From NCBI RefSeq assembly GCF_900090295.1, contig NZ_LT607753.1:124001-188000 (forward strand): a stretch of 64,000 bases of DNA, in the 5' to 3' direction. A program made the translations under genes and the position numbers. The notes below the pieces were generated by a model. The model was not told where the DNA came from. It was given only the letters and a program-made list of their open reading frames with translations, and did no database searches. Positions 1 to 64,000 of this stretch are shown in pieces (position 1 is the first letter of the stretch; each line of letters begins with the position of its first letter). This DNA comes from Micromonospora coxensis (GTDB lineage Bacteria; Actinomycetota; Actinomycetes; Mycobacteriales; Micromonosporaceae).

Positions 1-2
1 CC

Positions 3-500
3 ACCATCCGCGACAACAAGCCGGCCCAGGACCGGGGCAACCTGCTCTGGGCGATCAACATGCCGGCCGGCAGGTGGACCGGCGACGGCAGCGGCTTCAC
101 CTTCGGCACCTCCGGGCGGTACTTCGACGCGTTCGTCCGGGACACCGGCGACGGGCTCGGCGGCATGCTGTCCGGGCCGTACCAGCCGGACGTGGTGACC
201 GTGCACTGCTACAGCTCCACGTACCTGACCCGGGGCGCGGACGGCGGCGGCGAGCGCAACCCGTACAAGATGATCGACTACGTACGGGGCTGGAACTCCC
301 GGATCAGCATGAAGGTCACCGAGGCCGGCATCGACGGGGCGAAGTCCGACCGAGGGTACCGGTACGTCAACTTCGGTTCGTCGGTCGCCAACGAGACCGC
401 CGGCCAGATCGACAGCGTCTGCTTCTACGGCATCCCGCCGGCCGAACGGCAGTACGGCATCTGGGAGACCGAGGCCAACCAGATCGGCACCCACCCATGA
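3..500 (+). CDS. Partial C-terminus of a putative secreted glycosidase-like protein
   Basis: The 5' end lies outside the window; the frame is open from base 3 and ends at TGA 498-500, leaving about 165 residues. The visible part has aromatic- and glycine-rich stretches and the segments VTVHCYSS and MKVTEAGIDG, which resemble a late beta-strand of a TIM-barrel glycoside hydrolase carrying a catalytic glutamate. That family reading is an inference from motif style only. The stop overlaps the start of the next gene by four bases (ATGA), so it is probably translationally coupled to the secreted SH3 protein downstream. No membrane segment is visible in this part. Confidence 0.6.
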   Translation, partial: TIRDNKPAQDRGNLLWAINMPAGRWTGDGSGFTFGTSGRYFDAFVRDTGDGLGGMLSGPYQPDVVTVHCYSSTYLTRGADGGGERNPYKMIDYVRGWNSRISMKVTEAGIDGAKSDRGYRYVNFGSSVANETAGQIDSVCFYGIPPAERQYGIWETEANQIGTHP

Positions 501-1264
501 GGATCCGCGCCCTGCTCGCGGCGGCCACCGTCGCCGTCGCCACCCTCGCCCTGGCCCCCGCGCCCGCCTCGGCCCACACCGTCAGCGTGATCAACGGCTA
601 CACGGTCAACCTGCGCACCGGGCCCGGCACGTCGTACCCGTCGATCGGCACCGTCACCGGCGGGCAGCGCGTCGCGATCGCCTGCACCGTACGGGGGCAG
701 AGCGTGACCGGCCCGTACGGCGCCACCGACGTCTGGGACTACCTGCACCTGGAGGGGTACGTGTCGGACGCCTTCCTCTACACCGGCACCTCCGGCGCGG
801 TCGGCCCGCCCTGCGGCGGGTCGCAGCTGCACTGGGACGCCGCCTCGATGAACCTCGGGGTGGAGCAGCCCGGCACCCGCCGCCTCTACCACGAGCTCAA
901 GGCCACCCCCGGCTGGAACCCGCGCGGCGGCGACCGGCACTTCGCCGGCATCTACGTCAACAAGCCCGGCGAGCACGGCGAGGGCCGGGCGCTGGACTAC
1001 TGGATGGACGCCGACAACGCCACCGAACGGCAGATCGGCTGGTCCATCGCCAACCACCTGCGCGCCAACGCCGGCGCGTACGGCGTCCAGACGATCATCT
1101 GGAACGACAAGGTCTGGGTCTCCAGCAACCCCAACGCCGGCTGGCAGGAGTACGACGAGGTCGGCAACTGCGGCAGCACGAGCAAGACCTGCAAGCACAA
1201 CGACCACGTCCACATCAGCCAGAACTGGGCCGGTGCGGTGCTCAAGACCTCCCACTGGATGTGA
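497..1264 (+). CDS. Secreted SH3-domain protein with LAS-type metallopeptidase motifs
   Basis: A protein of 255 residues. Residues 1-26 form a Sec signal peptide ending ASA. Residues 27-95 form a bacterial SH3-like domain with the NLRTGPGTSYP motif. The C-terminal half has HGEGRALD (H160, D167) and DHVHIS (H237, H239). These match the HxxGxAxD and HxH zinc-ligand motifs of LAS/M15 D,D-peptidases and the ARB-07466-like C-terminal domain. It is therefore probably an exported cell-wall-binding peptidoglycan peptidase, although enzymatic activity is inferred. The ATG at 497 is chosen because it begins the signal peptide and overlaps the upstream stop (ATGA); the frame is open further upstream but lacks signal character. 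It is followed after 4 bp by a second SH3 gene. Confidence 0.85.
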   Translation: MRIRALLAAATVAVATLALAPAPASAHTVSVINGYTVNLRTGPGTSYPSIGTVTGGQRVAIACTVRGQSVTGPYGATDVWDYLHLEGYVSDAFLYTGTSGAVGPPCGGSQLHWDAASMNLGVEQPGTRRLYHELKATPGWNPRGGDRHFAGIYVNKPGEHGEGRALDYWMDADNATERQIGWSIANHLRANAGAYGVQTIIWNDKVWVSSNPNAGWQEYDEVGNCGSTSKTCKHNDHVHISQNWAGAVLKTSHWM

Positions 1265-1268
1265 CCCG

Positions 1269-2033
1269 ATGACGCGACTCCTCGCGGCGGTCGCCGCCGC
1301 CACCCTCGGCCTGCTCACCCTCACCGCCGCCCCGGCCACGGCGGCCACCACCGCCCGCATCGACACCGGGGGCGGGGCGGCCAACCTCCGCTACGGCCCC
1401 GGCACCATGTACCACGTCACCGGCACGGCGGCGAACGGCTCCACCGTCACCGTCGTCTGCACCACCCGGTCCCAGACGGTCAACGGCCCGTACGGCTCGT
1501 CGACCATCTGGAACAAGCTCAGCAACGGCTCCTGGGTGGCCGACGCCATCACCTACACCGGGGTCAGCCACCCGGTGGAGGGGGAGTGCCCGGCCACGGG
1601 CCGCCGCCCGACCGGCGACGACTACCCGTACCGGGGCAACCCGAACATCGTCGACCGCTGGGCGATGTACTCCGGCCAGTGCACGTCCTTCGTGGCCTGG
1701 CGGATGGAGCAGCTGCAGGGCTACTTCCACAACAACGGCTGGCGGAACGGGATCGCCGGGCACTGGGGCAACGCCCACGAGTGGAACGACAACGCGGTCC
1801 GACTCGGGTACCGGGTGGACCGCACCCCGCGCGTCGGCGCCATCGCCCAGTTCGAGCCGTACGCCGGTGGCGCGTCCTCGCTCGGGCACGTCGCGTACAT
1901 CGCCGGGGTGAGCGCCGACGGCACCACCGTGACCCTCCAGGAGTACAACTGGGCCACGCCCCTGGGCTGGGGCACCCGGACCGTCCCGATGAGCCAGATC
2001 AGCAACGTCATCCACTACGCCGCCGGCACCTGA
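1269..2033 (+). CDS. Secreted SH3-CHAP domain protein (putative cell-wall amidohydrolase)
   Basis: A protein of 254 residues: signal peptide (about 1-26, cleavage after ATA), an SH3-like domain with NLRYGPGT (about 30-95), then a CHAP domain (about 125-250). The probable CHAP catalytic residues are C138 in GQCTSFVAW, H207 in LGHVAYI and E225 in LQEYNW. CHAP domains cleave peptidoglycan cross-links or act as N-acetylmuramoyl-L-alanine amidases. ATG 1269 is selected because it starts the signal peptide 4 bp after the preceding stop. The two SH3 proteins probably form one operon of exported wall-remodelling enzymes, ended by the hairpin at 2042-2080. Confidence 0.88.
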   Translation: MTRLLAAVAAATLGLLTLTAAPATAATTARIDTGGGAANLRYGPGTMYHVTGTAANGSTVTVVCTTRSQTVNGPYGSSTIWNKLSNGSWVADAITYTGVSHPVEGECPATGRRPTGDDYPYRGNPNIVDRWAMYSGQCTSFVAWRMEQLQGYFHNNGWRNGIAGHWGNAHEWNDNAVRLGYRVDRTPRVGAIAQFEPYAGGASSLGHVAYIAGVSADGTTVTLQEYNWATPLGWGTRTVPMSQISNVIHYAAGT

Positions 2034-2041
2034 GCCGGACG

Positions 2042-2080
2042 GGTGTGGCGGGGCCGAACGGGATCCGGCCCCGCCACACC
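2042..2080. terminator. 15-bp hairpin between convergent genes
   Basis: A perfect 15-bp inverted repeat (2042-2056 with 2066-2080) has a 9-nt loop. It lies just after the CHAP gene stop and before the convergent kynureninase stop. There is no U-tract, as is common in high-GC actinobacteria. It probably serves both strands. Confidence 0.75.
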
Positions 2081-2133
2081 GGGGCGCGGCGTCGGCGGTG
2101 CGACGGCTCCGCGGCAGCCGGGCGGGGGTCGGC

Positions 2134-3396
2134 TCAGGTGACCCGGGACGCCTCGCCCGGCATCCGCCGCCACGACCCCCGCTCGACGATGTCCCGCAGC
2201 CGGTCCATCGCGTCCCACACGTCGACGTAGCGGGTGTAGAGCGGCGCCGGCCCGAGCCGCAGCCGGTCCGGGGCACGGTAGTCGCCGACGACCCGGCCCT
2301 GCTCGGCCAGCGCCCGGGAGATCCGCAGCGCCTCGGGGTGGTGCAGCGAGACGTGCCCGCCGCGCCGCGCCGGGTCGCGCGGGGAGGCCACGGTGAAGCC
2401 GTACGGGGTGAGCCAGGCGTCGGCGAGCGCGACGATCAGCTCACCGAGGCGCCGGCCCTTCTCGCGTACCCGGTCGATGCCGGCCTCGGCGAGCACGTCC
2501 AGCGCCGGGTCCAGGGTCGCCATGGCCAGGATCGGCGGGGTGCCCACCTGGAACCGGTCCAGGTCCGGCACCGGGTCGTACCGGGGACCCATGAGGAACT
2601 GGTCGCGCTGGCCGAACCAGCCCTGGATCGGCTGGCGCAGCCGCGACTGCAACTCCTGCCGCACATAGAGGAAGGCGGGAGCGCCGGGGCCGCCGTTGAG
2701 GTACTTGTACGTGCAGCCCACCGCGAGGTCCGTCCCGGTGGCGGCCAGCTCCACCGGCACCGCCCCGACCGCGTGCGACAGGTCCCACAGCACCGTGGCC
2801 CCGACCTGCCGGGCGGCGGCGTTGACCTCGGCCATGTCCAGCAGCGCGCCGCACCGGTAGGAGACGGCGGAGAGCACCACCAGGGCGACGTCGTCGTCCA
2901 GCGCCGTCCGCAGGGTCGCCAGGTCCAGCCCTCGGTCGACGTCCGACGGCAGCATCCGCAGCGTCAGCCCGCGCGCCTCGGCCAGCCCCTGCAGGACGTA
3001 CCGGTCGGTGGGGAAGTCCTCGGCGTCGACCAGGATCGTGCGCCGGTCCCCGGCGGCGTCCAGCGCCGCGGCGGCGAGCTTGTACAGGTTCACCGAGGTC
3101 GAGTCGGAGACGGCGACCTCGCCGGGACGCGCGCCGAGGGCGTGCCCGGCGAGCCGGTCGCCGATGCGCCGGGCCCACTCGATCCAGGTCGGCCAGCCGC
3201 GGATCAGCTGCTCGCCCCAGCCGTCGCGGACCAGCCGGTCCAGGTGCCCGGGCGTGGCGGCCGGCAGCCGTCCTAGCGAGTTGCCGTCCAGGTAGATCAG
3301 GTCCTCGTCGGCGATCACGAACCGGTCGCGCAGGCCGGCCAGCGGATCCGCGGCGTCCCACTCCTTGCACAGGTACCGAGGGAACTCGTCGGGCAC
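2134..3396 (-). CDS. kynU: Kynureninase
   Basis: A PLP-dependent enzyme of 420 residues that cleaves L-kynurenine to anthranilate and alanine (or 3-hydroxykynurenine to 3-hydroxyanthranilate) in tryptophan catabolism. The PLP lysine is K231 in CTYKYLNGGPGAP, the family signature. The N-terminus has the typical LDGNSLG and GWGEQLIRGW segments. GTG 3396 is chosen because GGAGGAG sits 6 nt upstream; the frame stays open much further but codes for low-complexity sequence. No tryptophan dioxygenase or formamidase gene is adjacent, so the rest of the pathway must be elsewhere. Confidence 0.95.
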   Translation of the reverse strand: MPDEFPRYLCKEWDAADPLAGLRDRFVIADEDLIYLDGNSLGRLPAATPGHLDRLVRDGWGEQLIRGWPTWIEWARRIGDRLAGHALGARPGEVAVSDSTSVNLYKLAAAALDAAGDRRTILVDAEDFPTDRYVLQGLAEARGLTLRMLPSDVDRGLDLATLRTALDDDVALVVLSAVSYRCGALLDMAEVNAAARQVGATVLWDLSHAVGAVPVELAATGTDLAVGCTYKYLNGGPGAPAFLYVRQELQSRLRQPIQGWFGQRDQFLMGPRYDPVPDLDRFQVGTPPILAMATLDPALDVLAEAGIDRVREKGRRLGELIVALADAWLTPYGFTVASPRDPARRGGHVSLHHPEALRISRALAEQGRVVGDYRAPDRLRLGPAPLYTRYVDVWDAMDRLRDIVERGSWRRMPGEASRVT

Positions 3397-3524
3397 GCGC
3401 CACTCCTCCGCCAGGCCGTCGCCGCCGGCCCCGGGGCGGGGACGGGCCCGTCCCAGGGTAGGCGGCGCGGCGGTGGCGGTGGCGGTGGCGGGGGCCGCCG
3501 GTGACGAGCGGCGTCCGGGCCGGG

Positions 3525-4460
3525 TCAGTTGTACGGCATGCGCGGGAACCAGCCGAAGCCGAAGATGGCCGGCACCCGCAGGTCCCAGTAGACGACGGTG
3601 AACACGCCCAGGGCGATGAGCAGCGCCCCGGTCACCACCGCGGCGCGACGGGGGTGCGCCATCCAGCGCAGGAACCCGCCCCGGGTGGCGAGCACCACCA
3701 CCGCGAAGATCAGCGTCACGAGCAGCACGTTGCCCACCGACTGGAGGGTGAAGGCCGCCGCCCCGTACAGCGGGTTGCCGCTGTCGACCGCCCAGTGGAA
3801 CAGCTTGTTGAACATCGGGTACGGCCGGCCGACGAGGAAGCCGCCGACCAGGGCGCCGAGGGTGACCACCCGCAGCGTGGGCCGTCCGGCGAAGATGTCG
3901 GGCAGCGTCCCGATCGCGGCCAGGCCGAGGTAGATCAGGGCGAGCCCGATCAGGCCGAACACCACCGACGACTGGATCAGGCGCACCGGCACCCCGTCCA
4001 CCGTCTCGGTGGAGAGCTGCGGCAGGCGGTCGCCGAGCAGGACGCCGACGAAGCCGTACGTGGCCGCGACCGCCACCATGCCCAGGGTGAGCCAGCCGAC
4101 CGGACGCAGCAGCGCGCGCAGCAGGCCGCGCCGGCTCTCCGCGGCGCCGACCTGGCTCATCGGACCGAACGACGCCGCCATCGCGATGTTGCAGGCGGTG
4201 AAGGTGCCGGCGAAGCCGGAGACGAAGGCGAACAGCAGGCCGGCCGCCGTCCCGCTGATCGCGGTGGCCTTGGCGTCGTGGCCCAGCACGGTGTTGGCGA
4301 CGTTGTCCCCGATGACCTTGTCGACCAGTTCGAACGACCAGAGCACGGCCAGCAGGACGCCGGCCGCCGAGCTGAGCAGGATGATCCGGGCCCGGCGTGC
4401 CGGGGTGGGGGGTGCCGCCGGGTCGACCAGCGGTCGGGGGGCCTGGTGGAGTGCCATCAT
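3525..4460 (-). CDS. Polytopic membrane protein of unknown function
   Basis: A protein of 311 residues with about seven or eight hydrophobic segments and a short basic N-terminal tail. A glycine-rich GFAGTFTACN element in the third segment is loosely like the G-x-C element of CcdA/DsbD-type membrane proteins, but this is not enough to assign a family. Two ATG codons (4460 and 4457) follow a good Shine-Dalgarno sequence (GGAAGAG); the first is used here. It lies 128 bp upstream of kynU on the same strand and could be cotranscribed with it, but no role in kynurenine transport can be shown. Confidence 0.75.
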   Translation of the reverse strand: MMALHQAPRPLVDPAAPPTPARRARIILLSSAAGVLLAVLWSFELVDKVIGDNVANTVLGHDAKATAISGTAAGLLFAFVSGFAGTFTACNIAMAASFGPMSQVGAAESRRGLLRALLRPVGWLTLGMVAVAATYGFVGVLLGDRLPQLSTETVDGVPVRLIQSSVVFGLIGLALIYLGLAAIGTLPDIFAGRPTLRVVTLGALVGGFLVGRPYPMFNKLFHWAVDSGNPLYGAAAFTLQSVGNVLLVTLIFAVVVLATRGGFLRWMAHPRRAAVVTGALLIALGVFTVVYWDLRVPAIFGFGWFPRMPYN

Positions 4461-4718
4461 CGCCTCTTCCTGTGGCGGACGGCGCCGGTCGCCCGGCCGG
4501 CGGCCGGCGGGACCGCCACCCGTCCCGCGCCGTCGTCGGGCCCGCCGTCGTGGGGACCCCGCCCGGCCCCGGGTGTCGGTCCGTGACCGGGCGAGGGGTT
4601 GCCCTGATGATGCCGGCCGGCCGGTGCGGGCGCGTCTTCTCCCGTGCGCACCTCGGGCCGCGTGGACCCGGCGGGCGTCGACCGTCGCCGTCGCTGGTCG
4701 GCGGTGCCGGCCGTACCG

Positions 4719-4724
4719 TACGGT
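4719..4724 (+). promoter_or_regulatory. Minus-10 box TACGGT of a leaderless start
   Basis: TACGGT ends 7 nt before the GTG at 4732 with no Shine-Dalgarno sequence. This is the actinobacterial leaderless arrangement and it decides the start of the lipid kinase gene. Confidence 0.55.
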
Positions 4725-4731
4725 GCTCGCC

Positions 4732-5649
4732 GTGACCGCAGACGATCACCGTCCGACCGGCCCTGTCGCCGTGCTCGCCAACCCCACCGCCGGCCGGGGC
4801 CGGCACCGTGGCCTGCTGCCCCGGCTGTTGGAGCGCCTCGGCGAGGCCGGCCGGCCGGTGCGGCTGCTGTCCGCGGACACCCCGGACGAGGCGGAGGCGG
4901 CATGCCACGCCGCGGTCGCCGCCGGGGCCGCCGCGCTGGTCGCCGTCGGCGGTGACGGCACGGTGCACCGGGCGTTGCAGGCCGTCGCCGGTACGACGGT
5001 GCCGTTCGGTCCGGTGCCGGCGGGCACCGGCAACGACTTCGCGGTCGACACCGGGTTCCCGGCCGACCCGCTGGCCGCCGCCGGGGTGATCGCCGCGGCG
5101 TTGCGCGACGGGCGCAGCCGGCCGGTCGACCTGGCCCGGATGACCGGCCCGGACGGCGCCGACCGCTGGTACGGCGCGGTGCTCGCGGCCGGCTTCGACG
5201 CGATCGTCAACGAGCGGGCCAACCGGATGCGCTGGCCGCGCGGCCCCCGCCGGTACGACCTGGCGATCCTGGTCGAGCTGGCCCGGCTGCGTCCGCGCCG
5301 GTACACGCTGCGCCTGGACGGGCAGGAGCAGCGCCTCGACGCGGTGCTGGTGGCGGTGGGCAACTGCGCCAGCTACGGCGGCGGGATGCGGATCTGCCCC
5401 GACGCGGACCCGCACGACGGGCTGCTGGACGTGGTGGTCGGTGGCCGGTTCGACCGGCACACCCTGATGCGGGTCAAGCCGCGCATCTACCAGGGCACCC
5501 ACGTACGGCACCCGCTGGTGCGCAGCTTCCGGGCCCGGACGGTGGAGCTGGCTGCCGAGGGCATCACCACCTACGCCGACGGGGAGCGGGCGCTGGACCT
5601 GCCGGTGCGGATCACCGCCGTGCCGCAGGCGGTGCGGCTGCTGCGCTGA
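4732..5649 (+). CDS. Diacylglycerol kinase/YegS-like lipid kinase
   Basis: A protein of 305 residues of the DAGK catalytic family. The nucleotide-binding signature GGDGT is at residues 73-77, followed by PAGTGNDFA, the second conserved loop. The family phosphorylates diacylglycerol or related lipids (DgkB, YegS, LcbK types) at the inner membrane face; the exact lipid is not evident. GTG 4732 is preferred because it opens the domain correctly and has a leaderless-type minus-10 box 7 nt upstream. The 3' end overlaps the convergent EamA gene by 38 bp, so read-through from either side would create antisense RNA. Confidence 0.9.
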   Translation: MTADDHRPTGPVAVLANPTAGRGRHRGLLPRLLERLGEAGRPVRLLSADTPDEAEAACHAAVAAGAAALVAVGGDGTVHRALQAVAGTTVPFGPVPAGTGNDFAVDTGFPADPLAAAGVIAAALRDGRSRPVDLARMTGPDGADRWYGAVLAAGFDAIVNERANRMRWPRGPRRYDLAILVELARLRPRRYTLRLDGQEQRLDAVLVAVGNCASYGGGMRICPDADPHDGLLDVVVGGRFDRHTLMRVKPRIYQGTHVRHPLVRSFRARTVELAAEGITTYADGERALDLPVRITAVPQAVRLLR

Positions 5650-6601
5650 GCTGCCCGTCGGGTCCGGGCGCCACCGGCGCGTCCGGGTCGGCCACCCGGT
5701 CGGCGGGGCGTGGCGCGGCGGCCCGGACCGCGCCGATGCTGGCGGTGACGACGAGGCCGATGGCCAGTACCTCCACCGCGTGCAGCGCCTGGTCGAGCAC
5801 GAGCCAGCCGGCGAGGGCGGCGATCGCCGGGCCCAGGCTCATCAGCACGGCGAAGGTGGCGGTGGGCAGCCGGCGCAGCGCCAGCAGCTCGAGCGTGTAC
5901 GGCAGCACCGAGGCGAGCAGGGCCAGCCCCGCGCCGAGGCCGAGCACGGCGGGGTGCCACAGCCGGCCGCCGGCGTCGACCAGCCCGACCGGCAGGGTGA
6001 CCAGCGCGGCCACGGTGAGGGCGAGGGCCAGCCCGTCGGCGTTCGGGAACCGGCCGCCGACCCGGGCCGAGCAGACGATGTACGCCGCCCACATCGCCCC
6101 GGCCACCAGGGCGAGCCCGGCGCCGAGCGGGTCGAGCCGGTCGAAGCCGCCCTGGCCGAGCAGGGCCACCCCGGCCAGGGCGAGGCCGGCCCAGCACCAG
6201 GCGGCCAGCCGGCGCGCGGTGAGCACGGACAGCGTCAGCGGGCCGAGCACCTCCAGGGTGACCGCCGGGCCGAGCGGGATCCGCTCGATGGCCTGGTAGA
6301 AGATCGAGTTCATCCCGGCCAGGGCCAGCCCGAACGCCAGCACCGAGACCCAGGCGGCCCGGTCGTGCCCGCGCAGCCGGGGCCGGCACGCCGCCAGCAT
6401 CAGCAGCGCGCCGATGGCCAGCCGCAGCGTGACCGTGCCGGCCACCCCGGCGCGCGGGAAGAGCAGCGCGGCGACGGCCGAGCCGAACTGCACCGACAGC
6501 GCCCCGCCGAGCACCAGCCCGACCGCGGCGGCCCGTCCGGAGCCGGGGCGCGCGGACGCGCCGGTGCTGCTCGCGGCGGCGGAGGACAGGGGCTCGGTCA
6601 T
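5612..6601 (-). CDS. EamA/RhtA-family transporter
   Basis: A protein of 329 residues with about ten transmembrane segments arranged as two EamA repeats. It resembles the RhtA threonine/homoserine exporter group (segments GMNSIFYQAIERIPLG and TFAVLMSLGPAIAALAGW). A metabolite-exporter role is inferred from the family. ATG 6601 is chosen because TAGCGT (6609-6614, minus strand) ends 7 nt upstream, a leaderless promoter; an ATG 48 bp upstream is possible but lacks such support. It lies 136 bp downstream of a TetR gene on the same strand, a plausible regulator. The tail overlaps the lipid kinase gene. Confidence 0.88.
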   Translation of the reverse strand: MTEPLSSAAASSTGASARPGSGRAAAVGLVLGGALSVQFGSAVAALLFPRAGVAGTVTLRLAIGALLMLAACRPRLRGHDRAAWVSVLAFGLALAGMNSIFYQAIERIPLGPAVTLEVLGPLTLSVLTARRLAAWCWAGLALAGVALLGQGGFDRLDPLGAGLALVAGAMWAAYIVCSARVGGRFPNADGLALALTVAALVTLPVGLVDAGGRLWHPAVLGLGAGLALLASVLPYTLELLALRRLPTATFAVLMSLGPAIAALAGWLVLDQALHAVEVLAIGLVVTASIGAVRAAAPRPADRVADPDAPVAPGPDGQLSAAAAPPAARR

Positions 6602-6737
6602 GACGGTGACGCTATGACCTGCGCGCGCGGCACGGACACCCAGGTCCACCGGTGGCGCCGGCCCGCGCGCCCGGGCCCCTCCGGACGGCGCGGGGGAGCG
6701 GATCGGACGGCGGGTCCGGACCGCACGGCCGGGCCGC

Positions 6738-7448
6738 TCAGGGGGACGTCGGGTGCCGACGCGCGCCGGCGATCCGGTCCAGCCACTCGGCGAGCAGGGC
6801 CCGCTCGGCGTCGGTGAGGTCGCCCGTCACCTGCGCCAGCGCGGCCCGCAGCGCGACCGCGTGCCGGACCGGCCGGTCGGTTGGACGTAGGGCGCGGGCG
6901 GCCGGGCTGTCCGCGCAGACGGCCGCGACGACCGCCTCCCGGGTGGCCTCGGACAGCGCCGGGTCACCGCCCTGGATCAGGGTCAGGGTCACCCCGCAGC
7001 TGGCCGCGTGCGTCATCTCCGCGGCCCGCTCGACGTCGACGCGCAGCCGGCCGGCCTCGGCGACGCGGACGACGAGCTGGCGGAAGATGTCGGCGGCCAC
7101 CCGGGCGGCGGTGGGGCGTACGCCCGGGCGGGGGTCGCCGTACATGAGGGTGTGGAAGGCGGGATTGGCGACGCCGAATCCGACGTGCATGTCCCAGCCG
7201 CGGCGCAGGTCGTCCACCGGGTCGTCGGCGGGCTCCCGCGCCGCCTGGGCGTGCAGGTACGCCGCGAAGCCGTAGCTGGCCGCCGCGTCGAGCAGCCCGC
7301 GCATGTCGCCGAACTGGCGGTAGATGGCCGGGGCCTGCACCCCGGCGGCCCGGCTCACCGCGCGGGTGGAGACGGCCTCCCGGCCACCCTCGGCGAGCAG
7401 CGCGGCGGCGGCCCGCACGATCCGGTCCCGGGCGGACGTCTCGGTCAC
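6738..7448 (-). CDS. TetR-family transcriptional regulator
   Basis: A protein of 236 residues. The N-terminal helix-turn-helix (about 8-55) contains the TetR signature AVSRAAGVQAPAIYRQFGDM; the rest is a helical ligand-binding domain with a WHG-like character. GTG 7448 is supported by a leaderless minus-10 TATCGT (7456-7461, minus strand) 7 nt upstream. The neighbouring EamA exporter on the same strand is its likely target. The 80-bp gap to the HAD gene contains repeated GTGTTAGCGG motifs that could be its operator. Confidence 0.9.
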   Translation of the reverse strand: MTETSARDRIVRAAAALLAEGGREAVSTRAVSRAAGVQAPAIYRQFGDMRGLLDAAASYGFAAYLHAQAAREPADDPVDDLRRGWDMHVGFGVANPAFHTLMYGDPRPGVRPTAARVAADIFRQLVVRVAEAGRLRVDVERAAEMTHAASCGVTLTLIQGGDPALSEATREAVVAAVCADSPAARALRPTDRPVRHAVALRAALAQVTGDLTDAERALLAEWLDRIAGARRHPTSP

Positions 7449-7469
7449 GACAGCGACGATAACCTCCCG

Positions 7470-7523
7470 GTGTTAGCGGCGTGTGCCAACGCGAATATCA
7501 AGATCGTGTTAGCGGTGCTACCC
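7470..7523. promoter_or_regulatory. Repeated GTGTTAGCGG motif upstream of tetR
   Basis: GTGTTAGCGG occurs at 7470-7479 and 7506-7515. The second copy continues into a short palindrome, TAGC-GGT-GCTA. The two copies lie just upstream of the TetR gene's own promoter, as expected for autoregulatory half-sites. Assignment to this TetR is an inference. Confidence 0.4.
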
Positions 7524-7528
7524 GCTGG

Positions 7529-8293
7529 TCAGCGGGGCAGGGCCAGGTCGAGCACCGCGCCGAGGCCGTTGTCGCGCCCCGGCTCGGCGCAGGGCAGCAC
7601 CAGCACGGCGCAGCCGGCGTTGACCGCGCCCGCGTCGGCCGGCGTGTCACCCACCATCAGCGCCCGCTCCGGGTCGACGCCGAGCATCCCGCAGGCGCGC
7701 AGGAAGATCCCCGGATCCGGCTTGCAGCGCCCCACCTCGTACGACAGGGCGTACGCGTCGACCAGGTCGGCCAGGCCCCAGGCGGCCAGCAGCGGCCGGA
7801 TGTCGAAGCCGATGTTGCTGACCACCGCCACCTTCACTCCGCCCCCGCGCAGCGCCCGCAGCGTCGCCGCCACCTGCGGGTACACCACCCAGCCGTCGGG
7901 GACGAGCAGCCGGTCGTAGAGCGCGTCGGCGAGGCCCTCGATCCCGGTGTCCACCGTCTCCGCCAGCCCGGTGTACGCCCCCCGGTGCGCGTGCTCGTAC
8001 AGGTCCCGGTCGGCCCAGAGCTCGGCCAGCCGGGGCGGGACCCGCGCCGGCAGCGGCCCGCCGGCCCGCCCGGCGGTGACCAGCCGGTCGGCGAGCGCGG
8101 TGGCCCGCATCCGCTCCAGCGTCACCCCGCAGGCCGCGGCGGCGTGCCGCACCCACTCGTGCGGCTCCTCCACCTGGGCCAGGGTCCCGTGGAAGTCGAA
8201 CAGCACCGCCTCGACGGGGCGGCGGGGCGGGCCCGGGCGGACGGCGTCGTCGGCGCCGCTCGGGGTTCGGGGCGGTTCGGCATGATCCGGCAC
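7529..8293 (-). CDS. HAD-superfamily hydrolase
   Basis: A protein of 254 residues. Motif I is DFHGT (D33, F34, H35); later motifs are VVSNIG (motif II), K in RCKPDPGIF and VGDTPADAGAV (motif IV). The usual second aspartate of motif I (DxD) is histidine, so D33 can be the nucleophile but the standard acid/base is missing; the variant DxH is seen in some actinobacterial HADs. The substrate is unknown. GTG 8293 is chosen because TAGGGT (8301-8306, minus strand) ends exactly 7 nt upstream. Longer starts up to ATG 8362 would run into the divergent helicase promoter. Confidence 0.82.
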   Translation of the reverse strand: MPDHAEPPRTPSGADDAVRPGPPRRPVEAVLFDFHGTLAQVEEPHEWVRHAAAACGVTLERMRATALADRLVTAGRAGGPLPARVPPRLAELWADRDLYEHAHRGAYTGLAETVDTGIEGLADALYDRLLVPDGWVVYPQVAATLRALRGGGVKVAVVSNIGFDIRPLLAAWGLADLVDAYALSYEVGRCKPDPGIFLRACGMLGVDPERALMVGDTPADAGAVNAGCAVLVLPCAEPGRDNGLGAVLDLALPR

Positions 8294-8300
8294 GTCGTGC

Positions 8301-8372
8301 ACCCTACCGACCGCCTCCGACCGCCCTGCCGGTTGGCCTTGCCGGGTGCCCGTCGGTGGCACGCACTAATCT
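8301..8372. promoter_or_regulatory. Divergent leaderless promoters for HAD and helicase genes
   Basis: TAGGGT (8301-8306, minus strand) precedes the HAD GTG by 7 nt. TAATCT (8367-8372, plus strand) precedes the helicase ATG by 7 nt. Both fit TANNNT minus-10 boxes whose start site is the start codon itself. Confidence 0.6.
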
Positions 8373-8379
8373 TGGAGGC

Positions 8380-11241
8380 ATGTCGAGCCCCGCCGAGCGG
8401 TACGCCGCGGCGCGCCGCCGGGCCGCGCAGGCCTCTCAGTTCCCGGCCCTGGACGAGTTCGCCCGCGACCTGGGATTCGACCTCGACGACTTCCAGCGTG
8501 AGGCGTGCCAGTCCCTGGAGCGCGGCAGCGGCGTGCTGGTCTGCGCCCCCACCGGCGCGGGCAAGACCGTGGTCGGTGAGTTCGCGGTGCACCTGGCCCT
8601 GCGCGGGGCGCCGCCGGCCGGCCGGTCACCGGCGCGCGAGGTCGCCCCCGACACGGGCGACGAGGTGGTCCCGGCCGGCGGCGGGGAGGCCGCGCCGTCC
8701 CCGGCCGCCGGCATCCGGCGCAAGTGCTTCTACACCACCCCGATCAAGGCGCTGTCCAATCAGAAGTACCACGACCTGGTCGACCGGTACGGCGCCGAGC
8801 AGGTCGGCCTGCTCACCGGCGACAACGCGATCAACGGCGACGCGCCGGTGGTGGTGATGACCACCGAGGTGCTGCGCAACATGCTCTACGCCGGCTCCAG
8901 CACCCTGGAGGGCCTGGCCTACGTGGTGATGGACGAGGTGCACTACCTCGCCGACCGGTTCCGTGGCGGGGTCTGGGAAGAGGTGATCATCCACCTGCCC
9001 GCCTCGGTCACCCTGGTCTCCCTGTCGGCCACCGTCTCCAACGCCGAGGAGTTCGCCGACTGGCTGGTGACCGTCCGGGGCGAGACCGCGGTGGTGGTCA
9101 GCGAGCACCGGCCGGTGCCGCTGTGGCAGCACATGCTGGTCGGCAAGCGGATGTTCGACCTGTTCCACGACGCCGACGCCGCCCGCAAGCACGACGTGCA
9201 CCCGGAGCTGCTGCGCTACACCCGCGACACGATGCGCCGGCTGGAGCTGGGCGAGGGGCGCAGCGCCGGCCCCGGCGCCGGGCGACGCGGTCCCCGCTGG
9301 CGTGGCCCGATGCGCCCGGACATCGTCGACCGGCTCGACCGCGAGGGGCTGCTTCCGGCGATCCTGTTCATCTTCAGCCGGGCCGGCTGCGCCGCCGCCG
9401 TGCAGCAGTGCCTCGCCGCCGGGCTGCGGCTCACCTCCCCCGAGGAGCGCGCCGAGATCCGCCGGGTCGTCGAGTCCCGGGTCACCGCCATCCCCGGCGA
9501 GGACCTGACCGTCCTCGGCTACTGGGAGTGGCTCGACGGGCTGGAGCGCGGTCTGGCCGCCCACCACGCCGGCATGCTCCCGGTGTTCAAGGAGGTCGTC
9601 GAGGAGCTGTTCGTCCGCGGCCTGGTCAAGGCGGTCTTCGCCACCGAGACCCTGGCGCTGGGCATCAACATGCCGGCCCGCTGCGTCGTGCTGGAGCGTC
9701 TGGTCAAGTTCAACGGGGAGGCGCACGTCGACCTCACCCCGGGCGAGTACACCCAGCTCACCGGCCGGGCCGGGCGCCGCGGCATCGACGTCGAGGGGCA
9801 CGCGGTGGTGGTCTGGTCCCCGGAGACCGACCCGCGCCACGTCGCCGGCCTCGCCTCCACCCGCACCTATCCGCTGCGCTCCAGCTTCCGGCCGTCGTAC
9901 AACATGGCGGTCAACCTGGTCGGCACGGTCGGCGTGGAGCCCGCCCGGGCGCTGCTGGAGTCGTCGTTCGCCCAGTTCCAGGCGGACCGGTCGGTGGTCG
10001 GCCTGGCCCGGCAGGTGCAGCGCAACACCGAGACCATCGAGGCGTACGGCGCGGAGGCGGCCTGCCACCACGGCGACTTCGACGAGTACTTCGCGCTGCG
10101 GGTGGCCATCGCCGACCGGGAGCGCGCCCTGGCCCGGCAGGGGCAGTCGCAGCGCAAGGCGGCGGCGGTGGCCTCGCTGGAGCGGCTGCGCGTCGGCGAC
10201 GTGATCCGGGTGCCGTCGGGCCGTCGGGCCGGGCTCGCCGTCGTGCTCGACCCGGCCACCGGCGGCTTCGGCGAGCCTCGCCCGCTGGTGCTCACCCAGG
10301 ATCGTTGGGCCGGGCGGGTCAGCCCGGGCGACTTCACCACCCCCGCCGAGGTGCTGGCCCGCATCCGGGTGCCGAAGCACTTCAACCACCGTTCCCCGGC
10401 GGCCCGCCGGGACCTGGCGGCCGAGGTCAGCGGCACCGGCCTGGACCGGCACGGCGGCCGCCGCGGTGGCCGGTCCCGGCAGGCAGCCGGTGAGGACCAC
10501 CGGATCAGCCAGCTCCGCACCGAGCTGCGCCGGCACCCCTGCCACGCCTGCGCCGACCGGGAGGAGCACGCCCGCTGGGCCGAGCGGCGCCGCCGGCTGG
10601 AGAAGGACACCGAGGAGCTGCGCCAGCGCGTCGCCGGGCGCACCGGCTCCCTCGCCCGTACCTTCGACCGGATCGTGGCGCTGCTCACCGCGCGCGGCTA
10701 CCTCTCCGCCGACGGCGGGGTGACCGACGCCGGCCGGATGCTCGGCCGGATCTGGACCGAGGCGGACCTGCTGGTCGCCGAGTGCCTGCGCCGGGGGGTC
10801 TGGGACGGGCTCTCCCCGGCCGAGCTGGCCGCCGCGGTCTCCGTGGTGGTCTTCGAGGCCCGGCGGGACCTCGACGAGCGCGCCTCGCTGCCACGCGGCC
10901 CGGTCGCCGACGCGGTCGAGGAGACGCTCAAGCTCTGGAGCGAGATCGAGTCCGACGAGGCGAACCGTGGCCTGGCGGTGACCCGGGAGCCGGACTTCGG
11001 CTTCGCCTGGCCGATCTACCGCTGGGCGCGGGGCGAGGCGCTGGCCAAGGTGCTCGCCAGCGGTCACCAGATCGACGGCGAGATGCCCGCCGGTGACTTC
11101 GTCCGCTGGGCGCGGCAGGTCGTCGACCTGCTCGGTCAGCTCGCCGACTCCGGAGGCGCGTCGACCGAGCTGCGGGCCACCGCCCGGCAGGCCATCGCGG
11201 CGGTCAACCGGGGCGTGCTGGCGTACCACACCTCCGCCTGA
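8380..11241 (+). CDS. helY: HelY/Mtr4-like DEVH-box RNA helicase
   Basis: A superfamily 2 helicase of 953 residues. Walker A is APTGAGKT (56-63), Walker B is DEVH in VMDEVHYLAD, then SAT (motif III) and QLTGRAGRRG (motif VI), followed by the DSHCT/arch-type C-terminal region typical of Ski2-like helicases and mycobacterial HelY. It is presumed to act in RNA turnover or processing. A low-complexity stretch rich in proline, alanine and glutamate (about residues 75-110) is inserted between motifs I and Ia. ATG 8380 has a leaderless promoter; the GGAGG directly before it is too close to act as a ribosome-binding site. Confidence 0.92.
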   Translation: MSSPAERYAAARRRAAQASQFPALDEFARDLGFDLDDFQREACQSLERGSGVLVCAPTGAGKTVVGEFAVHLALRGAPPAGRSPAREVAPDTGDEVVPAGGGEAAPSPAAGIRRKCFYTTPIKALSNQKYHDLVDRYGAEQVGLLTGDNAINGDAPVVVMTTEVLRNMLYAGSSTLEGLAYVVMDEVHYLADRFRGGVWEEVIIHLPASVTLVSLSATVSNAEEFADWLVTVRGETAVVVSEHRPVPLWQHMLVGKRMFDLFHDADAARKHDVHPELLRYTRDTMRRLELGEGRSAGPGAGRRGPRWRGPMRPDIVDRLDREGLLPAILFIFSRAGCAAAVQQCLAAGLRLTSPEERAEIRRVVESRVTAIPGEDLTVLGYWEWLDGLERGLAAHHAGMLPVFKEVVEELFVRGLVKAVFATETLALGINMPARCVVLERLVKFNGEAHVDLTPGEYTQLTGRAGRRGIDVEGHAVVVWSPETDPRHVAGLASTRTYPLRSSFRPSYNMAVNLVGTVGVEPARALLESSFAQFQADRSVVGLARQVQRNTETIEAYGAEAACHHGDFDEYFALRVAIADRERALARQGQSQRKAAAVASLERLRVGDVIRVPSGRRAGLAVVLDPATGGFGEPRPLVLTQDRWAGRVSPGDFTTPAEVLARIRVPKHFNHRSPAARRDLAAEVSGTGLDRHGGRRGGRSRQAAGEDHRISQLRTELRRHPCHACADREEHARWAERRRRLEKDTEELRQRVAGRTGSLARTFDRIVALLTARGYLSADGGVTDAGRMLGRIWTEADLLVAECLRRGVWDGLSPAELAAAVSVVVFEARRDLDERASLPRGPVADAVEETLKLWSEIESDEANRGLAVTREPDFGFAWPIYRWARGEALAKVLASGHQIDGEMPAGDFVRWARQVVDLLGQLADSGGASTELRATARQAIAAVNRGVLAYHTSA

Positions 11242-11292
11242 TCGGTCACTGTCAGTCATCGCCGTCCGGCGAATCGACGCATCGCACGGTCA

Positions 11293-11335
11293 CCGCAACA
11301 GCACCCCCCGAAGTGCCCAGGGGGTGCTGTTGCGG
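11293..11335 (+). terminator. 16-bp hairpin after the helicase gene
   Basis: A perfect 16-bp stem (11293-11308 with 11320-11335) has an 11-nt loop. It lies 52 bp after the helicase stop and 75 bp before the next gene on the same strand. It is a probable U-less terminator. Confidence 0.7.
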
Positions 11336-11409
11336 CTGCTGGAGGCACCCGTGATCATTGCTCCGGCGCTTGTGTTACGCGTCGGTAATGACTGGGGGGA
11401 AGAGCCGCC

Positions 11410-12297
11410 GTGGCGGAGATCAATCACTTTGAGTACGGGTGGATCACACCCGCGTTGAGCTACGCGTTGTCCGTGCTGGGCTCGGCCCTCGGGCTGGTCT
11501 GCGCCGGCCGGATCCGCACCGCGGCCACCGGGGGGCAGCGCGCCTGGTGGGGTCTGCTCGCCGCCTGGGCGATCGGCGGCACCGCCATCTGGGCGATGCA
11601 CTTCATGGCGATGCTCGGCTTCGCCGTGCAGGGCACCCGCATCCGGTACGACGTGCCGCTCACCGCGGCCAGCACCGGCATCGCGGTGGCCGCGGTCGGC
11701 ATCGGCCTGTTCATCGTCGGCACCGGCCGGCTCAACGCCCTGCGGCTGATCGCCGGTGGCCTCTTCACCGGGGCGGGTGTGGCCGCGATGCACTACACCG
11801 GCATGGCCGCGATGCGGCTCGACGGCGACCTCGGCTACGACTCCACCCGGGTCGCGCTCTCCGTGCTCATCGCCGTCGTCGCCGCCACCGTGGCGCTCTG
11901 GCTGGCCATGACCGTCCGCCGGGGACTCGCCATCGCCGCCTCCGCGCTGCTGATGGGCGTCGCCGTCAACGGCATGCACTTCACCGGCATGAGCGCGCTG
12001 TCGGTGCACCTGCACGATCGGCCCGGTGACGTCGCGGGCACCAGCGTCAGCTCCCTGCTGGTCCCGATCGTCCTGGCGGTGATCCTGGTGATCGTCGGCC
12101 TCGTCTACGCGCTGCTCGCCGCGCCCACCGAGGACGACCGCGCCGCGGTGGCGTACCTGGCCGCTCGGCAGAGCGCGGAGCCGCCCGCGCCGGCCGCCGC
12201 GCCGGAGCCGGCCGCGGACCCGGTCGGGCTGCGCGCCCGGTCGACCCTGGGTCAGCCCGGCACCCCGTTCCCGTCCCGCCGGCAGCCGCCGCGCTGA
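11410..12297 (+). CDS. MHYT-domain integral membrane protein
   Basis: A protein of 295 residues with seven predicted transmembrane helices. The MHYT signature appears in three versions: MHFMAM, MHYTGM and MHFTGM. MHYT domains are proposed to bind copper at the membrane and sense a diatomic gas; in other bacteria they are often fused to GGDEF/EAL modules. Here the protein ends in a proline/alanine-rich cytoplasmic tail of about 60 residues with no output domain. GTG 11410 follows the purine-rich Shine-Dalgarno GGGGGAAGAG. Its partner, if any, is not in the window. Confidence 0.9.
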   Translation: MAEINHFEYGWITPALSYALSVLGSALGLVCAGRIRTAATGGQRAWWGLLAAWAIGGTAIWAMHFMAMLGFAVQGTRIRYDVPLTAASTGIAVAAVGIGLFIVGTGRLNALRLIAGGLFTGAGVAAMHYTGMAAMRLDGDLGYDSTRVALSVLIAVVAATVALWLAMTVRRGLAIAASALLMGVAVNGMHFTGMSALSVHLHDRPGDVAGTSVSSLLVPIVLAVILVIVGLVYALLAAPTEDDRAAVAYLAARQSAEPPAPAAAPEPAADPVGLRARSTLGQPGTPFPSRRQPPR

Positions 12298-12324
12298 CGT
12301 CCGCCGGGCCGGCCAACGGTCGAC

Positions 12325-12369
12325 CATGACGGGGCGGCGGTGCGCGGGTGGTCCGCCGCCGCCGTCATG
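12325..12369. terminator. Hairpin between convergent MHYT and methyltransferase genes
   Basis: CATGACGG with a GGCGGCGG extension pairs with CCGCCGCC and CCGTCATG across a G-rich loop. It lies in the 84-bp gap between two convergent stops and so is probably a bidirectional terminator. Confidence 0.6.
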
Positions 12370-12381
12370 ACCGTCGCGGGC

Positions 12382-13008
12382 TCAGCGCAGGAAGCGGAAC
12401 AGCTCGCCGTCCGGGTCCAGCGGGCGCGGTGACCCGGTCAGCCGGTGGACGCCGACGGAGAAGAGCACGTCGGGCGGGGCGTGGAAGGCGCGCTCCCGCA
12501 GGCCCGCCTCCCGCAGCCACCGCCGCAGCGTCGGGGTGCGGTCGGGCGCGGCGCGGCTGCGCGTCCAGAGCACGGTGGCCCCGGGCGCGCAGAGCTGGGG
12601 AAGGGCGTGCACCGTGCGGCGCACGTCGGAGTCGGAGATGTTGCCGAAGACCCCGACCATGAGCACCAGGTCGGCGGGGACGGCGTCGACGTAGGAGGAG
12701 AGCTTCCCGGCGTCGGCGCACCGCACCGTCACGTCGGGCAGGCCGGCGGCGGCCGCGCGGGCGGCGGCGACGTTGCGGTGGTCGTACTCCAGCAGGGTGG
12801 CCCGCACACGGGCGGCGTCGTCCCGCCCGGTGAGCGCCCCGATCAGGTCGTGGCCCTGCCCGGCGCAGGCGCTCACCACGGTCAGCGCCTCGCCGGGGCG
12901 CGCGTCGAGCCACCGCCCGATCTCCCGCCGGACCAGCGCCAACCTCCGGGACAGCGGGGACGCGGGATCGGCGTAGTCGCGGTGCCACGCCTGCCAGTCG
13001 GTCGTCAC
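12382..13008 (-). CDS. Class I SAM-dependent methyltransferase-like protein
   Basis: A protein of 208 residues with a Rossmann methyltransferase core. VVSACAGQGHDLIG is the degenerate SAM-binding glycine loop, LEYDHRN supplies the acidic residue after strand 2, and CADAG sits at the strand-3 turn. The C-terminal half is predicted alpha/beta. No substrate can be assigned. GTG 13008 opens the fold directly. The 189 bp between it and the upstream exonuclease gene are extremely GC-rich, with repeated GGCCGG units and no clear promoter. Confidence 0.8.
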   Translation of the reverse strand: MTTDWQAWHRDYADPASPLSRRLALVRREIGRWLDARPGEALTVVSACAGQGHDLIGALTGRDDAARVRATLLEYDHRNVAAARAAAAGLPDVTVRCADAGKLSSYVDAVPADLVLMVGVFGNISDSDVRRTVHALPQLCAPGATVLWTRSRAAPDRTPTLRRWLREAGLRERAFHAPPDVLFSVGVHRLTGSPRPLDPDGELFRFLR

Positions 13009-13197
13009 GGCGAGCCCCCGATCTCGTCCGGCCGGCGGCGACCCCGCCGGCCCACCCTCGGCCGGACCTGGCGGCGCCGTTCGGCCCGCGCGTGGCCGGG
13101 CCGGGCGGTGGCGTCCGGCCCGCCGTGGCCCAAGCGGCGACCCGGTTGGGTCCGTTCGTGGCCGGACCCGGCGAACCGGCCGGGCCGTGCCCGACGC

Positions 13198-14118
13198 TCA
13201 GCCACGGTCGGCGAGGGCGTCCACCAGCCGCCGGCAGGAGCCGGCCAGGTTCCACCGCTGCGCCAGCGCGAGCAGCCGGTCACCGTCCACCGGGGCCGTC
13301 GGCAGCGCGGTGGCCAGTTCCGGCAGGGGCACGTCGGTGGCGACCCGCACCACCTTCGGCGCGACGGCCAGGTAGTCGCGGGCGGCGTCGAGCTTGGTGC
13401 GCAGCCCCGGCGCGAAACCGGAGTCGGGCGCGTCCAGCGCGGCGAGGATGCCGTCGAGGCCGCCGTAGCGCGTGATGAGCCGGGCGGCGGTCTTCTCACC
13501 GACGCCCGGCACGCCGGGCAGGCCGTCGCTCGGGTCGCCACGCAGCGCCGCGAAGTCGGCGTACCGGTCGGCGGGCACGCCGTAGCGGGCCCGCACCGCC
13601 GCGTCGTCGCAGTCCTCCAGCTTGGCCACCCCCCGGCCGACGTAGAGCAGCCGTACCGGGCGGGCGTCGTCGACGAGCTGGAACAGGTCCCGGTCGCCGG
13701 AGACCACCTCCACCGGGGCGGGCTGGGTCACCGCGAGGGTGCCGAGCACGTCGTCGGCCTCGTAGCCGGTGGCGCCGATCGCCCGGATGCCGATCGCGTC
13801 GAGCACCTCCAGGATCACCGGCACCTGGGGCGACAGGGTGTCCGGCACCTCCTCGCCGCCCTCCGGCGCGACCCGGTGCGCCTTGTACGACGGCAGCAGT
13901 TCCACCCGCCACGCCGGCCGCCAGTCGTGGTCCAGCGCGCAGACCATCCGGTCGGGCCGGCGGGTACGGATCAACTGGGCGAGCATGTCGAGGAAGCCGC
14001 GTACGGCGTTGACCGGCTGGCCGTCCTCGGCCCGCGCCGCCGACTCGGGGACGCCGAAGTAGGCCCGGAAGTAGAGACTCGGAGCGTCGATCAGCAGGAT
14101 CGGAGGTCGGTGTGCCAC
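13198..14118 (-). CDS. 5'-3' exonuclease (Pol I-type 5' nuclease domain)
   Basis: A stand-alone 5' nuclease of 306 residues related to the N-terminal domain of DNA polymerase I. Acidic metal-binding motifs are visible: LLIDAPSL, GYEADDVLG, VSGDRDLFQL and GDPSDGLPGVPGVGEKTA (which includes the helix-hairpin-helix). The family removes 5' flaps or RNA primers. GTG 14118 has a near-consensus CAGGCT box 7 nt upstream, so it may be leaderless. The polymerase domain is absent, as in other actinobacterial paralogues. Confidence 0.92.
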   Translation of the reverse strand: MAHRPPILLIDAPSLYFRAYFGVPESAARAEDGQPVNAVRGFLDMLAQLIRTRRPDRMVCALDHDWRPAWRVELLPSYKAHRVAPEGGEEVPDTLSPQVPVILEVLDAIGIRAIGATGYEADDVLGTLAVTQPAPVEVVSGDRDLFQLVDDARPVRLLYVGRGVAKLEDCDDAAVRARYGVPADRYADFAALRGDPSDGLPGVPGVGEKTAARLITRYGGLDGILAALDAPDSGFAPGLRTKLDAARDYLAVAPKVVRVATDVPLPELATALPTAPVDGDRLLALAQRWNLAGSCRRLVDALADRG

Positions 14119-14173
14119 GCCCGACAGCCTGGCACAGCCCCCCGACGACGTGGGGGACGCCGGTCGGCCGGGG

Positions 14174-14392
14174 TCAGCGGCGCTCGGGGTCGGTGTAGAG
14201 CGCCTCGCGGCGGGCGACCCGCTGCACCGCGTAGCTGGTGACCAGCAGCGCGATCGCCACCACCACCTCCAGCCAGGCCAGCGCGCCGTCGGCGACGGTC
14301 AGGCCGAGCAGGAGCAGCACCAGCCCTGCCACGGCGAGGATGCCCGCCCAGAGCAGCCGTCGTTGGCGTGCCGCCGCCCGGTCCTGTGCCAC
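14174..14392 (-). CDS. Small two-helix membrane protein
   Basis: A protein of 72 residues: a basic N-terminus, two hydrophobic helices (about 13-33 and 37-57) and a charged C-terminal tail. GTG 14392 follows GAGAGGCGG at Shine-Dalgarno distance. It lies upstream of the exonuclease gene on the same strand (55 bp gap), a possible operon. I do not recognise the family, and no function can be assigned. Confidence 0.65.
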   Translation of the reverse strand: MAQDRAAARQRRLLWAGILAVAGLVLLLLGLTVADGALAWLEVVVAIALLVTSYAVQRVARREALYTDPERR

Positions 14393-14583
14393 CGCGTCCG
14401 CCTCTCGTCGCCCCTGTGACCAGGCTATCCGCGCCCGGCGGCCGGCGGGCCGACAACGGCGCAGCGGCGCGGCGAGCCCGTCGACGGTGCGCCGGTGGAT
14501 CGGACCTGCCGCGCGGGGCCGTCCCCGGCGACCGGGCGCGAACGAGGTGTCGCCGGCCCGGGCCCCCGGGGAGACTGGCCGGT

Positions 14584-15684
14584 ATGCCGTTCCTGCCCGG
14601 ACTGACCCTGAGCCGCCGCTTCCACGACGAGGTCGTCGCCCCGCTGCTGGCGCGCCGCCTGCCGGGCCTGCGGTACGCGGCGGGGCTGCTCGACGGCGGG
14701 TCGGAGCTGCTCGGCCTGGACACCCCGCGTTCCACCGATCACGACTGGGGGCCGCGGGTGCAGCTCTTCGTCGCCGACTCCGCCGCGGTCGGGCCGGTGC
14801 GGGCCGTGCTGGAGGAGCTGCCGGCGGCGTTCCTGGGCTGGCCCACCCGGTTCGCCGGCGGCCCCGACGTCCGCCTCGGCGTGGTGCGCCCGGACGGCGA
14901 CCGGCACGGCGTGGGCGTGTACGACCTGTCGGGCTGGCTGCGTGGCCGGCTCGGCGTCGACCCGGCCGACGGACTCGACGTCGACGACTGGCTGTCGGTG
15001 CCGACCCAGCGGCTGGCCGAGCTGACCGGCGGCGCGGTCTTCCACGACGGACTGGCCGGGGCGCTCACCCGTACCCGGGACCGGCTGGCGTGGTATCCGG
15101 ACGACGTCTGGCGGTACGTGCTGGCCGCCGCCTGGACCCGGGTGAGCCAGGCCGAGCACCTGCCCGGCCGGTGCGCCGAGGTCGGTGACGAGCTGGGCAG
15201 TCGGGTGGTGGCTGCCGGCGTCGCCCACGACCTGATGCGCCTCGGGCTGCTGTTGCACCGCCGCTGGCCCCCGTACGACAAGTGGCTGGGCACCCTGTTC
15301 GCGCGGTTGCCCGGTGCGGCGCCGCTGGTCGTGGCGCTGTCGGCGGCCTTCGGGCCCGGCGGCTGGCCCGACCGGCAGGCGGGGCTGGCCCGCGCCCTGG
15401 AGACCGTCGCGGGCTGGACCAACGACACCGGGCTCGGCACGCCGGTCGACCCCCGGGTGCGGCCCTTTCACGACCGGCCCTTCCTGGTGCTAGACGCCGG
15501 CCGGTGCGCCGCCGCGCTGCGGGCCGGGATCGGTGACCCGGCGCTGCGGGCGCGTCCGCCGGTGGGCGCGGTCGACCAGTACGTGCACAGCGTCGATGTG
15601 CTCACCCGTGCCGACCGGGCCCGGCGGGTGGCGGCGGCCGTGCTGCCGGGCACGCCGGTCAGCCCACCGGCGTCGCCCGCCTGA
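14584..15684 (+). CDS. DUF4037 domain protein
   Basis: A protein of 366 residues. The first half has GLLDGGSELLGLDTPRSTDHDWGPR, a glycine-serine and DxD-like arrangement reminiscent of nucleotidyltransferase-fold proteins. The second half (WYPDDVWRYVLAAAWTRVSQ, and DLMRLGLLLHRRWPPYDKW) is typical of DUF4037. A nucleotidyltransferase activity is only an inference from the fold. ATG 14584 is preceded by GGGGAGA about 9 nt upstream; the frame is open further upstream without coding character. The end overlaps the convergent MFS gene by 26 bp. Confidence 0.82.
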   Translation: MPFLPGLTLSRRFHDEVVAPLLARRLPGLRYAAGLLDGGSELLGLDTPRSTDHDWGPRVQLFVADSAAVGPVRAVLEELPAAFLGWPTRFAGGPDVRLGVVRPDGDRHGVGVYDLSGWLRGRLGVDPADGLDVDDWLSVPTQRLAELTGGAVFHDGLAGALTRTRDRLAWYPDDVWRYVLAAAWTRVSQAEHLPGRCAEVGDELGSRVVAAGVAHDLMRLGLLLHRRWPPYDKWLGTLFARLPGAAPLVVALSAAFGPGGWPDRQAGLARALETVAGWTNDTGLGTPVDPRVRPFHDRPFLVLDAGRCAAALRAGIGDPALRARPPVGAVDQYVHSVDVLTRADRARRVAAAVLPGTPVSPPASPA

Positions 15685-16918
15685 CCGGCTCGTCGGCGTC
15701 CAGGTCGGTGAGGTCGCGCAGCCGCCGGACGGGGGAGCGGAACAGCACCAGGGGCGCGAGCAGCGTCGCCCCGGCGAAGACGACCAGCGTGGCCCGCGCG
15801 CCGACCAGCCCGGCGAGCGTGCCGGCGGCCAGCCCGCCGACGGGGATGGCGCCCCAGGAGACGAAGCGGACCGTGGCCATCACCCGGGAGAGCAGCTCCG
15901 GCGGGCTCGCGGTCTGCCGGTACGTCCGGGTGGTGACGCTGAGCACCACCACGCCACCGGCGAAGACCACGTTCCCGGCGGCGAACGCCAGGTACGCCGG
16001 CCAGCCCGCGCCGAGCGGGACGGCGGCGGCGCCGAGCACCGCGACGCCGCAGCCGACCAGCACCGACCGGGCGCTGCCCCACCGGCCGGTGATCCACGGT
16101 GTCAGCGCGGCGCCCACCAGCGATCCGACGCCCTCGACCGCGAGCAGGACGCCGACCAGGGCGGCCGGGGCGTGCAGCTCGCGGACCAGGTACAGCGGGT
16201 AGACGGCCAGCTGCGCGCCGCAGACGAAGTTCACCGCGGTGGCGGCCCACATGGTCGGGCCCATGATCCGGTGCCGGGTGACGTACCGCCAGCCCTCGGC
16301 GATCATCCGCCGTACCGGGGGCCAGCGGTCGGGGGCGTCGGAGCGGCGGGCGGGCAGCGAGCGCAGCAGCACCGCCGAGACGAGGTAGCTGGCGGCGTCG
16401 ACCAGCATCGTCGGCACCGCGCCGAGCGCCTGCACGGCGAGGCCGCCCAGGGACGGGCCGCTGAGCTGGGTGACCGCGTGCGTGGCGGAGGTGAGGCTGT
16501 TGCGGGAGTGCAACTGGTCGCGGCTGACGATGGCCGGCAGGAAGGTGGAGTTCGCGACGTCGAACAGGACGTTGGCGAAGCTGACCACCAGGGCCACCAC
16601 GACGAGCTGGGCGACGGTCAGCCGGCCGGCCCACCAGGCCAGCGGGATGGAGGCGACCGCCGCCGCCCGGGCCAGGTCGGCGCCGACCTGCGCGCCGCGC
16701 AGCGGCAGCCGCTGCACGATCACCCCGGCGGGCAGCCCGATCACCAGCCACGCCACGTAGCTGGCGGCGGCGACGAGCCCCATCTCGAAGGCGGACGCGT
16801 CCAGCACGGTCAGCGCCGTCAACGGCAGCGCCACCGCGCCGACCGCCGACCCGACCTGGCTGGTCGTGCCGGCGGCCCACCAGCGCCAGAACACCCCGGC
16901 CCCTTGCCTGACGGTCAT
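15659..16918 (-). CDS. MFS transporter (putative drug/metabolite exporter)
   Basis: A protein of 419 residues with about twelve transmembrane segments of the major facilitator superfamily, closest in style to the enterobactin-exporter/macrolide-efflux (MFS_3) group with DVANSTFLPAIV and RLPLRG elements. ATG 16918 is chosen as the first codon of the hydrophobic core; GGGGG lies 9-10 nt upstream. It is divergent from the HxlR-redoxin regulator gene with only 61 bp between the starts, and the palindromes there suggest that regulator controls it. The substrate is unknown. Confidence 0.88.
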   Translation of the reverse strand: MTVRQGAGVFWRWWAAGTTSQVGSAVGAVALPLTALTVLDASAFEMGLVAAASYVAWLVIGLPAGVIVQRLPLRGAQVGADLARAAAVASIPLAWWAGRLTVAQLVVVALVVSFANVLFDVANSTFLPAIVSRDQLHSRNSLTSATHAVTQLSGPSLGGLAVQALGAVPTMLVDAASYLVSAVLLRSLPARRSDAPDRWPPVRRMIAEGWRYVTRHRIMGPTMWAATAVNFVCGAQLAVYPLYLVRELHAPAALVGVLLAVEGVGSLVGAALTPWITGRWGSARSVLVGCGVAVLGAAAVPLGAGWPAYLAFAAGNVVFAGGVVVLSVTTRTYRQTASPPELLSRVMATVRFVSWGAIPVGGLAAGTLAGLVGARATLVVFAGATLLAPLVLFRSPVRRLRDLTDLDADEPVRRATPVG

Positions 16919-16947
16919 GCCGTCGACCCCCGTCCCCGAACCGGTGA

Positions 16948-16974
16948 GTTCCAATCTGGAACGGACTATAGTCC
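16948..16974. promoter_or_regulatory. Two palindromes and leaderless promoter between MFS and hxlR-redoxin genes
   Basis: GTTCC-N5-GGAAC (16948-16962) is directly followed by the perfect 12-bp palindrome GGACTATAGTCC (16963-16974). The palindrome contains a TATAGT minus-10 box (16967-16972) 7 nt before the regulator's GTG. ACT/AGT dyads are characteristic of HxlR/YodB-type operators, so autorepression and control of the MFS gene are likely. Confidence 0.65.
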
Positions 16975-16979
16975 ATGGC

Positions 16980-17858
16980 GTGAAGCGCGCGGACCTGCCC
17001 GACGCCGACTGCGGCATCGCCCAGGCCCTCGGCGTGCTCGGGGACTGGTGGACGTTCCTGATCGTCCGCGACGTCGCCGGCGGCACCACCCGTTTCGACG
17101 CCCTCCAGCGGGCGCTCGGCGTGAGTCGCCGGGCGCTGACCGAACGGCTCGGCGCGCTCGTCGCGCACGGCGTGCTGCGCCGCGAGGCGTACTCCCGGCA
17201 CCCGCCCCGCTACGACTACCTGCTCACCGGCAAGGGCGAGGCGCTGCTGCCGGTGCTGGTCGCCCTGCAGGACTGGGGGACCCGGCACGTGATGGGCGAC
17301 GGCGCGCTCACCGCGACCGCCGCCGCCGACTCCCCGGAGGCCCACCGCGCGCACGCCCTCGTCGGCCGCCGGCTGCCCCCGGTCACCCTCACCCGGCACG
17401 ACGGCGGCGAGGACTCGCCGGCCGTGCCCGGCGAGTGGACCGTGCTCTACCTCTTCCCGGGGGCGTTCGCCCCCGACACCCAGGGCCTCCCGCCCGGCTG
17501 GGGGGAGATCCCCGGCGCCGTCGGCTGCACGCTCGAATCCCGCACGTACGCCGACCGGCACGACCGCTTCCGGGCCGCCGGTGCCGAGGTACGGGGCATC
17601 AGCACCCAGCGCCCCGACCAGCTCGCCGCGTTCGCCGCCCACGCCCGGCTGCCGTACCCGCTCCTGTCCGACCAGGACGGGCGGCTCGCCGCCGGGCTGC
17701 TGCTGCCCACCTTCCGGGCCGGCGGCGTGGCCCGCCTCAAGCGGCTCACCCTGCTGGTCGACCCCGACGCGGTGGTCCGCGCCGTGCAGTTCCCGGTCAC
17801 CGACCCGGCCGGCGCGGTCGACGAGATGCTCGACCTGGTACGCGAGCGCGCCGGGTGA
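16980..17858 (+). CDS. HxlR-type regulator fused to a redoxin (AhpC/TSA-like) domain
   Basis: A protein of 292 residues with two domains. Residues 1-105 are an HxlR winged helix (LGDWWTFLIVRDV, RALTERLGALVAHGVL) with the conserved N-terminal Cys11 that senses electrophiles or oxidants in HxlR/YodB/HypR proteins. Residues 130-290 form a peroxiredoxin-like thioredoxin fold with WTVLYLFPG, GCTLES (Cys183), GAEVRGIST and YPLLSD. The fold's cysteine is displaced by an insertion compared with classical TPGCT. GTG 16980 has a leaderless minus-10 box. The fusion suggests a one-component redox-sensing repressor of the divergent MFS exporter; this is an inference. Confidence 0.85.
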   Translation: MKRADLPDADCGIAQALGVLGDWWTFLIVRDVAGGTTRFDALQRALGVSRRALTERLGALVAHGVLRREAYSRHPPRYDYLLTGKGEALLPVLVALQDWGTRHVMGDGALTATAAADSPEAHRAHALVGRRLPPVTLTRHDGGEDSPAVPGEWTVLYLFPGAFAPDTQGLPPGWGEIPGAVGCTLESRTYADRHDRFRAAGAEVRGISTQRPDQLAAFAAHARLPYPLLSDQDGRLAAGLLLPTFRAGGVARLKRLTLLVDPDAVVRAVQFPVTDPAGAVDEMLDLVRERAG

Positions 17859-17876
17859 GCCGCCGGCCGGTGCCGC

Positions 17877-18728
17877 TCAGAACAGCGTGGCGGGCGCGAC
17901 CGGCAGCGGCTCCGGCAGCGCCGCCAGCTGCGACACCCGGGCCCGCACCTCGTCGTGGAAGCGGCGGGCGAGCACCGGCGCGTCGGCGTTGTCGGGGGTG
18001 TGCACGAACATGGTCGGCGAGCGGCCCTCGCGCAGCCATCCGGCGACGACGTCGACCCAGTGCTGCCAACCCTCGACCGTCCGCGCCGGGTCGTCCCGGC
18101 CGAGGTAGCGCACGACCGGCCGGTCGGTCAGCGCGACCGACCGCCGGGGCAGCCGCGGCTTCTTGACCCAGGCGTCGCGCTCGGCGTCGCTGGTCGGCCG
18201 GCCGGCGAAGAACGCCGTGGTGTCGAACGGGATCCACTCGGCGTCCGCGTCGGCGAGCACCCCTTCCAGCAGCCGGATCGCCCGCGCGTCGGCGAAGAAC
18301 GCCGGGTGGCGCACCTCCACGGCGTACCGGTGGGAGGTGGGCAGCCGGCGCAGGAACCGGGCGAGGGTGGGGACGTCCGAGGGGGCGAACGATCCGGGCA
18401 ACTGGATCCAGAGGGCGTCGGCGCGAGGGCCGAGTGGCTCGATCGCGTCGAGGAAGCCACCCAGCGCCTCGTCGACGTCGGTGAGTCGACGCTCGTGGGT
18501 GACCACCCTGGGCAGCTTGAGCACGAACCGGAAGTCGGGGTCGGTCTGCTCCGCCCACGACGCCACGGTCTGCCGCGCCGGGGTGGCGTAGAACGTGGTG
18601 TTGCCCTCGACGGCGGTGCACCAGGCGGCGTAGTGGCGCAGCCGCTCGTGCGCCGGCAGCGGGTGGGCCAGCAGCCGGCCCTGCCAGGCCTTGTGGCTCC
18701 ACATCGCGCAGCCCACATGCAGCCGCAT
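17877..18728 (-). CDS. DUF72/YecE-family protein
   Basis: A protein of 283 residues of the DUF72 TIM-barrel family (YecE-like). Conserved segments are VGCAMWSHKAW near the N-terminus, VEGNTTFYATP, FVLKLPRVVTHERRL and RYAVEVRHPAFF. The biochemical role of DUF72 proteins is unknown. ATG 18728 follows the purine-rich GGGAGGGGTGGAG. It is convergent with the HxlR-redoxin gene (18 bp between stops) and divergent from the next gene. Confidence 0.9.
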   Translation of the reverse strand: MRLHVGCAMWSHKAWQGRLLAHPLPAHERLRHYAAWCTAVEGNTTFYATPARQTVASWAEQTDPDFRFVLKLPRVVTHERRLTDVDEALGGFLDAIEPLGPRADALWIQLPGSFAPSDVPTLARFLRRLPTSHRYAVEVRHPAFFADARAIRLLEGVLADADAEWIPFDTTAFFAGRPTSDAERDAWVKKPRLPRRSVALTDRPVVRYLGRDDPARTVEGWQHWVDVVAGWLREGRSPTMFVHTPDNADAPVLARRFHDEVRARVSQLAALPEPLPVAPATLF

Positions 18729-18896
18729 GACTCCACCCCTCCCACCGCTCGCCCGCGCCCGGCGCGAATCCGGGCTGCGCAGACGGTATCGGGCGCGAGC
18801 GGCCCGGACGAGGCGGCGGTCCGCGATGCGGGTCGCCGGGGCATGCGGCAGAGTGGCACCCGCGGACGGGCTGCTCCGGCCGCACGGAGAGGGGTG

Positions 18897-20369
18897 GTGG
18901 CCGTGGAGGGTCCGCGCGGGGTGGTCTTCCCCCGTACCGGGCAGGGGCGCAGCACGAGCGCGCTGGGCCGGGCGGTCGTCGCCGACGCGCTGCGCGCGGT
19001 GGACCCGGTCGGCGCGCGTTCGGCCGAGCACGAGACGAACTGGCGGCACGGCTACCTCGGCCACTTCCGCCGGCTCGTCGAGGCGGGGCTGCCGTCCCGG
19101 GACGCCGCGCTCACCATCGCCCGCGACGGCCTCGCCTCGCTGCACGCCCGGATGCGGGTCCTCGACGACGACGGCCGGGAGACCGGGCTGGACGAGGTCT
19201 TCGCCGCGTCCGCCGACCACGAGCCGCTGGGCACCGTGACCGTGACCGGCGAGGGGCCGGTCGAGCGCGAGCTGTCGCTGCCGTACCGGGGCCGGCGGCT
19301 GCGCGGCGACGACCTGCTCCGTCAGCTCGACGCCTGGGTCGACGCCGGGGTGGTGGAGCCGTCCTGCGCCGAGGCGGTCCGCGCGGTGCACGCCCACTCG
19401 GACTGGCTCGACCTGCACGACCAGCGGGTCGTGGTGCTCGGCGCGGGCGCGGAGATGGGTCCGCTGCCGTCGCTGCTGCGCTGGGGCGGCGACGTGGTCG
19501 CGGTCGACCTGCCGCGCCCGGAGATCTGGCGCCGGCTGCTGCAGACCACCCGCCGGCACGGCGGCCGGCTCCTGCTGCCGGTGCGGCCCGGCGCCAACAC
19601 CACCGGCGACGCGGCCCTGGCCGGCGCGGCCGGCGCGGACCTGCTGCACCGTCTCCCGCAGGTCGCCGACTGGTTGCGCGGTGTCGAGGGCCGGCTGGTG
19701 CTCGGCAACTACGTGTACGCCGACGGGGCGACCAACGTCCGGGTCGCCACGGCCGTCGACGCGCTCACCGAGCACCTGCGACGGCACCGCGAGGACGTGG
19801 CCCTGGCGTTCCTCGCCACCCCCACCGACGTCTTCGCCGTGCCCGCCGACGCGGTACGGCACGCCGACCGGGCCTACGCGGGGCGCGGGCCCGCGCGCCG
19901 GGCGCTGCGGGTGCTCTCCGGTGGCCGGCTGCTGCACCGCAACTACCCGCCGGACGCCGATCCCGGGATCAACGACAGCCTGGTGCCGCAGCAGGGCCCG
20001 AACTACGCCCTCGCCAAGCGGTTGCAGCGCTGGCGGGCCACGGTGGCGCGGGACGCCGGCTCGACCGTGTCGTTCACGGTGGCCCCGCCGACGCGCACCC
20101 GGTCGGTGGTGCGCAACCGGGCCCTGGCCGCCGCGTACGCCGGCGCGCACCGGTTCGGCATCGAGATCTTCGAGCCGGCGACCAGCAACACCCTGATGGC
20201 CGCGGTGCTGGTGCACGACCTGCGCACCGGCGGCGGGCCGGCGCTGGCGCACCCCTGGCAGGACGAGGCGTACGCCGCCGCGCACGGCGGCCTGTGGCGG
20301 GTGCCGTACGCCCCGCGCAGCGCCCTGGGGCTGGCGGTGCTGCTCGGCCTCGGCGGCGCCCGCGCCTGA
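18897..20369 (+). CDS. Conserved Rossmann-like protein of unknown function
   Basis: A protein of 490 residues. A dinucleotide-binding-like element, RVVVLGAGAEMG (about 177-188), is followed by an acidic residue at the end of the next strand (D204 in VVAVDLP), suggesting a Rossmann fold in the middle. The remainder is alpha/beta with no recognised motif. The end (IEIFEPATSNTLMAAVLVHDL) is well ordered, so this is a real gene. The start is uncertain: GTG 18894, 18897 and 18903 all follow GGAGAG. I cannot assign a reaction. The 168-bp divergent region upstream holds nothing recognisable beyond GC-rich sequence. Confidence 0.7.
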   Translation: MAVEGPRGVVFPRTGQGRSTSALGRAVVADALRAVDPVGARSAEHETNWRHGYLGHFRRLVEAGLPSRDAALTIARDGLASLHARMRVLDDDGRETGLDEVFAASADHEPLGTVTVTGEGPVERELSLPYRGRRLRGDDLLRQLDAWVDAGVVEPSCAEAVRAVHAHSDWLDLHDQRVVVLGAGAEMGPLPSLLRWGGDVVAVDLPRPEIWRRLLQTTRRHGGRLLLPVRPGANTTGDAALAGAAGADLLHRLPQVADWLRGVEGRLVLGNYVYADGATNVRVATAVDALTEHLRRHREDVALAFLATPTDVFAVPADAVRHADRAYAGRGPARRALRVLSGGRLLHRNYPPDADPGINDSLVPQQGPNYALAKRLQRWRATVARDAGSTVSFTVAPPTRTRSVVRNRALAAAYAGAHRFGIEIFEPATSNTLMAAVLVHDLRTGGGPALAHPWQDEAYAAAHGGLWRVPYAPRSALGLAVLLGLGGARA

Positions 20370-20441
20370 CCCGCCCCGGCTCGCGCCCGGCCGGCCCTGC
20401 GGGCGCGACGATCCGGGATGGGACGACTCCCGAACGACCGT

Positions 20442-20447
20442 TAAGCT
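20442..20447 (+). promoter_or_regulatory. Minus-10 box TAAGCT upstream of acyl-CoA dehydrogenase unit
   Basis: TAAGCT ends 6 nt before a GTG at 20454 in an otherwise empty 284-bp gap. It is the best promoter candidate for the acyl-CoA dehydrogenase transcript. Confidence 0.5.
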
Positions 20448-20453
20448 GACGGG

Positions 20454-20657
20454 GTGGGAACCGACGCGCCGCGCACCGCCGCCCGACCGGTCGTGGCCCG
20501 GGCCACCGCCGGGCGTGCCGGCGCGCCCGCGTCCGGCACCGGCCACGGCATCGACCTGCCCGGCCGGTCCGACACCCGCAACGAGGACCCCGCCGGCCGC
20601 ACCACGGCTCGCGGGCAGCGGCTCACCACCACCCCGACGGAGCTCATCGCGCCATGA
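20454..20657 (+). CDS. Possible leaderless small ORF coupled to acyl-CoA dehydrogenase
   Basis: A 67-codon frame begins at a GTG 6 nt after the TAAGCT box, and its stop overlaps the acyl-CoA dehydrogenase ATG by four bases (ATGA). The acyl-CoA dehydrogenase itself has only a distant GGAG (about 14 nt), so coupling would explain its translation. The product is basic, proline/threonine/arginine-rich and resembles no known family; it could equally be a 5' untranslated region. Confidence is low that the peptide has a function. Confidence 0.35.
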   Translation: MGTDAPRTAARPVVARATAGRAGAPASGTGHGIDLPGRSDTRNEDPAGRTTARGQRLTTTPTELIAP

Positions 20658-21796
20658 CTGTCGACCGGATCCTCCCCACCGACGAGGCCCACGACCTGCT
20701 GGACCTCGCCACCGAACTCGCCGATCGCGAGCTGGCCCCGAAGGCGGCCGGCTTCGAGGAGCGTGCCGAGTTCCCCCGCGAGGTGCTGCGCACCCTCGGC
20801 CGGGCCGGCCTGCTCGGCCTGCCGTACGCCGAGGAGCACGGCGGCGCCGCCCAGCCGTACGAGGTCTACCTGCAGGTGCTGGAGATCCTGGCCAGCCGCT
20901 GGCTCGCCGTGGCCGAGGCGGTCAGCGTGCACACCCTGTCCTGCTACCCGGTGGCGCAGTTCGGCACCGACGCCCAGCGCAAGCTGCTGCCCGAGATGAT
21001 CGGCGGCGAGCTGCTCGGCGCGTACTGCCTCTCCGAGCCGCAGGGCGGCTCGGACGCCGCGTCGCTGAGCACGAAGGCCGTCCGCGACGGCGACTCCTAC
21101 GTGGTCAGCGGCACCAAGGCGTGGATCACCCACGCCCGGGTCGCCGACTTCTACAACATCTTCTGCCGTACCGGCGGGCCCGGCCCGAAGGGCATCTCCT
21201 GCCTGCTCGCCGACCGCGCCACCCCCGGCATCCACCCGCAGGCCGCCGAGCGCACCATGGGCCTGCACGCCTCCCCGGTGGCGCAGATCGCCTTCGACGA
21301 CGCCCGGGTGCCGGCCGACCGGTTGATCGGCGGTGAGGGGATGGGCTTCACCATCGCCATGTCGGCGCTGGACTCCGGCCGCCTCGGCATCGCCGCCTGC
21401 GCGGTCGGGCTGGCCCAAGCGGCGCTGGACTACGCCGTCGGCTACGCCAGGGAGCGGCAGCAGTTCGGTCGTCCGATCATCGACTTCCAGGGTCTCGGCT
21501 TCAACCTCGCCGACCACGCCACCGCGATCTCCGCGGCCCGCGCGTTGATGCTCTCCGCGGCCCGGCTGCGCGACGCCGGGCGGCCGTACTCGATCGAGGC
21601 GGCCAAGGCGAAGCTCTTCGCCACCGACATGGCGATGCGGGTGACCACCGACGCGGTGCAGGTGCTCGGCGGCGCCGGCTACGTCGCCGACCACCCGGTC
21701 GAGCGGTACATGCGGGAGGCGAAGGTGCTCCAGATCGTCGAGGGCACCAACCAGATCCAGCGCCTGGTCATCTCCCGCGCGCTGGCCAAGGGCTAA
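20654..21796 (+). CDS. Acyl-CoA dehydrogenase
   Basis: An FAD-dependent enzyme of 380 residues that oxidises acyl-CoA to trans-2-enoyl-CoA. The N-terminal helical domain, the middle CLSEPQGGSDAAS flavin-contact segment, YVVSGTKAWITHA and the C-terminal IVEGTNQIQR are all present. The catalytic base is probably E363 in that last motif, the position used by short-chain and glutaryl-type enzymes. Chain-length specificity cannot be read. It may share a transcript with the small upstream frame. Confidence 0.93.
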   Translation: MTVDRILPTDEAHDLLDLATELADRELAPKAAGFEERAEFPREVLRTLGRAGLLGLPYAEEHGGAAQPYEVYLQVLEILASRWLAVAEAVSVHTLSCYPVAQFGTDAQRKLLPEMIGGELLGAYCLSEPQGGSDAASLSTKAVRDGDSYVVSGTKAWITHARVADFYNIFCRTGGPGPKGISCLLADRATPGIHPQAAERTMGLHASPVAQIAFDDARVPADRLIGGEGMGFTIAMSALDSGRLGIAACAVGLAQAALDYAVGYARERQQFGRPIIDFQGLGFNLADHATAISAARALMLSAARLRDAGRPYSIEAAKAKLFATDMAMRVTTDAVQVLGGAGYVADHPVERYMREAKVLQIVEGTNQIQRLVISRALAKG

Positions 21797-21799
21797 CCT
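21794..21799 (+). promoter_or_regulatory. Minus-10 box TAACCT of DUF433 gene
   Basis: TAACCT overlaps the acyl-CoA dehydrogenase stop (TAA 21794-21796) and ends 6 nt before the DUF433 ATG. This suggests a separate leaderless transcript. Confidence 0.45.
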
Positions 21800-21805
21800 G
21801 GCCCG

Positions 21806-22027
21806 ATGGCCTTTGAACGGATCACCGTCGACCCCGAGGTGATGGGCGGCGCGCCCTGCGTGCGGCAGTCCCGGGTCCCGGTCGCCACCATCCTGGCGAT
21901 GATGGCCGACGGCATGTCCGTCACCGACATCCTCACCGATCTGCCCTTCCTCGACGAGGAGGACATGACGCAGGTGCTGCACTTCGCGGCGGACGCGGTG
22001 CGCGACCGGACGGCACGCGCAGCGTGA
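21806..22027 (+). CDS. DUF433 domain protein (antitoxin VapB45-like)
   Basis: A protein of 73 residues with the full DUF433 pattern: RITVDPEVMGGAPCVRQSRVPVATILAMMADGMS followed by ILTDLPFLDEEDMTQVLHFAA. DUF433 proteins are small winged-helix-like antitoxins usually followed by a DUF5615 PIN-like toxin. No toxin follows here; the next gene is an Lrp regulator, so this is an orphan. ATG 21806 has a leaderless-type box 6 nt upstream. Confidence 0.88.
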   Translation: MAFERITVDPEVMGGAPCVRQSRVPVATILAMMADGMSVTDILTDLPFLDEEDMTQVLHFAADAVRDRTARAA

Positions 22028-22067
22028 CCGTCGGCGGGGGAGTCCACCACGCAAGCGTGGCACCGGG

Positions 22068-22073
22068 TAGGTT
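22068..22073 (+). promoter_or_regulatory. Minus-10 box TAGGTT of lrp-type gene
   Basis: TAGGTT ends 7 nt before GTG 22081. It decides this start over a GTG at 22024 that overlaps the DUF433 stop. Confidence 0.5.
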
Positions 22074-22080
22074 GCACGCC

Positions 22081-22560
22081 GTGGAGGAGATCGACCGGGC
22101 CATCGTCGCCGCGCTGACCGCTGACGGCCGGCTGTCGTACACCGATCTGGCCGAGAAGGTGGGGCTGTCGGTGTCCGCGGTGCACCAGCGGGTCCGTCGG
22201 CTGGAGCAGCGCGGGGTGATCCACGGGTACGCCGCCAAGGTCTCCTTCGAGGCGCTGGACCTGCCGCTGACCGCGTTCGTGGCGATCCGCCCGTTCGACC
22301 CCTCCCAGCCGGACGACGCCCCCGAGCGGTTGGCCCACCTGCCCGAGATCGACTCCTGCTACTCGGTGGCGGGGGAGGACTTCTACCTGCTGCTGGTGCG
22401 GGTGGCCGGCCCGGCGGACCTGGAGCGGGTGCTGCAGGAGATCCGTACGGCGGCGAACGTCACCACCCGCACCACGGTGGTGCTCTCCACCCCGTACGAG
22501 GCGCGCCCGCCGAAGATCCCGCTGGGGGAGTCGGCCCGGCGTCCCCGCGACGGTGGCTGA
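22081..22560 (+). CDS. Lrp/AsnC-family transcriptional regulator
   Basis: A protein of 159 residues. The N-terminal AsnC helix-turn-helix (DRAIVAALTADGRLSYTDLAEKVGLSVSAVHQRVRRLEQRG, described by position 4-43) is followed by an RAM/AsnC ligand-binding ferredoxin-like domain (YSVAGEDFYLLLVRV). The family binds amino acids and controls amino-acid metabolism. No obvious target is adjacent. GTG 22081 is preferred because a leaderless minus-10 lies 7 nt upstream and the extra 19 codons to 22024 have no coding character. Confidence 0.9.
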   Translation: MEEIDRAIVAALTADGRLSYTDLAEKVGLSVSAVHQRVRRLEQRGVIHGYAAKVSFEALDLPLTAFVAIRPFDPSQPDDAPERLAHLPEIDSCYSVAGEDFYLLLVRVAGPADLERVLQEIRTAANVTTRTTVVLSTPYEARPPKIPLGESARRPRDGG

Positions 22561-22567
22561 GGCCCGC

Positions 22568-23134
22568 TCAGCGGCCGTTCCAGCGCAGGATCACCCGACG
22601 CCCGTGCTCGTGGCCGAGCACGCTCACGGTGGCGGTGTCCAGGCGCAGCTTCCCGCCGGCCGACGGCGGTAGACCGATCCAGCGGGCCCCGACGACCCGC
22701 AGGCAGTGCGCGTGCCCGACCAGCGCGACGCTGCCCCGCTCCAGCAGGGGCGTGATCCGGGCGAGCAACCGGTCGACCCGCTCGCCGACCTGCTTGGGGG
22801 ACTCTCCGTCGGGGCAGCCGTCGGTCCAGATGTTCCAGTGCGGGTGGTCGTCGTGGATGTCGGCGGTGGTGCGGCCCTCGTACCGGCCGTAGTTCCACTC
22901 GACCAGGTCCTCGTCGGTGCGGTCCACGGTGAGGCCGGCGAGCTGCGCGGTGCGCAGGGCCCGTTTGCGGGGGCTGGCCAGCACCCGGGCGAAGCGCCGG
23001 CCGACGAGCACCGCGCCGAGCGCGCGGGCCTGCCGCTCGCCGTCGGGGGTCAGCTCCAGGTCGGTGTACGAGGTGTGCCGGTGGCTGGCGCTCCAGGTGG
23101 TCTCGCCGTGCCGAACCAGGAGGATCTCGCTCAT
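22568..23134 (-). CDS. Histidine phosphatase (phosphoglycerate mutase-like)
   Basis: A protein of 188 residues. The catalytic RHGE (R8-E11) is in LLVRHGETTW; ASPRKRALRTAQ gives the second arginine, E in LVEWNYGRYEG acts as proton donor and GHAHCLRV supplies the second histidine. It belongs to the broad-specificity phosphatase branch (PhoE/GpmB-like) rather than glycolytic mutase. ATG 23134 follows GGGGG. The stop is 7 bp from the convergent Lrp gene stop. Confidence 0.93.
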   Translation of the reverse strand: MSEILLVRHGETTWSASHRHTSYTDLELTPDGERQARALGAVLVGRRFARVLASPRKRALRTAQLAGLTVDRTDEDLVEWNYGRYEGRTTADIHDDHPHWNIWTDGCPDGESPKQVGERVDRLLARITPLLERGSVALVGHAHCLRVVGARWIGLPPSAGGKLRLDTATVSVLGHEHGRRVILRWNGR

Positions 23135-23190
23135 GCCCCCAGTCAACCAGCCCGGTGCGGCTCCGGCGCGCCGACCACCTCCCAACCTAT

Positions 23191-23208
23191 TGTCCTAGGA
23201 CGCCCTAC
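23191..23208 (+). repeat. CCTAGG-centred element, copy 1
   Basis: TGTCCTAGGACGCCCTAC contains the perfect palindrome GTCCTAGGAC. It matches copy 2 at 16 of 18 positions in direct orientation. Confidence 0.6.
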
Positions 23209-23624
23209 GCGATGTGGCTCATCCGACGGGGAGTCGAGGGACCCGGCGAGGTCGGGATGTCATCCACCCGGGGGAGGTAGGTGACGTTCCTCAGGCTGCT
23301 GCGGCCGGCGGTGGAGCGTGCTGTTGTCGGGGATCCTGTCCGCCGGTGAGGCGTCGCGCGCTGGCGGGTGGACGACCACCTGTTCCTACTCGCGGGGAGT
23401 CGACGCCGGTGGTGGCCCGGTCCGTGGCGACGGGGGAGTGACCGTTCGGGCGGCGTGACGGCGCAGCGGGGCGACCCTCCGGGCGGACGTGCCCGTCCCT
23501 GGTCGACACCCGGGACGTGGTCTGCCTGCAACCCTGCGGCGGGCCCGCACACACGGCCGCCTTCCGGCACGGCGGCGTCCGCAGGTCGCTGCAGCGGCGG
23601 ACCAGTCGATCCCCTTTCATCTAG

Positions 23625-23642
23625 TGTCCTAGGATGCCTTAC
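23625..23642 (+). repeat. CCTAGG-centred element, copy 2
   Basis: TGTCCTAGGATGCCTTAC lies 434 bp from copy 1 and 133 bp before csbD. TCCTAGGA palindromes are common GntR-family targets in actinobacteria, so an operator is one option. Confidence 0.6.
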
Positions 23643-23645
23643 AGG

Positions 23646-23663
23646 GTGTGCAAGGCTGCACAC
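23646..23663. promoter_or_regulatory. Inverted repeat GTGTGCA-N4-TGCACAC upstream of csbD
   Basis: Perfect 7-bp arms (23646-23652 and 23657-23663) with a 4-nt spacer lie directly after the second CCTAGG element. It is a probable operator for an unknown regulator of csbD. Confidence 0.5.
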
Positions 23664-23774
23664 AGGAATCAGCTGATCACCGGGAGAGGTCGGTTTCGGC
23701 GCCGTCGGGTCGGGGACGCAACAGCAGCGGGGCGGACGGCCCCGTGGACCGCCGGAGCAACGGCAGGAGGCGAC

Positions 23775-23966
23775 ATGAGCTTCACCGACAAGGCGAAGAG
23801 CAAGGCGCAGGAGCTGACCGGCGTGGCGAAGGAGCGGATCGGCAGCGCCACCGACAACGAGCGGTTGCGGGCCGAGGGCGCTCAGGAGCGCAGCGGTGCG
23901 CGCGCCCGGCAGGCCGGCGAGCACGTCAAGGAGGCCGGCAAGGACGTACGGGACGCCATGCGCTGA
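23775..23966 (+). CDS. CsbD-family stress protein
   Basis: A protein of 63 residues, highly charged and helical: MSFTDKAKSKAQELTGVAKERIG then a second repeat-like segment ending KEAGKDVRDAMR (described by position). CsbD proteins are abundant general-stress proteins, sigma-B controlled in Bacillus, with unknown biochemical function. The ATG follows the strong Shine-Dalgarno GCAGGAGG at 4 nt. I could not find a convincing sigma-B-type promoter; the spacing between GGTTT and GGGTC upstream is too short. Confidence 0.88.
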   Translation: MSFTDKAKSKAQELTGVAKERIGSATDNERLRAEGAQERSGARARQAGEHVKEAGKDVRDAMR

Positions 23967-23978
23967 CCGGCGAACGTG

Positions 23979-24015
23979 ACGAGCGGCCTGCGGGGATGCC
24001 CCGCAGGCCGCTCGT
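23979..24015. terminator. 17-bp hairpin with 3-nt loop
   Basis: A perfect 17-bp stem (23979-23995 with 23999-24015) with loop ATG sits between the convergent csbD and kamA stops. It is a very stable, probably bidirectional terminator. Confidence 0.85.
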
Positions 24016-24029
24016 GGTACGTCGAGGGG

Positions 24030-25436
24030 TCAGTCGTTACGGTGGGCCGCCCACCAGGACTGGCCGGACTCGGGCAGGGTGTCGATCGGGTCGTAGTAGG
24101 CGTAGCGCTTGTTCAGCGCCTCCAGGTCGGCCGACTCGATGGAGGTGCGGTAGTTCTTGGTCCAGTACGAGATGCCGCGCTCGCGGTCGTACTCGGTGAG
24201 CATGTGCACCCAGCGCTTGCCGACGAACGGGACGTCGCAGACGATCCGTGGGGTGGCGTAGCCGGGCAGGTAGCCCATGATGTCGTGCTGGAGCTGCTGG
24301 GCGTGCCAGACCGGCACCCGCCAGTGCTCGGCGTTGGGGATCATGTCGCACATGTAGAAGTAGTACGGCAGGATGCCCGCCTCGCCCTGCAGCGCGAAGC
24401 AGAGGTCGAGCAGGTCCGGGGCGGTGGCGTTGACGCCGCGCATGAGCACGCCCTGGTTGCGCACGTCGCGTACGCCGACGTCGAGGGCGGTCTGGGCGGC
24501 CTTGGCGACCAGTGGGGTGATCGACTGGGCGTGGTTGACGTGGGTGTGGATGGCGAGGTTGACGCCGCGGCGGGCGGCGGTGCGGGCGACCCGCTCCAGG
24601 CCCTCGACGACGTCGGGCTGCAGCCAGTGCTGCGGCAGACCCATGAGCGCCTTGGTGGCGAGCCGGATGTCGCGGATGGTCTCGATCTCCAGCAGCCGCA
24701 TCAGGTACGACTCGAGGTTCTTCCACGGCACGTTGGCCACGTCGCCGCCGGAGACGACGACGTCGCGGACGCCGGGGTGGGCCTTGAGGTAGGCGATGTG
24801 GGCGTCGTAGCGGTCGACGGGCTTGAGGGTGAGCTTGAGCTTGTCGACGGCGGGGGTGGAGTTGCCGACCAGGTCCATGCGGGTGCAGTGGCCGCAGTAC
24901 TGCGGGCAGGTGGAGAGCAGTTCGGCGAGGACCTTGGTGGGGTAGCGGTGGGTGAGGCCTTCGGCGACCCACATGTCGTGTTCGTGCAGGCTGTCGCGGC
25001 TGGCGTACGGGTGTGACGGCCAGTCGGTGCGCCGGTCGGAGGCGACGGGGATCATGTAGCGCCGGACCGGGTCGGCGAGGAACGCCTCGGTGCTCATCGG
25101 GGCGAACGGGACCATGGTGTTGAGCATCTGCGGCGGCACCAGCATGGACATGGTGGCCAGGGCCTTCTGGTCGGCCTCGAGGTCGGCGTAAAAGCTCTCG
25201 TCGACGAGGTCGCCGAGCACGGTGCGCAGCTGCGTGAGGTTCTTGACGCAGTTGACGCGCTGCCACTGCGCGTTCTCCCACTGCTCGCGGGTGACGTGGC
25301 GCCAGCCGGGGAAGCGGGTCCAGTCGGGTTCGACCAGGGGGCTGCGGCGGTATTCGTACGGCTGCCCGGCGGTCGGCGCCGCGACCGGGGCGTGACGGGG
25401 TTGAGGGATGGTCTCAACCGGTTGGGTCTGGGTCAC
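24030..25436 (-). CDS. kamA: Lysine 2,3-aminomutase (KamA-family radical SAM protein)
   Basis: A protein of 468 residues converting L-lysine to L-beta-lysine with SAM, a 4Fe-4S cluster and PLP. The radical-SAM CxxxCxxC motif is CPQYCGHC (C177, C181, C184). Clostridial KamA carries its PLP lysine in a GGGGKTP loop; the aligned segment here is VPFVGKRW, so the lysine is kept but the glycine loop is replaced. This marks a divergent actinobacterial subgroup, so the exact substrate is inferred from the neighbouring kamD, kamE and kdd. GTG 25436 follows GAGGAGG at 4 nt. It is divergent from kdd across 143 bp. Confidence 0.88.
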   Translation of the reverse strand: MTQTQPVETIPQPRHAPVAAPTAGQPYEYRRSPLVEPDWTRFPGWRHVTREQWENAQWQRVNCVKNLTQLRTVLGDLVDESFYADLEADQKALATMSMLVPPQMLNTMVPFAPMSTEAFLADPVRRYMIPVASDRRTDWPSHPYASRDSLHEHDMWVAEGLTHRYPTKVLAELLSTCPQYCGHCTRMDLVGNSTPAVDKLKLTLKPVDRYDAHIAYLKAHPGVRDVVVSGGDVANVPWKNLESYLMRLLEIETIRDIRLATKALMGLPQHWLQPDVVEGLERVARTAARRGVNLAIHTHVNHAQSITPLVAKAAQTALDVGVRDVRNQGVLMRGVNATAPDLLDLCFALQGEAGILPYYFYMCDMIPNAEHWRVPVWHAQQLQHDIMGYLPGYATPRIVCDVPFVGKRWVHMLTEYDRERGISYWTKNYRTSIESADLEALNKRYAYYDPIDTLPESGQSWWAAHRND

Positions 25437-25484
25437 GGCCCCTCCTCGGTGCGTGGTGCAGATGATCAGCGGCCCGTAGGCTAC

Positions 25485-25527
25485 TGGAAAATATCCGGTG
25501 AAGAAATTAGTCTGCCGGAAGTTTTCC
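25485..25527. promoter_or_regulatory. Nested dyad and overlapping promoters between kamA and kdd
   Basis: GGAAAA (25486-25491) and TTTTCC (25522-25527) enclose CCGG (25495-25498) and CCGG (25515-25518), all sharing one centre. For kdd, TGGAAA (25485-25490), a 17-bp spacer and TAGTCT (25508-25513) form a promoter. For kamA, TATTTT on the minus strand lies in the left arm. This is the only A+T-rich patch nearby, and a single regulator could control both directions. Confidence 0.6.
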
Positions 25528-25579
25528 CGCGACGCGAGTCCTGGCCAGGGCTTCGAGCGGCTGGACAGGGGAGGTCGGC

Positions 25580-26641
25580 GTGACGTCACCGGTGGGTCTG
25601 CACCGCGTTGTGGAACCGGCGGGGGTGCTGCCGCAGGCGGCGTGGCGGTTGGACGCCGACCCGCGGATCGCGCCGAACGAGGTGCGCATCCGGGTCGAGC
25701 GGTTGAACCTGGACGCGGCGAGTTTCCGGCAGTTGTCGGAGAAGCACGGCGGTGACGGGGAGAAGGTGCGCGCCGAGGTTCTCGACATCGTCGCCACCCG
25801 GGGCAAGATGCAGAACCCGGTGACCGGTTCGGGCGGCATGCTGATCGGCACGGTGGAGGAGGTCGGCCGGCGTTCCCCGCTGGAGCTGAAGGTCGGTGAC
25901 CGGGTGGCGACGCTGGTGTCGCTGACGTTGACCCCGCTGACGATCCTCGACGGGCTGGCCCGCTGGGACGGGCGCAGCGAGCAGGTGCCGTGCGACGGGT
26001 ACGCGATCCTGTTCGCCCGATCCATCGCGGCGGTGCTGCCGACGGATCTGCACCCGGAGTTGTCGCTGGCGGTGCTGGACGTGTGCGGGGCGCCGGCGTT
26101 GACCGCGCGGGTGGTGGCCGAGCACGTGGCGCGGCGGCAGCGGGCGGGGGACGCGACGCCGGTGACGGTGGCGGTGATCGGTGGGGCCGGCAAGAGCGGG
26201 TCGCTGTCGTTGGCGGCGGCGCGGCGGGCGGGCGCGGGTCGTAGCGTCGGGGTGGTGCCGGTGGAGGCGGAGCGGGAGGCGCTGCTCGCGGCCGGGTTGG
26301 CGGACGTGGTGGCGTTGGCCGACGCGCGGGATCCGGTGGCGTTGTCGACGGCGGTGACGTCGGCGTTGGGGGTGCCGGCGGACGTGACGGTGGTCTGCGT
26401 GGACGTGCCGGGGTGTGAGCACGGTGCGGTGCTGGCCACGGCGGACGGCGGTACGGTGATCTTCTTCTCGATGGCGACGAGTTTCGCGGCGGCGGCGTTG
26501 GGCGCGGAGGGCCTGGCGGCGGACGTGACGATGCTGGTGGGTAACGGGTACGTGCCGGGGCACGCCGAGGTGGCGTTGGGTCTGCTGCGGTCCGAGGCGG
26601 GGGTCCGTGCGCTCTTCGAGGCCCGGTTGGCGGCAGACTGA
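25580..26641 (+). CDS. kdd: L-erythro-3,5-diaminohexanoate dehydrogenase
   Basis: A protein of 353 residues that oxidatively deaminates 3,5-diaminohexanoate to 5-amino-3-oxohexanoate in lysine degradation. The N-terminal half carries GTVEEVGRRS and GDRVATLVSLTLTPL typical of Kdd; a Rossmann element VAVIGGAGKSGSLSL follows mid-protein. The context (kamA, kamD, kamE, kal) supports the assignment. GTG 25580 follows GGGGAGG at 5 nt. Codons are strongly G-ending (GCG, GTG, TTG), unlike flanking genes that favour C-ending codons. Confidence 0.9.
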   Translation: MTSPVGLHRVVEPAGVLPQAAWRLDADPRIAPNEVRIRVERLNLDAASFRQLSEKHGGDGEKVRAEVLDIVATRGKMQNPVTGSGGMLIGTVEEVGRRSPLELKVGDRVATLVSLTLTPLTILDGLARWDGRSEQVPCDGYAILFARSIAAVLPTDLHPELSLAVLDVCGAPALTARVVAEHVARRQRAGDATPVTVAVIGGAGKSGSLSLAAARRAGAGRSVGVVPVEAEREALLAAGLADVVALADARDPVALSTAVTSALGVPADVTVVCVDVPGCEHGAVLATADGGTVIFFSMATSFAAAALGAEGLAADVTMLVGNGYVPGHAEVALGLLRSEAGVRALFEARLAAD

Positions 26642-26646
26642 GTGCC

Positions 26647-28212
26647 ATGACGAACCCCTCGACGTTGTATCGCGGCGCAGTGCTGCACTGTCCGGCGGAG
26701 CCGAGCGCGACGGCGCTGTTGGTGCGTGACGGTCGGATCGCCTGGTTGGGTGCCGACGCGGACGCTCCGGTGGCGGACCGGGTGGTGGAGTTGGACGGGG
26801 CGTTGGTGACGCCGGCGTTCGTGGACGCGCACGTGCACGCCACGGATACCGGTCTGGCCCTGTCGGGGCTGGATCTGTCGTCGGTGCGGTCGGCCGGTGA
26901 GCTGTTGGACGCGGTGTCGGTGTTCGCGGCGGGTCTGCCGTCGGACGCGGTGGTGCTGGGGCACGGCTGGGACGAGTCGGGGTGGGTGGTCGGGCGGTTG
27001 CCGGATGCCGACGAGGTGGGTCGGGCGGCCGGTGGGCGTCGGGTGTACCTGTCGCAGGCGTCGATCCATTCGGCGTTGGTGTCGCGGGCGCTGCTGGCGG
27101 CGTGTCCGGACGTGGCGGGTGCGGCCGGTTTCGATGCGTCTGGGTGGTTGCGGCGGGACGCGCACCATGTGGTGCGGGCGGCGGCGTTCGCGTCGGTGAC
27201 CCGTGCGCAGCGGGTGGCGGCGCAGCGGCGGGCGTTGGAGCACGCGGCGTCGTTGGGGATCGCGGCGGTGCACGAGTGCGGTGGGCCGGAGATCTCCGAC
27301 GAGGAGGATTTCACCGGGTTGCTGGGCATCTCGGGGGCCGGGGTGCCGGAGGTGTACGGGTACTGGGGTGAGTTGCTGGGTGCGGCGCGGGCGCGGGAGC
27401 TGGGGGCGGTCGGCGCCGGCGGGGATCTGTTCGCCGACGGGGCGTTGGGGTCGCGCACGGCGCACGTGTCGGCGGCGTACCTGGACGGGGAGCCGGGGGC
27501 GTGCGGGCACGGGTACGTGAGCGCGGAGCAGGTGCGCGACCATCTGTTGGACTGTGCGGCGCACGGGGTGCAGGGCGGTTTCCACGCGATCGGTGACGCG
27601 GCGATCTCGACGGTGTTGGACGGGTTCGGGCAGGCGGCGGAGAAGCTGGGTGTGGACCGGCTGCGGGCGGCCCGGCACCGGGTCGAGCACGCGGAGATCA
27701 TGAGCAAGCGGTTGATCGCCGGGTTCGTGGAGTACGGCATCGTGGCGTCGATGCAGCCGGCGTTCGACCGGTTGTGGGGTGGCGCGGGTCGGATGTACGA
27801 GTCGCGGCTGGGGTTGGACCGGTCGTTGGAGTCCAATCCGATGGGGGCGATGCACTCGGTCGGGGTGGCGTTGGCGTTCGGGTCGGACTCGCCGGTGACG
27901 CCGCTGGATCCGTGGGGGTCGGTGCGGGCGGCGGCGGCGCACCACAACCCGGCGCAGCGGATGAGTGTGCGGGCGGCGTTCGCCGCGCACACCCGCGGCG
28001 GGTGGCGGGCGGTGCACCTGGACAACGAGGGTGTGTTGGCGTTGGGGGCGCCGGCGACGTTCGCGGTGTGGTCGACGCCGGCGGGGGTGGAGCGGGGTCT
28101 GCCGGTGCTGGTGGCGGAGGATCCGGAGCTGCGGGGCGCGGACGATCCGACGCCGCTGCCGGTGTGCCGGGCCACGGTGCTGCGCGGTGACGTGATCTAT
28201 CAGGAGCGGTGA
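26647..28212 (+). CDS. Metal-dependent amidohydrolase (YtcJ/amidohydrolase_3 type)
   Basis: A protein of 521 residues of the amidohydrolase superfamily. Metal ligands are visible as HVH in FVDAHVHATD, H in HAIGDAA, H in HRVEHAE and D in FGSDSPVTP. The family hydrolyses amide or imine C-N bonds, often in small cyclic or acylated substrates. It sits between kdd and kamD, 5 bp after kdd, where a lysine-fermentation operon would be expected to hold the cleavage enzyme Kce. A role on a cyclised or acylated pathway intermediate is possible but unproven. No signal peptide, so cytoplasmic. Strong G-ending codon bias, as in kdd. Confidence 0.85.
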   Translation: MTNPSTLYRGAVLHCPAEPSATALLVRDGRIAWLGADADAPVADRVVELDGALVTPAFVDAHVHATDTGLALSGLDLSSVRSAGELLDAVSVFAAGLPSDAVVLGHGWDESGWVVGRLPDADEVGRAAGGRRVYLSQASIHSALVSRALLAACPDVAGAAGFDASGWLRRDAHHVVRAAAFASVTRAQRVAAQRRALEHAASLGIAAVHECGGPEISDEEDFTGLLGISGAGVPEVYGYWGELLGAARARELGAVGAGGDLFADGALGSRTAHVSAAYLDGEPGACGHGYVSAEQVRDHLLDCAAHGVQGGFHAIGDAAISTVLDGFGQAAEKLGVDRLRAARHRVEHAEIMSKRLIAGFVEYGIVASMQPAFDRLWGGAGRMYESRLGLDRSLESNPMGAMHSVGVALAFGSDSPVTPLDPWGSVRAAAAHHNPAQRMSVRAAFAAHTRGGWRAVHLDNEGVLALGAPATFAVWSTPAGVERGLPVLVAEDPELRGADDPTPLPVCRATVLRGDVIYQER

Positions 28213-28236
28213 CGTGGGCTATCAGGAAGGGCGTTC

Positions 28237-29799
28237 GTGACAGGCAAGCTTGGGCTGGATCCGGCGCTGGTGGCGCGGGCGCGGGAGTTGGCGCGTCGCG
28301 CCGGGCAGCCGGTGGTGGATCTGGCGCGCAGCCACACCACCGTGTCGGTGGAGCGGGCGGTGCTGCGGCTGGCCGGGGTGACCGGCGCTGACCCGGACGG
28401 CATTCCGTGGGTGAACCGTCTGGTGGATGCGGTGGTGGCGGACGTGGGCCTGGGGCACGGGGTGGCGGCGCCGGTGTTCGACGCTCTGGCCCGTGAGCAG
28501 ATCGGCGATGTGACGCTGTTGGCGCAGAAGGCCGCCGCCGGGTCGGTGCGGTTCGGGCAGCCGTCGGGGAAGGCGGCCACTGCTGCCCGCCGGGCGGCCC
28601 GGCGGGCGGTCGGGGCGGGGGTGCGGCAGATCGACCGGCGTCGCGTCGAACGGGACCGGCTGGTCAGGCGGTTCGGGGATCCGAAGCAGCGGCCGTGGAT
28701 CTACCTGATCGTGGCCACCGGCGACATCTACGAGGACATTCCGCAGGCGCAGGCGGCGGCGCGGGCGGGGGCGGACGTGATCGCGGTGATCCGTTCGACG
28801 GGGCAGTCGCTGCTGGACTACGTGCCGGAGGGGGCGACCCGGGAGGGTTTCGCCGGCACGTACGCGACGCAGGAGAACTTCCGGCTGATGCGGGCGGCGT
28901 TGGACGAGTCGTCGAAGGAGCTGGGCCGGTACGTGCGGCTGACGAACTACGCGTCGGGGTTGTGCATGCCGGAGATGGCCACGCTGGCGGGTCTGGAGCG
29001 TCTGGACATGATGCTCAACGACTCGATGTACGGGATCCTGTTCCGTGACATCAATCCGATCCGTACGTTCGTCGACCAGCGGTTCTCCCGGCAGGTGCAC
29101 GCGCGCGCCGGGATCATCATCAACACCGGTGAGGACAATTACCTGACCACCGCGGATGCGGTGGACGAGGCGCACACGGTGACGGTGTCGCAGCTGCTCA
29201 ACGAGTACTTCGCGCACGAGGCCGGGTTGGCCGACTGGCAGTTGGGGCTGGGGCACGCGTTCGAGATCAACCCGGATCTGCCGGAGTCGTTGCGGTTGGA
29301 GTTGGCGCACGCGTTGTTGGCCCGGGAGTTGTTCCCCGACGCGCCGTTGAAGTGGATGCCGCCGACGAAGCACATGACCGGTGACGTGTTCCGGGGCAAT
29401 CTGCTCGACGGGTTCTTCAACCTGGTCGGCGCGATGACGGGGCAGGGCATCCTGCTGGTCGGCATGATGACCGAGGCGGTGGTGACGCCGTGGTTGTCGG
29501 ACCGGGACATCGCCCTGCAGAACGTGCGCTACGTGCTGGGCGCCGCCGGTGGCCTGCACGAGGACTTCGTGCCCGCGCCGGGCGGGTTCATCCAGCAGCG
29601 CGCGCACCGGGTTCTCGGCGAGGCGGTGGAGCTGTTGGAGCGCATCGGTGAGCAGTCGCTGCTGACCGCGATCGCCGAGGGCACCTTCGGGATCATGAAG
29701 CGGCCCGCGGACCGGGGCAAGGGTCTCGACGGTGTCGCCCGGCACGAGGCCGACTACTTCAACCCGGCCACCGAGATCCTGGAAGGGGAGCGCGCGTGA
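28237..29799 (+). CDS. kamD: Lysine 5,6-aminomutase alpha subunit
   Basis: A protein of 520 residues, the usual KamD length. It forms the TIM-barrel body of the adenosylcobalamin- and PLP-dependent enzyme that moves the terminal amino group of beta-lysine from C6 to C5, giving 3,5-diaminohexanoate. Conserved segments include IYLIVATGDIYEDIPQAQAAARAGADVI, GTYATQENFRLMR and RFSRQVHARAGIIINTGEDNY (described by order). GTG 28237 follows AGGAAGG. Its stop overlaps the kamE start (GTGA), so the two subunits are translationally coupled. Confidence 0.95.
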   Translation: MTGKLGLDPALVARARELARRAGQPVVDLARSHTTVSVERAVLRLAGVTGADPDGIPWVNRLVDAVVADVGLGHGVAAPVFDALAREQIGDVTLLAQKAAAGSVRFGQPSGKAATAARRAARRAVGAGVRQIDRRRVERDRLVRRFGDPKQRPWIYLIVATGDIYEDIPQAQAAARAGADVIAVIRSTGQSLLDYVPEGATREGFAGTYATQENFRLMRAALDESSKELGRYVRLTNYASGLCMPEMATLAGLERLDMMLNDSMYGILFRDINPIRTFVDQRFSRQVHARAGIIINTGEDNYLTTADAVDEAHTVTVSQLLNEYFAHEAGLADWQLGLGHAFEINPDLPESLRLELAHALLARELFPDAPLKWMPPTKHMTGDVFRGNLLDGFFNLVGAMTGQGILLVGMMTEAVVTPWLSDRDIALQNVRYVLGAAGGLHEDFVPAPGGFIQQRAHRVLGEAVELLERIGEQSLLTAIAEGTFGIMKRPADRGKGLDGVARHEADYFNPATEILEGERA

Positions 29800-30557
29800 G
29801 CGCGGCGGCGGAGAAGAAGATCGTCCGGCCGTACGGGGACACCACGGGTGACGGCATGGTGCAGGTGTCGTTCACGTTGCCGGTGCCGCACGACAAGCGG
29901 GCCGAGGGCGCGGCGGTCCAGCTCGCCAACAAGATGGGCATCGACCCGGCGATGCTGGTGCACGCCACGCAGATGGGCGACGGGTTCACCTTCTTCGTGG
30001 TGTACGGGCGGGTGAACCATCTGGTGGACCTGTCGGCGGTGCAGGTGGTGGAGCGTGACTTCCCGCTGCTGTCGGCCAAGGAGGTCAACGCGGTGGTGAA
30101 GCAGAAGCTGCGGCGCAAGTTGTCGGTGGTGGGGGCGTGCATCGGCACGGACGCGCACACCGTGGGCATCGACGCGATCCTCAACGTCAAGGGCATCGCG
30201 GGGGAGAAGGGCCTGGAGTACTACCGGGAGTTGAAGGTGACCAACCTCGGCGCGCAGGTGAGTGTGCCGGAGTTGGTGGAGGCGGCCCGGCAGGAGAAGG
30301 CCGACGCGGTGCTCGTCTCGCAGGTCGTCACGCAGCGCGACGCGCACCTGCACAACACCCGGGAGATGTCCGCGGCGTTCCGGGAGGCGATGCCGGCGGG
30401 GAAGCGGCCGCTGCTGATCGTCGGGGGTCCCCGCTTCGACGAGACGATGACCGGGGAGTTGGGTGTGGACCGGATCTTCGGTCGCGGCACCACCCCCGGT
30501 GAGGTCGCCTCGTACCTGGTGCACGCGTTGGTCACGAACAAGAAGGCGAGAGCATGA
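29796..30557 (+). CDS. kamE: Lysine 5,6-aminomutase beta subunit
   Basis: The cobalamin-binding subunit of 253 residues. DAHTVG (D119-H121) is the base-off DxHxxG cobalamin motif, with H121 the lower cobalt ligand. K132 follows 11 residues later, the same spacing as His133 and Lys144 of the clostridial enzyme, so K132 is the probable PLP-anchoring lysine. The C-terminal Rossmann-like cobalamin domain is complete. It overlaps kamD by GTGA and kal by ATGA. Adenosylcobalamin must be made or imported elsewhere; no B12 riboswitch is visible in this cluster. Confidence 0.95.
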   Translation: MSAAAEKKIVRPYGDTTGDGMVQVSFTLPVPHDKRAEGAAVQLANKMGIDPAMLVHATQMGDGFTFFVVYGRVNHLVDLSAVQVVERDFPLLSAKEVNAVVKQKLRRKLSVVGACIGTDAHTVGIDAILNVKGIAGEKGLEYYRELKVTNLGAQVSVPELVEAARQEKADAVLVSQVVTQRDAHLHNTREMSAAFREAMPAGKRPLLIVGGPRFDETMTGELGVDRIFGRGTTPGEVASYLVHALVTNKKARA

Positions 30558-30946
30558 GTGATTCCCGGGTCGGGTTGACCGTCACCCACCGCCGGTACGT
30601 GCCGTACTCCCACGCCCACTACGCGGGGAACCTGGTCGACGGGGCGTACGCGGTGGGCCTGTTCGGGGATGTCGCGACCGAGGTGTGCATCCGTACCGAC
30701 GGCGACGAGGGGTTGTTCGCCTCCTACTCCGACGTGCAGTTCAGGGCGCCGATGAAGGCCGGTGACGTGTTGGAGGTCGTCGCCACCGTCACCCGTGTCG
30801 GTACCCGTAGCCGCACCATCGACTTCGAGGCCCGGGTGGTGTGCCGGGGCCGGCCCGACAAGGGCGAGTCGGCGGCGGAGGTCCTCGCCGTGCCGATCGT
30901 GGCGGTCACCGCGACCGGCACGGTGGTCGTGCCCGCGGCGGCGTGA
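30554..30946 (+). CDS. kal: 3-aminobutyryl-CoA ammonia-lyase-like hotdog protein
   Basis: A hotdog-fold protein of 130 residues (VTHRRYVPYSHAHYAGNLVDGA; SYSDVQFRAPMKAGDVLEV by position 10-31 and 57-75). The length and motifs match Kal, which removes ammonia from L-3-aminobutyryl-CoA to give crotonyl-CoA. Its substrate normally comes from Kce, which is not encoded nearby. It overlaps the genes on both sides by four bases, so the whole kamD-to-mutL stretch is a tightly coupled operon. Confidence 0.85.
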   Translation: MSDSRVGLTVTHRRYVPYSHAHYAGNLVDGAYAVGLFGDVATEVCIRTDGDEGLFASYSDVQFRAPMKAGDVLEVVATVTRVGTRSRTIDFEARVVCRGRPDKGESAAEVLAVPIVAVTATGTVVVPAAA

Positions 30947-32277
30947 ACATCGCCGTCTGCGCCGACGTCGGGTCGACGTACACGAAGGCGGCGGTGGTGG
31001 ACCTCGTCGGCGGCCGTCTGGTCGCTGCGGCGTCCGCGCCGACCACGGTGGGCACCGATGTGCTGCACGGCCTGGACGCCGCCGTCGGTGCGGCCTGCGC
31101 CGGGCTCGGCGTGGGTGACGTGCCGTGGTACGTGTGCTCGTCGGCCGGCGGTGGTCTGCGTCTCGCGGTCGTCGGCTACGAGCCGCTGGTGACCGCGCAG
31201 GCCGGCCGGCGGGTCGGGCTGTCCGCCGGGGCGAACGTGGTGCACGTGGCGGCCGGGCGGCTCGGCGGCGCCGAGCTGACCGTGTTGCGCGCCGCCCGTC
31301 CCGACGTGGTGCTGCTGGTGGGCGGCACCGACGGCGGCGACGCGGAGGTGTTGACGCACAACGCCACCCGGCTGGCGAGGGCGCGCTGGCGGGTGCCGGT
31401 GGTGCTGGCCGGCAACGCCGACGCCCGCGACGACCTGTACGCCCTCCTGTCGGCGGCGAAGGTGCCGGTCACCGCCGCCGACAACGTGCTGCCCCGTATC
31501 GGGGTGCTGGCGCCCGCGTCGGCCCGCGCGGCGATCCGGGAGGTGTTCCTGCGCCACGTCATCGGCGGTAAGAAGTTGTCGCGTGGTGGCCGGTTCGCCC
31601 GGCTGGTGCGGGCGGCGACGCCGGACGCGGTGCTGACCGGGGTGGAGGCGCTCGCCGACGCCGTCGGTGGTGATCTGGTGGTGCTGGACGTCGGTGGTGC
31701 GACGACCGACGTGTATTCGGTGCTGACCCCGGACGAGCGGGACAGCGGCCCGGGTCGGGAGGTGGCCGGGACGCTGTGGCGGGCGCGCACCGTGGAGGGG
31801 GACCTGGGGATGCGGTGGAGCGCGCCCGGGGTGGTGCGGGCGGCGGCGGAGGAGCGGCTGCTGGCGGCGGGGGAGCAGGACGTGCTGGCGGCGCAGGCGG
31901 CGGTGCGGGCGGCGGATCCGGGGTTCCTGCCGGGTGACGACGCGGGCCGGGCGGTCGACGCGCGGATCGCCGCGCTGGCGGCGACGGTGGCGTTGCGGCG
32001 GCACGCGCGGGGCGCGGCGACCGGGGAACGGGCGGGGCGGGACCTGCGTGACGTGCGGCTGGTGGTCGGCTCCGGTGGGGTGTTGCGGCATGCGCCGTCG
32101 GCCGACGCGGCCGGGGTCCTCGCGGCGGTGCTCGCCGACCATGCCGGTGGGTGGCCGGTGCCGCGCGCGGCCCGGGCCGTGGTGGACACCGACTACGTGT
32201 TGGCCGCGGCGGGGCTGCTGGCCGCCGAGCATCCGGGTGCGGCGCGGGCGTTGCTGGGCCGGCATCTGGGGGCGTGA
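30943..32277 (+). CDS. MutL/GlmL-like ATPase (putative aminomutase reactivase)
   Basis: A protein of 444 residues of the glutamate mutase MutL/GlmL family with an ASKHA actin-like fold. The phosphate loops are CADVGSTYTKAAVVD at the N-terminus and VVLDVGGATTDVYSV in the second half; LVGGTDGGDAEVL is also typical. Such proteins are thought to protect or reactivate cobalamin-dependent mutases. In clostridial lysine operons that task falls to KamB-KamC, absent here, so this protein probably replaces them. GTG 30943 overlaps the kal stop (GTGA). Confidence 0.85.
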   Translation: MNIAVCADVGSTYTKAAVVDLVGGRLVAAASAPTTVGTDVLHGLDAAVGAACAGLGVGDVPWYVCSSAGGGLRLAVVGYEPLVTAQAGRRVGLSAGANVVHVAAGRLGGAELTVLRAARPDVVLLVGGTDGGDAEVLTHNATRLARARWRVPVVLAGNADARDDLYALLSAAKVPVTAADNVLPRIGVLAPASARAAIREVFLRHVIGGKKLSRGGRFARLVRAATPDAVLTGVEALADAVGGDLVVLDVGGATTDVYSVLTPDERDSGPGREVAGTLWRARTVEGDLGMRWSAPGVVRAAAEERLLAAGEQDVLAAQAAVRAADPGFLPGDDAGRAVDARIAALAATVALRRHARGAATGERAGRDLRDVRLVVGSGGVLRHAPSADAAGVLAAVLADHAGGWPVPRAARAVVDTDYVLAAAGLLAAEHPGAARALLGRHLGA

Positions 32278-32356
32278 ACGGTCGCGCCGGTGGGCCACGT
32301 ATCGAGACGCGCCGACGCGACACGCCGTGGCGCAACACACGACAGGCCGGGGTGGG

Positions 32357-32387
32357 TTGACAGCGGCGGGGGTCCACGCCGTACCGT
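32357..32387 (+). promoter_or_regulatory. Strong vegetative-type promoter TTGACA-N19-TACCGT
   Basis: TTGACA (32357-32362), a 19-bp spacer and TACCGT (32382-32387) lie 80 bp after the lysine operon and face no protein gene. Transcription would start near 32394. Confidence 0.6.
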
Positions 32388-32393
32388 CTTTGA

Positions 32394-32690
32394 GTCCTAC
32401 TACGGGAAGCGGCTGTTGTTCGCTTCGTCCCTTCGTCCGCTGGCCGAGCGACCTTGCGAGTCGCGGCGGCCAGGTCCAGCGGGCGGGGGTCGGCGGGGCG
32501 GCGCGAACCGGCCGCGGTTACCGGTGTACGGGCAGGGTGAGGGGCACGGCCAGTAGACAACGGCCAGGCGGGGGCAGCCAGTCCACCGTCGGGTCGGTCC
32601 GAAGGTCGGCGTCGCTCATTCTCGCCCCACCGGCCGGGAAGGGCCTGGGAGCATCGGGGCGCGGCGTATGCCGCGCCCCGATTTCGTGTC
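32394..32690 (+). ncRNA. Candidate small RNA of about 300 nt, family unknown
   Basis: This 414-bp gap has no credible open frame, but it has a good promoter and a canonical terminator about 290 nt apart on the same strand. Local hairpins are visible inside: GGGAAGCG with CGCTTCGTCCC (about 32404-32432), and CTGGCC with GGCCAG enclosing CGAC/GTCG (about 32440-32473). I checked by eye for RNase P, tmRNA, 6S and SRP landmarks and for a cobalamin-riboswitch core and found none. The boundaries are inferred from the promoter and terminator. Confidence 0.5.
32653..32682 (+). terminator. 13-bp hairpin with T-rich tail
   Basis: ATCGGGGCGCGGC pairs perfectly with 32670-32682 across the loop GTAT and is followed by TTCGTGT. 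It ends the candidate RNA and any read-through from the lysine operon, and it abuts the convergent hydrolase stop. Confidence 0.85.
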
Positions 32691-32691
32691 G

Positions 32692-33369
32692 CTAGTCGTC
32701 GGTGAGGCTGAGCAGCGTCTCGGCCAGCAGCCGGGGTTGGCTCAACGCCAGCAGGTGCCCGCCGGGCAGTTCCTGCGGGTGTACGCCGAGGCGGTCGACG
32801 GCCAGGCGGCGCTGGAAGTCGGCGGGGAAGAGCCGGTCGTCGCGGCCGCTGATCACCCGGGTCGGCACGGGCGGCCATGCGCGCAGCGGGTTGGGCCGGA
32901 CGAATGCCGCGTCGGACTCCTGTGGTCCGTCGCTCATCCGGGCGAACACGTCGGCGGGCACGTCGTGCAGGAAGTCCACCGTCAGGTCGATGTCGGCGTG
33001 CGGGTCGCGGCCCTGCGCTTCGGCGTACGCGGCGCGGGCCTGGGCGTGGCCGGTGGCCGCTGCCCAGTCGCCGGGCGTCTCACCGGGTGCGGGGATCATC
33101 GGGTTGAGCAGCACCAGCAGCCGCACCGCCGGATGGTCGGCGACCAGCGCGGCGGTGAACGCGCCCATCGACTGCGCCACCAGCACCACCTCGGGGTGGG
33201 TGTCGACGACGGCGCGGACGGTGGCGGCGTACTCGGGCAGGGCGGCGTCGGGGTCGGCGGCGGGCAGCGCCACCGCGACCGCGTCGTGGCCGCGCGCGTG
33301 CAGCTCGTCGACGAGCAGGTCGAAGTAGCGGGGGTCGCCGCCGGCGCCGGGGATCAGCACGTAGGTCAC
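32692..33369 (-). CDS. Alpha/beta-fold hydrolase
   Basis: A protein of 225 residues. VLIPGAGGDPRYFDLL supplies the oxyanion loop, VAQSMGAF contains the nucleophile serine in a GxSxG-like elbow (here QSMG), and late D (SGRDDRLFP) and H (PGGHLLALS) complete the triad. It resembles short salicylate-esterase/MES-type hydrolases; the substrate is unknown. GTG 33369 overlaps the upstream gene's stop by four bases, making a two-gene operon. Confidence 0.9.
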   Translation of the reverse strand: MTYVLIPGAGGDPRYFDLLVDELHARGHDAVAVALPAADPDAALPEYAATVRAVVDTHPEVVLVAQSMGAFTAALVADHPAVRLLVLLNPMIPAPGETPGDWAAATGHAQARAAYAEAQGRDPHADIDLTVDFLHDVPADVFARMSDGPQESDAAFVRPNPLRAWPPVPTRVISGRDDRLFPADFQRRLAVDRLGVHPQELPGGHLLALSQPRLLAETLLSLTDD

Positions 33370-33872
33370 TGTCGGGCCCGCCTGACGATGTCGTCGGCGG
33401 TGCCGCCGCCGGGGAAGCGGGTGACGAAGTCGAGCAGCCCGACCCAGGTGGGACGCAGCCCGATGCGCGCCATCACCAGGTCGGGGTGGTCGATCTCGGC
33501 GAGGGTCGCGGCGGCCTGTTCGGGGCTGCGGTAGCGCTCGTGGGCCGCGATGTACTCGGCGACGACGCCGTGCACGTCGGTGACGGTGACCGGGCCGCGC
33601 AGCAGCAGCACCCGGGGTGGGTCGCCGGCGGTGTCGATGGTGACCGCCACCTGTGGGCGGGCCCGCAGGTGGGCGATCTTGCGGGCGCCGCCGAAGGTGC
33701 CGAACACCACCTCCTCGCCGGTGAAGTGGAACATCATCGGCAGCACCCGTGGGGTGCCGTCGGGGGCGACGTAGGCGAGGCGGGCCGGCTCGGTGGAGGT
33801 GAGCAGCTCGCGGGCCAGGTCGGTGTCGAGCAGGCGCGGGTCGCCCTGCGGCAGGTCGGTGATCGTCGTCAT
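33366..33872 (-). CDS. Pyridoxamine 5'-phosphate oxidase-family (FMN-binding) protein
   Basis: A protein of 168 residues with a split-barrel flavin-binding fold: RLAYVAPDGTPRVLPMMFHFTGEEVVFGT (about residues 33-61) and HLRARPQVAVTID. Such proteins bind FMN or F420 and reduce or sequester small molecules. ATG 33872 follows GAGGAGAGG at 4 nt. The promoter on this strand is TTGTGT, 18 bp, TAGATT, with the minus-10 inside the palindrome at 33891-33907, so it is probably repressed by the divergent HxlR protein. Confidence 0.88.
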   Translation of the reverse strand: MTTITDLPQGDPRLLDTDLARELLTSTEPARLAYVAPDGTPRVLPMMFHFTGEEVVFGTFGGARKIAHLRARPQVAVTIDTAGDPPRVLLLRGPVTVTDVHGVVAEYIAAHERYRSPEQAAATLAEIDHPDLVMARIGLRPTWVGLLDFVTRFPGGGTADDIVRRARQ

Positions 33873-33890
33873 GCACCCTCTCCTCACGTC

Positions 33891-33907
33891 ACTCCTAATC
33901 TAGGAGT
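33891..33907. promoter_or_regulatory. HxlR-type operator ACTCCTA-ATC-TAGGAGT
   Basis: A perfect 7-bp inverted repeat with a 3-nt centre overlaps the minus-10 (TAGATT) of the hydrolase operon and sits 43 bp before the HxlR gene. The ACT/AGT ends match HxlR-family dyads. Confidence 0.7.
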
Positions 33908-33937
33908 GCGCACTACGGGTACACAACCACTGTCGGC

Positions 33938-33943
33938 TACGCT
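33938..33943 (+). promoter_or_regulatory. Minus-10 box TACGCT of hxlR-type gene
   Basis: TACGCT ends 7 nt before ATG 33951, the leaderless arrangement, with no Shine-Dalgarno sequence present. Confidence 0.5.
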
Positions 33944-33950
33944 GTCGCCC

Positions 33951-34640
33951 ATGCGCTCCTACGACGACCCGTGCGGGGTCGCCCGCGCGTTGGCCGCCGT
34001 CGGGGAGCGGTGGTCGCTGCTGGTGGTCCGGGAACTGCTGCTCGGGCCGAAACGCTTCGCCGAACTCGGCCGCGGCCTGCCCGGCATGAGCCCCAACGTG
34101 CTGTCGCAGCGGCTGCGCGACCTGCAGGCCGCCGGTGTGCTGACCCACCGCGATCTCGGCCCGCCGGTCAGCGCCGGTGTCTACGAGCTGACCGAGTGGG
34201 GCCGGCAACTCGAACCGGTGCTGCTGGCGCTGGGCCGGTGGGGGGCCCGCGCCCCAATGCGCGGCACCGCCCCGCTCGGCGTGGACGCCCTCATGCTCGC
34301 CCTGCGCACCACGTACGTGCCCGACGGCGGGGCACCGGCGGTCGTGCGGCTGCGGCTGGGGGTCGACGCGTTCACCGTCGCCACCACCGGGCAGGATTTG
34401 CGCGTCACCCGGGGCGACGTCGAGGCGCCCGACGCCGGCGTCGACACCGACACCGCGACGCTGCGCGAGGTGGTGTTCCGGCGGCGGGCCCTCGCCGACG
34501 CCGTCGCCGCCGGCGCAATCGTGCTCACCGGCGACCGGGACACCGCCGCGCGCCTGCTGGGCAGCTTTCGCCGGCCCGAGCCCGCCGACGCCGGCCCGCC
34601 CGAGCCCGGCACCGCGCGTGCCGGCGCGAGCGCCGGGTAG
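33951..34640 (+). CDS. HxlR-family regulator with C-terminal SCP2-like domain
   Basis: A protein of 229 residues. Residues 1-100 form the HxlR winged helix with Cys8 in DDPCGVARALAAVGERWSLLVVRELL and the recognition segment MSPNVLSQRLRDLQAAGVL. The C-terminal 110 residues resemble the SCP2-like sterol-carrier module often attached to actinobacterial HxlR proteins. It is divergent from the hydrolase/FMN-protein operon and probably binds the palindrome between them. The start is fixed by the leaderless promoter. Confidence 0.9.
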   Translation: MRSYDDPCGVARALAAVGERWSLLVVRELLLGPKRFAELGRGLPGMSPNVLSQRLRDLQAAGVLTHRDLGPPVSAGVYELTEWGRQLEPVLLALGRWGARAPMRGTAPLGVDALMLALRTTYVPDGGAPAVVRLRLGVDAFTVATTGQDLRVTRGDVEAPDAGVDTDTATLREVVFRRRALADAVAAGAIVLTGDRDTAARLLGSFRRPEPADAGPPEPGTARAGASAG

Positions 34641-34650
34641 CCTTCGGCCC

Positions 34651-34674
34651 GTGATCGTGGTGAGGTGCCGGTGA
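34651..34674 (+). CDS. Possible leaderless 7-codon upstream ORF of lnt
   Basis: TAGCCT (34638-34643) ends 7 nt before a GTG that begins a 7-codon frame encoding MIVVRCR. Its TGA overlaps the lnt GTG at 34671 by four bases. The arrangement would couple lnt translation to a leader peptide. It is a prediction from promoter geometry only. Confidence 0.35.
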   Translation: MIVVRCR

Positions 34675-36275
34675 CGACGCTCGACCGGGATGAGACGCGT
34701 GCCACCGAGGTGGTACGCCGCGACGAGGCCCCGCGGGCCATGCCGCTGCGGTGGGCGGTGCCGGCGGCGGTGGCGGCCGGGCTGACGATGCTGCTGGCGT
34801 TCCCCCCGTACGGGTTGTGGCCGCTGGCCCCGCTCGGGGTGGCGCTGCTGGCCGTCGCGGCGCACCGGCGGCGGATGCGCGCCGGCGCCGGCCTGGGCTT
34901 GCTCACCGGGGTGGCGCTGTTCGCGCCGATGCTGGAGTGGACCAACCTGCACACCGGCTACCTGCCGTGGGTGCTGCTGTCGCTGCTGCAGGCCGGCTAC
35001 CTGGCGCTGCTCGGCGCGGCGACGGCGTGGGTGTCGCCGCTGGCCGACCGGCGGCGGTGGGCGTGGCCGCTGCTGACCGCGCTGCTGTGGGTGGCGCAGG
35101 AGGCGCTGCGCTCGCGTACCCCGTTCGGCGGGTTCCCCTGGGGTCGGCTGGCGTTCAGCCAGGACACCTCCCCGCTGCTGCGGCTGGCCTGGCTCGGTGG
35201 CGCGCCCCTGGTCACCTTCGCCGTGGCGCTGGTCGGTGGGCTGCTGGCCGCCGCGCTGTGGCGGCGCTGGCCGGGCCGTACGCCGGCGGCGTGGGCGCCG
35301 GTCGCGGCGTCGACCGCCGTCGCGCTGGCCGTCACCGGCGGGGCGCTGCTGCTGCCCACCGGCGCCACCGGCACCGGCCGGACGGTGACCGTGGCGGTGG
35401 TGCAGGGCAACGTGCCCCGGCTGGGGCTGGACTTCAACGCCCAGCGGCAGGCGGTGCTGAACAACCACGTCGACGCCACCCTGGAGCTGGCCGCCCGGGT
35501 CGACGCCGGGGCCCAGCCCCGCCCCGACCTTGTGGTGTGGCCGGAGAACTCCTCCGACATCGACCCGCTGCGCAACGCCTCCGCCGGTGAGCGGATCTCC
35601 CGCGCCGCCGACGCGATCGACGCGCCGATCCTGGTCGGGGCGGTGCTGCTCGGTCCCGGGCCCAAACAGGTGCGCAACGCGGGAATCCTGTGGCGACCGG
35701 GCAGCGGGGCGGATGAGTCGCAGCTGTACACCAAACGCCACCCGGTGCCGTTCGCCGAGTACGTGCCGCTGCGCCGCATCGCCCGGATGGTCAGCGAGCA
35801 GGTCGACCTGGTCCGCAACGACTTCGTCGCCGGGGACACCCCCGGGGTGGTGCGCTCCGGTCCGGCGGTGCTCGGCGACGTGATCTGCTTCGAGGTCGCC
35901 TACGACGGGCTGGTCCGCGACACCGTCGACGGCGGCGCGCAACTGCTGGTGGTGCAGACCAACAACGCCACCTTCGACGTCGCCGAGGCCCGCCAGCAGC
36001 TGGCCATGGTGCGGCTGCGGGCCGTCGAGCACGGCCGTGGGGCGTTGATGGCCTCCACGGTGGGGGTGTCCGGGTTCGTGACCCCCGACGGGCGGGTAAG
36101 CGGCGCCACCGGGTTCAACACCCGCGCGGTGGTGCTGCGGCAGGTGGCCCTCGCCGACGGCCGGACACCGGCCACCCGGGCCGGGGTGTGGCCGGAGGTG
36201 GCCCTGACCGGGCTGGCGGTGGCGCTGCTGCTCGCCGCGGCCGGGACACGTCGCCGCGCACGCGCCGGAGGGTAG
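34671..36275 (+). CDS. lnt: Apolipoprotein N-acyltransferase
   Basis: A protein of 534 residues: a basic N-terminus, about six to seven transmembrane helices, a nitrilase-like periplasmic domain and a final helix. The catalytic triad is E292 (VWPENSS), K355 (YTKRHPVPFAEYVP) and C406 (VICFEVAYD). It N-acylates the diacylglyceryl-cysteine of lipoproteins. GTG 34671 is favoured because GGTGAGG lies 5 nt upstream; GTG 34665 is an alternative. The gene is followed by a polyprenol mannosyltransferase gene, the order found fused as Lnt-Ppm1 in some mycobacteria. Confidence 0.93.
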   Translation: MTTLDRDETRATEVVRRDEAPRAMPLRWAVPAAVAAGLTMLLAFPPYGLWPLAPLGVALLAVAAHRRRMRAGAGLGLLTGVALFAPMLEWTNLHTGYLPWVLLSLLQAGYLALLGAATAWVSPLADRRRWAWPLLTALLWVAQEALRSRTPFGGFPWGRLAFSQDTSPLLRLAWLGGAPLVTFAVALVGGLLAAALWRRWPGRTPAAWAPVAASTAVALAVTGGALLLPTGATGTGRTVTVAVVQGNVPRLGLDFNAQRQAVLNNHVDATLELAARVDAGAQPRPDLVVWPENSSDIDPLRNASAGERISRAADAIDAPILVGAVLLGPGPKQVRNAGILWRPGSGADESQLYTKRHPVPFAEYVPLRRIARMVSEQVDLVRNDFVAGDTPGVVRSGPAVLGDVICFEVAYDGLVRDTVDGGAQLLVVQTNNATFDVAEARQQLAMVRLRAVEHGRGALMASTVGVSGFVTPDGRVSGATGFNTRAVVLRQVALADGRTPATRAGVWPEVALTGLAVALLLAAAGTRRRARAGG

Positions 36276-36303
36276 CCGCCGGCGCCGAGGCGAAAGGGGT
36301 GCG

Positions 36304-37068
36304 GTGAGCGTGCCGATCGACGGGGTGGGGCGGGTGCTGGTGGTCATCCCCACCTACAACGAGGCCGACAACGTCACCGACATCGTGGGCCGGGTCCGCG
36401 CCGCCGCCCCGGGCGTGGACATCCTCGTCGCCGACGACAACAGCCCCGACGGCACCGGCGCGCTGGCCGACGCGATGGCCGCCACCGACGCGCACGTGCA
36501 CGTGCTGCACCGCCCCGGCAAGGCCGGGCTCGGCGCGGCGTACCTGGCCGGGTTCGCGTGGGCGCGCCGGCGCGGCTACGACGCGGTGGTGGAGATGGAC
36601 GCCGACGGCTCGCACGCCCCGGAGGACCTGCCGACGCTGCTGGCCGCCGCCCGCGACGCCGACGTGGTCATCGGCTCACGCTGGACCGGTGGGGCCAGGG
36701 TGGTGAACTGGCCGGTGCGGCGGCTGCTGCTGTCGCGCTGCGGCAACCTGTACGCGCGGCTGGCGCTGGGCGTGCCGGTCACCGACGCCACCGGCGGGTA
36801 CCGGGTGTACCGCACGGCGGCGTTGCGGGCGATGGCGCTGGAGTCGGTCTGCTCGCAGGGGTACGCCTTCCAGGTGGAGCTGTCGCGGCTGGCGCACCGG
36901 GCGGGGGTGCGGATCGTGGAGGTGCCGATCACGTTCGCCGAGCGGGAACGGGGCGCCAGCAAGATGAGCCCGCTGATCGTGGCGGAGGCGCTGTGGCGGA
37001 TCACCACCTGGGGGTTGCGCGACCGTGGGGTGCGCCGGGGCCGGGCCGGTCACGACCGGTGGCCGTGA
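36304..37068 (+). CDS. ppm1: Polyprenol monophosphomannose synthase (GT2)
   Basis: A family 2 glycosyltransferase of 254 residues with VVIPTYNEADN, ADDNSPDGT and the DxD-type EMDADGSH metal motif, matching dolichol/polyprenol-phosphate mannose synthases. It transfers mannose from GDP-mannose to polyprenyl phosphate for lipoglycan and protein mannosylation. It lacks the C-terminal membrane anchor of larger homologues and probably relies on the adjacent Lnt, with which mycobacterial Ppm1 interacts. GTG 36304 follows AAAGGGG. The gap to lnt is 28 bp, so they form one operon. Confidence 0.93.
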   Translation: MSVPIDGVGRVLVVIPTYNEADNVTDIVGRVRAAAPGVDILVADDNSPDGTGALADAMAATDAHVHVLHRPGKAGLGAAYLAGFAWARRRGYDAVVEMDADGSHAPEDLPTLLAAARDADVVIGSRWTGGARVVNWPVRRLLLSRCGNLYARLALGVPVTDATGGYRVYRTAALRAMALESVCSQGYAFQVELSRLAHRAGVRIVEVPITFAERERGASKMSPLIVAEALWRITTWGLRDRGVRRGRAGHDRWP

Positions 37069-37143
37069 GCGCCGGGCGTGTCATGCTGGACAGGCGGATC
37101 CCCGCCCCGGTGAGCGGGTGCCGTACGACGCGGATGAGGTGAG

Positions 37144-37662
37144 ATGCGCCGATACCTGAGGTTCGTGCCACCGGCCCTGCTGCTGGCGGTGGTGCTGGAG
37201 TTGGCGGTGTTCGTCGGGGTGGGCCGGGCGATCGGGTACGGCTCGGCGGTGCTGCTGGCGTTCGCGGCGTCGCTGCTGGGGTTGGTGCTGCTGCGCCGCG
37301 AGGGAATGCGGGCGTGGCGGGGATTCCAGGCGGCGGTGCAGTCGCGGCAGCCGCCGGGACGGCAGGTGACCGACGGGCTGGTGGGGCTGCTGGGTGCGCT
37401 GCTGCTGGCCGTGCCGGGTCTGCTCAGCGGGGCCGTGGGCCTGCTGCTGCTGGTGCCGCCGGTGCGCCGGCTGGCCCGGGCCGGGGTGCAGCGGGCCACC
37501 GAGCGGCGGGTGTCGTCGATGGTCGCCGGTGACCTGTTCGGGCCCCGTACGGTGCGGGTGCGCCGAGGGGAGCCGCAGCCGCCCACCGCGGCGGACGAGC
37601 CGGTGGTGGTCGACGGGGGCCGGGCGATCGAGGGTGAGATCGTGGAGCCGCGGCAGGGCTGA
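37144..37662 (+). CDS. fxsA: FxsA-family membrane protein
   Basis: A protein of 172 residues. The first 120 contain four hydrophobic segments typical of FxsA (FVPPALLLAVVLELAVFVGVG, then the GLLGALLLAVPGLLSGAVGLLLLVPPVR region, by position 8-28 and 79-107); the C-terminal tail is charged and cytoplasmic. FxsA was named for suppressing F-plasmid exclusion of T7 in E. coli; its normal role is unclear. ATG 37144 follows GATGAGGTGAG. It lies 75 bp after ppm1 on the same strand. Confidence 0.88.
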   Translation: MRRYLRFVPPALLLAVVLELAVFVGVGRAIGYGSAVLLAFAASLLGLVLLRREGMRAWRGFQAAVQSRQPPGRQVTDGLVGLLGALLLAVPGLLSGAVGLLLLVPPVRRLARAGVQRATERRVSSMVAGDLFGPRTVRVRRGEPQPPTAADEPVVVDGGRAIEGEIVEPRQG

Positions 37663-37669
37663 GCCCGGC

Positions 37670-38320
37670 TCAGTCGGGTTCCCTCCGGCCGGCCCAGTGG
37701 TGTTCCTGGGCCAGGCGGCGCAGCGCGCCCAGGGCCCGTTCCATCAGCACGGTGCCCGCCACGACCTGTTCGACGACCTCGTCGCGGGCCAGGTCGGTGG
37801 GGACGCCGGCGACCTCGGCGGCGGCGAGCGGTTGCACCGCCTCGGCGTACGGGGTGAGCAGGTGGGCCACGGCGTCGGCGGTGTCGACGGGCGGGGCGCC
37901 CGAGTCGCGCAGGCCGGTCAGCGCGGTCAGCACGGCGGCCAGTTCGGCGCGGGCGGGGGCGTCGGGGCGTACCTGCCAACCGCGCCGGTCGAGGAACGTG
38001 TCGACGGCGGCGCTGGCCTCGGGTGTGGCGCCGGGGTGCGCGCCGGCGTCGGCGAGGGCGCGGTGGACCACGCCGAGGACGTCGTGCAGCGGCAGGTCGG
38101 CGTCGTCGATGGCGTCGCAGACGCGGCGGCTGGCGTCGACGCTGAGCCGGCCGATCTCGATCAGTGCGCGGACCAGCCGCAGCCGGCGTACGTGGCGCAC
38201 GTCGTAGTGGGCCTGGTTGGCGGCGGTGGGGGTGCCCTTGGGCAGCAGGCCGACGCGCAGGTACCACTTCACGGTGGCCGGGGGCACGCCGACGGCGCGG
38301 CTCAGCTCGGACAGGCGCAT
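37670..38320 (-). CDS. MerR-family transcriptional regulator
   Basis: A protein of 216 residues. The N-terminal MerR helix-turn-helix and wing (LSRAVGVPPATVKWYLRVGLLPKG) begins at residue 3. An effector domain of about 130 residues is helical without the metal-binding cysteines of metal sensors. ATG 38320 is 6 nt from a TAGTCT box (38327-38332, minus strand). It is divergent from a NAD(P)-binding protein gene and probably controls it. Confidence 0.88.
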   Translation of the reverse strand: MRLSELSRAVGVPPATVKWYLRVGLLPKGTPTAANQAHYDVRHVRRLRLVRALIEIGRLSVDASRRVCDAIDDADLPLHDVLGVVHRALADAGAHPGATPEASAAVDTFLDRRGWQVRPDAPARAELAAVLTALTGLRDSGAPPVDTADAVAHLLTPYAEAVQPLAAAEVAGVPTDLARDEVVEQVVAGTVLMERALGALRRLAQEHHWAGRREPD

Positions 38321-38342
38321 GGTGGGAGACTACTCGACACCA

Positions 38343-38364
38343 GAGAGTGGGGAGCGCTACTCTC
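38343..38364. promoter_or_regulatory. MerR-type dyad GAGAGT-N10-ACTCTC overlapping a leaderless promoter
   Basis: The 6-bp arms (38343-38348, 38359-38364) overlap TACTCT (38358-38363), the minus-10 of the plus-strand gene, 7 nt before its ATG. This is typical placement for a MerR operator. Confidence 0.6.
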
Positions 38365-38370
38365 CATTTC

Positions 38371-38997
38371 ATGGTGAGGATACTTCTGGTGGGCGCGACC
38401 GGTGGGACCGGTCAGGCGGTGCGGGAGCTGGCCCCGGCGGTCGGGCACGAGGTGGTGGCGCTGGTACGCGATCCGGCGGTGACCCGGCTGCCCGGCGCGC
38501 GCGTGACGCACGGCGACGCGCGTGACCCCGAGGCGCTCGCGCGGGCGCTGGCCGGCATCGACGCGGTCGTCAGCTGCCTGGGCGTACGACTCGGGCAGCA
38601 ACCGGGCACCGTCCGGTCGGCGGGCACCGCCGCCCTGGTCGCGGCGATGACCGCGAGCGGGGTGCGCCGTCTGGTCAGCGTGTCCACCGTCGGCGTCGGC
38701 GAGAGCGTCGCGGCGCAGAGCCGCACCGCCCGGCTGCTGTGGCCCCTCCTCGTCGGCGCCGAGCGGCTGGCCGAGGCCGAACGTGCCGAGGCGGCGGTGC
38801 GCGGCAGCGACCTGGACTGGACGATCGTGCGCCCACCCCGACTGGTCGACGGTCCCGACACGCCCGTCACCGTCGGCGTCGACGTGGCGACCGGGCTGCG
38901 CTCGCAGCTGTCGCGCGCGGCGCTGGCCCGTACGCTGCTGGACCTGCTCGACACGGGCGCGCACCGGCGCGGCTGCGTGACCGTCACCCGAGGCTGA
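38371..38997 (+). CDS. NAD(P)-binding atypical SDR (NmrA/SDR5-like)
   Basis: A protein of 208 residues. The N-terminal dinucleotide motif is VGATGGTG (GxxGxxG); later DLDWTIVRPPRLVDG matches the conserved C-terminal segment of SDR_a5/NAD(P)H-binding proteins such as flavin reductase-like and NmrA-like families. It may be a redox sensor or reductase. The start is defined by the leaderless promoter. The stop codon itself lies inside the left arm of the strong terminator. Confidence 0.88.
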   Translation: MVRILLVGATGGTGQAVRELAPAVGHEVVALVRDPAVTRLPGARVTHGDARDPEALARALAGIDAVVSCLGVRLGQQPGTVRSAGTAALVAAMTASGVRRLVSVSTVGVGESVAAQSRTARLLWPLLVGAERLAEAERAEAAVRGSDLDWTIVRPPRLVDGPDTPVTVGVDVATGLRSQLSRAALARTLLDLLDTGAHRRGCVTVTRG

Positions 38998-39051
38998 CCA
39001 CGAACGAGCCCCCGGGAGGAGACGGACTCCCGGGGGCTCGTTCGTGGTCAG
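38994..39051. terminator. 25-bp perfect hairpin between convergent genes
   Basis: 38994-39018 pairs without mismatch with 39027-39051 across an 8-nt loop, overlapping the TGA at 38995-38997. It is the longest perfect stem in the window and would act on both strands, the other being rbpA. Confidence 0.85.
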
Positions 39052-39057
39052 GTGCGC

Positions 39058-39399
39058 TCAGGCGCGGCCGCGGCGGGTGCGGACCTCCTGCAGCCGCTCG
39101 GCGAGGATGTCCTCCAGCTCGGCGATGGAGCGGCGCTCCAGCAGCATGTCCCAGTGGGTACGCGGCGGCTTCGCCTTCTTCTGCTCCGGCTCGGTGCCGT
39201 CGACCAGCCGGGCGACACTGCCGTCGAACTTGCACTCCCAGGTCGTGGGGACCTCGGCGTCGACGGCGAACGGCACCTCGAACTGGTGGCCCTTGGCGCA
39301 CAGGTACTCGCGGGTCTGACGCGGCGCGAGCTCCGTGTTGCGGTCGGATTCGTAGCTGACCGCGCCCAGACGGCTTCCGCGCAGCATGCGCTCGCCCAT
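39058..39399 (-). CDS. rbpA: RNA polymerase-binding protein RbpA
   Basis: A protein of 113 residues, typical for RbpA, an actinobacterial factor that binds sigma factor and RNA polymerase and stabilises the open complex. GERMLRGSRLGAVSYESDRN gives the N-terminal tail and core start; C in YLCAKGH and in WECKFDG mark the zinc-ribbon-like core, followed by the sigma-interaction helix KPPRTHWDMLLERRSIAELEDIL (by position about 76-98). ATG 39399 follows GAGGGGAAG. A SigR-type promoter lies 42 bp upstream, matching known oxidative-stress control of rbpA in Streptomyces. Confidence 0.96.
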   Translation of the reverse strand: MGERMLRGSRLGAVSYESDRNTELAPRQTREYLCAKGHQFEVPFAVDAEVPTTWECKFDGSVARLVDGTEPEQKKAKPPRTHWDMLLERRSIAELEDILAERLQEVRTRRGRA

Positions 39400-39440
39400 G
39401 ATCGACTTCCCCTCGTTCGTGGTGCTGGTCTTCTCGGTGT

Positions 39441-39468
39441 AACGGCCCGTCGCCGCCGGAGCATTCCC
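39441..39468 (-). promoter_or_regulatory. SigR-type promoter GGGAAT-N19-GTT of rbpA
   Basis: On the minus strand GGGAAT (39463-39468) is separated from GTT (39441-39443) by 19 nt, matching the SigR/SigH consensus GGAAT-N18/19-GTT. Confidence 0.75.
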
Positions 39469-39617
39469 GCCCGGGTCGGTGACCGGCCCGGTGGCCCCTG
39501 CAAGGGTAGCCGCCCATGACCGGTACCCGGCGGGGTCGTCCCCGGCCGGGTCGAATCGTATGCGTGTTTCGGCGCGCACCGGGGATGTTAGCCGCCCCAG
39601 GTGTGCCGGAGGTGACG

Positions 39618-41099
39618 ATGAGCGGTGACGCGCCGGTCGACGCCCGACGGCCCGGCGGGAAGACCTTCTTCGGTCACCCGCGGGCGCTGTCGACCCTGTT
39701 CCTCACCGAGATGTGGGAGCGGTTCAGCTTCTACGGCATGCGGGCCATCCTGGTGCTGTACCTGACCGCGGCGGTCGCCGAGGACGGCCTGGGCCTGCGC
39801 GAGTCCACCGCCAACGCCGTCTACGGCACCTACAACGCCATGGTGTACCTGATGGCGCTGCCCGGCGGGTGGGTCGCCGACCGGCTGATCGGCGCGCGCC
39901 GCAGCGTGCTGGCCGGCGGCGTGGTCATCGCCGCCGGGCACTACGTGATGGCGATCCCCACCCGGTGGAGCGTCTTCGCCGGCATGGCCCTGATCGTGCT
40001 CGGCACCGGCCTGCTCAAACCGAACATCTCGACCATGGTCGGCGACCTGTACGACCGCGACTCGCCGCGGCGCGACGCCGGCTTCTCCCTCTTCTACATG
40101 GGCATCAACCTGGGCGCGTTCATCGCCCCACTGGTCTGCGGCTTCCTCGGCGAGAAGATCAACTGGCACCTGGGCTTCGCCGCCGCCGCGGTCGGCATGA
40201 CCTTCGGCGTGCTGCAGTACGTCCTCGGCCGGCGCCACCTCGGCGACGCCGGTGACCGCCCCGCCGACCCGCTGCTCGGCGCCGACCGCCGCCGCGCGCT
40301 GCGACGCATCGGCGTCGGCGCGCTGGCGCTGGCGCTGCTGCTCGCCGCGCTCGCCGTCGCCGGGCTGTTCACCGTCAACAGCGTGGTCAACCTGCTCACC
40401 GTCGCCACCGTCGTGATCACCATCGGCTACTTCGCCCGGATCCTCACCGACCGGGAGATCAGCGGCACCGAACGGCTGCGGATGAAGGCGTACCTGTGGC
40501 TGTTCGTCTTCGCCGCCTCGTTCTGGCTGATCTACGACCAGGCCGGCTCGGTGCTGAACATCTTCGCCGCCGACAACACCGACCGCGACGTGCTCGGCTT
40601 CACCTTTCCCGCCTCGTGGCTGCAGTCGGTCAACCCGATCCTGATCATCGTCGGGGCGCCGCTGGCCGCCTGGCTGTGGCTGCGCCTGGGCCACCGGGTC
40701 TCCACCCCGGTGAAGTTCGCCGTCGGCCTGGTCCTCAACGGCCTGTCGTTCGTGCTGATGGCCGCCGCCGCGCAGGCCGCCGTCGGCGGCGACCTGGTCT
40801 CCCCGTGGTGGCTGATCGCCGTGTACGCCATCCAGGTCGCCGGTGAGCTCTCGCTGAGCCCGGTCGGCCTGTCCGCCACCACCAAGCTCGCCCCGGTCAA
40901 GTACGCCAGCCAGATGATGGGCCTGTGGTTCCTCGCCACCGCCGTCGGCGACGCGATCGGCGGCCAGGTGGCCCGGCTGGCCGAGACCTGGCCCGAACCG
41001 ACGTACTTCCTGACCTTCGGGCTGGCCTCGGTGGCGCTGGGCTTGGGCGCGGTGATGGCCGGCCGGCACGTCTCCCGGCTGATGGCCGGCATCCACTGA
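39618..41099 (+). CDS. POT-family proton-dependent oligopeptide transporter
   Basis: A protein of 493 residues with about fourteen transmembrane segments. The PTR2 signature FLTEMWERFSFYGMRAILVLYL is at residues 29-50 (ExxERFxYYG motif variant), and GFSLFYMGINLGAF is the second signature. It imports di- and tripeptides with protons. ATG 39618 follows GGAGG at 5 nt. It stands alone between rbpA and the molybdopterin oxidoreductase gene. Confidence 0.93.
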   Translation: MSGDAPVDARRPGGKTFFGHPRALSTLFLTEMWERFSFYGMRAILVLYLTAAVAEDGLGLRESTANAVYGTYNAMVYLMALPGGWVADRLIGARRSVLAGGVVIAAGHYVMAIPTRWSVFAGMALIVLGTGLLKPNISTMVGDLYDRDSPRRDAGFSLFYMGINLGAFIAPLVCGFLGEKINWHLGFAAAAVGMTFGVLQYVLGRRHLGDAGDRPADPLLGADRRRALRRIGVGALALALLLAALAVAGLFTVNSVVNLLTVATVVITIGYFARILTDREISGTERLRMKAYLWLFVFAASFWLIYDQAGSVLNIFAADNTDRDVLGFTFPASWLQSVNPILIIVGAPLAAWLWLRLGHRVSTPVKFAVGLVLNGLSFVLMAAAAQAAVGGDLVSPWWLIAVYAIQVAGELSLSPVGLSATTKLAPVKYASQMMGLWFLATAVGDAIGGQVARLAETWPEPTYFLTFGLASVALGLGAVMAGRHVSRLMAGIH

Positions 41100-41141
41100 G
41101 CTGCCACCTGCGGGGGGAGGTGCGGCAGCGCCCGACGGCGA

Positions 41142-41147
41142 TAGCAT
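41142..41147 (+). promoter_or_regulatory. Minus-10 box TAGCAT of molybdopterin oxidoreductase gene
   Basis: TAGCAT ends 7 nt before ATG 41155, with no ribosome-binding site between; a leaderless start. Confidence 0.5.
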
Positions 41148-41154
41148 CCGCGGC

Positions 41155-43224
41155 ATGGCCCCCACCACGAGCGTGCACCCCGGCGCCTGCCCACTGGACT
41201 GCCCGGACACCTGCGCCTGGCAGCTCACCGTCACCGACGGCCGGGCCGTGGCATTGCGCGGCGACCCCGGGCACCCGTTCACCCGGGGCGCGCTGTGCGG
41301 CAAGGTCAACCGCTACCTCGACGTGGTCAACGGCCCCGACCGGCTCACCACCCCGCTGGTGCGGGTCGGCCCGAAGGGCGTCGGCCCGGTGTCGTACCGG
41401 CCGGCGAGCTGGGACGAGGCGGTGGCCCGGGTCGCCGACGGGCTGCGCGCCGGCATCGACCGGCACGGCCCGGAATCGGTGCTGCCGTACTACTTCGCCG
41501 GCACCATGGGCCTGGTGCAGGGCTGGACGATGGGACCACGGCTCTTCGCCCACCTCGGGGCGTCCCGGCTGCGCACCACCATCTGCACCGCCGCCGCCCG
41601 GGCCGCCCTCGCCTCGATCTACGGCGGGTCCGTCGGCTTCGAACCGGAGTCGATCGTCGAGGCGAAGCTGATCGTGCTGTGGGGGGCGAACCTGCTCTCG
41701 ACCAACCTGCACCACTGGCCGTTCGTGGCCGAGGCCCGCCGCCGCGGCGCGTACGTGGTGACCGTCGACCCGCTGCGCACCGACACCGCCGCCCGCAGCG
41801 ACGAGCACGTCGCCCCGCTGCCCGGCACCGACGCCGCCCTCGCCCTCGGGCTGATGCGCCACATCCGCGACCTCGGCGCCGCCGACACCGAGTGGCTCGC
41901 CGCGCACACCACCGGCTGGGAGCGGCTGCGGGCCCGACTGGACGAGTGGCCGGTCGACCGGGCCGCCGCCGAGTGCGGCCTCGACGTCGACGTGCTGCGC
42001 CGCCTCGGCGAACGGATCGCCACCACCCGTCCCACCGCCATCCGGGTCGGGCTCGGCCTGCAACGGCACGCCGGCGCCGGGCAGGCGATCCGGGCGATCG
42101 CGGCCATCGCGCTGGTCACCGGCGACTTCCGCCACCCCGGCGGCGGCGCCCTGGTCACCACCAGCGGGCACCACCGCATCGACCCCGACCGGGTGGCCCG
42201 CCCCGCCGACATGCCCGCCCCGCCGGCCCGGTCGATCAACATGAGCCGGCTCGCCGCCGCGCTGACCGGCGAGGTCGACCCGCCGGTCAGCGCCCTGGTC
42301 GTCTTCGACGCCAACCCCGTCGCCACCGTCCCCGACCAGAACCGGCTCCGGCAGGGCCTGGGCCGCGCCGACCTGTTCACCGTGGTGCTGGAGCAGCGCT
42401 GGACCGACACCTGCGACTTCGCCGACGTGGTGCTGCCGGCCACCATGCAGCCCGAACACCTCGACCTGCACACCTCCTACGGCCACCACTACGCCACCCT
42501 CAACCTGCCGGCGACCGTCGCGCCGGGGCAGGCGCTGCCCAACACCGAGATCTTCCGGCGCATCGCCGCCGCCCTCGGCCTGGCGCACCCCCGGCTGCGC
42601 GACAGCGACACCGACCTGGTCCGGCAACTGCTCGACGGCAGCGGCGTCAGCTACGAGGAGCTGGAGCGGGCCACGTACGCGCGGGCCACCGGCGTCGAGG
42701 TCGGCACCGCCCCGTACGCCAAGGGCGGCTTCCCCACCCGCGACGGGCGGGCCCGGCTGTACGACCCGCAGCTCACCGCGCAGGGCGTCGACCCGCTCGT
42801 CGGCTACACCCCGCCCGCCGAGGCCGGCGACACCGACCTGGCCCGCCGGTTCCCGCTGGCGCTGATCTCCCCGGCCGGCCGGTACCTGATGAACTCGACG
42901 TTCGCGTCGCAGCCGTGGCACCTGCGGCGCAGCGGCCCGCCCCGCATCCACCTGCACCCCGACGACGCCGCCGCCCGGGGCCTGGCCGACGGCGACACCG
43001 CCCGGGTGCACAACGACCGCGGCGAGTTCCTCGCCACCGTCGCCGTCGACGACGCCACCCGACCCGGACTGGCGTTCACCTACAAGGCGTACTGGGCGCG
43101 GCTGAGCCCCGGCGGCAGCACCGTCAACGCGGTCACCGCCGTCCGCGACACCGACCTCGGTGGCGGGCCCACCTTCCACGACACCCGCGTCGAGGTGCGG
43201 GCCGTCCCGGCTCAGCCGGCCTGA
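41155..43224 (+). CDS. Molybdopterin-dependent oxidoreductase (DMSO reductase family)
   Basis: A protein of 689 residues. The N-terminal Cys cluster C12-P-L-D-C16-P-D-T-C20 with a distal Cys in GALCGK binds 4Fe-4S. The central molybdopterin domains (LWGANLLSTNLHHW, FDANPVATVPDQN) and the C-terminal molybdopterin-dinucleotide domain (SPAGRYLMNSTFAS, HPDDAAARGLADGD) follow. No twin-arginine signal is present, so it is cytoplasmic. No electron-transfer subunit gene is adjacent and the substrate is unknown. The end overlaps the convergent coiled-coil gene by 13 bp. Confidence 0.9.
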   Translation: MAPTTSVHPGACPLDCPDTCAWQLTVTDGRAVALRGDPGHPFTRGALCGKVNRYLDVVNGPDRLTTPLVRVGPKGVGPVSYRPASWDEAVARVADGLRAGIDRHGPESVLPYYFAGTMGLVQGWTMGPRLFAHLGASRLRTTICTAAARAALASIYGGSVGFEPESIVEAKLIVLWGANLLSTNLHHWPFVAEARRRGAYVVTVDPLRTDTAARSDEHVAPLPGTDAALALGLMRHIRDLGAADTEWLAAHTTGWERLRARLDEWPVDRAAAECGLDVDVLRRLGERIATTRPTAIRVGLGLQRHAGAGQAIRAIAAIALVTGDFRHPGGGALVTTSGHHRIDPDRVARPADMPAPPARSINMSRLAAALTGEVDPPVSALVVFDANPVATVPDQNRLRQGLGRADLFTVVLEQRWTDTCDFADVVLPATMQPEHLDLHTSYGHHYATLNLPATVAPGQALPNTEIFRRIAAALGLAHPRLRDSDTDLVRQLLDGSGVSYEELERATYARATGVEVGTAPYAKGGFPTRDGRARLYDPQLTAQGVDPLVGYTPPAEAGDTDLARRFPLALISPAGRYLMNSTFASQPWHLRRSGPPRIHLHPDDAAARGLADGDTARVHNDRGEFLATVAVDDATRPGLAFTYKAYWARLSPGGSTVNAVTAVRDTDLGGGPTFHDTRVEVRAVPAQPA

Positions 43225-44330
43225 GCCGGGGTACCGAGCCGGGCCAGCGCCGTCGCCAGGTCGCTGACCTGGTCGGCGAGCTGCGCGGCGCGACGCTGGG
43301 CGGCGTCGCGGTCGGCCTCGGCCGCGCGCAGGCGTACCTCCAGCTCGGCCAGGCGGGCCTGGACGGCGGCGGCGACCTGCCGCGACGCGGCCAGCTCCGC
43401 GGTGGCCGCGTCGCGCTGCCCGAGCGCGGCGGCCACCTCCTCCCGCGCCCGCGCCGACGTCGCGGCGGCCTCCTCGCGGCTGCGCTCGGCGCTCGCCCGC
43501 GCGGCGTCGCGGTCCCGCAGCGCCGCCTCGGCGTCGGCGCGGGCCTGCCGGGCCTGCCCGGCGTGCCGGTCGGCGTCCGCGCGTGCCGCCGCCGCGTCGG
43601 CGCCCGCCTGCTCGGCGCGGGCCAGGGCCTCGGCCGCGGCGGCGGTGGCCCGCTGCGCGTCGGCGTGGGCGGCGTCGCGGGCCACGCTCAGGTCGGCGGC
43701 GCGCTGCCGCTCGCTGTCCCGCTCCGCCCGCAGGCCGCGCAGCTCGTGGCGGGCGGCGTCGCGGTCCCGTTCGGCCTGTACCCGCAACGCCTCGGCGGCG
43801 CCGGCGGCACGGCGGGCGGCCTCGGCCGCGGTCTCGGCCCGCTGCGCGTGCTCCTCGGCGGCGGCGGCCCGGTCGTCGGCCTGCCGCGCCCGCGCCTCGG
43901 CGGCCTCCCGGTCGGCGACGGCGACCCGGGCCTCCTGCCGGGCGCGCGCCGCGTCGGCGCTCGCGGCCTCGGCGTCGGCGCGGGCCTCGTCGCGTTCGGT
44001 GTGCGCCTGGGCGATCTGCGCGGCGGTCTCGGCGCGGACCTGGGCGAGCTGCCGCTCGACCCCGACCGGGGACAGTTCGGCGTGCAGCGCCTCGGTCAGC
44101 GTCTCCACGATCTGGTCGAGCCGGTCCACCGCCTCCCAGGTCCGCGCGACCTGCCCGGGCAGGCCGGGGGCGTTGCGGTGGCGCATCCGCGAGTTGCGTG
44201 ACGCCCGTTGGCAGGCGCCGTCGTTGTCCCGGCAGTACCGGAACGGCCGGCCCGCGCCGGCACGCTGCGGCACCTCCCGTCCACAGTGCGCGCAGGGGCG
44301 GGTCTCGGCGGGTGCGGGCTGGGCGTCCAT
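43212..44330 (-). CDS. Zinc-ribbon protein with long alanine-rich coiled coil
   Basis: A protein of 372 residues. An N-terminal zinc-binding-like cluster (CAHCGREVPQ, then YCRDNDGACQ) is followed by about 270 residues of uninterrupted heptad-like sequence rich in Ala, Glu, Arg and Gln, predicted as a single coiled coil. This layout is known from actinobacterial KfrA-like or nucleoid-associated proteins, but function is unknown. ATG 44330 is 9 nt from TAGACT (44340-44345, minus strand), which also overlaps the stop of the upstream transporter gene. Confidence 0.8.
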   Translation of the reverse strand: MDAQPAPAETRPCAHCGREVPQRAGAGRPFRYCRDNDGACQRASRNSRMRHRNAPGLPGQVARTWEAVDRLDQIVETLTEALHAELSPVGVERQLAQVRAETAAQIAQAHTERDEARADAEAASADAARARQEARVAVADREAAEARARQADDRAAAAEEHAQRAETAAEAARRAAGAAEALRVQAERDRDAARHELRGLRAERDSERQRAADLSVARDAAHADAQRATAAAAEALARAEQAGADAAAARADADRHAGQARQARADAEAALRDRDAARASAERSREEAAATSARAREEVAAALGQRDAATAELAASRQVAAAVQARLAELEVRLRAAEADRDAAQRRAAQLADQVSDLATALARLGTPAQAG

Positions 44331-44342
44331 CGAGGCGGAAGT

Positions 44343-45695
44343 CTAGTGCGCGGCGCCGACCGGCCGGTCCGCGGCGCGGGCCGCGCCGTCGAGGGTGTAG
44401 CGGCGTTGCAGCAGCACCGCCAGCAGCATCGCCGCGGCGGGCAGCAACCCGAAACCCCAGCGGATCGCGGCCAGCGCCGAGTCGGGCTGCACGACGCTCT
44501 GCCCGGCGGCGGACGCGACGAACCCACCGGCGGCCAGGCACAGCGCGTACGCCCACGGGCCCAGCGCCGCGCCGGTGGCCTCGGTCGCCGTCCACACCCC
44601 GGTGTAGGTGCCGGCGGCGCCGGTGCCGGCGCGGATCACGTCCGGCACCATCGCGAACGGCAGCAGTTGCATGCCGGCGAACGCGACGCCGAGCACCGCC
44701 ACCGCGGCGACGAGCACCGCCAGCCCGGCCGGCCGTCCCACCGCGAGGACCAGCGAGCCGACGGCGAACGCGCCCTGCGCGACGAGCAGGGCGCGCTGCT
44801 TGCCGACCCGGCGGGCCACCGCCAGCCAGCCGGGGGTGACCAGCAGGGCCGGGGCGACGAACGCGGCCACCAGCACGGTGGTCAGCCCGGGACGGCCCAG
44901 TTCGTACTCGGCGTAGTAGGGCACCCCGGCCAGCACCAGGTGGGTGGTGGTCGACATCGCCAGGTAGGCGGCGACCAGCCAGCGGAACTGCCGGTCCCGC
45001 AGGGCCGCGCCCAGCGCCCGCCACCCACCGGTGTGCCCGGCGGTCGGCGCGGCGGCGGTGCGGCGCAGCCGGGCGATGCCGGCGACACCGACCAGCATGG
45101 CGGCGAGCATGCCGACGGCCAGCAGCATCCCCATCCGCTGGTAGCCGGCGCGGGTGGCGGTGTCCCCGCCGGCCAGCAGCGGTGCCAGCAGGCCGGAGAC
45201 GAGGATGCCGAGGGTCAGCACCACCATCCGGAAGGCCATCAGCCGGGTCCGCTCGTGGTAGCCGATCCGCAGGTCGGCGGGGGTGGCCAGGTAGGGGACC
45301 TGGTAGGCGGCGAAGAGCAGGTTGCCGGCGACGAAGGCGAGGGCCACCCAGGCCGCCGCCGGGGCGCCGCTGAGCCCGCCGGGCACGGCGAACAGCGCGG
45401 CGAACGCGACCGGCAGCGCGCAGCCGAGCAGCAGCAGCCGCCGCCGGTCACCCCGGCGGGCCTGCTCGACGTCGCAGCGGTGCCCGATCCACGGGTGCAG
45501 CAGCACGTCGGCGACCTTGGGCAGCAGTAGCGCCAGACCGGCCAGCCACGGCGTGACCGCCAGCACGTCGGTGAGGAAGTAGAGCAGCAGCAGGCCGGGC
45601 ACGGTGACCCAGACGCCCATGCCGAGCGAGCCGGCGGCGAAGCCGAGCAACGGCGCGCGGGGCAGCGCGGCCACCTGCTGGTCGGGCCCGCTCAT
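44343..45695 (-). CDS. GPH-type MFS transporter
   Basis: A protein of 450 residues with about twelve transmembrane segments, matching the glycoside-pentoside-hexuronide:cation symporter (MFS_2) family (KVADVLLHPWIGHRCD and RTRLMAFRMVVLTLGILVSG, by position). The substrate could be a sugar or, given the neighbours, another solute. ATG 45695 follows GGAGG at 5 nt. It is divergent from a TetR gene across 72 bp containing the operator. Confidence 0.88.
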   Translation of the reverse strand: MSGPDQQVAALPRAPLLGFAAGSLGMGVWVTVPGLLLLYFLTDVLAVTPWLAGLALLLPKVADVLLHPWIGHRCDVEQARRGDRRRLLLLGCALPVAFAALFAVPGGLSGAPAAAWVALAFVAGNLLFAAYQVPYLATPADLRIGYHERTRLMAFRMVVLTLGILVSGLLAPLLAGGDTATRAGYQRMGMLLAVGMLAAMLVGVAGIARLRRTAAAPTAGHTGGWRALGAALRDRQFRWLVAAYLAMSTTTHLVLAGVPYYAEYELGRPGLTTVLVAAFVAPALLVTPGWLAVARRVGKQRALLVAQGAFAVGSLVLAVGRPAGLAVLVAAVAVLGVAFAGMQLLPFAMVPDVIRAGTGAAGTYTGVWTATEATGAALGPWAYALCLAAGGFVASAAGQSVVQPDSALAAIRWGFGLLPAAAMLLAVLLQRRYTLDGAARAADRPVGAAH

Positions 45696-45726
45696 CGCGG
45701 CCTCCTGTCCCGGGCGCGTCGCCCAC

Positions 45727-45748
45727 CAATCCAACGGATGCTGGATTG
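45727..45748. promoter_or_regulatory. TetR operator, site 1: CAATCCA-N8-TGGATTG
   Basis: Perfect 7-bp arms between the divergent transporter and TetR starts. The core CGTTGGATT on the minus strand is repeated in front of the monooxygenase operon. Confidence 0.65.
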
Positions 45749-45767
45749 TAGGGGCAGAATGGTCGCC

Positions 45768-46415
45768 ATGACCATGCCCCGCCGCCGACCGGGCCGGCCC
45801 CGCCGCGACCAGAGCCGCGACACCCGCGAGGCGGTGCTCGCCGCCGCGACCACACTCTTCGCCCAGCGGGGCTTCGACGCCGTCGGACTGCGGGAGGTCG
45901 CCGCCGCCGCCGGCGTCGACGTGGCCACCGTCTCGCACCACACCGGCACGAAGGCGCAGCTCTACGACGCCTGCTTCGCCCGGGTCTTCGCCGCCGAACG
46001 CCAGGCCCTGGAGGCGGCGGCCGGCAACGCCCGGGCGGCGCTGGAGGCCGGGCCGGCTGCGGCACTGCGGGCCCTGCACGATCTGGTGGACGTGTTCGTG
46101 GACTTCCTGGAGGACCGGCCGGAGACCACCGCGCTGTGGCTGCGCCGCTGGCTGGAACCGCACCGGCACGCCGAGTTGGACCAGCGCTACGCCGCGCCGC
46201 TGTACCGCCTGGTCACCGAGTTGCTCACCGCCGCCGCGGCCAGTGGCGCGCTGGTCGAGCCGACCCCGCACGTGACGGTGCGCAGCCTGGTGTGGGCGGT
46301 GCACGCCCACGTGGTGGCCCTGGCCGCCTCGGACGGCTCGCCGGCGCGGGAGCGGCGGGAGTTCCGCGCCTTCGTGCACCGCCTCCTCGACGGGCTGTAC
46401 GGCAGCAGCTCTTGA
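45768..46415 (+). CDS. TetR-family transcriptional regulator
   Basis: A protein of 215 residues. The helix-turn-helix is REVAAAAGVDVATVSHHTGTKAQLYDACF (by position about 37-65), and the C-terminal domain is TetR_C-like. ATG 45768 is preferred; CAGAAT, a near-consensus minus-10, ends 7 nt upstream, and ATG 45759 is an alternative. It probably binds the repeats upstream of itself, the divergent transporter gene and the downstream monooxygenase operon. Confidence 0.9.
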   Translation: MTMPRRRPGRPRRDQSRDTREAVLAAATTLFAQRGFDAVGLREVAAAAGVDVATVSHHTGTKAQLYDACFARVFAAERQALEAAAGNARAALEAGPAAALRALHDLVDVFVDFLEDRPETTALWLRRWLEPHRHAELDQRYAAPLYRLVTELLTAAAASGALVEPTPHVTVRSLVWAVHAHVVALAASDGSPARERREFRAFVHRLLDGLYGSSS

Positions 46416-46437
46416 CGCGCCGCCGCACCCCGGCCAT

Positions 46438-46457
46438 TATCCGACAGTCGTTGGATT
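46438..46457. promoter_or_regulatory. TetR operator, site 2 before monooxygenase gene
   Basis: TATCCGACAGTCGTTGGATT matches the reverse complement of the corresponding 20 bp at site 1 (45728-45747) at 15 of 20 positions, including CGTTGGATT. It lies 15 bp before the monooxygenase ATG. Confidence 0.6.
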
Positions 46458-46471
46458 AGAGGGGAGTGGCG

Positions 46472-47812
46472 ATGAGCGCGCAGCCGGTCGTGGCGGTCAT
46501 CGGGGCGGGCGCCGCCGGGCTGGCCACCCTCAAGGCCCTCGCCGACGCCCGCGTGCCGGCGGTCTGCTTCGAGGCCGGCGACTGCGTCGGCGGGCTGTGG
46601 GTGTTCGGCGCGGCCGGGTCGCCGGCGTACCGCACGCTGCACCTGAACACCAGCAAGGCGCGCACCCAGTTCGCCGACCACCCGATGCCGGCGCACTGGC
46701 CCGACTACCCCGACCACACCCGCGTCGCCGGCTGGCTCGGCGACTACGCCGACCGCTTCGGCCTGCGCGAGGCGATCCGGCTGCGCCACGTCGTCGACCG
46801 GGTGGTCCCCGAGACCGGCGGCCGGTGGCAGGTGCACGCCGACACCCCCGACGGCCCGGTTCGCGTCACCGTCGACGCCGTCGTCGTCGCCAACGGGCAC
46901 AACCGGGCGCCGAAGACCCCCGGGGTGCCCACCGGCACGGTGCGGCAGATGCACAGCCACGCCTACCGCGGCCCGGAGCAGCTCGCCGGCCGGCGGGTGC
47001 TCGTCGTCGGCGGCGGCAACTCGGCCATGGACATCGCCGTGGACGCCTCCCACGCCGCCGCCCGTACCCTGCTGTCGCTGCGCCGGGGCGTCTGGGTGGT
47101 GCCGAAGCACCTGCTCGGCCGCCCGTCGGACACCCTCAACGGGGCCCTGGCCCGCCGGCTGCCGTGGCGGCTGCGCCAGCGGATCAGCCAGCGGATGCTC
47201 GCCGCCACCGTCGGCCCACCGCAGCGCTACGGCCTGCCCGCCCCCAGCCACGGCTTCCTGCAGGACCATCCCACCCTCTCCGACGGGCTGCTGTCCCGAC
47301 TCACCCACGGCGAGATCGAGGTCCGCCCCGGCGTCACCGGCTTCGACGGCGACACCGTCACCTTCGCCGACGGGCGCAGCGACGAGATCGACCTGGTGAT
47401 CTGGTGCACCGGCTACCGGGTGGAGGTGCCGTTCCTCGACCCGGCGCTGCTCGGCGACGGCGCGGACACCCTGCCGCTGTACCGGCACGTCTTCCACCCC
47501 GACGTGCCCGGCCTGACGTTCGTCGGGCTGATGCAGTCCACCGGCGCCGCCTTCCCGCTGCTCGAGGCGCAGGCCCGGCTGGTCGCCGCGCACCTGGCCG
47601 GCACGTACGCGCTGCCCGACCCGGCGCGCCAGCACGCCGACATCCGCGCCGAACTGCGCGCCGCCGTCGACCGGTGGGGCGAGCGCCGGCCCGCCATGCG
47701 GGTCGACTTCGACGCGTACCTGGCGCTGCTGGGCCGGGAACTCACCGCCGGCGCCCGCCGCGCCGCCCGGGGCGAGGGCGTGCGCTTCCCCGGCGCGCCG
47801 GTGCGGCCGTGA
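46472..47812 (+). CDS. Flavin-containing monooxygenase
   Basis: A protein of 446 residues. The FAD motif is VIGAGAAG, the NADPH motif VVGGGNSAMD, and the fingerprint region reads MHSHAYRGPEQ where class B enzymes have FxGxxxHxxxY. It oxygenates soft heteroatoms or ketones. ATG 46472 follows GAGGGGAG at 5 nt. The stop overlaps the SDR start by four bases (GTGA), forming an operon under the TetR site. Confidence 0.9.
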   Translation: MSAQPVVAVIGAGAAGLATLKALADARVPAVCFEAGDCVGGLWVFGAAGSPAYRTLHLNTSKARTQFADHPMPAHWPDYPDHTRVAGWLGDYADRFGLREAIRLRHVVDRVVPETGGRWQVHADTPDGPVRVTVDAVVVANGHNRAPKTPGVPTGTVRQMHSHAYRGPEQLAGRRVLVVGGGNSAMDIAVDASHAAARTLLSLRRGVWVVPKHLLGRPSDTLNGALARRLPWRLRQRISQRMLAATVGPPQRYGLPAPSHGFLQDHPTLSDGLLSRLTHGEIEVRPGVTGFDGDTVTFADGRSDEIDLVIWCTGYRVEVPFLDPALLGDGADTLPLYRHVFHPDVPGLTFVGLMQSTGAAFPLLEAQARLVAAHLAGTYALPDPARQHADIRAELRAAVDRWGERRPAMRVDFDAYLALLGRELTAGARRAARGEGVRFPGAPVRP

Positions 47813-48627
47813 CCGGCCTGCGGGGCCGCCGGGTGCTCGTCACCGGCGCCCAGGGCACCTTCGGCCGGCACCTGTGCGCCGCGCTGCGCGCCGCCGGAGC
47901 CGAGGTCGTCGGCCTGGACAGGCACCCGGACACCACCGCCGCGGTGCTCGGCTGCGACCTGACCGACCCGGCCGCCGTGGCGCCGGCGGTACGCGCCGCC
48001 GTCGACCGGCTCGGCGGGCTGGATCTGCTGGTCAACAACGCCGGCGTCGGCGGGCCCGCCCCGGCGGAGCTGCCCCCGGACGAGGCGGTGCGGGCGCAGC
48101 TGGAGGTGAACCTGCTCGCCGCCTGGCGGACCACCGCCGCCGCCCTGCCCGACCTCGTCGCCGCCCGCGGGCGGGTGATCTTCGTGGCCAGCCGGATGGC
48201 CGTGCTGCCGCTGCCCCTCGCGGCGGCGTACGGGGTGAGCAAGCGGGCCCTCGTCGCGTACGCCGACGCGCTGCGCCTGGAGGTCGGCACCCACGTCGGG
48301 GTCAGCGTCGTCTACCCCAGCATGGTCGCCTCGCCGATCCACGACAGCACCGCCCGGGCCGGGCTGTCCCTGAGCGGGGTGTCCCGGCTGGAGCCGGTGC
48401 AGGGCGTGGTCGCGGCGATCCTGCGGGCGGCCACCGCCCGACGGGCGCCCCGCGACGTCGCCACCACCGGCCGGGGACGTCTGGAGATGGCCCTGGCCCG
48501 GCACGCGCCGGCGCTGGCCGACCGGCTCGTGCGGCGTACCGTCGCGGCGCGGATCGCCGCCGGTGACCTGGACGGCGCGTCGCTGGCGGCCGGCATGGTG
48601 CGCCGGCACCGCGACCCGGGCCGGTAG
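47809..48627 (+). CDS. Short-chain dehydrogenase/reductase
   Basis: A classical SDR of 272 residues with a TGAQGTFG cofactor loop, NNAG (NNAGVGG), catalytic S in FVASRMA and YxxxK in AYGVSKRAL. It probably reduces or oxidises the product or substrate of the coupled monooxygenase. The C-terminal 50 residues are helical and basic, an extension seen in membrane-associated SDRs. Its stop is 5 bp from the convergent GH95 stop. Confidence 0.92.
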   Translation: MTGLRGRRVLVTGAQGTFGRHLCAALRAAGAEVVGLDRHPDTTAAVLGCDLTDPAAVAPAVRAAVDRLGGLDLLVNNAGVGGPAPAELPPDEAVRAQLEVNLLAAWRTTAAALPDLVAARGRVIFVASRMAVLPLPLAAAYGVSKRALVAYADALRLEVGTHVGVSVVYPSMVASPIHDSTARAGLSLSGVSRLEPVQGVVAAILRAATARRAPRDVATTGRGRLEMALARHAPALADRLVRRTVAARIAAGDLDGASLAAGMVRRHRDPGR

Positions 48628-48632
48628 CGGGC

Positions 48633-50855
48633 TCACCCGCCGTCCGCCGCGTGCGCGACCCGCACCGGCACACCGGCGGACAGCCGCAGCGTCACCGTGT
48701 CGTACGGGGTGCGCACCTCGACGGTGCGGGTCAGCGCCGACACCAGCCACGCCGTGACCCGCCCCGGCTGCCAGGACAGCTCCCGCACGGTGATCCGCCC
48801 CGGCAGGGTCACCCCGCGCAGCGTGCCGCGCTCCAGCCCCGGCGGCAGCGCCGGCAGCAGCCGCACCACCTCCGCCCGGGCCTGCGCCAACGACTCGATC
48901 AGCACCGCCGGCAGGGCGTGCGCGGCGTCGGCGTTGTAGGTGACCAGCCCCGGGTTGTGCGCGCTCATCAACGACCGGAAGAACATGTCGTTGCCGAGGA
49001 TCTTGCACAGGTTCACCCCGACCAGGGCGCCGTCGCCGAGCCGGGCGGCGGCCAGGGCCCGGTGCAGGCTGCCGTGCGCGGACAGGTTCTCGTCGCCGCG
49101 CAGGGTGAGCGCCCGGTGGGCGGCGGCGGCCAGCTCGGGACTGTCGTCGGGGTCGATCTCGCCCAGCGGCCACACCGGGTAGAGGTGGCTGACGTGCCGG
49201 TGCTCCTCGTCGCCCGGCAGGCCCGGCCAGGCCCACTCCGCCAGGGCCCCCCGCTCGTCGATGCGGTACGCCGGCAGCCGGCCGCGCAGCTCGTCCCACC
49301 GGCGTGAACCGGTCACCTCGGCGGCGACCCGCAGGGCGTGCCGGGCGGCGGCGACGTCCATCGTGGCGTTGACCGCCACCGGCGCGCACCGCCCGTCGGC
49401 GTCCGGCGGACCCGTCTCCGGCGAGTACGACGGCACGACGACCACCGTGCCGTCCTCGTCGGTGACGGTGAGGACGTCGAGGAAGAAGTCGGCCGCCTCG
49501 GCCAGCCAACCGGCCACCTCGCCCAGCGGCTCCCCGGTCACCAGGTGGTGCTCGTACAGCGGGAACAGCAGCCAGTCCGCGCCGGCCAGCCACGCCGTGA
49601 ACGGCCAGTCGGGGTGCACGTGGAACAGGTGCCCGTGCTCGCCGTCGGTGCGGCTGGGCGCGAGCAGCCCTCGCGCCCCGTACACGGCACGGGCGTTGCG
49701 TCGCCAGTCGTCGACCTGGCCGGCCACCAGCCGGGCGTGCGCGGCGGTGACCTCCGGCAACGCGCCCAGGTTCGCCCCGGCCAGTTGCAAATTGACGTTG
49801 GCGTCGGTGGTGAAGTCACCCGCCCACGCGGCGTCCCACGAGCCGAGCCACAACCCGGTCAGCCGGGGCGGCAGCTCCCCGCCGGCGCTGAGCAGCAAAT
49901 ACCGGCCGGCGTGGAAGAGCCGCTCCACCAGCGCCGGCTGCGGCGTGTGCGGGGTGGCCCGCTGCCGGTCCAGCAGCTCACCGACCGGCAGCTCCCGCTG
50001 CGCCGCCGGCACCCCCAGGTCCAGGCTCACCCGCCGGTACGGCTCCGCGTGCCGGGGCAGGTGCCGGGCCAGCAGGGTGTCGTAGTCGCCGTCGACGGCG
50101 GCCAGCCGGTCCGCCAGCTCCCCGGTGCGCCAGCGTGGCTCGTCCACCCGGTCGAGCACCGTGGTCAGCAGCGCCGGCCCGCGTACCGCCACCCGGTCGC
50201 CGTCGAGCGTGACGTCGCCGCGCAACAGGGTCAGCCCCTCGAAGCCGTACGCGCCGCCGACCGGCGGGTAGCGTCCCCGCACCCGCAGCAGGACCAGCTC
50301 ACCGCGGTGGTACGCGGTGCAGGCGTAACGCACGTCGGCGGGGCGGCCGGGCAGCTCACCGGTGACCCCGACCACGCAGTCGCCCATGTCCAGCTCGGTG
50401 ACGATCATCGCGTCGGCGCGGGAGACGAACGAGCGCCGTCGCCCGCCCGCCCACCGCACGACGACCTGCCCGGTGTCGAACTCGGTCCAGCGCCGGTAGT
50501 CGGCCACCGGGCCCGGATCCACCGCGTCGACGGTCAGCGCGAAGCCGGGGTGGTACGACTGCGTCCACTCCAGCTCCCGGCCGCCGGTGAGCAGCCGGGC
50601 CGCCTCCGTACGCCGGCCGGCGAGCACCAGCTCCCGGATGCGGGGCAGCTGCCCGGCCAGCTCGGGCGGGCGCGCGTCGCGGGTGCCGTTGGGCAGCACG
50701 AACCGGTGGTGGTTGACGATGACGCGTTCGGCGTGCGGGTCGCCGCACACCATGATCCCGTACTCACCGTTGCCGGCGAGGAAGGCGTCCTCCCAGCTCG
50801 CGGCGGGTGCGCAGGCCCAGATGCGGTGGGCCGACGCGGGCAGGCTGTCCGTCAT
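48633..50855 (-). CDS. GH95-family glycosidase (putative alpha-1,2-L-fucosidase)
   Basis: A protein of 740 residues matching GH95 architecture: an N-terminal beta-domain from WACAPAASWEDAFLAGNG, an (alpha/alpha)6 barrel and a C-terminal beta-domain. Probable active-site residues are N353 and N355 (DANVNLQ) and E480 (SYSPETGP), plus the RGD in LRGDENLS. GH95 enzymes remove alpha-L-fucose or alpha-L-galactose, including from fucosylated xyloglucan. No signal peptide, so cytoplasmic. ATG 50855 follows GGGAGGG. It is the last gene of the GH3-LacI-GH95 operon, 20 bp after lacI. Confidence 0.85.
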   Translation of the reverse strand: MTDSLPASAHRIWACAPAASWEDAFLAGNGEYGIMVCGDPHAERVIVNHHRFVLPNGTRDARPPELAGQLPRIRELVLAGRRTEAARLLTGGRELEWTQSYHPGFALTVDAVDPGPVADYRRWTEFDTGQVVVRWAGGRRRSFVSRADAMIVTELDMGDCVVGVTGELPGRPADVRYACTAYHRGELVLLRVRGRYPPVGGAYGFEGLTLLRGDVTLDGDRVAVRGPALLTTVLDRVDEPRWRTGELADRLAAVDGDYDTLLARHLPRHAEPYRRVSLDLGVPAAQRELPVGELLDRQRATPHTPQPALVERLFHAGRYLLLSAGGELPPRLTGLWLGSWDAAWAGDFTTDANVNLQLAGANLGALPEVTAAHARLVAGQVDDWRRNARAVYGARGLLAPSRTDGEHGHLFHVHPDWPFTAWLAGADWLLFPLYEHHLVTGEPLGEVAGWLAEAADFFLDVLTVTDEDGTVVVVPSYSPETGPPDADGRCAPVAVNATMDVAAARHALRVAAEVTGSRRWDELRGRLPAYRIDERGALAEWAWPGLPGDEEHRHVSHLYPVWPLGEIDPDDSPELAAAAHRALTLRGDENLSAHGSLHRALAAARLGDGALVGVNLCKILGNDMFFRSLMSAHNPGLVTYNADAAHALPAVLIESLAQARAEVVRLLPALPPGLERGTLRGVTLPGRITVRELSWQPGRVTAWLVSALTRTVEVRTPYDTVTLRLSAGVPVRVAHAADGG

Positions 50856-50875
50856 CGACGGTCCCTCCCGGAGGG

Positions 50876-51937
50876 TCAGTGGCCGTCGACGGCGTGCACC
50901 GCCGGGGCGGCGGCGGTGCTGTCGCGCACGGTCAGCCGCGGTGCCAGCAGCGTCGCCTCCGGCACCTGCTCGTCGCGCAGCTTGCTCATCAGCAGCGTCA
51001 CCGCCTGCCGGCCGACCTCCTCGGCGGGCACCGGCACGCTGGTGAGCATCGGGGCGCTCTGCTCGGCGAACTGGTCCGGGCAGATGGCCACCACCGACAT
51101 GTCGCGCGGCACCTGCCGGCCCAGCGTCGGCAGGGTGGCCAGCACCGGCCCGACCGCCGCCTCGTTCTGCACCACCAGCGCGGAGATGTCCGGATGCTCG
51201 GCCAGCAGCGCGGTCAGGGTCCGCCGTACGTCGGCCGCGCCCTCCTCGCAGGGCAGGGCCACCACCTGCACGCCGTGGCGCGCGGCGGCCTCCGACACTC
51301 CGGAGCGGGTGCGGTGCGCGAAGCCGGTGCCGCGCTCGTACACCGCCGCGGGCGCGCCCAGCAGGGCGACGCGCCGGTGGCCCAGCCCGGCCAGGTGCGC
51401 CACGCACGCCGCCCCGGCCTCGTGGAAGTCCAGGTCCACACAGGTCAGCCCGGTGGCCTCGGCGGGGAAGCCGATCAGCACGCTGGGCAGGGCCAGGTCC
51501 CGCAGCAGTGGCACCCGCGCGTCGTCGAGTTCCACGTCCATCAGCAGCACCCCGTCGACCAGGGCGCTGGCGGCGATGCGGCGCAGCCCGGCCGGGCCCT
51601 CGTCGGAGGTGACCAGCAGCACGTCGTGGTCGTGGCGGCGGGCGGTGGTGACCACCGCCGTGGCGAACTGCATCACCACCGGCACCTGCATGCCCGAGCG
51701 CAGCGGCAGCACCAGCGCGATCACGTTGGCCCGGCGGCTGGCCAGGGCGCGCGCCCCGGCGTTGGGGTGGTAGCCGAGCAGCCGGATGCTGGCCAGCACC
51801 CGGGCCCGGGTCACCTCGGAGATGGCCCGCTTGCCGCTGAGCACGTACGACACGGTGCTCGCCGCCACCCCGGCGTGCCGGGCGACGTCGGCGATGGTGA
51901 CCTGCCCGGGCGACGGGCGCCCCGGTGAGCCGGTCAC
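50876..51937 (-). CDS. LacI-family transcriptional regulator
   Basis: A protein of 353 residues. The N-terminal LacI headpiece is VTIADVARHAGVAASTVSYVLSGKR (by position 13-37), and a periplasmic-binding-protein-like sugar domain follows. GTG 51937 overlaps the GH3 stop (GTGA), so it is coupled to the enzyme gene. It probably represses its own operon through the AAGCGCTT palindromes upstream of GH3 and is released by a xyloglucan-derived sugar; the ligand is an inference. Confidence 0.92.
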   Translation of the reverse strand: MTGSPGRPSPGQVTIADVARHAGVAASTVSYVLSGKRAISEVTRARVLASIRLLGYHPNAGARALASRRANVIALVLPLRSGMQVPVVMQFATAVVTTARRHDHDVLLVTSDEGPAGLRRIAASALVDGVLLMDVELDDARVPLLRDLALPSVLIGFPAEATGLTCVDLDFHEAGAACVAHLAGLGHRRVALLGAPAAVYERGTGFAHRTRSGVSEAAARHGVQVVALPCEEGAADVRRTLTALLAEHPDISALVVQNEAAVGPVLATLPTLGRQVPRDMSVVAICPDQFAEQSAPMLTSVPVPAEEVGRQAVTLLMSKLRDEQVPEATLLAPRLTVRDSTAAAPAVHAVDGH

Positions 51938-54390
51938 GGTCGCCGTCCCGCGACCGCCGGCGCGCGGCGCCGGTCGGCGGGTTCCCCGCCGCGCACGGTC
52001 AGCGCGCCGAGCAGCCGCACGTCGCGGGCGGAGCGGCCGACCATCAGGGTGTGCGTGGCGTCCTCCACCACGTACCCGCCCCGGGTCTCGTCCCACCAGC
52101 GCAGCTCGTCGGTGCGCAGCCGCAGGGTGACCGTGCGCCGCTCGCCGGGGGCGAGGCCGATCCGGGCGAAGTCGCGCAACTGCCGCAGCGGTTGCTTGAC
52201 CCGGGAGCGGCGTTGCCGGGTGTAGAGCTGCACGACCTCCTCGCCGGCGCGCTCGCCGGTGTTGGTGACCTCGCAGCGCACCTCGACCTCCTCGCCGGCG
52301 GTCACCGCCGTCGCGCTCAACCGGAGGCCAGCGTAGTCGAAGCGGGTGTAGCCGAGCCCGTGCCCGAACGGGTACAGCGGGTCACCCCGGTGGTACAGGT
52401 AGGTGGCGTCAGCGCCGATGACGTCGTAGTCGAGCAGGTCGGGCAGTTCGGCCGCGTCGGCGTACCAGGTCTGGGTGAGCCGGCCGCCCGGTTCGGCCTC
52501 GCCGAGCAGGACCGCCGCCAGCGCCGCGCCGTGCTCCTGCCCGCCGTGCGCCGACCACAGCACCGCCGGCAGGCCCTCCTGTACGGCGCCGATCGCGTAC
52601 GGGTAGCTGCTGGTCACCACCAGCACGGTGCGCGGGTTCGCGGCGTGCACGGCGCGCGCCAGCGCCTCCTGGGCGGCCGGCAGGGCCAGGTCGCGGCGGT
52701 CCTCGGTCTCGCGTCCGTTGACCATCGGGTGGTTGCCCAGCATCACCACCGCCACGTCCACGGCGGCCGCCAGCGCGGCGGCCTCGGCGCAGCCGTCGGC
52801 GAGGAGTTCGACGGTGAACGCGGTGGCGGCCTGCGGGTCGGGCGCGTCGGCGCGCAGCCGGCCGTCGGCGTCGACGGTGACGTACCGGTCGGTGGCCAGG
52901 TGGTGCAGCCACGTCGTGCCGTGCGGTCCGGGCCGGAAGCGGAAGGTCTCCCGGACCACCCAGCCACCCGGGCCGGGCCGGTCGTTGGCGAGCACGCCGT
53001 CGTCGTCGGCGCCGACGTGTCGGCCGTTGCCGGCCGCCCGCAGGGCCAGGATGTCGCCGCCCCAGTCGAACACGTCGAACCCGGTGGCCTCGGTGTGCAG
53101 GGTGAGCGGGCCGCCCTCGGGAGTGTCCGGGCAACGCACGTAGCGGTCGCCGAGTCGCAGCGCGATCCGGTCGGCGCCGTCGTGGGTGCTGACCTCGGGC
53201 AGCCGTCCGGCCAGCCCCTGGTACGCGCTGACCGCGTACGGCAGGGTGCCGCTGTACCAGTCCTCGTACACGGTGTCGGCCAGCGGCCCGAGCACCGCGA
53301 CGCGCAGTCGCGGGGTGGGGGTCAGGGGCAGCAGCCCGTCGTTGCGCAGCAGCACGATCGACTGGCGGGCGGCCTCGCGGGCCAGTTCCCGGTGCGCCGG
53401 GCAGTCGAGCACGTCGGGGGAGACGCCGGCGAACGGGTCCTGGTGCGGCGGGTCGAGGTCGCCCAGGCGGATCCGGACGCTGAGGATCCGCCGGACGGCG
53501 CGGTCCACGTCGGACTCGGTGAGCAGGCCCCGGCGCAGCGCCTCGGTGAGCCGTGCGACGGTGGGCACCGGGTCGGCGTCGTCCTCGGTGACGTTGTCGA
53601 TGCCGGCGCGCAGTGCGGCGGCGAAGCCCTCGACGTGGTCGGGCAGGTACTCCTGCACCCCGGCGATGTTGCCGACCGCCCCGGCGTCGCCGACCACCAT
53701 CACCTCGTCGTCGGCCCAGCCGCGCAGTTCCCCTTCGATCAGCGGGCTCAGGTGCGCCGGCACCCCGTCGACCAGGTTGTACGAGGCCATCACGGCCACC
53801 GCCGCGCCGGCCTCCAGCGGGGCCCGGTACGCCGGCAGCTCGTACTCGCGCAGCACCCGTGGTGGCAGGTCGCTGGAGGTGGTGGCCCGGTCGGTCTCGT
53901 TGTTGTAGCCGAGGAAGTGCTTGACGGTGGGCGCGGTGCGCAGCCGCTCGGGGTGGTCGCCGCGCAGCCCCCGGGCGTACGCGGTGGCGAGCCGGCCGGT
54001 CAGCCACGGGTCCTCCGACCAGCCCTCCTCGTTGCGTCCCCACCGGGGGTCGCGCAGCGGGTTGACCACCGGCGCCCACACGTTCAGCCCGACCCGCTGC
54101 GGGTCGGCCTGGTGCTTGACGCGCACCTCGTCGCCGACGGCCGCGCCGACCGCCCGGACCAGCTCGGGGTTCCAGCTGCTGGCCAGCCCGAGCGCCTGCG
54201 GGAAGACGGTGGCCTCGCCGAGCCAGGCCACCCCGTGCAGCGCCTCGGTGCCGGTGCGGAACGCGGGCAGGCCGAGGCGGGGGACGGGGGCCTGCCACTG
54301 GTGCAGCAGGCCGATCTTCTCCGGCAGGGTGAGCCGGGCCAGCAGGTCGTCGATCCGGGCTCGGGAGGACGGGGCGGGGCTGTCGGTCAT
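51934..54390 (-). CDS. GH3 beta-glycosidase with inserted fascin-like beta-trefoil
   Basis: A protein of 818 residues. The GH3 N-terminal barrel (from LTLPEKIGLLHQW) has the nucleophile D235 in VVGDAGAVGN; the usual SDW is GDA. The alpha/beta sandwich (from VLLRNDGLLPL) is interrupted at about residues 420-530 by a segment with LRAAGNGRHVGADDDG and TDRYVTVDADG, a fascin-like beta-trefoil pattern where many GH3 enzymes have PA14. A C-terminal fibronectin-III-like domain follows. It is probably a cytoplasmic beta-glucosidase or beta-xylosidase acting on imported oligosaccharides. ATG 54390 has GGAAGG upstream. Confidence 0.88.
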   Translation of the reverse strand: MTDSPAPSSRARIDDLLARLTLPEKIGLLHQWQAPVPRLGLPAFRTGTEALHGVAWLGEATVFPQALGLASSWNPELVRAVGAAVGDEVRVKHQADPQRVGLNVWAPVVNPLRDPRWGRNEEGWSEDPWLTGRLATAYARGLRGDHPERLRTAPTVKHFLGYNNETDRATTSSDLPPRVLREYELPAYRAPLEAGAAVAVMASYNLVDGVPAHLSPLIEGELRGWADDEVMVVGDAGAVGNIAGVQEYLPDHVEGFAAALRAGIDNVTEDDADPVPTVARLTEALRRGLLTESDVDRAVRRILSVRIRLGDLDPPHQDPFAGVSPDVLDCPAHRELAREAARQSIVLLRNDGLLPLTPTPRLRVAVLGPLADTVYEDWYSGTLPYAVSAYQGLAGRLPEVSTHDGADRIALRLGDRYVRCPDTPEGGPLTLHTEATGFDVFDWGGDILALRAAGNGRHVGADDDGVLANDRPGPGGWVVRETFRFRPGPHGTTWLHHLATDRYVTVDADGRLRADAPDPQAATAFTVELLADGCAEAAALAAAVDVAVVMLGNHPMVNGRETEDRRDLALPAAQEALARAVHAANPRTVLVVTSSYPYAIGAVQEGLPAVLWSAHGGQEHGAALAAVLLGEAEPGGRLTQTWYADAAELPDLLDYDVIGADATYLYHRGDPLYPFGHGLGYTRFDYAGLRLSATAVTAGEEVEVRCEVTNTGERAGEEVVQLYTRQRRSRVKQPLRQLRDFARIGLAPGERRTVTLRLRTDELRWWDETRGGYVVEDATHTLMVGRSARDVRLLGALTVRGGEPADRRRAPAVAGRRP

Positions 54391-54441
54391 GGTGGTCGTA
54401 CCTTCCGTGGGCTGGCCCCGGTACGGCGCGACGATCGTCGG

Positions 54442-54457
54442 GTCGAAGCGCTTCGAC
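54442..54457. promoter_or_regulatory. LacI operator palindrome, site 1
   Basis: GTCGAAGCGCTTCGAC is a perfect 16-bp palindrome with the AAGCGCTT core of LacI/CcpA-type operators, 52 bp upstream of the GH3 ATG. It is flanked by two CGACGATCGTCG palindromes (54429-54440, 54454-54465). Confidence 0.75.
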
Positions 54458-54521
54458 GATCGTCGTGGGAGCACGCCGCATCGCGGTGGAGGGGTGGTGG
54501 CGGTCGTCGGCCCGGAAGCGG

Positions 54522-54533
54522 CGAAGCGCTTCG
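54522..54533. promoter_or_regulatory. LacI operator palindrome, site 2
   Basis: CGAAGCGCTTCG, 12-bp palindrome, lies 76 bp from site 1. Two sites would allow DNA looping. The rest of the 290-bp gap to the ROK gene stop shows nothing else. Confidence 0.7.
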
Positions 54534-54680
54534 ACGACTGCGGGAAACATGCCGCCCCGAGGTGCCCGAACGACGAGGCGGCCGTTCGAGGTTGGCACCA
54601 CGGGACCGGTCCGGTCAAGAGGCCGCCGCGTCGCCGCCGGGCGGGCGGGGGCGACGACCGTCGCGAAGGGATGGCCCGGA

Positions 54681-55901
54681 TCAGGGCACGGGCAGGCGTC
54701 CCGCCTCGACGGAGGCCAGCGCGGCGGTGGCCCCGCCCAGCGCGGTGGCGGTCGGCCCGAGCGTGCTGGCGTCGAGGTGGCAGCCGCCGGCCTCGGGGGC
54801 GAGCGTACGCGCGGCCAGCTCGTCCCGGGCGGCCGGCAGCAGCCAGGGCCCCAGGGTCGCGAGGTGCCCGCCCACCACCACCGCCTCCGGGTTGAGCAGG
54901 TTGGCCAGTACGGAGACGCCGTGCCCGAGGTGCCGGCCGATCTCGGCCAGTCCGGCGAGGACGGTCGGGTCCTCCTGTCGGGCCAGGGTCAGCACGCGCT
55001 CCAGCTCCGGCAGGAAGTCGCGTACCGGGCCGTCGTCCTCGGCGTCGGGCAGCAGGCGGTGGATCACCGCGGGCAGGCTGGTCAGCGCCGCGAGGCAGCC
55101 GTGTCGCCCGCAGCCGCAGCGCGGTCCGTCCGGATCCAGCGGCACGTGGCCGATCTCGCCGGCGAAGCCCCGGTGCCCGCGCAGCAGCCGCCCCCCGGTG
55201 AGCACCCCGGCGCCGAGCGCGACGCCGCCGGTGAGGTGGACCAGGTCGGCCGTGCCGGCGTACGCGCCGTGGCGCTGTTCGGCCAGGACGGCGAGGTTGG
55301 CGTCGGTGTCGACGGCCACGGTGAAGTCCGGGTCGCGCAGCGCGGTGCGCAGCTCGCCGGTGAACGCGACGTCGTGCCAGCCCAGCGCGGCCGACAGCGG
55401 CACCGCTCCGGTGGTGTCGACCAGGCCGGGCACGCCGACGGTGAGGCCGAGCACGGTGCGCCCCTGCCCGGTGATCCGGCCGACCGCCCGGCGGGCCAGG
55501 CCGGCCAGCGCGCGGATCGTCTCGGCGGGGGAGGCCGACGGGGCGGCGAAGGCCCGTCGCCAGGTCAGCAGCCGGTTGCCGCCGAGGTCGACGGCGACCA
55601 CCACCAGCTCGTCGGCGCCGATCTCCATGCCCAGCGCGGCGTACGGCTCGCCGTCGAGGACGAGCATGGTGGCGGGCCGGCCGACCCGGTTCTCGGTCAG
55701 CCCGGTCTCGCGCAGCAGCCGGCGGTCGATCAGCTCGGTCACCAGGCTGGAGACGGTGGCCTTGTTGAGGCCGGTGTGCGCGGCGATGTCGGCGCGTGAG
55801 CAGGGCGCGTGCCGGCGCACATGCCGCAGGACCACCGCCCGGTTGGTCACCCGGACGTCGCCGAGGTCGCTCGGCTGCGGTTCGGTGTGGATGCTGATCA
55901 C
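54681..55901 (-). CDS. ROK-family transcriptional regulator (XylR/NagC-like)
   Basis: A protein of 406 residues. An N-terminal MarR-like winged helix (SRADIAAHTGLNKATVSSLVTELIDRRLL by position 37-65) is followed by a ROK sugar-kinase-like domain with the GEIGHVPLDPDGPRCGCGRHGC zinc signature (by position). The start is uncertain: GTG 55901 gives a standard N-terminus; ATG 55967 would add 22 residues. It is divergent from the ABC importer operon, and XylR-like TTAGTTTGTT sites lie between them. Confidence 0.9.
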   Translation of the reverse strand: MISIHTEPQPSDLGDVRVTNRAVVLRHVRRHAPCSRADIAAHTGLNKATVSSLVTELIDRRLLRETGLTENRVGRPATMLVLDGEPYAALGMEIGADELVVVAVDLGGNRLLTWRRAFAAPSASPAETIRALAGLARRAVGRITGQGRTVLGLTVGVPGLVDTTGAVPLSAALGWHDVAFTGELRTALRDPDFTVAVDTDANLAVLAEQRHGAYAGTADLVHLTGGVALGAGVLTGGRLLRGHRGFAGEIGHVPLDPDGPRCGCGRHGCLAALTSLPAVIHRLLPDAEDDGPVRDFLPELERVLTLARQEDPTVLAGLAEIGRHLGHGVSVLANLLNPEAVVVGGHLATLGPWLLPAARDELAARTLAPEAGGCHLDASTLGPTATALGGATAALASVEAGRLPVP

Positions 55902-56037
55902 GATCTGCCCGCTTCCTGCGCCGCCGGTGCGCGGTCCCCGAGGTGCCGCGCGTCCATCATCGCGCATCGCCGCGTCCGGGCCTGTCCACCCGGTCGCGGC
56001 GTGGCCACCGCTGTCTTGTGGGACGGATCACCGTCGA

Positions 56038-56076
56038 TTAGTTTGTTCGGCTAGAACCCCAACTAACTCTAGCCGA
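56038..56076. promoter_or_regulatory. ROK/XylR-type operator, site 1
   Basis: TTAGTT (56038-56043) and AACTAA (56061-56066) form one dyad; TCGGCTAGA (56047-56055) and TCTAGCCGA (56068-56076) form a second perfect 9-bp dyad. ATTAGTTTGTT resembles the XylR half-site of Bacillus subtilis. It lies 44 bp upstream of the binding-protein gene. Confidence 0.65.
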
Positions 56077-56119
56077 GCCTCCGACGCTCGGAAACCCGAC
56101 ACGACGAAGGGAGTGCGCC

Positions 56120-57781
56120 GTGAAGCCGTCCCTGCCGGGCGCATCCACCGACCGCCGGACCCTGCTGCGGATGATCGGACTCGGCGCCGCCGCCACCGTG
56201 GGCGGTTCCACTCTCGCCGGTTGCAGCAAGGAGGCGGGCAGCAAGGGCACCGCCACCAAGGGCGACGCCATCCGCGAGGTCCTGCCGACGTACCAGCCGG
56301 CCGAACTGCTCAAGGCCGACCTGCCCGGCGAGGGACCCATCCCCGAGGGCTACCTGAGCTACCCGCGGCAACTCGTCGACGCGGTCACCGAGCAGCCCGG
56401 CAAGGGCGGCGGGCCGATCCGCACCATGAGCCCCTGGTGGGGGCCGACCCCGCCGACGCTGGGCAGCAACTCCTACCTCGCGGCGGTCAACACCAAGCTC
56501 GGTGTGGAGATCAACCCCAGCCTGCAGGACGGCACCACGTACGCCGACAAGCTCAACGCGATGCTCGGCGCCCGCGACGTGCCCGACCTGCTCATGGTCC
56601 CCAACTGGGAGGTCGACAAGGTCGCCCGGTTCTCCGACGCGGTCAAGGCGCTCTTCGCCGACCTCACCGACCACCTCAGGGGCGACGCCGCCGCGAAGTA
56701 CCCCTACCTCGCCGCGCTGCCCACCGGCGCCTGGGAGTACTCGGTCTGGGGCGGCCGGCTCGCCGCGGTGCCCTATCCCACCGACGGGCCGTTCGCCTGG
56801 GCCCTGTTCCACCGCAGGGACCTGCTCGACAAGGCCGGCCTGGCCGCCCCCACCTCGCCCGAGCAGCTTTACGAACTGGGGAAGGAGGTCACCGACCCGG
56901 CCAAGGGCGTCTGGGCCTTCGGCAGCGTCTTCGACATGGTCCAGCAGTTCTACGGCTGCCAGCAGACCTGGCGCAAGAAGCCCGACGGCGGCCTGGAGCA
57001 CAAGTTCGAGAACCCGGCCTTCACCGCCGCCCTGGAGTTCACCGCGAAGCTGTTCGCCGACGGCCTGGTGCACCCCGACACGGTGGCCAGCAAGGGCGCC
57101 GACGAGAAGCAGCTGTTCAAGGCCGGCAAGATCCTGATGTTCCAGGACGGGCTCGGTGCCTGGCAGGGGCTGCAGGGCGAGCAGTCCAAGGTGCTGCCCG
57201 GCTTCGACATGCAGCCGCTGCCGGTGTTCGGGGTCAACGGCGCCCAGCCGGTCGTCTGGGGCAGCGAGAAGCCGGTCTTCTTCACCTTCGTCAGGAAGGG
57301 CGCCGACGCGCAGCGGGTCGACGAGCTGCTGCGGGTGCTCAACTGGTGTGCCGCCCCGTTCGGCAGCCGGGAGTTCGAGCTGCGCGAGTACGGCGCGCAG
57401 GGGCGGCACTTCGCCCGTGGCGCCGACGGCAGCCCGGTCCCCACCGACCTGGGCCGCAAGGAGCTGGGCGGGCAGTACAACTTCTGCCGCCCGGCGGTGA
57501 AGATCGCCAGCGCCGACACCCCGAACTACGTCCAGGACTACCTGGGCTACTACCGCAAGAACATCGCCCTGATGGAGAAGGACCTCTTCGCCGGGATCAA
57601 GCTGGAGCTGCCGGCCAACTGGTCGAAGGTCCTGCAACCGACCGACGACAAGATCCGCGACATCCTGCGGGGCCGCCGCCCGGTCAGCGACCTCGCCCAG
57701 GTGACGAAGGAGTTCCTCGCCTCCGGCGGCGAGGAGGGGCGCGCGTTCTTCGCGAAGGCGCTCGCCGACAACGGCCGATGA
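56120..57781 (+). CDS. ABC transporter oligosaccharide-binding lipoprotein
   Basis: A protein of 553 residues. The signal peptide has a twin arginine (DRRTLLRMIG) and a lipobox STLAGC with Cys35 as the acylation site, so it is a probably Tat-exported lipoprotein. The mature part is a large family 1 extracellular solute-binding protein of the LplA/oligosaccharide class. GTG 56120 follows AAGGGAG. The stop overlaps the first permease start (ATGA). The substrate is inferred to be a xyloglucan oligosaccharide from the surrounding glycosidases. Confidence 0.9.
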   Translation: MKPSLPGASTDRRTLLRMIGLGAAATVGGSTLAGCSKEAGSKGTATKGDAIREVLPTYQPAELLKADLPGEGPIPEGYLSYPRQLVDAVTEQPGKGGGPIRTMSPWWGPTPPTLGSNSYLAAVNTKLGVEINPSLQDGTTYADKLNAMLGARDVPDLLMVPNWEVDKVARFSDAVKALFADLTDHLRGDAAAKYPYLAALPTGAWEYSVWGGRLAAVPYPTDGPFAWALFHRRDLLDKAGLAAPTSPEQLYELGKEVTDPAKGVWAFGSVFDMVQQFYGCQQTWRKKPDGGLEHKFENPAFTAALEFTAKLFADGLVHPDTVASKGADEKQLFKAGKILMFQDGLGAWQGLQGEQSKVLPGFDMQPLPVFGVNGAQPVVWGSEKPVFFTFVRKGADAQRVDELLRVLNWCAAPFGSREFELREYGAQGRHFARGADGSPVPTDLGRKELGGQYNFCRPAVKIASADTPNYVQDYLGYYRKNIALMEKDLFAGIKLELPANWSKVLQPTDDKIRDILRGRRPVSDLAQVTKEFLASGGEEGRAFFAKALADNGR

Positions 57782-58812
57782 GCGCCCCGGGCGCCCCCGG
57801 CGCGCTCGACGTGCCGGAGGCGGCCGGCCAGGCGCCCCCGGCCGGGCGCGGCCTCCGTCCGGCCGGGCGCCGCAGGCCCCGGCGGCAGAGCCTGCGCTCG
57901 CGGCTGCGCCGGGACTGGCCGCTGCTGGCGATGACCGCGCCGGCCGCCGCGTTGCTGCTGGTCTTCCACTACCTGCCGACGCTCGGCAACGTCATCGCCT
58001 TCCAGGACTACAACCCGTTCGTCGGCGACGGCCCGCTCGAGGCGTTCCTCTACAGCGAGTGGATCGGCTTCGGCAACTTCGAGGCGCTCTTCTCCGACCC
58101 GCTGTTCTGGGACGCGGTACGCAACACCCTCACCATCACCGCGTTCCAACTGGTCTTCTTCTTCCCGCTGCCGATCGCGCTGGCGATCCTGCTCAACAGC
58201 GTGGTCTCCGGGCGGGTGCGCGGCTTCGTGCAGAGCGTCGTCTACCTGCCGCACTTCTTCAGCTGGGTGCTGGTGGTCACCTTCTTCGTGCAGATGCTCG
58301 GCGGAGCGGGCCTGCTGGCCCAGGAGATGCGCGAGGCCGGCCTGCAACCGTGGAACGTGATGACCAACCCGGACACCTTCATCGTGCTGGTCACCGCCGA
58401 GGCGGTGTGGAAGGACCTCGGCTGGGGCGCGATCGTCTTCCTGGCCGCGCTGGCCGCGATCGACCAGAACCTGTACGAGGCGGCGGCCGCCGACGGCGCC
58501 GGGCGGTGGCGGCGACTGTGGCACATCACGCTGCCCGGCCTGCGGCCGGTGATCGTCCTGCTGCTGATCATGCGGCTGGGCGACGCGCTGTCGGTCGGCT
58601 TCGAGCAGTTCATCCTCCAGCGCGAGGCGGTCGGGCGGGACGCGGCCGAGGTGCTCGACACCTTCGTCTACTACCAGGCCATCGCCACCCAGCAGTGGGG
58701 CCTGGGTGCGGCGGCCGGCCTGTTCAAGGCGGTGGTGGGTCTGATCCTCATCGTCGCCGCCAACAAGGTGGCGCACCGACTCGGCGAGCAGGGGGTGTAC
58801 TCCCGGTCATGA
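57778..58812 (+). CDS. ABC transporter permease (LplB-like)
   Basis: A protein of 344 residues: a basic proline-rich cytoplasmic N-terminus (about 50 residues), then six transmembrane helices with the EAA loop NLYEAAAADGAGRWRRLWHITLPGL (by position about 232-256). It is the first permease of the carbohydrate importer. It overlaps both neighbours by four bases. Confidence 0.93.
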   Translation: MSAPGAPGALDVPEAAGQAPPAGRGLRPAGRRRPRRQSLRSRLRRDWPLLAMTAPAAALLLVFHYLPTLGNVIAFQDYNPFVGDGPLEAFLYSEWIGFGNFEALFSDPLFWDAVRNTLTITAFQLVFFFPLPIALAILLNSVVSGRVRGFVQSVVYLPHFFSWVLVVTFFVQMLGGAGLLAQEMREAGLQPWNVMTNPDTFIVLVTAEAVWKDLGWGAIVFLAALAAIDQNLYEAAAADGAGRWRRLWHITLPGLRPVIVLLLIMRLGDALSVGFEQFILQREAVGRDAAEVLDTFVYYQAIATQQWGLGAAAGLFKAVVGLILIVAANKVAHRLGEQGVYSRS

Positions 58813-59756
58813 CCGTGAACCGCACAGACACCGCGACCGCGCGGCCACCACGGCGGCGCACCGGGCGGGCACCCTGGGAGGAGCCGCCCACGCCGCTGGG
58901 GCTGCTCGGCAAGGGCGTCGTGCTCGGCCTGCTCGTGGCGGCCGTGCTGGTGCCCCTGTGGGCGGTGCTGGTGACCAGCCTCGCCTCGCGGGAGACCATC
59001 GACGCGGCCGGCGGGATGGTGATGCTGCCCCGCGAGATCGACCCGTCGGCGTACGTCACCATCTTCAACGGCGGGCAGATCACCCGGGCGGTCGGGATCA
59101 GCACGCTGGTCACGGTGCTCGGCACCACGGTGAGCCTGGTGCTGACCGTGCTGGCCGCGTACGGGTTGTCCCGGCCGGGCTCGGTGGGCCACCGGGGGCT
59201 GCTCTTCTTCTTCCTGCTGACCTTCCTGATCTTCCCCGGCCTGGTGCCCAGCTACCTGGTGGTGACCGGGCTGGGGCTCAAGGACAGCATCTGGTCGCTG
59301 ATCCTGCCCAGCGCGATCAGCGTGTTCAACCTGGTGGTCATCCGGGCGTTCTTCATGAACGTCCCCGGTGAGCTGCTCGACAGCGCCCGCATCGACGGCG
59401 CCGGCGAGTGGCGCATCCTCACCCGGATCATGCTGCCGCTGTCGAAGGCGGTGATCGCGGTGGTCGGCCTGTTCTACGCGGTCGGCTACTGGAACGCCTA
59501 CTTCAACTCGGTGCTCTACATCGACGACAACGACAAGTTCCCGATCCAGCGGGTGTTGCAGAGCTACATCCTGGCCGGGCAGTCGCCGAACGTCTCGGGG
59601 GCCTCGGTCAGCCTGCCCGGGGTCACCGCGTACCCGCCGACGTTGGCCGTGAAGATGGCCGTGGTGGTGGTGACCGTCGTCCCGGCGCTGATCGTGTACC
59701 CGTTCGTGCAGCGGCACTTCACCAAGGGTGTGATCACCGGAGCGGTGAAGGGCTGA
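58809..59756 (+). CDS. ABC transporter permease (LplC/YtcP-like)
   Basis: A protein of 315 residues with six transmembrane helices and the EAA loop ELLDSARIDGAGEWRILTRIMLPL (by position about 188-211). It is the second permease. No ATPase gene follows; such importers commonly share the multitask ATPase MsiK encoded elsewhere. The operon ends at the hairpin 59770-59800. Confidence 0.93.
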   Translation: MTVNRTDTATARPPRRRTGRAPWEEPPTPLGLLGKGVVLGLLVAAVLVPLWAVLVTSLASRETIDAAGGMVMLPREIDPSAYVTIFNGGQITRAVGISTLVTVLGTTVSLVLTVLAAYGLSRPGSVGHRGLLFFFLLTFLIFPGLVPSYLVVTGLGLKDSIWSLILPSAISVFNLVVIRAFFMNVPGELLDSARIDGAGEWRILTRIMLPLSKAVIAVVGLFYAVGYWNAYFNSVLYIDDNDKFPIQRVLQSYILAGQSPNVSGASVSLPGVTAYPPTLAVKMAVVVVTVVPALIVYPFVQRHFTKGVITGAVKG

Positions 59757-59769
59757 GCGGGCGCGCCGC

Positions 59770-59800
59770 GGCGCCCGACCCGGTGACCGGGTCGGGCGCC
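59770..59800. terminator. Hairpin between ABC operon and GH31
   Basis: 59770-59784 is the perfect inverted repeat of 59786-59800, giving a stem of about 13 bp with a 5-nt loop. It lies between convergent stops and probably terminates both. Confidence 0.8.
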
Positions 59801-59808
59801 GTCGGCGG

Positions 59809-62142
59809 TCACACCGCGAACCACGCCTCGAACGGGGCGGGATCGACCACCTCGCCGTCGAGCAGCACCCGGCGCGGGGCGTCGCCGCCGACCACGCCGA
59901 CCCGGGCCACCCGCAGCGGCCCGTCGGTACGCACGCGCAGGGTGTCGCCGTCGCGCACCGCCTCGATGACGGTGTCGCCGTCGACGTCGTGGATCACCGT
60001 CCGGGCGTCCACCCCGCCCCAGCTGAGCAGGGTCACGTCGTGGAACGGCCCGTCCCAGATCCGGTCGGCCGGCGCGACCACCGGGATCAGCGCGCCGTGG
60101 CGTACGTACAGCGGCAGCCGGTGCAGCGGCACGGTGACCCGCAGGTGCCGCCCGCCGGGGTGCCGCTCGCCGGTGGCCGCGTCCACCCAGTCGTCGCCGG
60201 CCGGCAGGTAGAGCCGGCACTGCCCGGACGGGTCGGTGACCGGGGCGACGAGCAGGTCGGTGCCGAGGCGGTACTGCAGGTCGCTGGTCCACGCGGTCGG
60301 GTCGTCCGGGGTGTCGACCAGCAGCGCCCGCATCATCGGCGCGCCGGTGCGGGCCGCGTCCACCGCCGCCGAGTACAGGTACGGCAGCAGTCGGTAGCGC
60401 AGCCGCAGCGCGGCCACCGCGTCCCGCTCGGTCTCGGTGGGGAAGTCCCAGGGCAGCCGGCTGGTGGTGCCGTGCAGCCGGACCAGCGGCGACAGCGCCC
60501 CGAACTGGGTCCAGCGCACGTAGAGCTCCGGCTCGGGGGTGCCGTGGAAGCCGCCGGTGTCGTGGCTCCAGAACGGCACCCCGGACAGCCCGTGCGACAG
60601 CCCGCCGCGCAGGGTGCTGGCCAGCGCCGGCCAGGTGGCGTTGACGTCCCCGCTCCACTGTGCGCTGTGCCGCTGCCCGCCCAGGTACGACGAGCGGGCC
60701 CAGACCGTCCGGTGGCCGGTGACCTCCTCGGTGACGTCGGCGACCAGGTCGTTGAACATCAGCGCGTACACGTTGTGCAGCTCGACGCCGGTCATCCCGT
60801 TGTGGGCCACCGCGTCGGCGGGCACGCCCTCGGCGAAGTCGGTCTTGAACACCGCCGTGCCCTGTTCCAGCAACGGTCGCAGCAGGCCGCGGAACCAGCG
60901 CACCGCCGCCGGGTTGGTCAGGTCCACGATGGCGCAGGCCGGATAGCTGCCGTGCCAGACGTCGGCGACGTAGGTGGAGCCGTCGGCGCGGCGCAGGAAG
61001 TAGCCGGCCTCGGCCGCCTCGGCGTACAGCGGGCTGCCGGTCATCAGGTACGGGTTCATCCACAGGCACACCCGGAAGCCCTGGTCGGCGAGGGTCTTGA
61101 GCATCCCGGCCGGGTCGGGGAACGCCTCGTCGTCCCAGCGCAGCTCCGACCAGCGGCCGGCCGTCTGCCAGTAGCAGTCCAGGTGCAGCACGTCGCAGGG
61201 GATGCCGCGCTCGCGGATCAGCCGGGCCCGCTCCAGCACCCGCTGCTGGCTGTCGGGGAAGAAGCCCGAGGAGATCCAGGCGCCGAAGGCCCACTTCGGC
61301 GGCAGGTACGGCCGCCCGGTCAGGGCGTCGAAGCGGTCCAGCACCTCGGCCGGGGTGGGGCCGGCGAGCACGTAGTAGTCGAGCAGGTCGTCGGGGACGA
61401 GGATCTGCACGCTGCTGTGGGTGGACTGGCAGACGTCGAACTGCACCGGCAGGCCGCTGTCGACGAGCACGCCGTAGCCGCGGTCGGAGAGGTAGAGCGG
61501 CACGTTCTTGTGCGAGCGGTCGGACTCGCCGCCGAAGGCGTCGAAGTTCCACATCAGTGCCCGCTGGCCGCGCTTGTCCAACGGGGTGAACTTCTCGCCG
61601 AAGCCGACGAACCGTTCGTCGCCGGGGGCGACGAAGCTCTCGTGCCAGGCGACCGGAGCGCCGTCGACGTGGGAGCGGCCGAACGGCAGGGTGCGCCGCC
61701 GGCCGCTGATGTCCCGGGTGCCCGGGTCCTGTTCGACCAGGAGCCGGCCGTCGGGGCGGTGGAAGCGCAGCCGCCACGGGTCGAGGTGGATCTCGGCGAC
61801 CACCGCGCCGGCGTCGACGGTGACCAGGGCCGAGGTGACGGTCACCTCGGCCGGATGGGCCCTCGGGTGGACCAGCGGCAGGGCCCGGGCGGAGCGGCTG
61901 CGGGCGGCGAGGCCGTCGGCGAGGCGTACCCGGATCACGCCGTCCCCGGCGGCCTCCACCCGCGCCACCAGCGTGTCCCCGTCGGAGGTGGTGGCGGTGA
62001 AGGTGACGCCGTGCGGGTCGGTCCCGGCGACCTCGGCCCGGGTCACGACGGCCGCCCCGTGCTCGCCGGGGCCCCGCACGGGCAGGTCGGGCGGGTCGGC
62101 CACGAAGGTCTCGTACGGGACCAGGGGCGGGCGGTAGGGCAT
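59809..62142 (-). CDS. GH31 alpha-xylosidase (YicI-like)
   Basis: A protein of 777 residues. The nucleophile is D435 in VFKTDFAEG, almost identical to YicI FKTDFGE, and the acid/base D499 is in WSGDVNAT. The N-terminal beta-domain, catalytic barrel and C-terminal beta-domains are complete. YicI-type enzymes release xylose from the non-reducing end of xyloglucan oligosaccharides (isoprimeverose units). No signal peptide. ATG 62142 follows GAGGAG at 5 nt. It is divergent from the GH42 gene, with ROK-type operators between. Confidence 0.92.
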   Translation of the reverse strand: MPYRPPLVPYETFVADPPDLPVRGPGEHGAAVVTRAEVAGTDPHGVTFTATTSDGDTLVARVEAAGDGVIRVRLADGLAARSRSARALPLVHPRAHPAEVTVTSALVTVDAGAVVAEIHLDPWRLRFHRPDGRLLVEQDPGTRDISGRRRTLPFGRSHVDGAPVAWHESFVAPGDERFVGFGEKFTPLDKRGQRALMWNFDAFGGESDRSHKNVPLYLSDRGYGVLVDSGLPVQFDVCQSTHSSVQILVPDDLLDYYVLAGPTPAEVLDRFDALTGRPYLPPKWAFGAWISSGFFPDSQQRVLERARLIRERGIPCDVLHLDCYWQTAGRWSELRWDDEAFPDPAGMLKTLADQGFRVCLWMNPYLMTGSPLYAEAAEAGYFLRRADGSTYVADVWHGSYPACAIVDLTNPAAVRWFRGLLRPLLEQGTAVFKTDFAEGVPADAVAHNGMTGVELHNVYALMFNDLVADVTEEVTGHRTVWARSSYLGGQRHSAQWSGDVNATWPALASTLRGGLSHGLSGVPFWSHDTGGFHGTPEPELYVRWTQFGALSPLVRLHGTTSRLPWDFPTETERDAVAALRLRYRLLPYLYSAAVDAARTGAPMMRALLVDTPDDPTAWTSDLQYRLGTDLLVAPVTDPSGQCRLYLPAGDDWVDAATGERHPGGRHLRVTVPLHRLPLYVRHGALIPVVAPADRIWDGPFHDVTLLSWGGVDARTVIHDVDGDTVIEAVRDGDTLRVRTDGPLRVARVGVVGGDAPRRVLLDGEVVDPAPFEAWFAV

Positions 62143-62178
62143 GGGGTCTCCTCTGCGGGGCGCATCCGGCGGTCCCGC

Positions 62179-62205
62179 CAGTTTCTTTGGCTTCCCAACA
62201 AACTG
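62179..62205. promoter_or_regulatory. ROK/XylR-type operator, site 2
   Basis: CAGTTTCTTTGG (62179-62190) and CCCAACAAACTG (62194-62205) form an imperfect dyad, matching AGTTTGTT-spacer-AACAAACT, the XylR/ROK operator form. It lies 37 bp before the GH31 ATG. Confidence 0.65.
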
Positions 62206-62243
62206 TCAACGACCTCCGATGTCCACCGCTTCCGCTTGCCCCA

Positions 62244-62272
62244 TTGACATGCCCAAACGTTGTTCATAATTT
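62244..62272 (+). promoter_or_regulatory. Promoter TTGACA-N17-TAATTT of GH42 gene
   Basis: TTGACA (62244-62249) with a 17-bp spacer and TAATTT (62267-62272) is the best vegetative promoter in the window. ACGTTGTT (62258-62265) and AACAAAGT (62286-62293) are ROK-like half-sites flanking its minus-10, so the same regulator may act here. Confidence 0.7.
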
Positions 62273-62309
62273 GGACGCCTACCCAACAAAGTGGACGGGA
62301 CGTGGGTGC

Positions 62310-64000
62310 ATGTGGGGTGACGGCCGGCTCTGCTTCGGCGGCGACTGGAACCCGGAGCAGTGGCCGCCGCAGGTGTGGCGCCAGGACGTCGCGCTGATGC
62401 GCCGGGCCCGGGTCAACCTGGTCACCGTCGGCGTGTTCGCCTGGTCCCGGCTGGAGCCGGCCCCCGGCCGGTACACCTTCGGCTGGCTCGACGAGGTCCT
62501 CGACCTGCTGCACGACGCGGGCATCCGGGTCGCGCTGGCCACCCCCACCGCGTCGCCCCCGCCCTGGTTCTCCCTGGCCCACCCGGGCGCGCTGCCGGTC
62601 ACCGCCGACGGGGTACGGCTGCACCACGGCAGCCGGGACACCTACTGCGCCGCCGCGCCCGCGTACCGCACCGCCGCCCGCCGCATCACCGAGGTGCTGG
62701 CCGACCGGTACGCCACCCACCCCGCGCTGGCCATGTGGCACGTGCACAACGAGTACGGCACCACCTGCCACTGCGAACACGCCGCGACGGCCTTCCGCGC
62801 CTGGCTGGCCCGCCGCCACGGCGACCTCGACGCGCTCAATGCCGCCTGGGTGACCAGCTTCTGGAGCCAGCACTACTCCGACTGGGCGCAGATCAGCACC
62901 CCGCGCGCCACCCAGTACCTGGCCAACCCCGGCCAGCTGCTGGACTTCCGCCGGTTCTGGTCGGACACCCTGCTCGCCGCGTACGTCGACCAGCGCGACC
63001 TGCTGCGCGCGGCGAACCCCCGGGTGCCGGTGACCACCAACTACGTCCTGGCCGACTGGGTGCCGGTCGACCACGCCCGCTGGGCGCGGGAGGTGGACCT
63101 CGTCGCCATCGACCACTACCCGTCGGCCGTCGACGCCGGCGCGGAGGAGCAGACCGCGCTCGCCGCCGACCTCGCCCGGGGCTGGGCCCGGCACGGCGCC
63201 GGCGACGGCACCACACCGGCCTGGCTGCTGATGGAGAGCGCCCCGAACCACATCCACACCCCCGGGCGGATGCACACCAAGGAGCCCGGCCGGATGGCCC
63301 GGCACAGCCTGTCCCACGTCGCCCGGGGCTCCCGCGGGGCGATGTTCTTCCAGTGGCGCGCCCCGGCCGGCGGCGCCGAACGCTTCCACTCCGCCCTCGT
63401 CCCGCACGCCGGCCCGGACAGCCGGGTGTACCGCGAGACGGTGCGCCTGGGCGCGATCCTCGAACGGATCGCCGAGGCCGACGCCGGCACGGTCGAGGCG
63501 TCGGTGGCGCTCGTGTCGGACGCCGCCAGCGGCTGGGCGTTGCGGCACCCCGGCCTGCCCTCGGCGTCGCTCGACCACCACGCCGAGGTGTCCGCCGCGC
63601 ACCGGGCGCTCTGGCGGACCGGGTACGCCTGCGACGTCGTCGTCCCCGGCGACGCGGTCGAGGCGTACCGGCTGCTGGTGCTGCCGGCGCTCTACCTCAC
63701 CGACGACGCCACCGCCGACTGGGTACGCGAGCACGTGCGCGGCGGCGGGCACGCGCTGGTCACCTGGCTCAGCGGCGTCGCCGACGAACACGCCCGGGTC
63801 CGGCTCGGCGGCTACCCCGGCGCCCTGCGCGACCTGCTCGGCCTGCGGGTGGAGGAGTTCCACCCGTTGGCCGAGGGGGAGCAGGTGTTGCTGGCGCGCG
63901 GCGGCACCGGGCGGGTGTGGTCGGAGACGGTGCGCCCAGCCGGCGCGGAGACGGTCACCGCGTACGTCGGCGGCGTGCTGGACGGGCTGCCGGCGGTGAC
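62310..64000 (+). CDS. GH42 beta-galactosidase, partial (3' end beyond window)
   Basis: An open frame from ATG 62310 runs to the window edge (563 codons seen). It begins MWGDGRLCFGGDWNPEQW, the GH42 N-terminus. The acid/base is E148 in HVHNEYG, the nucleophile E309 in LLMESAPN, and the zinc-site cysteines appear in DTYCAA and TTCHCEH. GH42 enzymes hydrolyse beta-galactosides; here galactose side chains of xyloglucan are a reasonable target. No signal peptide. Its ribosome-binding site is weak, and a strong promoter lies upstream. About 100-120 residues are expected to be missing. Confidence 0.93.
   Translation, partial: MWGDGRLCFGGDWNPEQWPPQVWRQDVALMRRARVNLVTVGVFAWSRLEPAPGRYTFGWLDEVLDLLHDAGIRVALATPTASPPPWFSLAHPGALPVTADGVRLHHGSRDTYCAAAPAYRTAARRITEVLADRYATHPALAMWHVHNEYGTTCHCEHAATAFRAWLARRHGDLDALNAAWVTSFWSQHYSDWAQISTPRATQYLANPGQLLDFRRFWSDTLLAAYVDQRDLLRAANPRVPVTTNYVLADWVPVDHARWAREVDLVAIDHYPSAVDAGAEEQTALAADLARGWARHGAGDGTTPAWLLMESAPNHIHTPGRMHTKEPGRMARHSLSHVARGSRGAMFFQWRAPAGGAERFHSALVPHAGPDSRVYRETVRLGAILERIAEADAGTVEASVALVSDAASGWALRHPGLPSASLDHHAEVSAAHRALWRTGYACDVVVPGDAVEAYRLLVLPALYLTDDATADWVREHVRGGGHALVTWLSGVADEHARVRLGGYPGALRDLLGLRVEEFHPLAEGEQVLLARGGTGRVWSETVRPAGAETVTAYVGGVLDGLPAV

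Follow-up and report, generated by a model that had tools for sequence, protein, structure and literature searches.

The lysine fermentation of Clostridium sticklandii and Fusobacterium nucleatum proceeds through KamA, KamDE, Kdd, Kce, Kal, AtoDA, and Bcd (PMC3149608), and the same source gives a Kat variant for 'Candidatus Cloacamonas acidaminovorans', in which kal is replaced by the aminotransferase gene kat and AtoDA is used. In the complete 6.77-Mb genome of the filamentous actinobacterium Micromonospora coxensis, we analyzed a stretch of 64 kb (the window), in which kamA, kdd, kamD, kamE, kal, and a mutL/glmL-type gene span positions 24030–32277, as the preliminary description of this DNA had proposed. 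The locus resembles the clostridial and fusobacterial route in KamDE, Kdd, and Kal and co-occurs with a Kce homolog bearing most of the active-site residues, whereas it differs in the unlinked position of this homolog, the absence of a detectable PF01144 transferase, the presence of AacS, a divergent KamA, and high GC. With the Kat variant (PMC3149608), the pathway here has Kdd and, probably, Kce in common, but kal is present here and PF01144 was not found in the genome. The locus likely holds most of a 3,5-diaminohexanoate (lysine-fermentation-type) pathway that is complete although its genes are dispersed over the genome, a known pathway in a new actinobacterial variant. A pathway mostly described from anaerobes would be a core trait in a family known for antibiotic producers; a literature search covering titles and abstract openings, with subscription papers mostly outside its reach, gave no paper on this pathway in actinobacteria among the matches listed.

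Gene content of the kam locus

The products of kdd (25580..26641, plus strand), kamD (28237..29799, plus), kamE (29796..30557, plus), and kal (30554..30946, plus) all scored above the cut-offs of curated equivalog models. Kdd, the L-erythro-3,5-diaminohexanoate dehydrogenase, reached 273 bits with NF052381 (cut-off 200); the alpha and beta subunits of lysine 5,6-aminomutase reached 693 bits with NF052384 (cut-off 600) and 355 bits with NF052385 (cut-off 280), matching the solved structures 8t0v and 9q1a with 543 and 219 bits, respectively; and Kal reached 193 bits with NF052388 (cut-off 160). The alignment of KamE also bore out the residue pair read earlier, H121 and K132, which we take to be the contacts to B12 and PLP, respectively. 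The last gene (30943..32277, plus) encodes a GlmL/MutL-family ATPase of 444 aa, which passes the family model TIGR01319 (245 bits, cut-off 204), matches PF13941 with 460 bits, and stays below the narrower equivalog NF040745 (327 bits versus a cut-off of 475). This GlmL-type protein is a candidate reactivator of KamDE, a role that it probably fills; in nine regions outside the family (L087–L094, L097) the gene was not detected.

In the proposed series of reactions, KamA would convert L-lysine to L-beta-lysine, and KamDE, with B12 and PLP, would then form 3,5-diaminohexanoate by moving the second amino group. Kdd would oxidise this compound to 3-keto-5-aminohexanoate, Kce would react the latter with acetyl-CoA to acetoacetate and 3-aminobutyryl-CoA, and Kal would remove ammonia, leading to crotonyl-CoA. 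Both the activities and the flux through them are predictions from gene families, and the resulting lysine-to-crotonyl-CoA route for Micromonospora would explain a cluster that is seemingly incomplete.

Distribution and gene order

The cluster had been regarded as unusual for an organism of this kind, an expectation that gave way to a wide distribution, with kamD detected in 190 of the 200 family genomes and in 56 of the 246 genomes of the class. The survey of relatives suggested in the preliminary description revealed a conserved order. Among 31 family regions of 20 kb, 27 show the full arrangement kamA|kdd-amidohydrolase-kamD-kamE-kal-mutL, in some cases interrupted by insertions; among 80 named loci, 69 show it, and six of the 11 others are on sequences no longer than about 10 kb. 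Genes in this order are also encountered in other families and in another class. Among the kamD-negative genomes read, kdd, kce, and kal were lost together.

An unlinked BKACE gene as the probable Kce

No copy of PF05853, the Kce family, was found in the window, in agreement with the preliminary description, which had offered two options, either Kce encoded elsewhere or a different route. The genome-wide search located two copies outside the window. One of these, a BKACE gene at C1:2988909-2989736, has the KCE model as the best of its four NCBIfam matches, with 273 bits against a curated cut-off of 382, and its best solved match is the Kce structure 2y7d (203 bits; 110 of 266 aligned residues identical, 41%). 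Nine of the ten active-site residues compared are conserved (E14, H46, H48, S82, G84, E143, R226, E230, and D231), and the tenth, T106, is replaced by Ser. E14 is absent from the second BKACE of the host and from those of the kamD-negative genomes G033, G164, and G030; the second host copy (C1:5162138-5162839), which has Gly at position 14 and scores 56 bits with the KCE model, was rejected as Kce. Outside the family, 12 of the 13 kamD-positive genomes searched contain a BKACE. In four of them (G200, G313, G245, and G386) the one copy aligned, out of several in each genome, has Ala at position 14, a point against the reading.

The distribution of the two genes across the 200 family genomes was matched: a kce ortholog is present in all 190 kamD-positive genomes and absent from eight of the ten kamD-negative ones, two of which conserve kce (Fisher p=8e-13, uncorrected for kinship). 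Two of the eight genomes lacking both genes are incomplete (G063, 77%; G059, 82%). Additionally, kce lies immediately after kamA in L066, L068, and L069, three genomes of different genera. Because of this co-occurrence, the in-cluster position in three genera, the active-site residues, and the promoter motif treated below, the seemingly missing Kce step is probably encoded by the unlinked BKACE at C1:2988909-2989736, so that the first of the two options probably holds and a BKACE gene gains a probable function.

A shared promoter motif and the neighboring Lrp gene

Two operator-like sites were recognized on the plus strand of the kamA–kdd promoter. Site 1, GGAAAATATCC (25486..25496), is present in a single copy within the window and belongs to a conserved block of the kamA–kdd intergenic alignment, and site 2, GGAAGTTTTCC (25517..25527), is the sole GGAANNNTTCC within the window. 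The literal pattern GGAAN(3-4)TTCC was found exactly in 18 of 102 kam intergenics, versus 0.36 expected from shuffles, and in seven of 27 kce upstreams; it proved too strict for searching, and a PWM built from both sites was used instead. At a threshold of 12 bits, chosen after the scores were seen, the PWM motif was detected upstream of kce in ten of 27 genomes (eight of the 11 from the same genus), compared with six of 1107 control upstreams. It was absent upstream of kce in the other 17 genomes, including three of the genus, and was not found upstream of aacS, acd, or lrp in the host genome. This pattern suggests common control of kce and the kam genes, through the shared operator-like motif, in part of the family.

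The regulator acting at this motif is perhaps the product of the Lrp/AsnC-family gene located near kamA (22024..22560, plus; Pfam: PF13404/PF01037), a candidate regulator of the kam genes. An lrp gene is also found near kamA in other families and in another class, and lrp is kept even where most kam genes are lost; its regulatory link to the kam genes is therefore one that we infer.

The amidohydrolase as a probable bystander

The Amidohydro_3 gene (Pfam: PF07969; 26647..28212, plus) had been counted as part of the pathway, and its position makes a different route conceivable, one that does without Kce and in which the amidohydrolase would act on the Kdd product, cleaving or preparing it. In 27 of the 31 family regions the gene separates kdd from kamD, a 33–36% identical protein occupies the same slot in all five f9 regions of another class, and a 25–26% identical one adjoins kal in L087 (f22); consistent with such a route, too, the clusters of L066, L068, and L069 contain kce and lack the amidohydrolase. 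Against this route stands the absence of any association with kamD across the 246 class genomes (p=0.36), the amidohydrolase (E<=1e-60) being present in 90 of 190 kamD-negative genomes and missing from 25 of the 56 kamD-positive ones. The gene also stays at the lnt-ppm-rbpA locus in genomes that have lost all or the greater part of the kam genes, and it persists after the loss of kdd, kamDE, kal, mutL, and kce. Since the Kce homolog is moreover found in every kamD-positive family genome, we regard the different route as highly improbable. A function of the amidohydrolase as a pathway enzyme, for example in opening a lactam formed from the Kdd product, looked attractive from its slot but was judged unlikely from the lack of association and from this persistence. 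The amidohydrolase is probably a bystander, and we accordingly place it outside the pathway.

CoA activation and the end of the pathway

The preliminary description had also proposed a genome-wide search for the CoA-transferase that was missing beside the cluster. PF01144, which covers the AtoDA type, gave no match anywhere in the host genome (the control gave a signal in 6 of 14), and an acetoacetyl-CoA synthetase, AacS, was identified at C1:4480836-4482788 (831 bits, cut-off 521). Acetoacetate would be activated by AacS, not AtoDA. Candidates exist for each step as far as crotonyl-CoA, and an acyl-CoA dehydrogenase is encoded nearby (20654-21796), both of which would suit a genuine fermentation of lysine to butyrate at low oxygen, served by some CoA-transferase that is not AtoDA. 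However, the PF01144 result and the presence of AacS speak against that fermentation, and the dehydrogenase gene is kept in the kamD-negative genomes G093, G105, G121, and G164, so that it has no fixed link with the module, and its membership is unsupported. The fermentation itself is therefore improbable and a butyrate-forming ending unlikely, oxidative catabolism being the likelier outcome given AacS and the lack of a PF01144 transferase. The products of the dispersed pathway would enter acetyl-CoA and respiration, or C4 building blocks, and its role in the family is probably ordinary lysine breakdown in air. This raises the question of how radical aminomutases, here a pair that includes a radical-SAM enzyme, work in air-grown organisms.

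A divergent KamA

The kamA gene (24030..25436, minus; GTG start) encodes a lysine 2,3-aminomutase-like radical-SAM protein of 468 aa that falls under the cut-offs of TIGR03820 (155 versus 525 bits) and TIGR00238 (174 versus 199 bits). Its only solved match is 2a5h, the L-lysine 2,3-aminomutase of Clostridium subterminale (139 bits). KamA keeps the equivalents of R134, D293, and D330 of that enzyme together with the CxxxCxxC motif, and C177, C181, C184, R186, D364, D401, and K407 are present in 45 of 45 aligned clade sequences. Compared with the 416-residue chain of 2a5h, KamA is 52 residues longer, and its PLP-lysine motif is displaced by one residue. This displacement and the remoteness from the canonical clade (27% identity to the canonical-type KamA in L087) make its activity and substrate uncertain.

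Across the 246 class genomes, kamA and kamD were both present in 53, kamA alone in eight, kamD alone in three, and neither in 182 (p=2.5e-41). In G093, G105, G121, and G164, kamA is retained at the same position although kdd, kamDE, and kal are gone, and it likewise outlives these genes in five f7 genomes, while a 75% identical kamA lies near AMP-ligases and a polyketide synthase in one f4 genome (n=1). These occurrences would be expected if the locus served mainly to supply beta-lysine or diaminohexanoate from which a specialised metabolite or an osmolyte is built, the other genes being accessory. Nevertheless, inspection by eye of the ORF list recognized no biosynthetic genes beside the locus, the known reactions of Kdd, Kce, and Kal are degradative, and the joint loss of these three in the kamD-negative genomes read also counts against such a function, which we consider unlikely; the specialised-metabolite role envisaged earlier for this locus found no direct support.

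Within the preferred reading of a dispersed degradative pathway, we tentatively put forward, as a possibility of less than even weight, that the clostridial lysine pathway has an aerobic form throughout the family. A divergent KamA clade that tolerates oxygen would here operate with the B12 aminomutase in the respiratory lysine catabolism of filamentous actinobacteria, and AacS would replace the butyrate-forming transferase. A second, independent use of beta-lysine would let KamA persist after the pathway is lost and be recruited into polyketide gene clusters.

The fact that kamA and lrp outlast the loss of the other kam genes counts against the preferred reading.

The kam Locus and Its Host

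The window (G000:C1:124001-188000, in the source genome; 74.8% GC) belongs to a 6.77-Mb genome that is assembled as one contig and 99.99% complete. Of the top 80 named KamD relatives, most come from Micromonospora and nearly all from Micromonosporaceae, with one from Kribbella; the host is accordingly taken to be probably a Micromonospora, and the family surveyed below (f1) to be probably Micromonosporaceae. Family models confirmed in the window the lysine-fermentation-type genes kdd, kamD, kamE, and kal named in the preliminary description, together with the Amidohydro_3 gene and the GlmL-family gene. All genes from kdd through the GlmL-family gene share the plus strand and either overlap or follow at short distances, and kamA diverges from kdd across 143 bases. 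The kamA assignment stood as membership in a KamA-like group, with scores under the curated cut-offs. The KamA clade retains CxxxCxxC and the equivalents of R134, D293, and D330, whose roles, like that of the PLP lysine, we presume; the PLP-lysine motif DAPGGGGK became D-x-P-x-x-x-K-R in all 45 clade members aligned, and K407 therefore falls one place early in the alignment. K407 is probably the PLP lysine. A DUF433-like small ORF, recognized by eye at 21806..22027 between the acyl-CoA dehydrogenase and Lrp genes, was matched in two of the 40 regions compared (loci L058 and L095).

An Unlinked kce Homolog

A PF05853 search of the source genome detected two BKACE genes, none of them in the window; one is an unlinked kce homolog (C1:2988909-2989736, minus strand, equal to L003:8910-9737), as the preliminary description had allowed in its option of a Kce elsewhere in the genome. 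Among its four NCBIfam hits the KCE model scores best (273 bits, short of the 382 cut-off), and its best solved match is the Kce 2y7d (203 bits). Aligned among BKACEs (23 proteins in all), it retains nine of the ten Kce residues compared, whose numbers and roles we take as assumed, with T106 replaced by Ser. Position 14 is Glu in this homolog, in three in-cluster copies (L066, L068, and L069), and in the copies aligned from genomes G009, G261, G284, G338, G233, G231, G280, G409, and G269. The second BKACE of the source genome has Gly there, and those of the kamD-negative G033, G164, and G030 have Val, Pro, and Gly, respectively. Ala occupies it in the single BKACE copy aligned from each of G386, G200, G313, and G245, all of which have further copies, and also in another copy from G231. 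Next to this kce homolog lie a YgfZ-type gene and, judged by eye and with no NCBIfam hit, an asparaginase-like gene. Counted by eye, TAGGAT precedes the kce start by 6 to 8 bases in 15 of 27 genomes (L178-L185, L208-L227), the position expected for the -10 box of a leaderless transcript.

Three lines, namely co-occurrence, position, and a promoter motif, tie this homolog to the kam cluster. Within the family, kamD was found in 190 of 200 genomes (189 over the cut-off), and all 190 carry a kce ortholog (E 4.5e-114 or better). Among the ten kamD-negative genomes, six had no kce hit at 1e-10 (G030, G059, G063, G093, G105, and G121), G033 and G164 have only a distant BKACE paralog (E 1.3e-42 and 4.5e-48), and kce is present in two draft assemblies, G002 (810 contigs) and G113 (440 contigs). 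The association (Fisher p = 8e-13) takes no account of relatedness: genus g34, in which four other species carry both genes, supplies three of the eight double negatives and g33 two more, and completeness is only 77% for G063 and 82% for G059. Twelve of the 13 kamD-positive genomes searched beyond the family possess a BKACE; the exception, G589, is 65% complete. As for position, a kce homolog 64-72% identical lies directly behind kamA in L066, L068, and L069, which represent genera g11, g13, and g14 with a single genome apiece.

The motif, a GGAA-TTCC palindrome, was first spotted by eye in both the kamA-kdd and the kce upstream regions. A weight matrix built from kamA-kdd intergenic regions alone (39 distinct sites from 102 regions; consensus TGGAAAATTTCCGGC) exceeded 12 bits in the 160-base stretch preceding kce in 10 of 27 genomes, including 8 of 11 within the genus, and in 6 of 1107 control regions upstream of 13 other kam-locus genes; this threshold was chosen after the scores had been seen, and at 9 bits 9 of 79 rbpA upstreams pass too. 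Because it is absent from the other 17 kce upstreams at these settings, the motif is, as a sequence signal, a lineage-limited sign.

The Pathway Ending

In the classical route, as described in PMC3149608, AtoDA passes the CoA of butyryl-CoA to acetoacetate. The preliminary description had noted no AtoDA in the window, and PF01144 gave zero matches across the source genome (6 of 14 control genomes match). An acetoacetyl-CoA synthetase is present (TIGR01217, 831 bits; cut-off 521). Zero PF01144 matches together with a present synthetase suggest an ATP-paid, oxidative ending, in which acetoacetyl-CoA synthetase would activate acetoacetate.

The Amidohydrolase

The amidohydrolase gene sits in the kam cluster in 27 of 31 family regions, and it is conceivable that Kce goes unused and this enzyme acts on the Kdd product instead. 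Its distribution argues against such a role: in the class sample of 246 genomes it occurs in 121 (E<=1e-60), 31 of them with kamD, and 25 genomes have kamD without it (p = 0.36), counts for which only six candidates were scored in most genomes and in which G338, counted as negative, has a weaker match (5.7e-33) within its kam cluster. All 19 f2 genomes of this sample, which are kamD-negative, and 21 f4 genomes carry it. Among 48 genomes searched it also occurs in the kamD-negative G093, G105, and G121 (71% identical), G030 (65%), and G164 (64%), with fragments in G033 and G002. The loci of G093, G105, G121, and G164 keep Lrp, kamA, and the amidohydrolase, followed by lnt, ppm, fxsA, and rbpA, and have lost kdd, kamD, kamE, kal, and the GlmL gene; in G011 and G013 it stands beside lnt-ppm-rbpA, with the kam genes and kce at other places. 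Lacking association with kamD and surviving kam-gene loss, the amidohydrolase finds no support as a pathway member and looks like a bystander. An old link to the cluster keeps some weight, since its slot is filled in five of five regions of family f9, which belongs to another class, by a protein 33-36% identical to it, and in L087 a 25-26% identical protein adjoins kal. Together with the Ala14 copies, these arrangements slightly raise the case for an amidohydrolase replacing Kce, which we nevertheless regard as very improbable, and slightly lower our confidence in a complete but dispersed lysine-fermentation-type pathway, which we continue to hold as the probable reading. In L094, phosphotransacetylase- and phosphoketolase-like genes (by eye) lie between the amidohydrolase and kdd.

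Distribution and Other Contexts of kamA

Titles and abstract openings among the literature matches listed yielded no treatment of this pathway in actinobacteria. PMC2667541 (2009) gives a range of 2 to 26 organisms for rare B12 proteins, 5,6-aminomutase among them, and PMC8397731 describes archaea that carry kal and kat without the key pathway enzymes. Since NCBI models would name Kdd, KamD, KamE, and Kal, single-gene annotations probably already exist in such genomes; the present analysis adds the unlinked kce, the promoter motif, the proposed use of acetoacetyl-CoA synthetase at the end of the pathway, and the evidence that speaks against the amidohydrolase.

Across overlapping samples (family, 200; class, 246; phylum, 396), kamD was found in 56 class genomes (53 over the cut-off) and 21 phylum-sample genomes (15 over the cut-off). 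The KamA clade (E<=1e-60) occurs in 61 class genomes, 53 with kamD and eight without, and three have kamD without a clade member. In G651, one of the eight genomes with kamA and no kamD, the locus is cut off beside kdd by the end of the contig. In G640 and five f7 genomes (G646, G695, G716, G757, and G792), also among these eight, kamA has no kam neighbors in 18 kb, and lrp lies in the f7 stretches. The retention of kamA and lrp without kdd, kamDE, and kal (L234, L235, L236, L238, L320, L321, L322, L324, and L325) suggests a second role of beta-lysine. L065 of G048, a genome with two kamD matches, holds a divergent kamD-kamE pair (44-45% identical), and its 20 kb contain no other kam genes of this type. 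In G392 (f4), the last of the eight, a 75% identical kamA lies in an apparent biosynthetic gene cluster (L319:2676-17156) that also encodes a type I polyketide synthase of 2149 aa, two AMP-ligases, a carrier protein, and a flavin amine oxidase, and in which beta-lysine or a relative may serve as starter unit.
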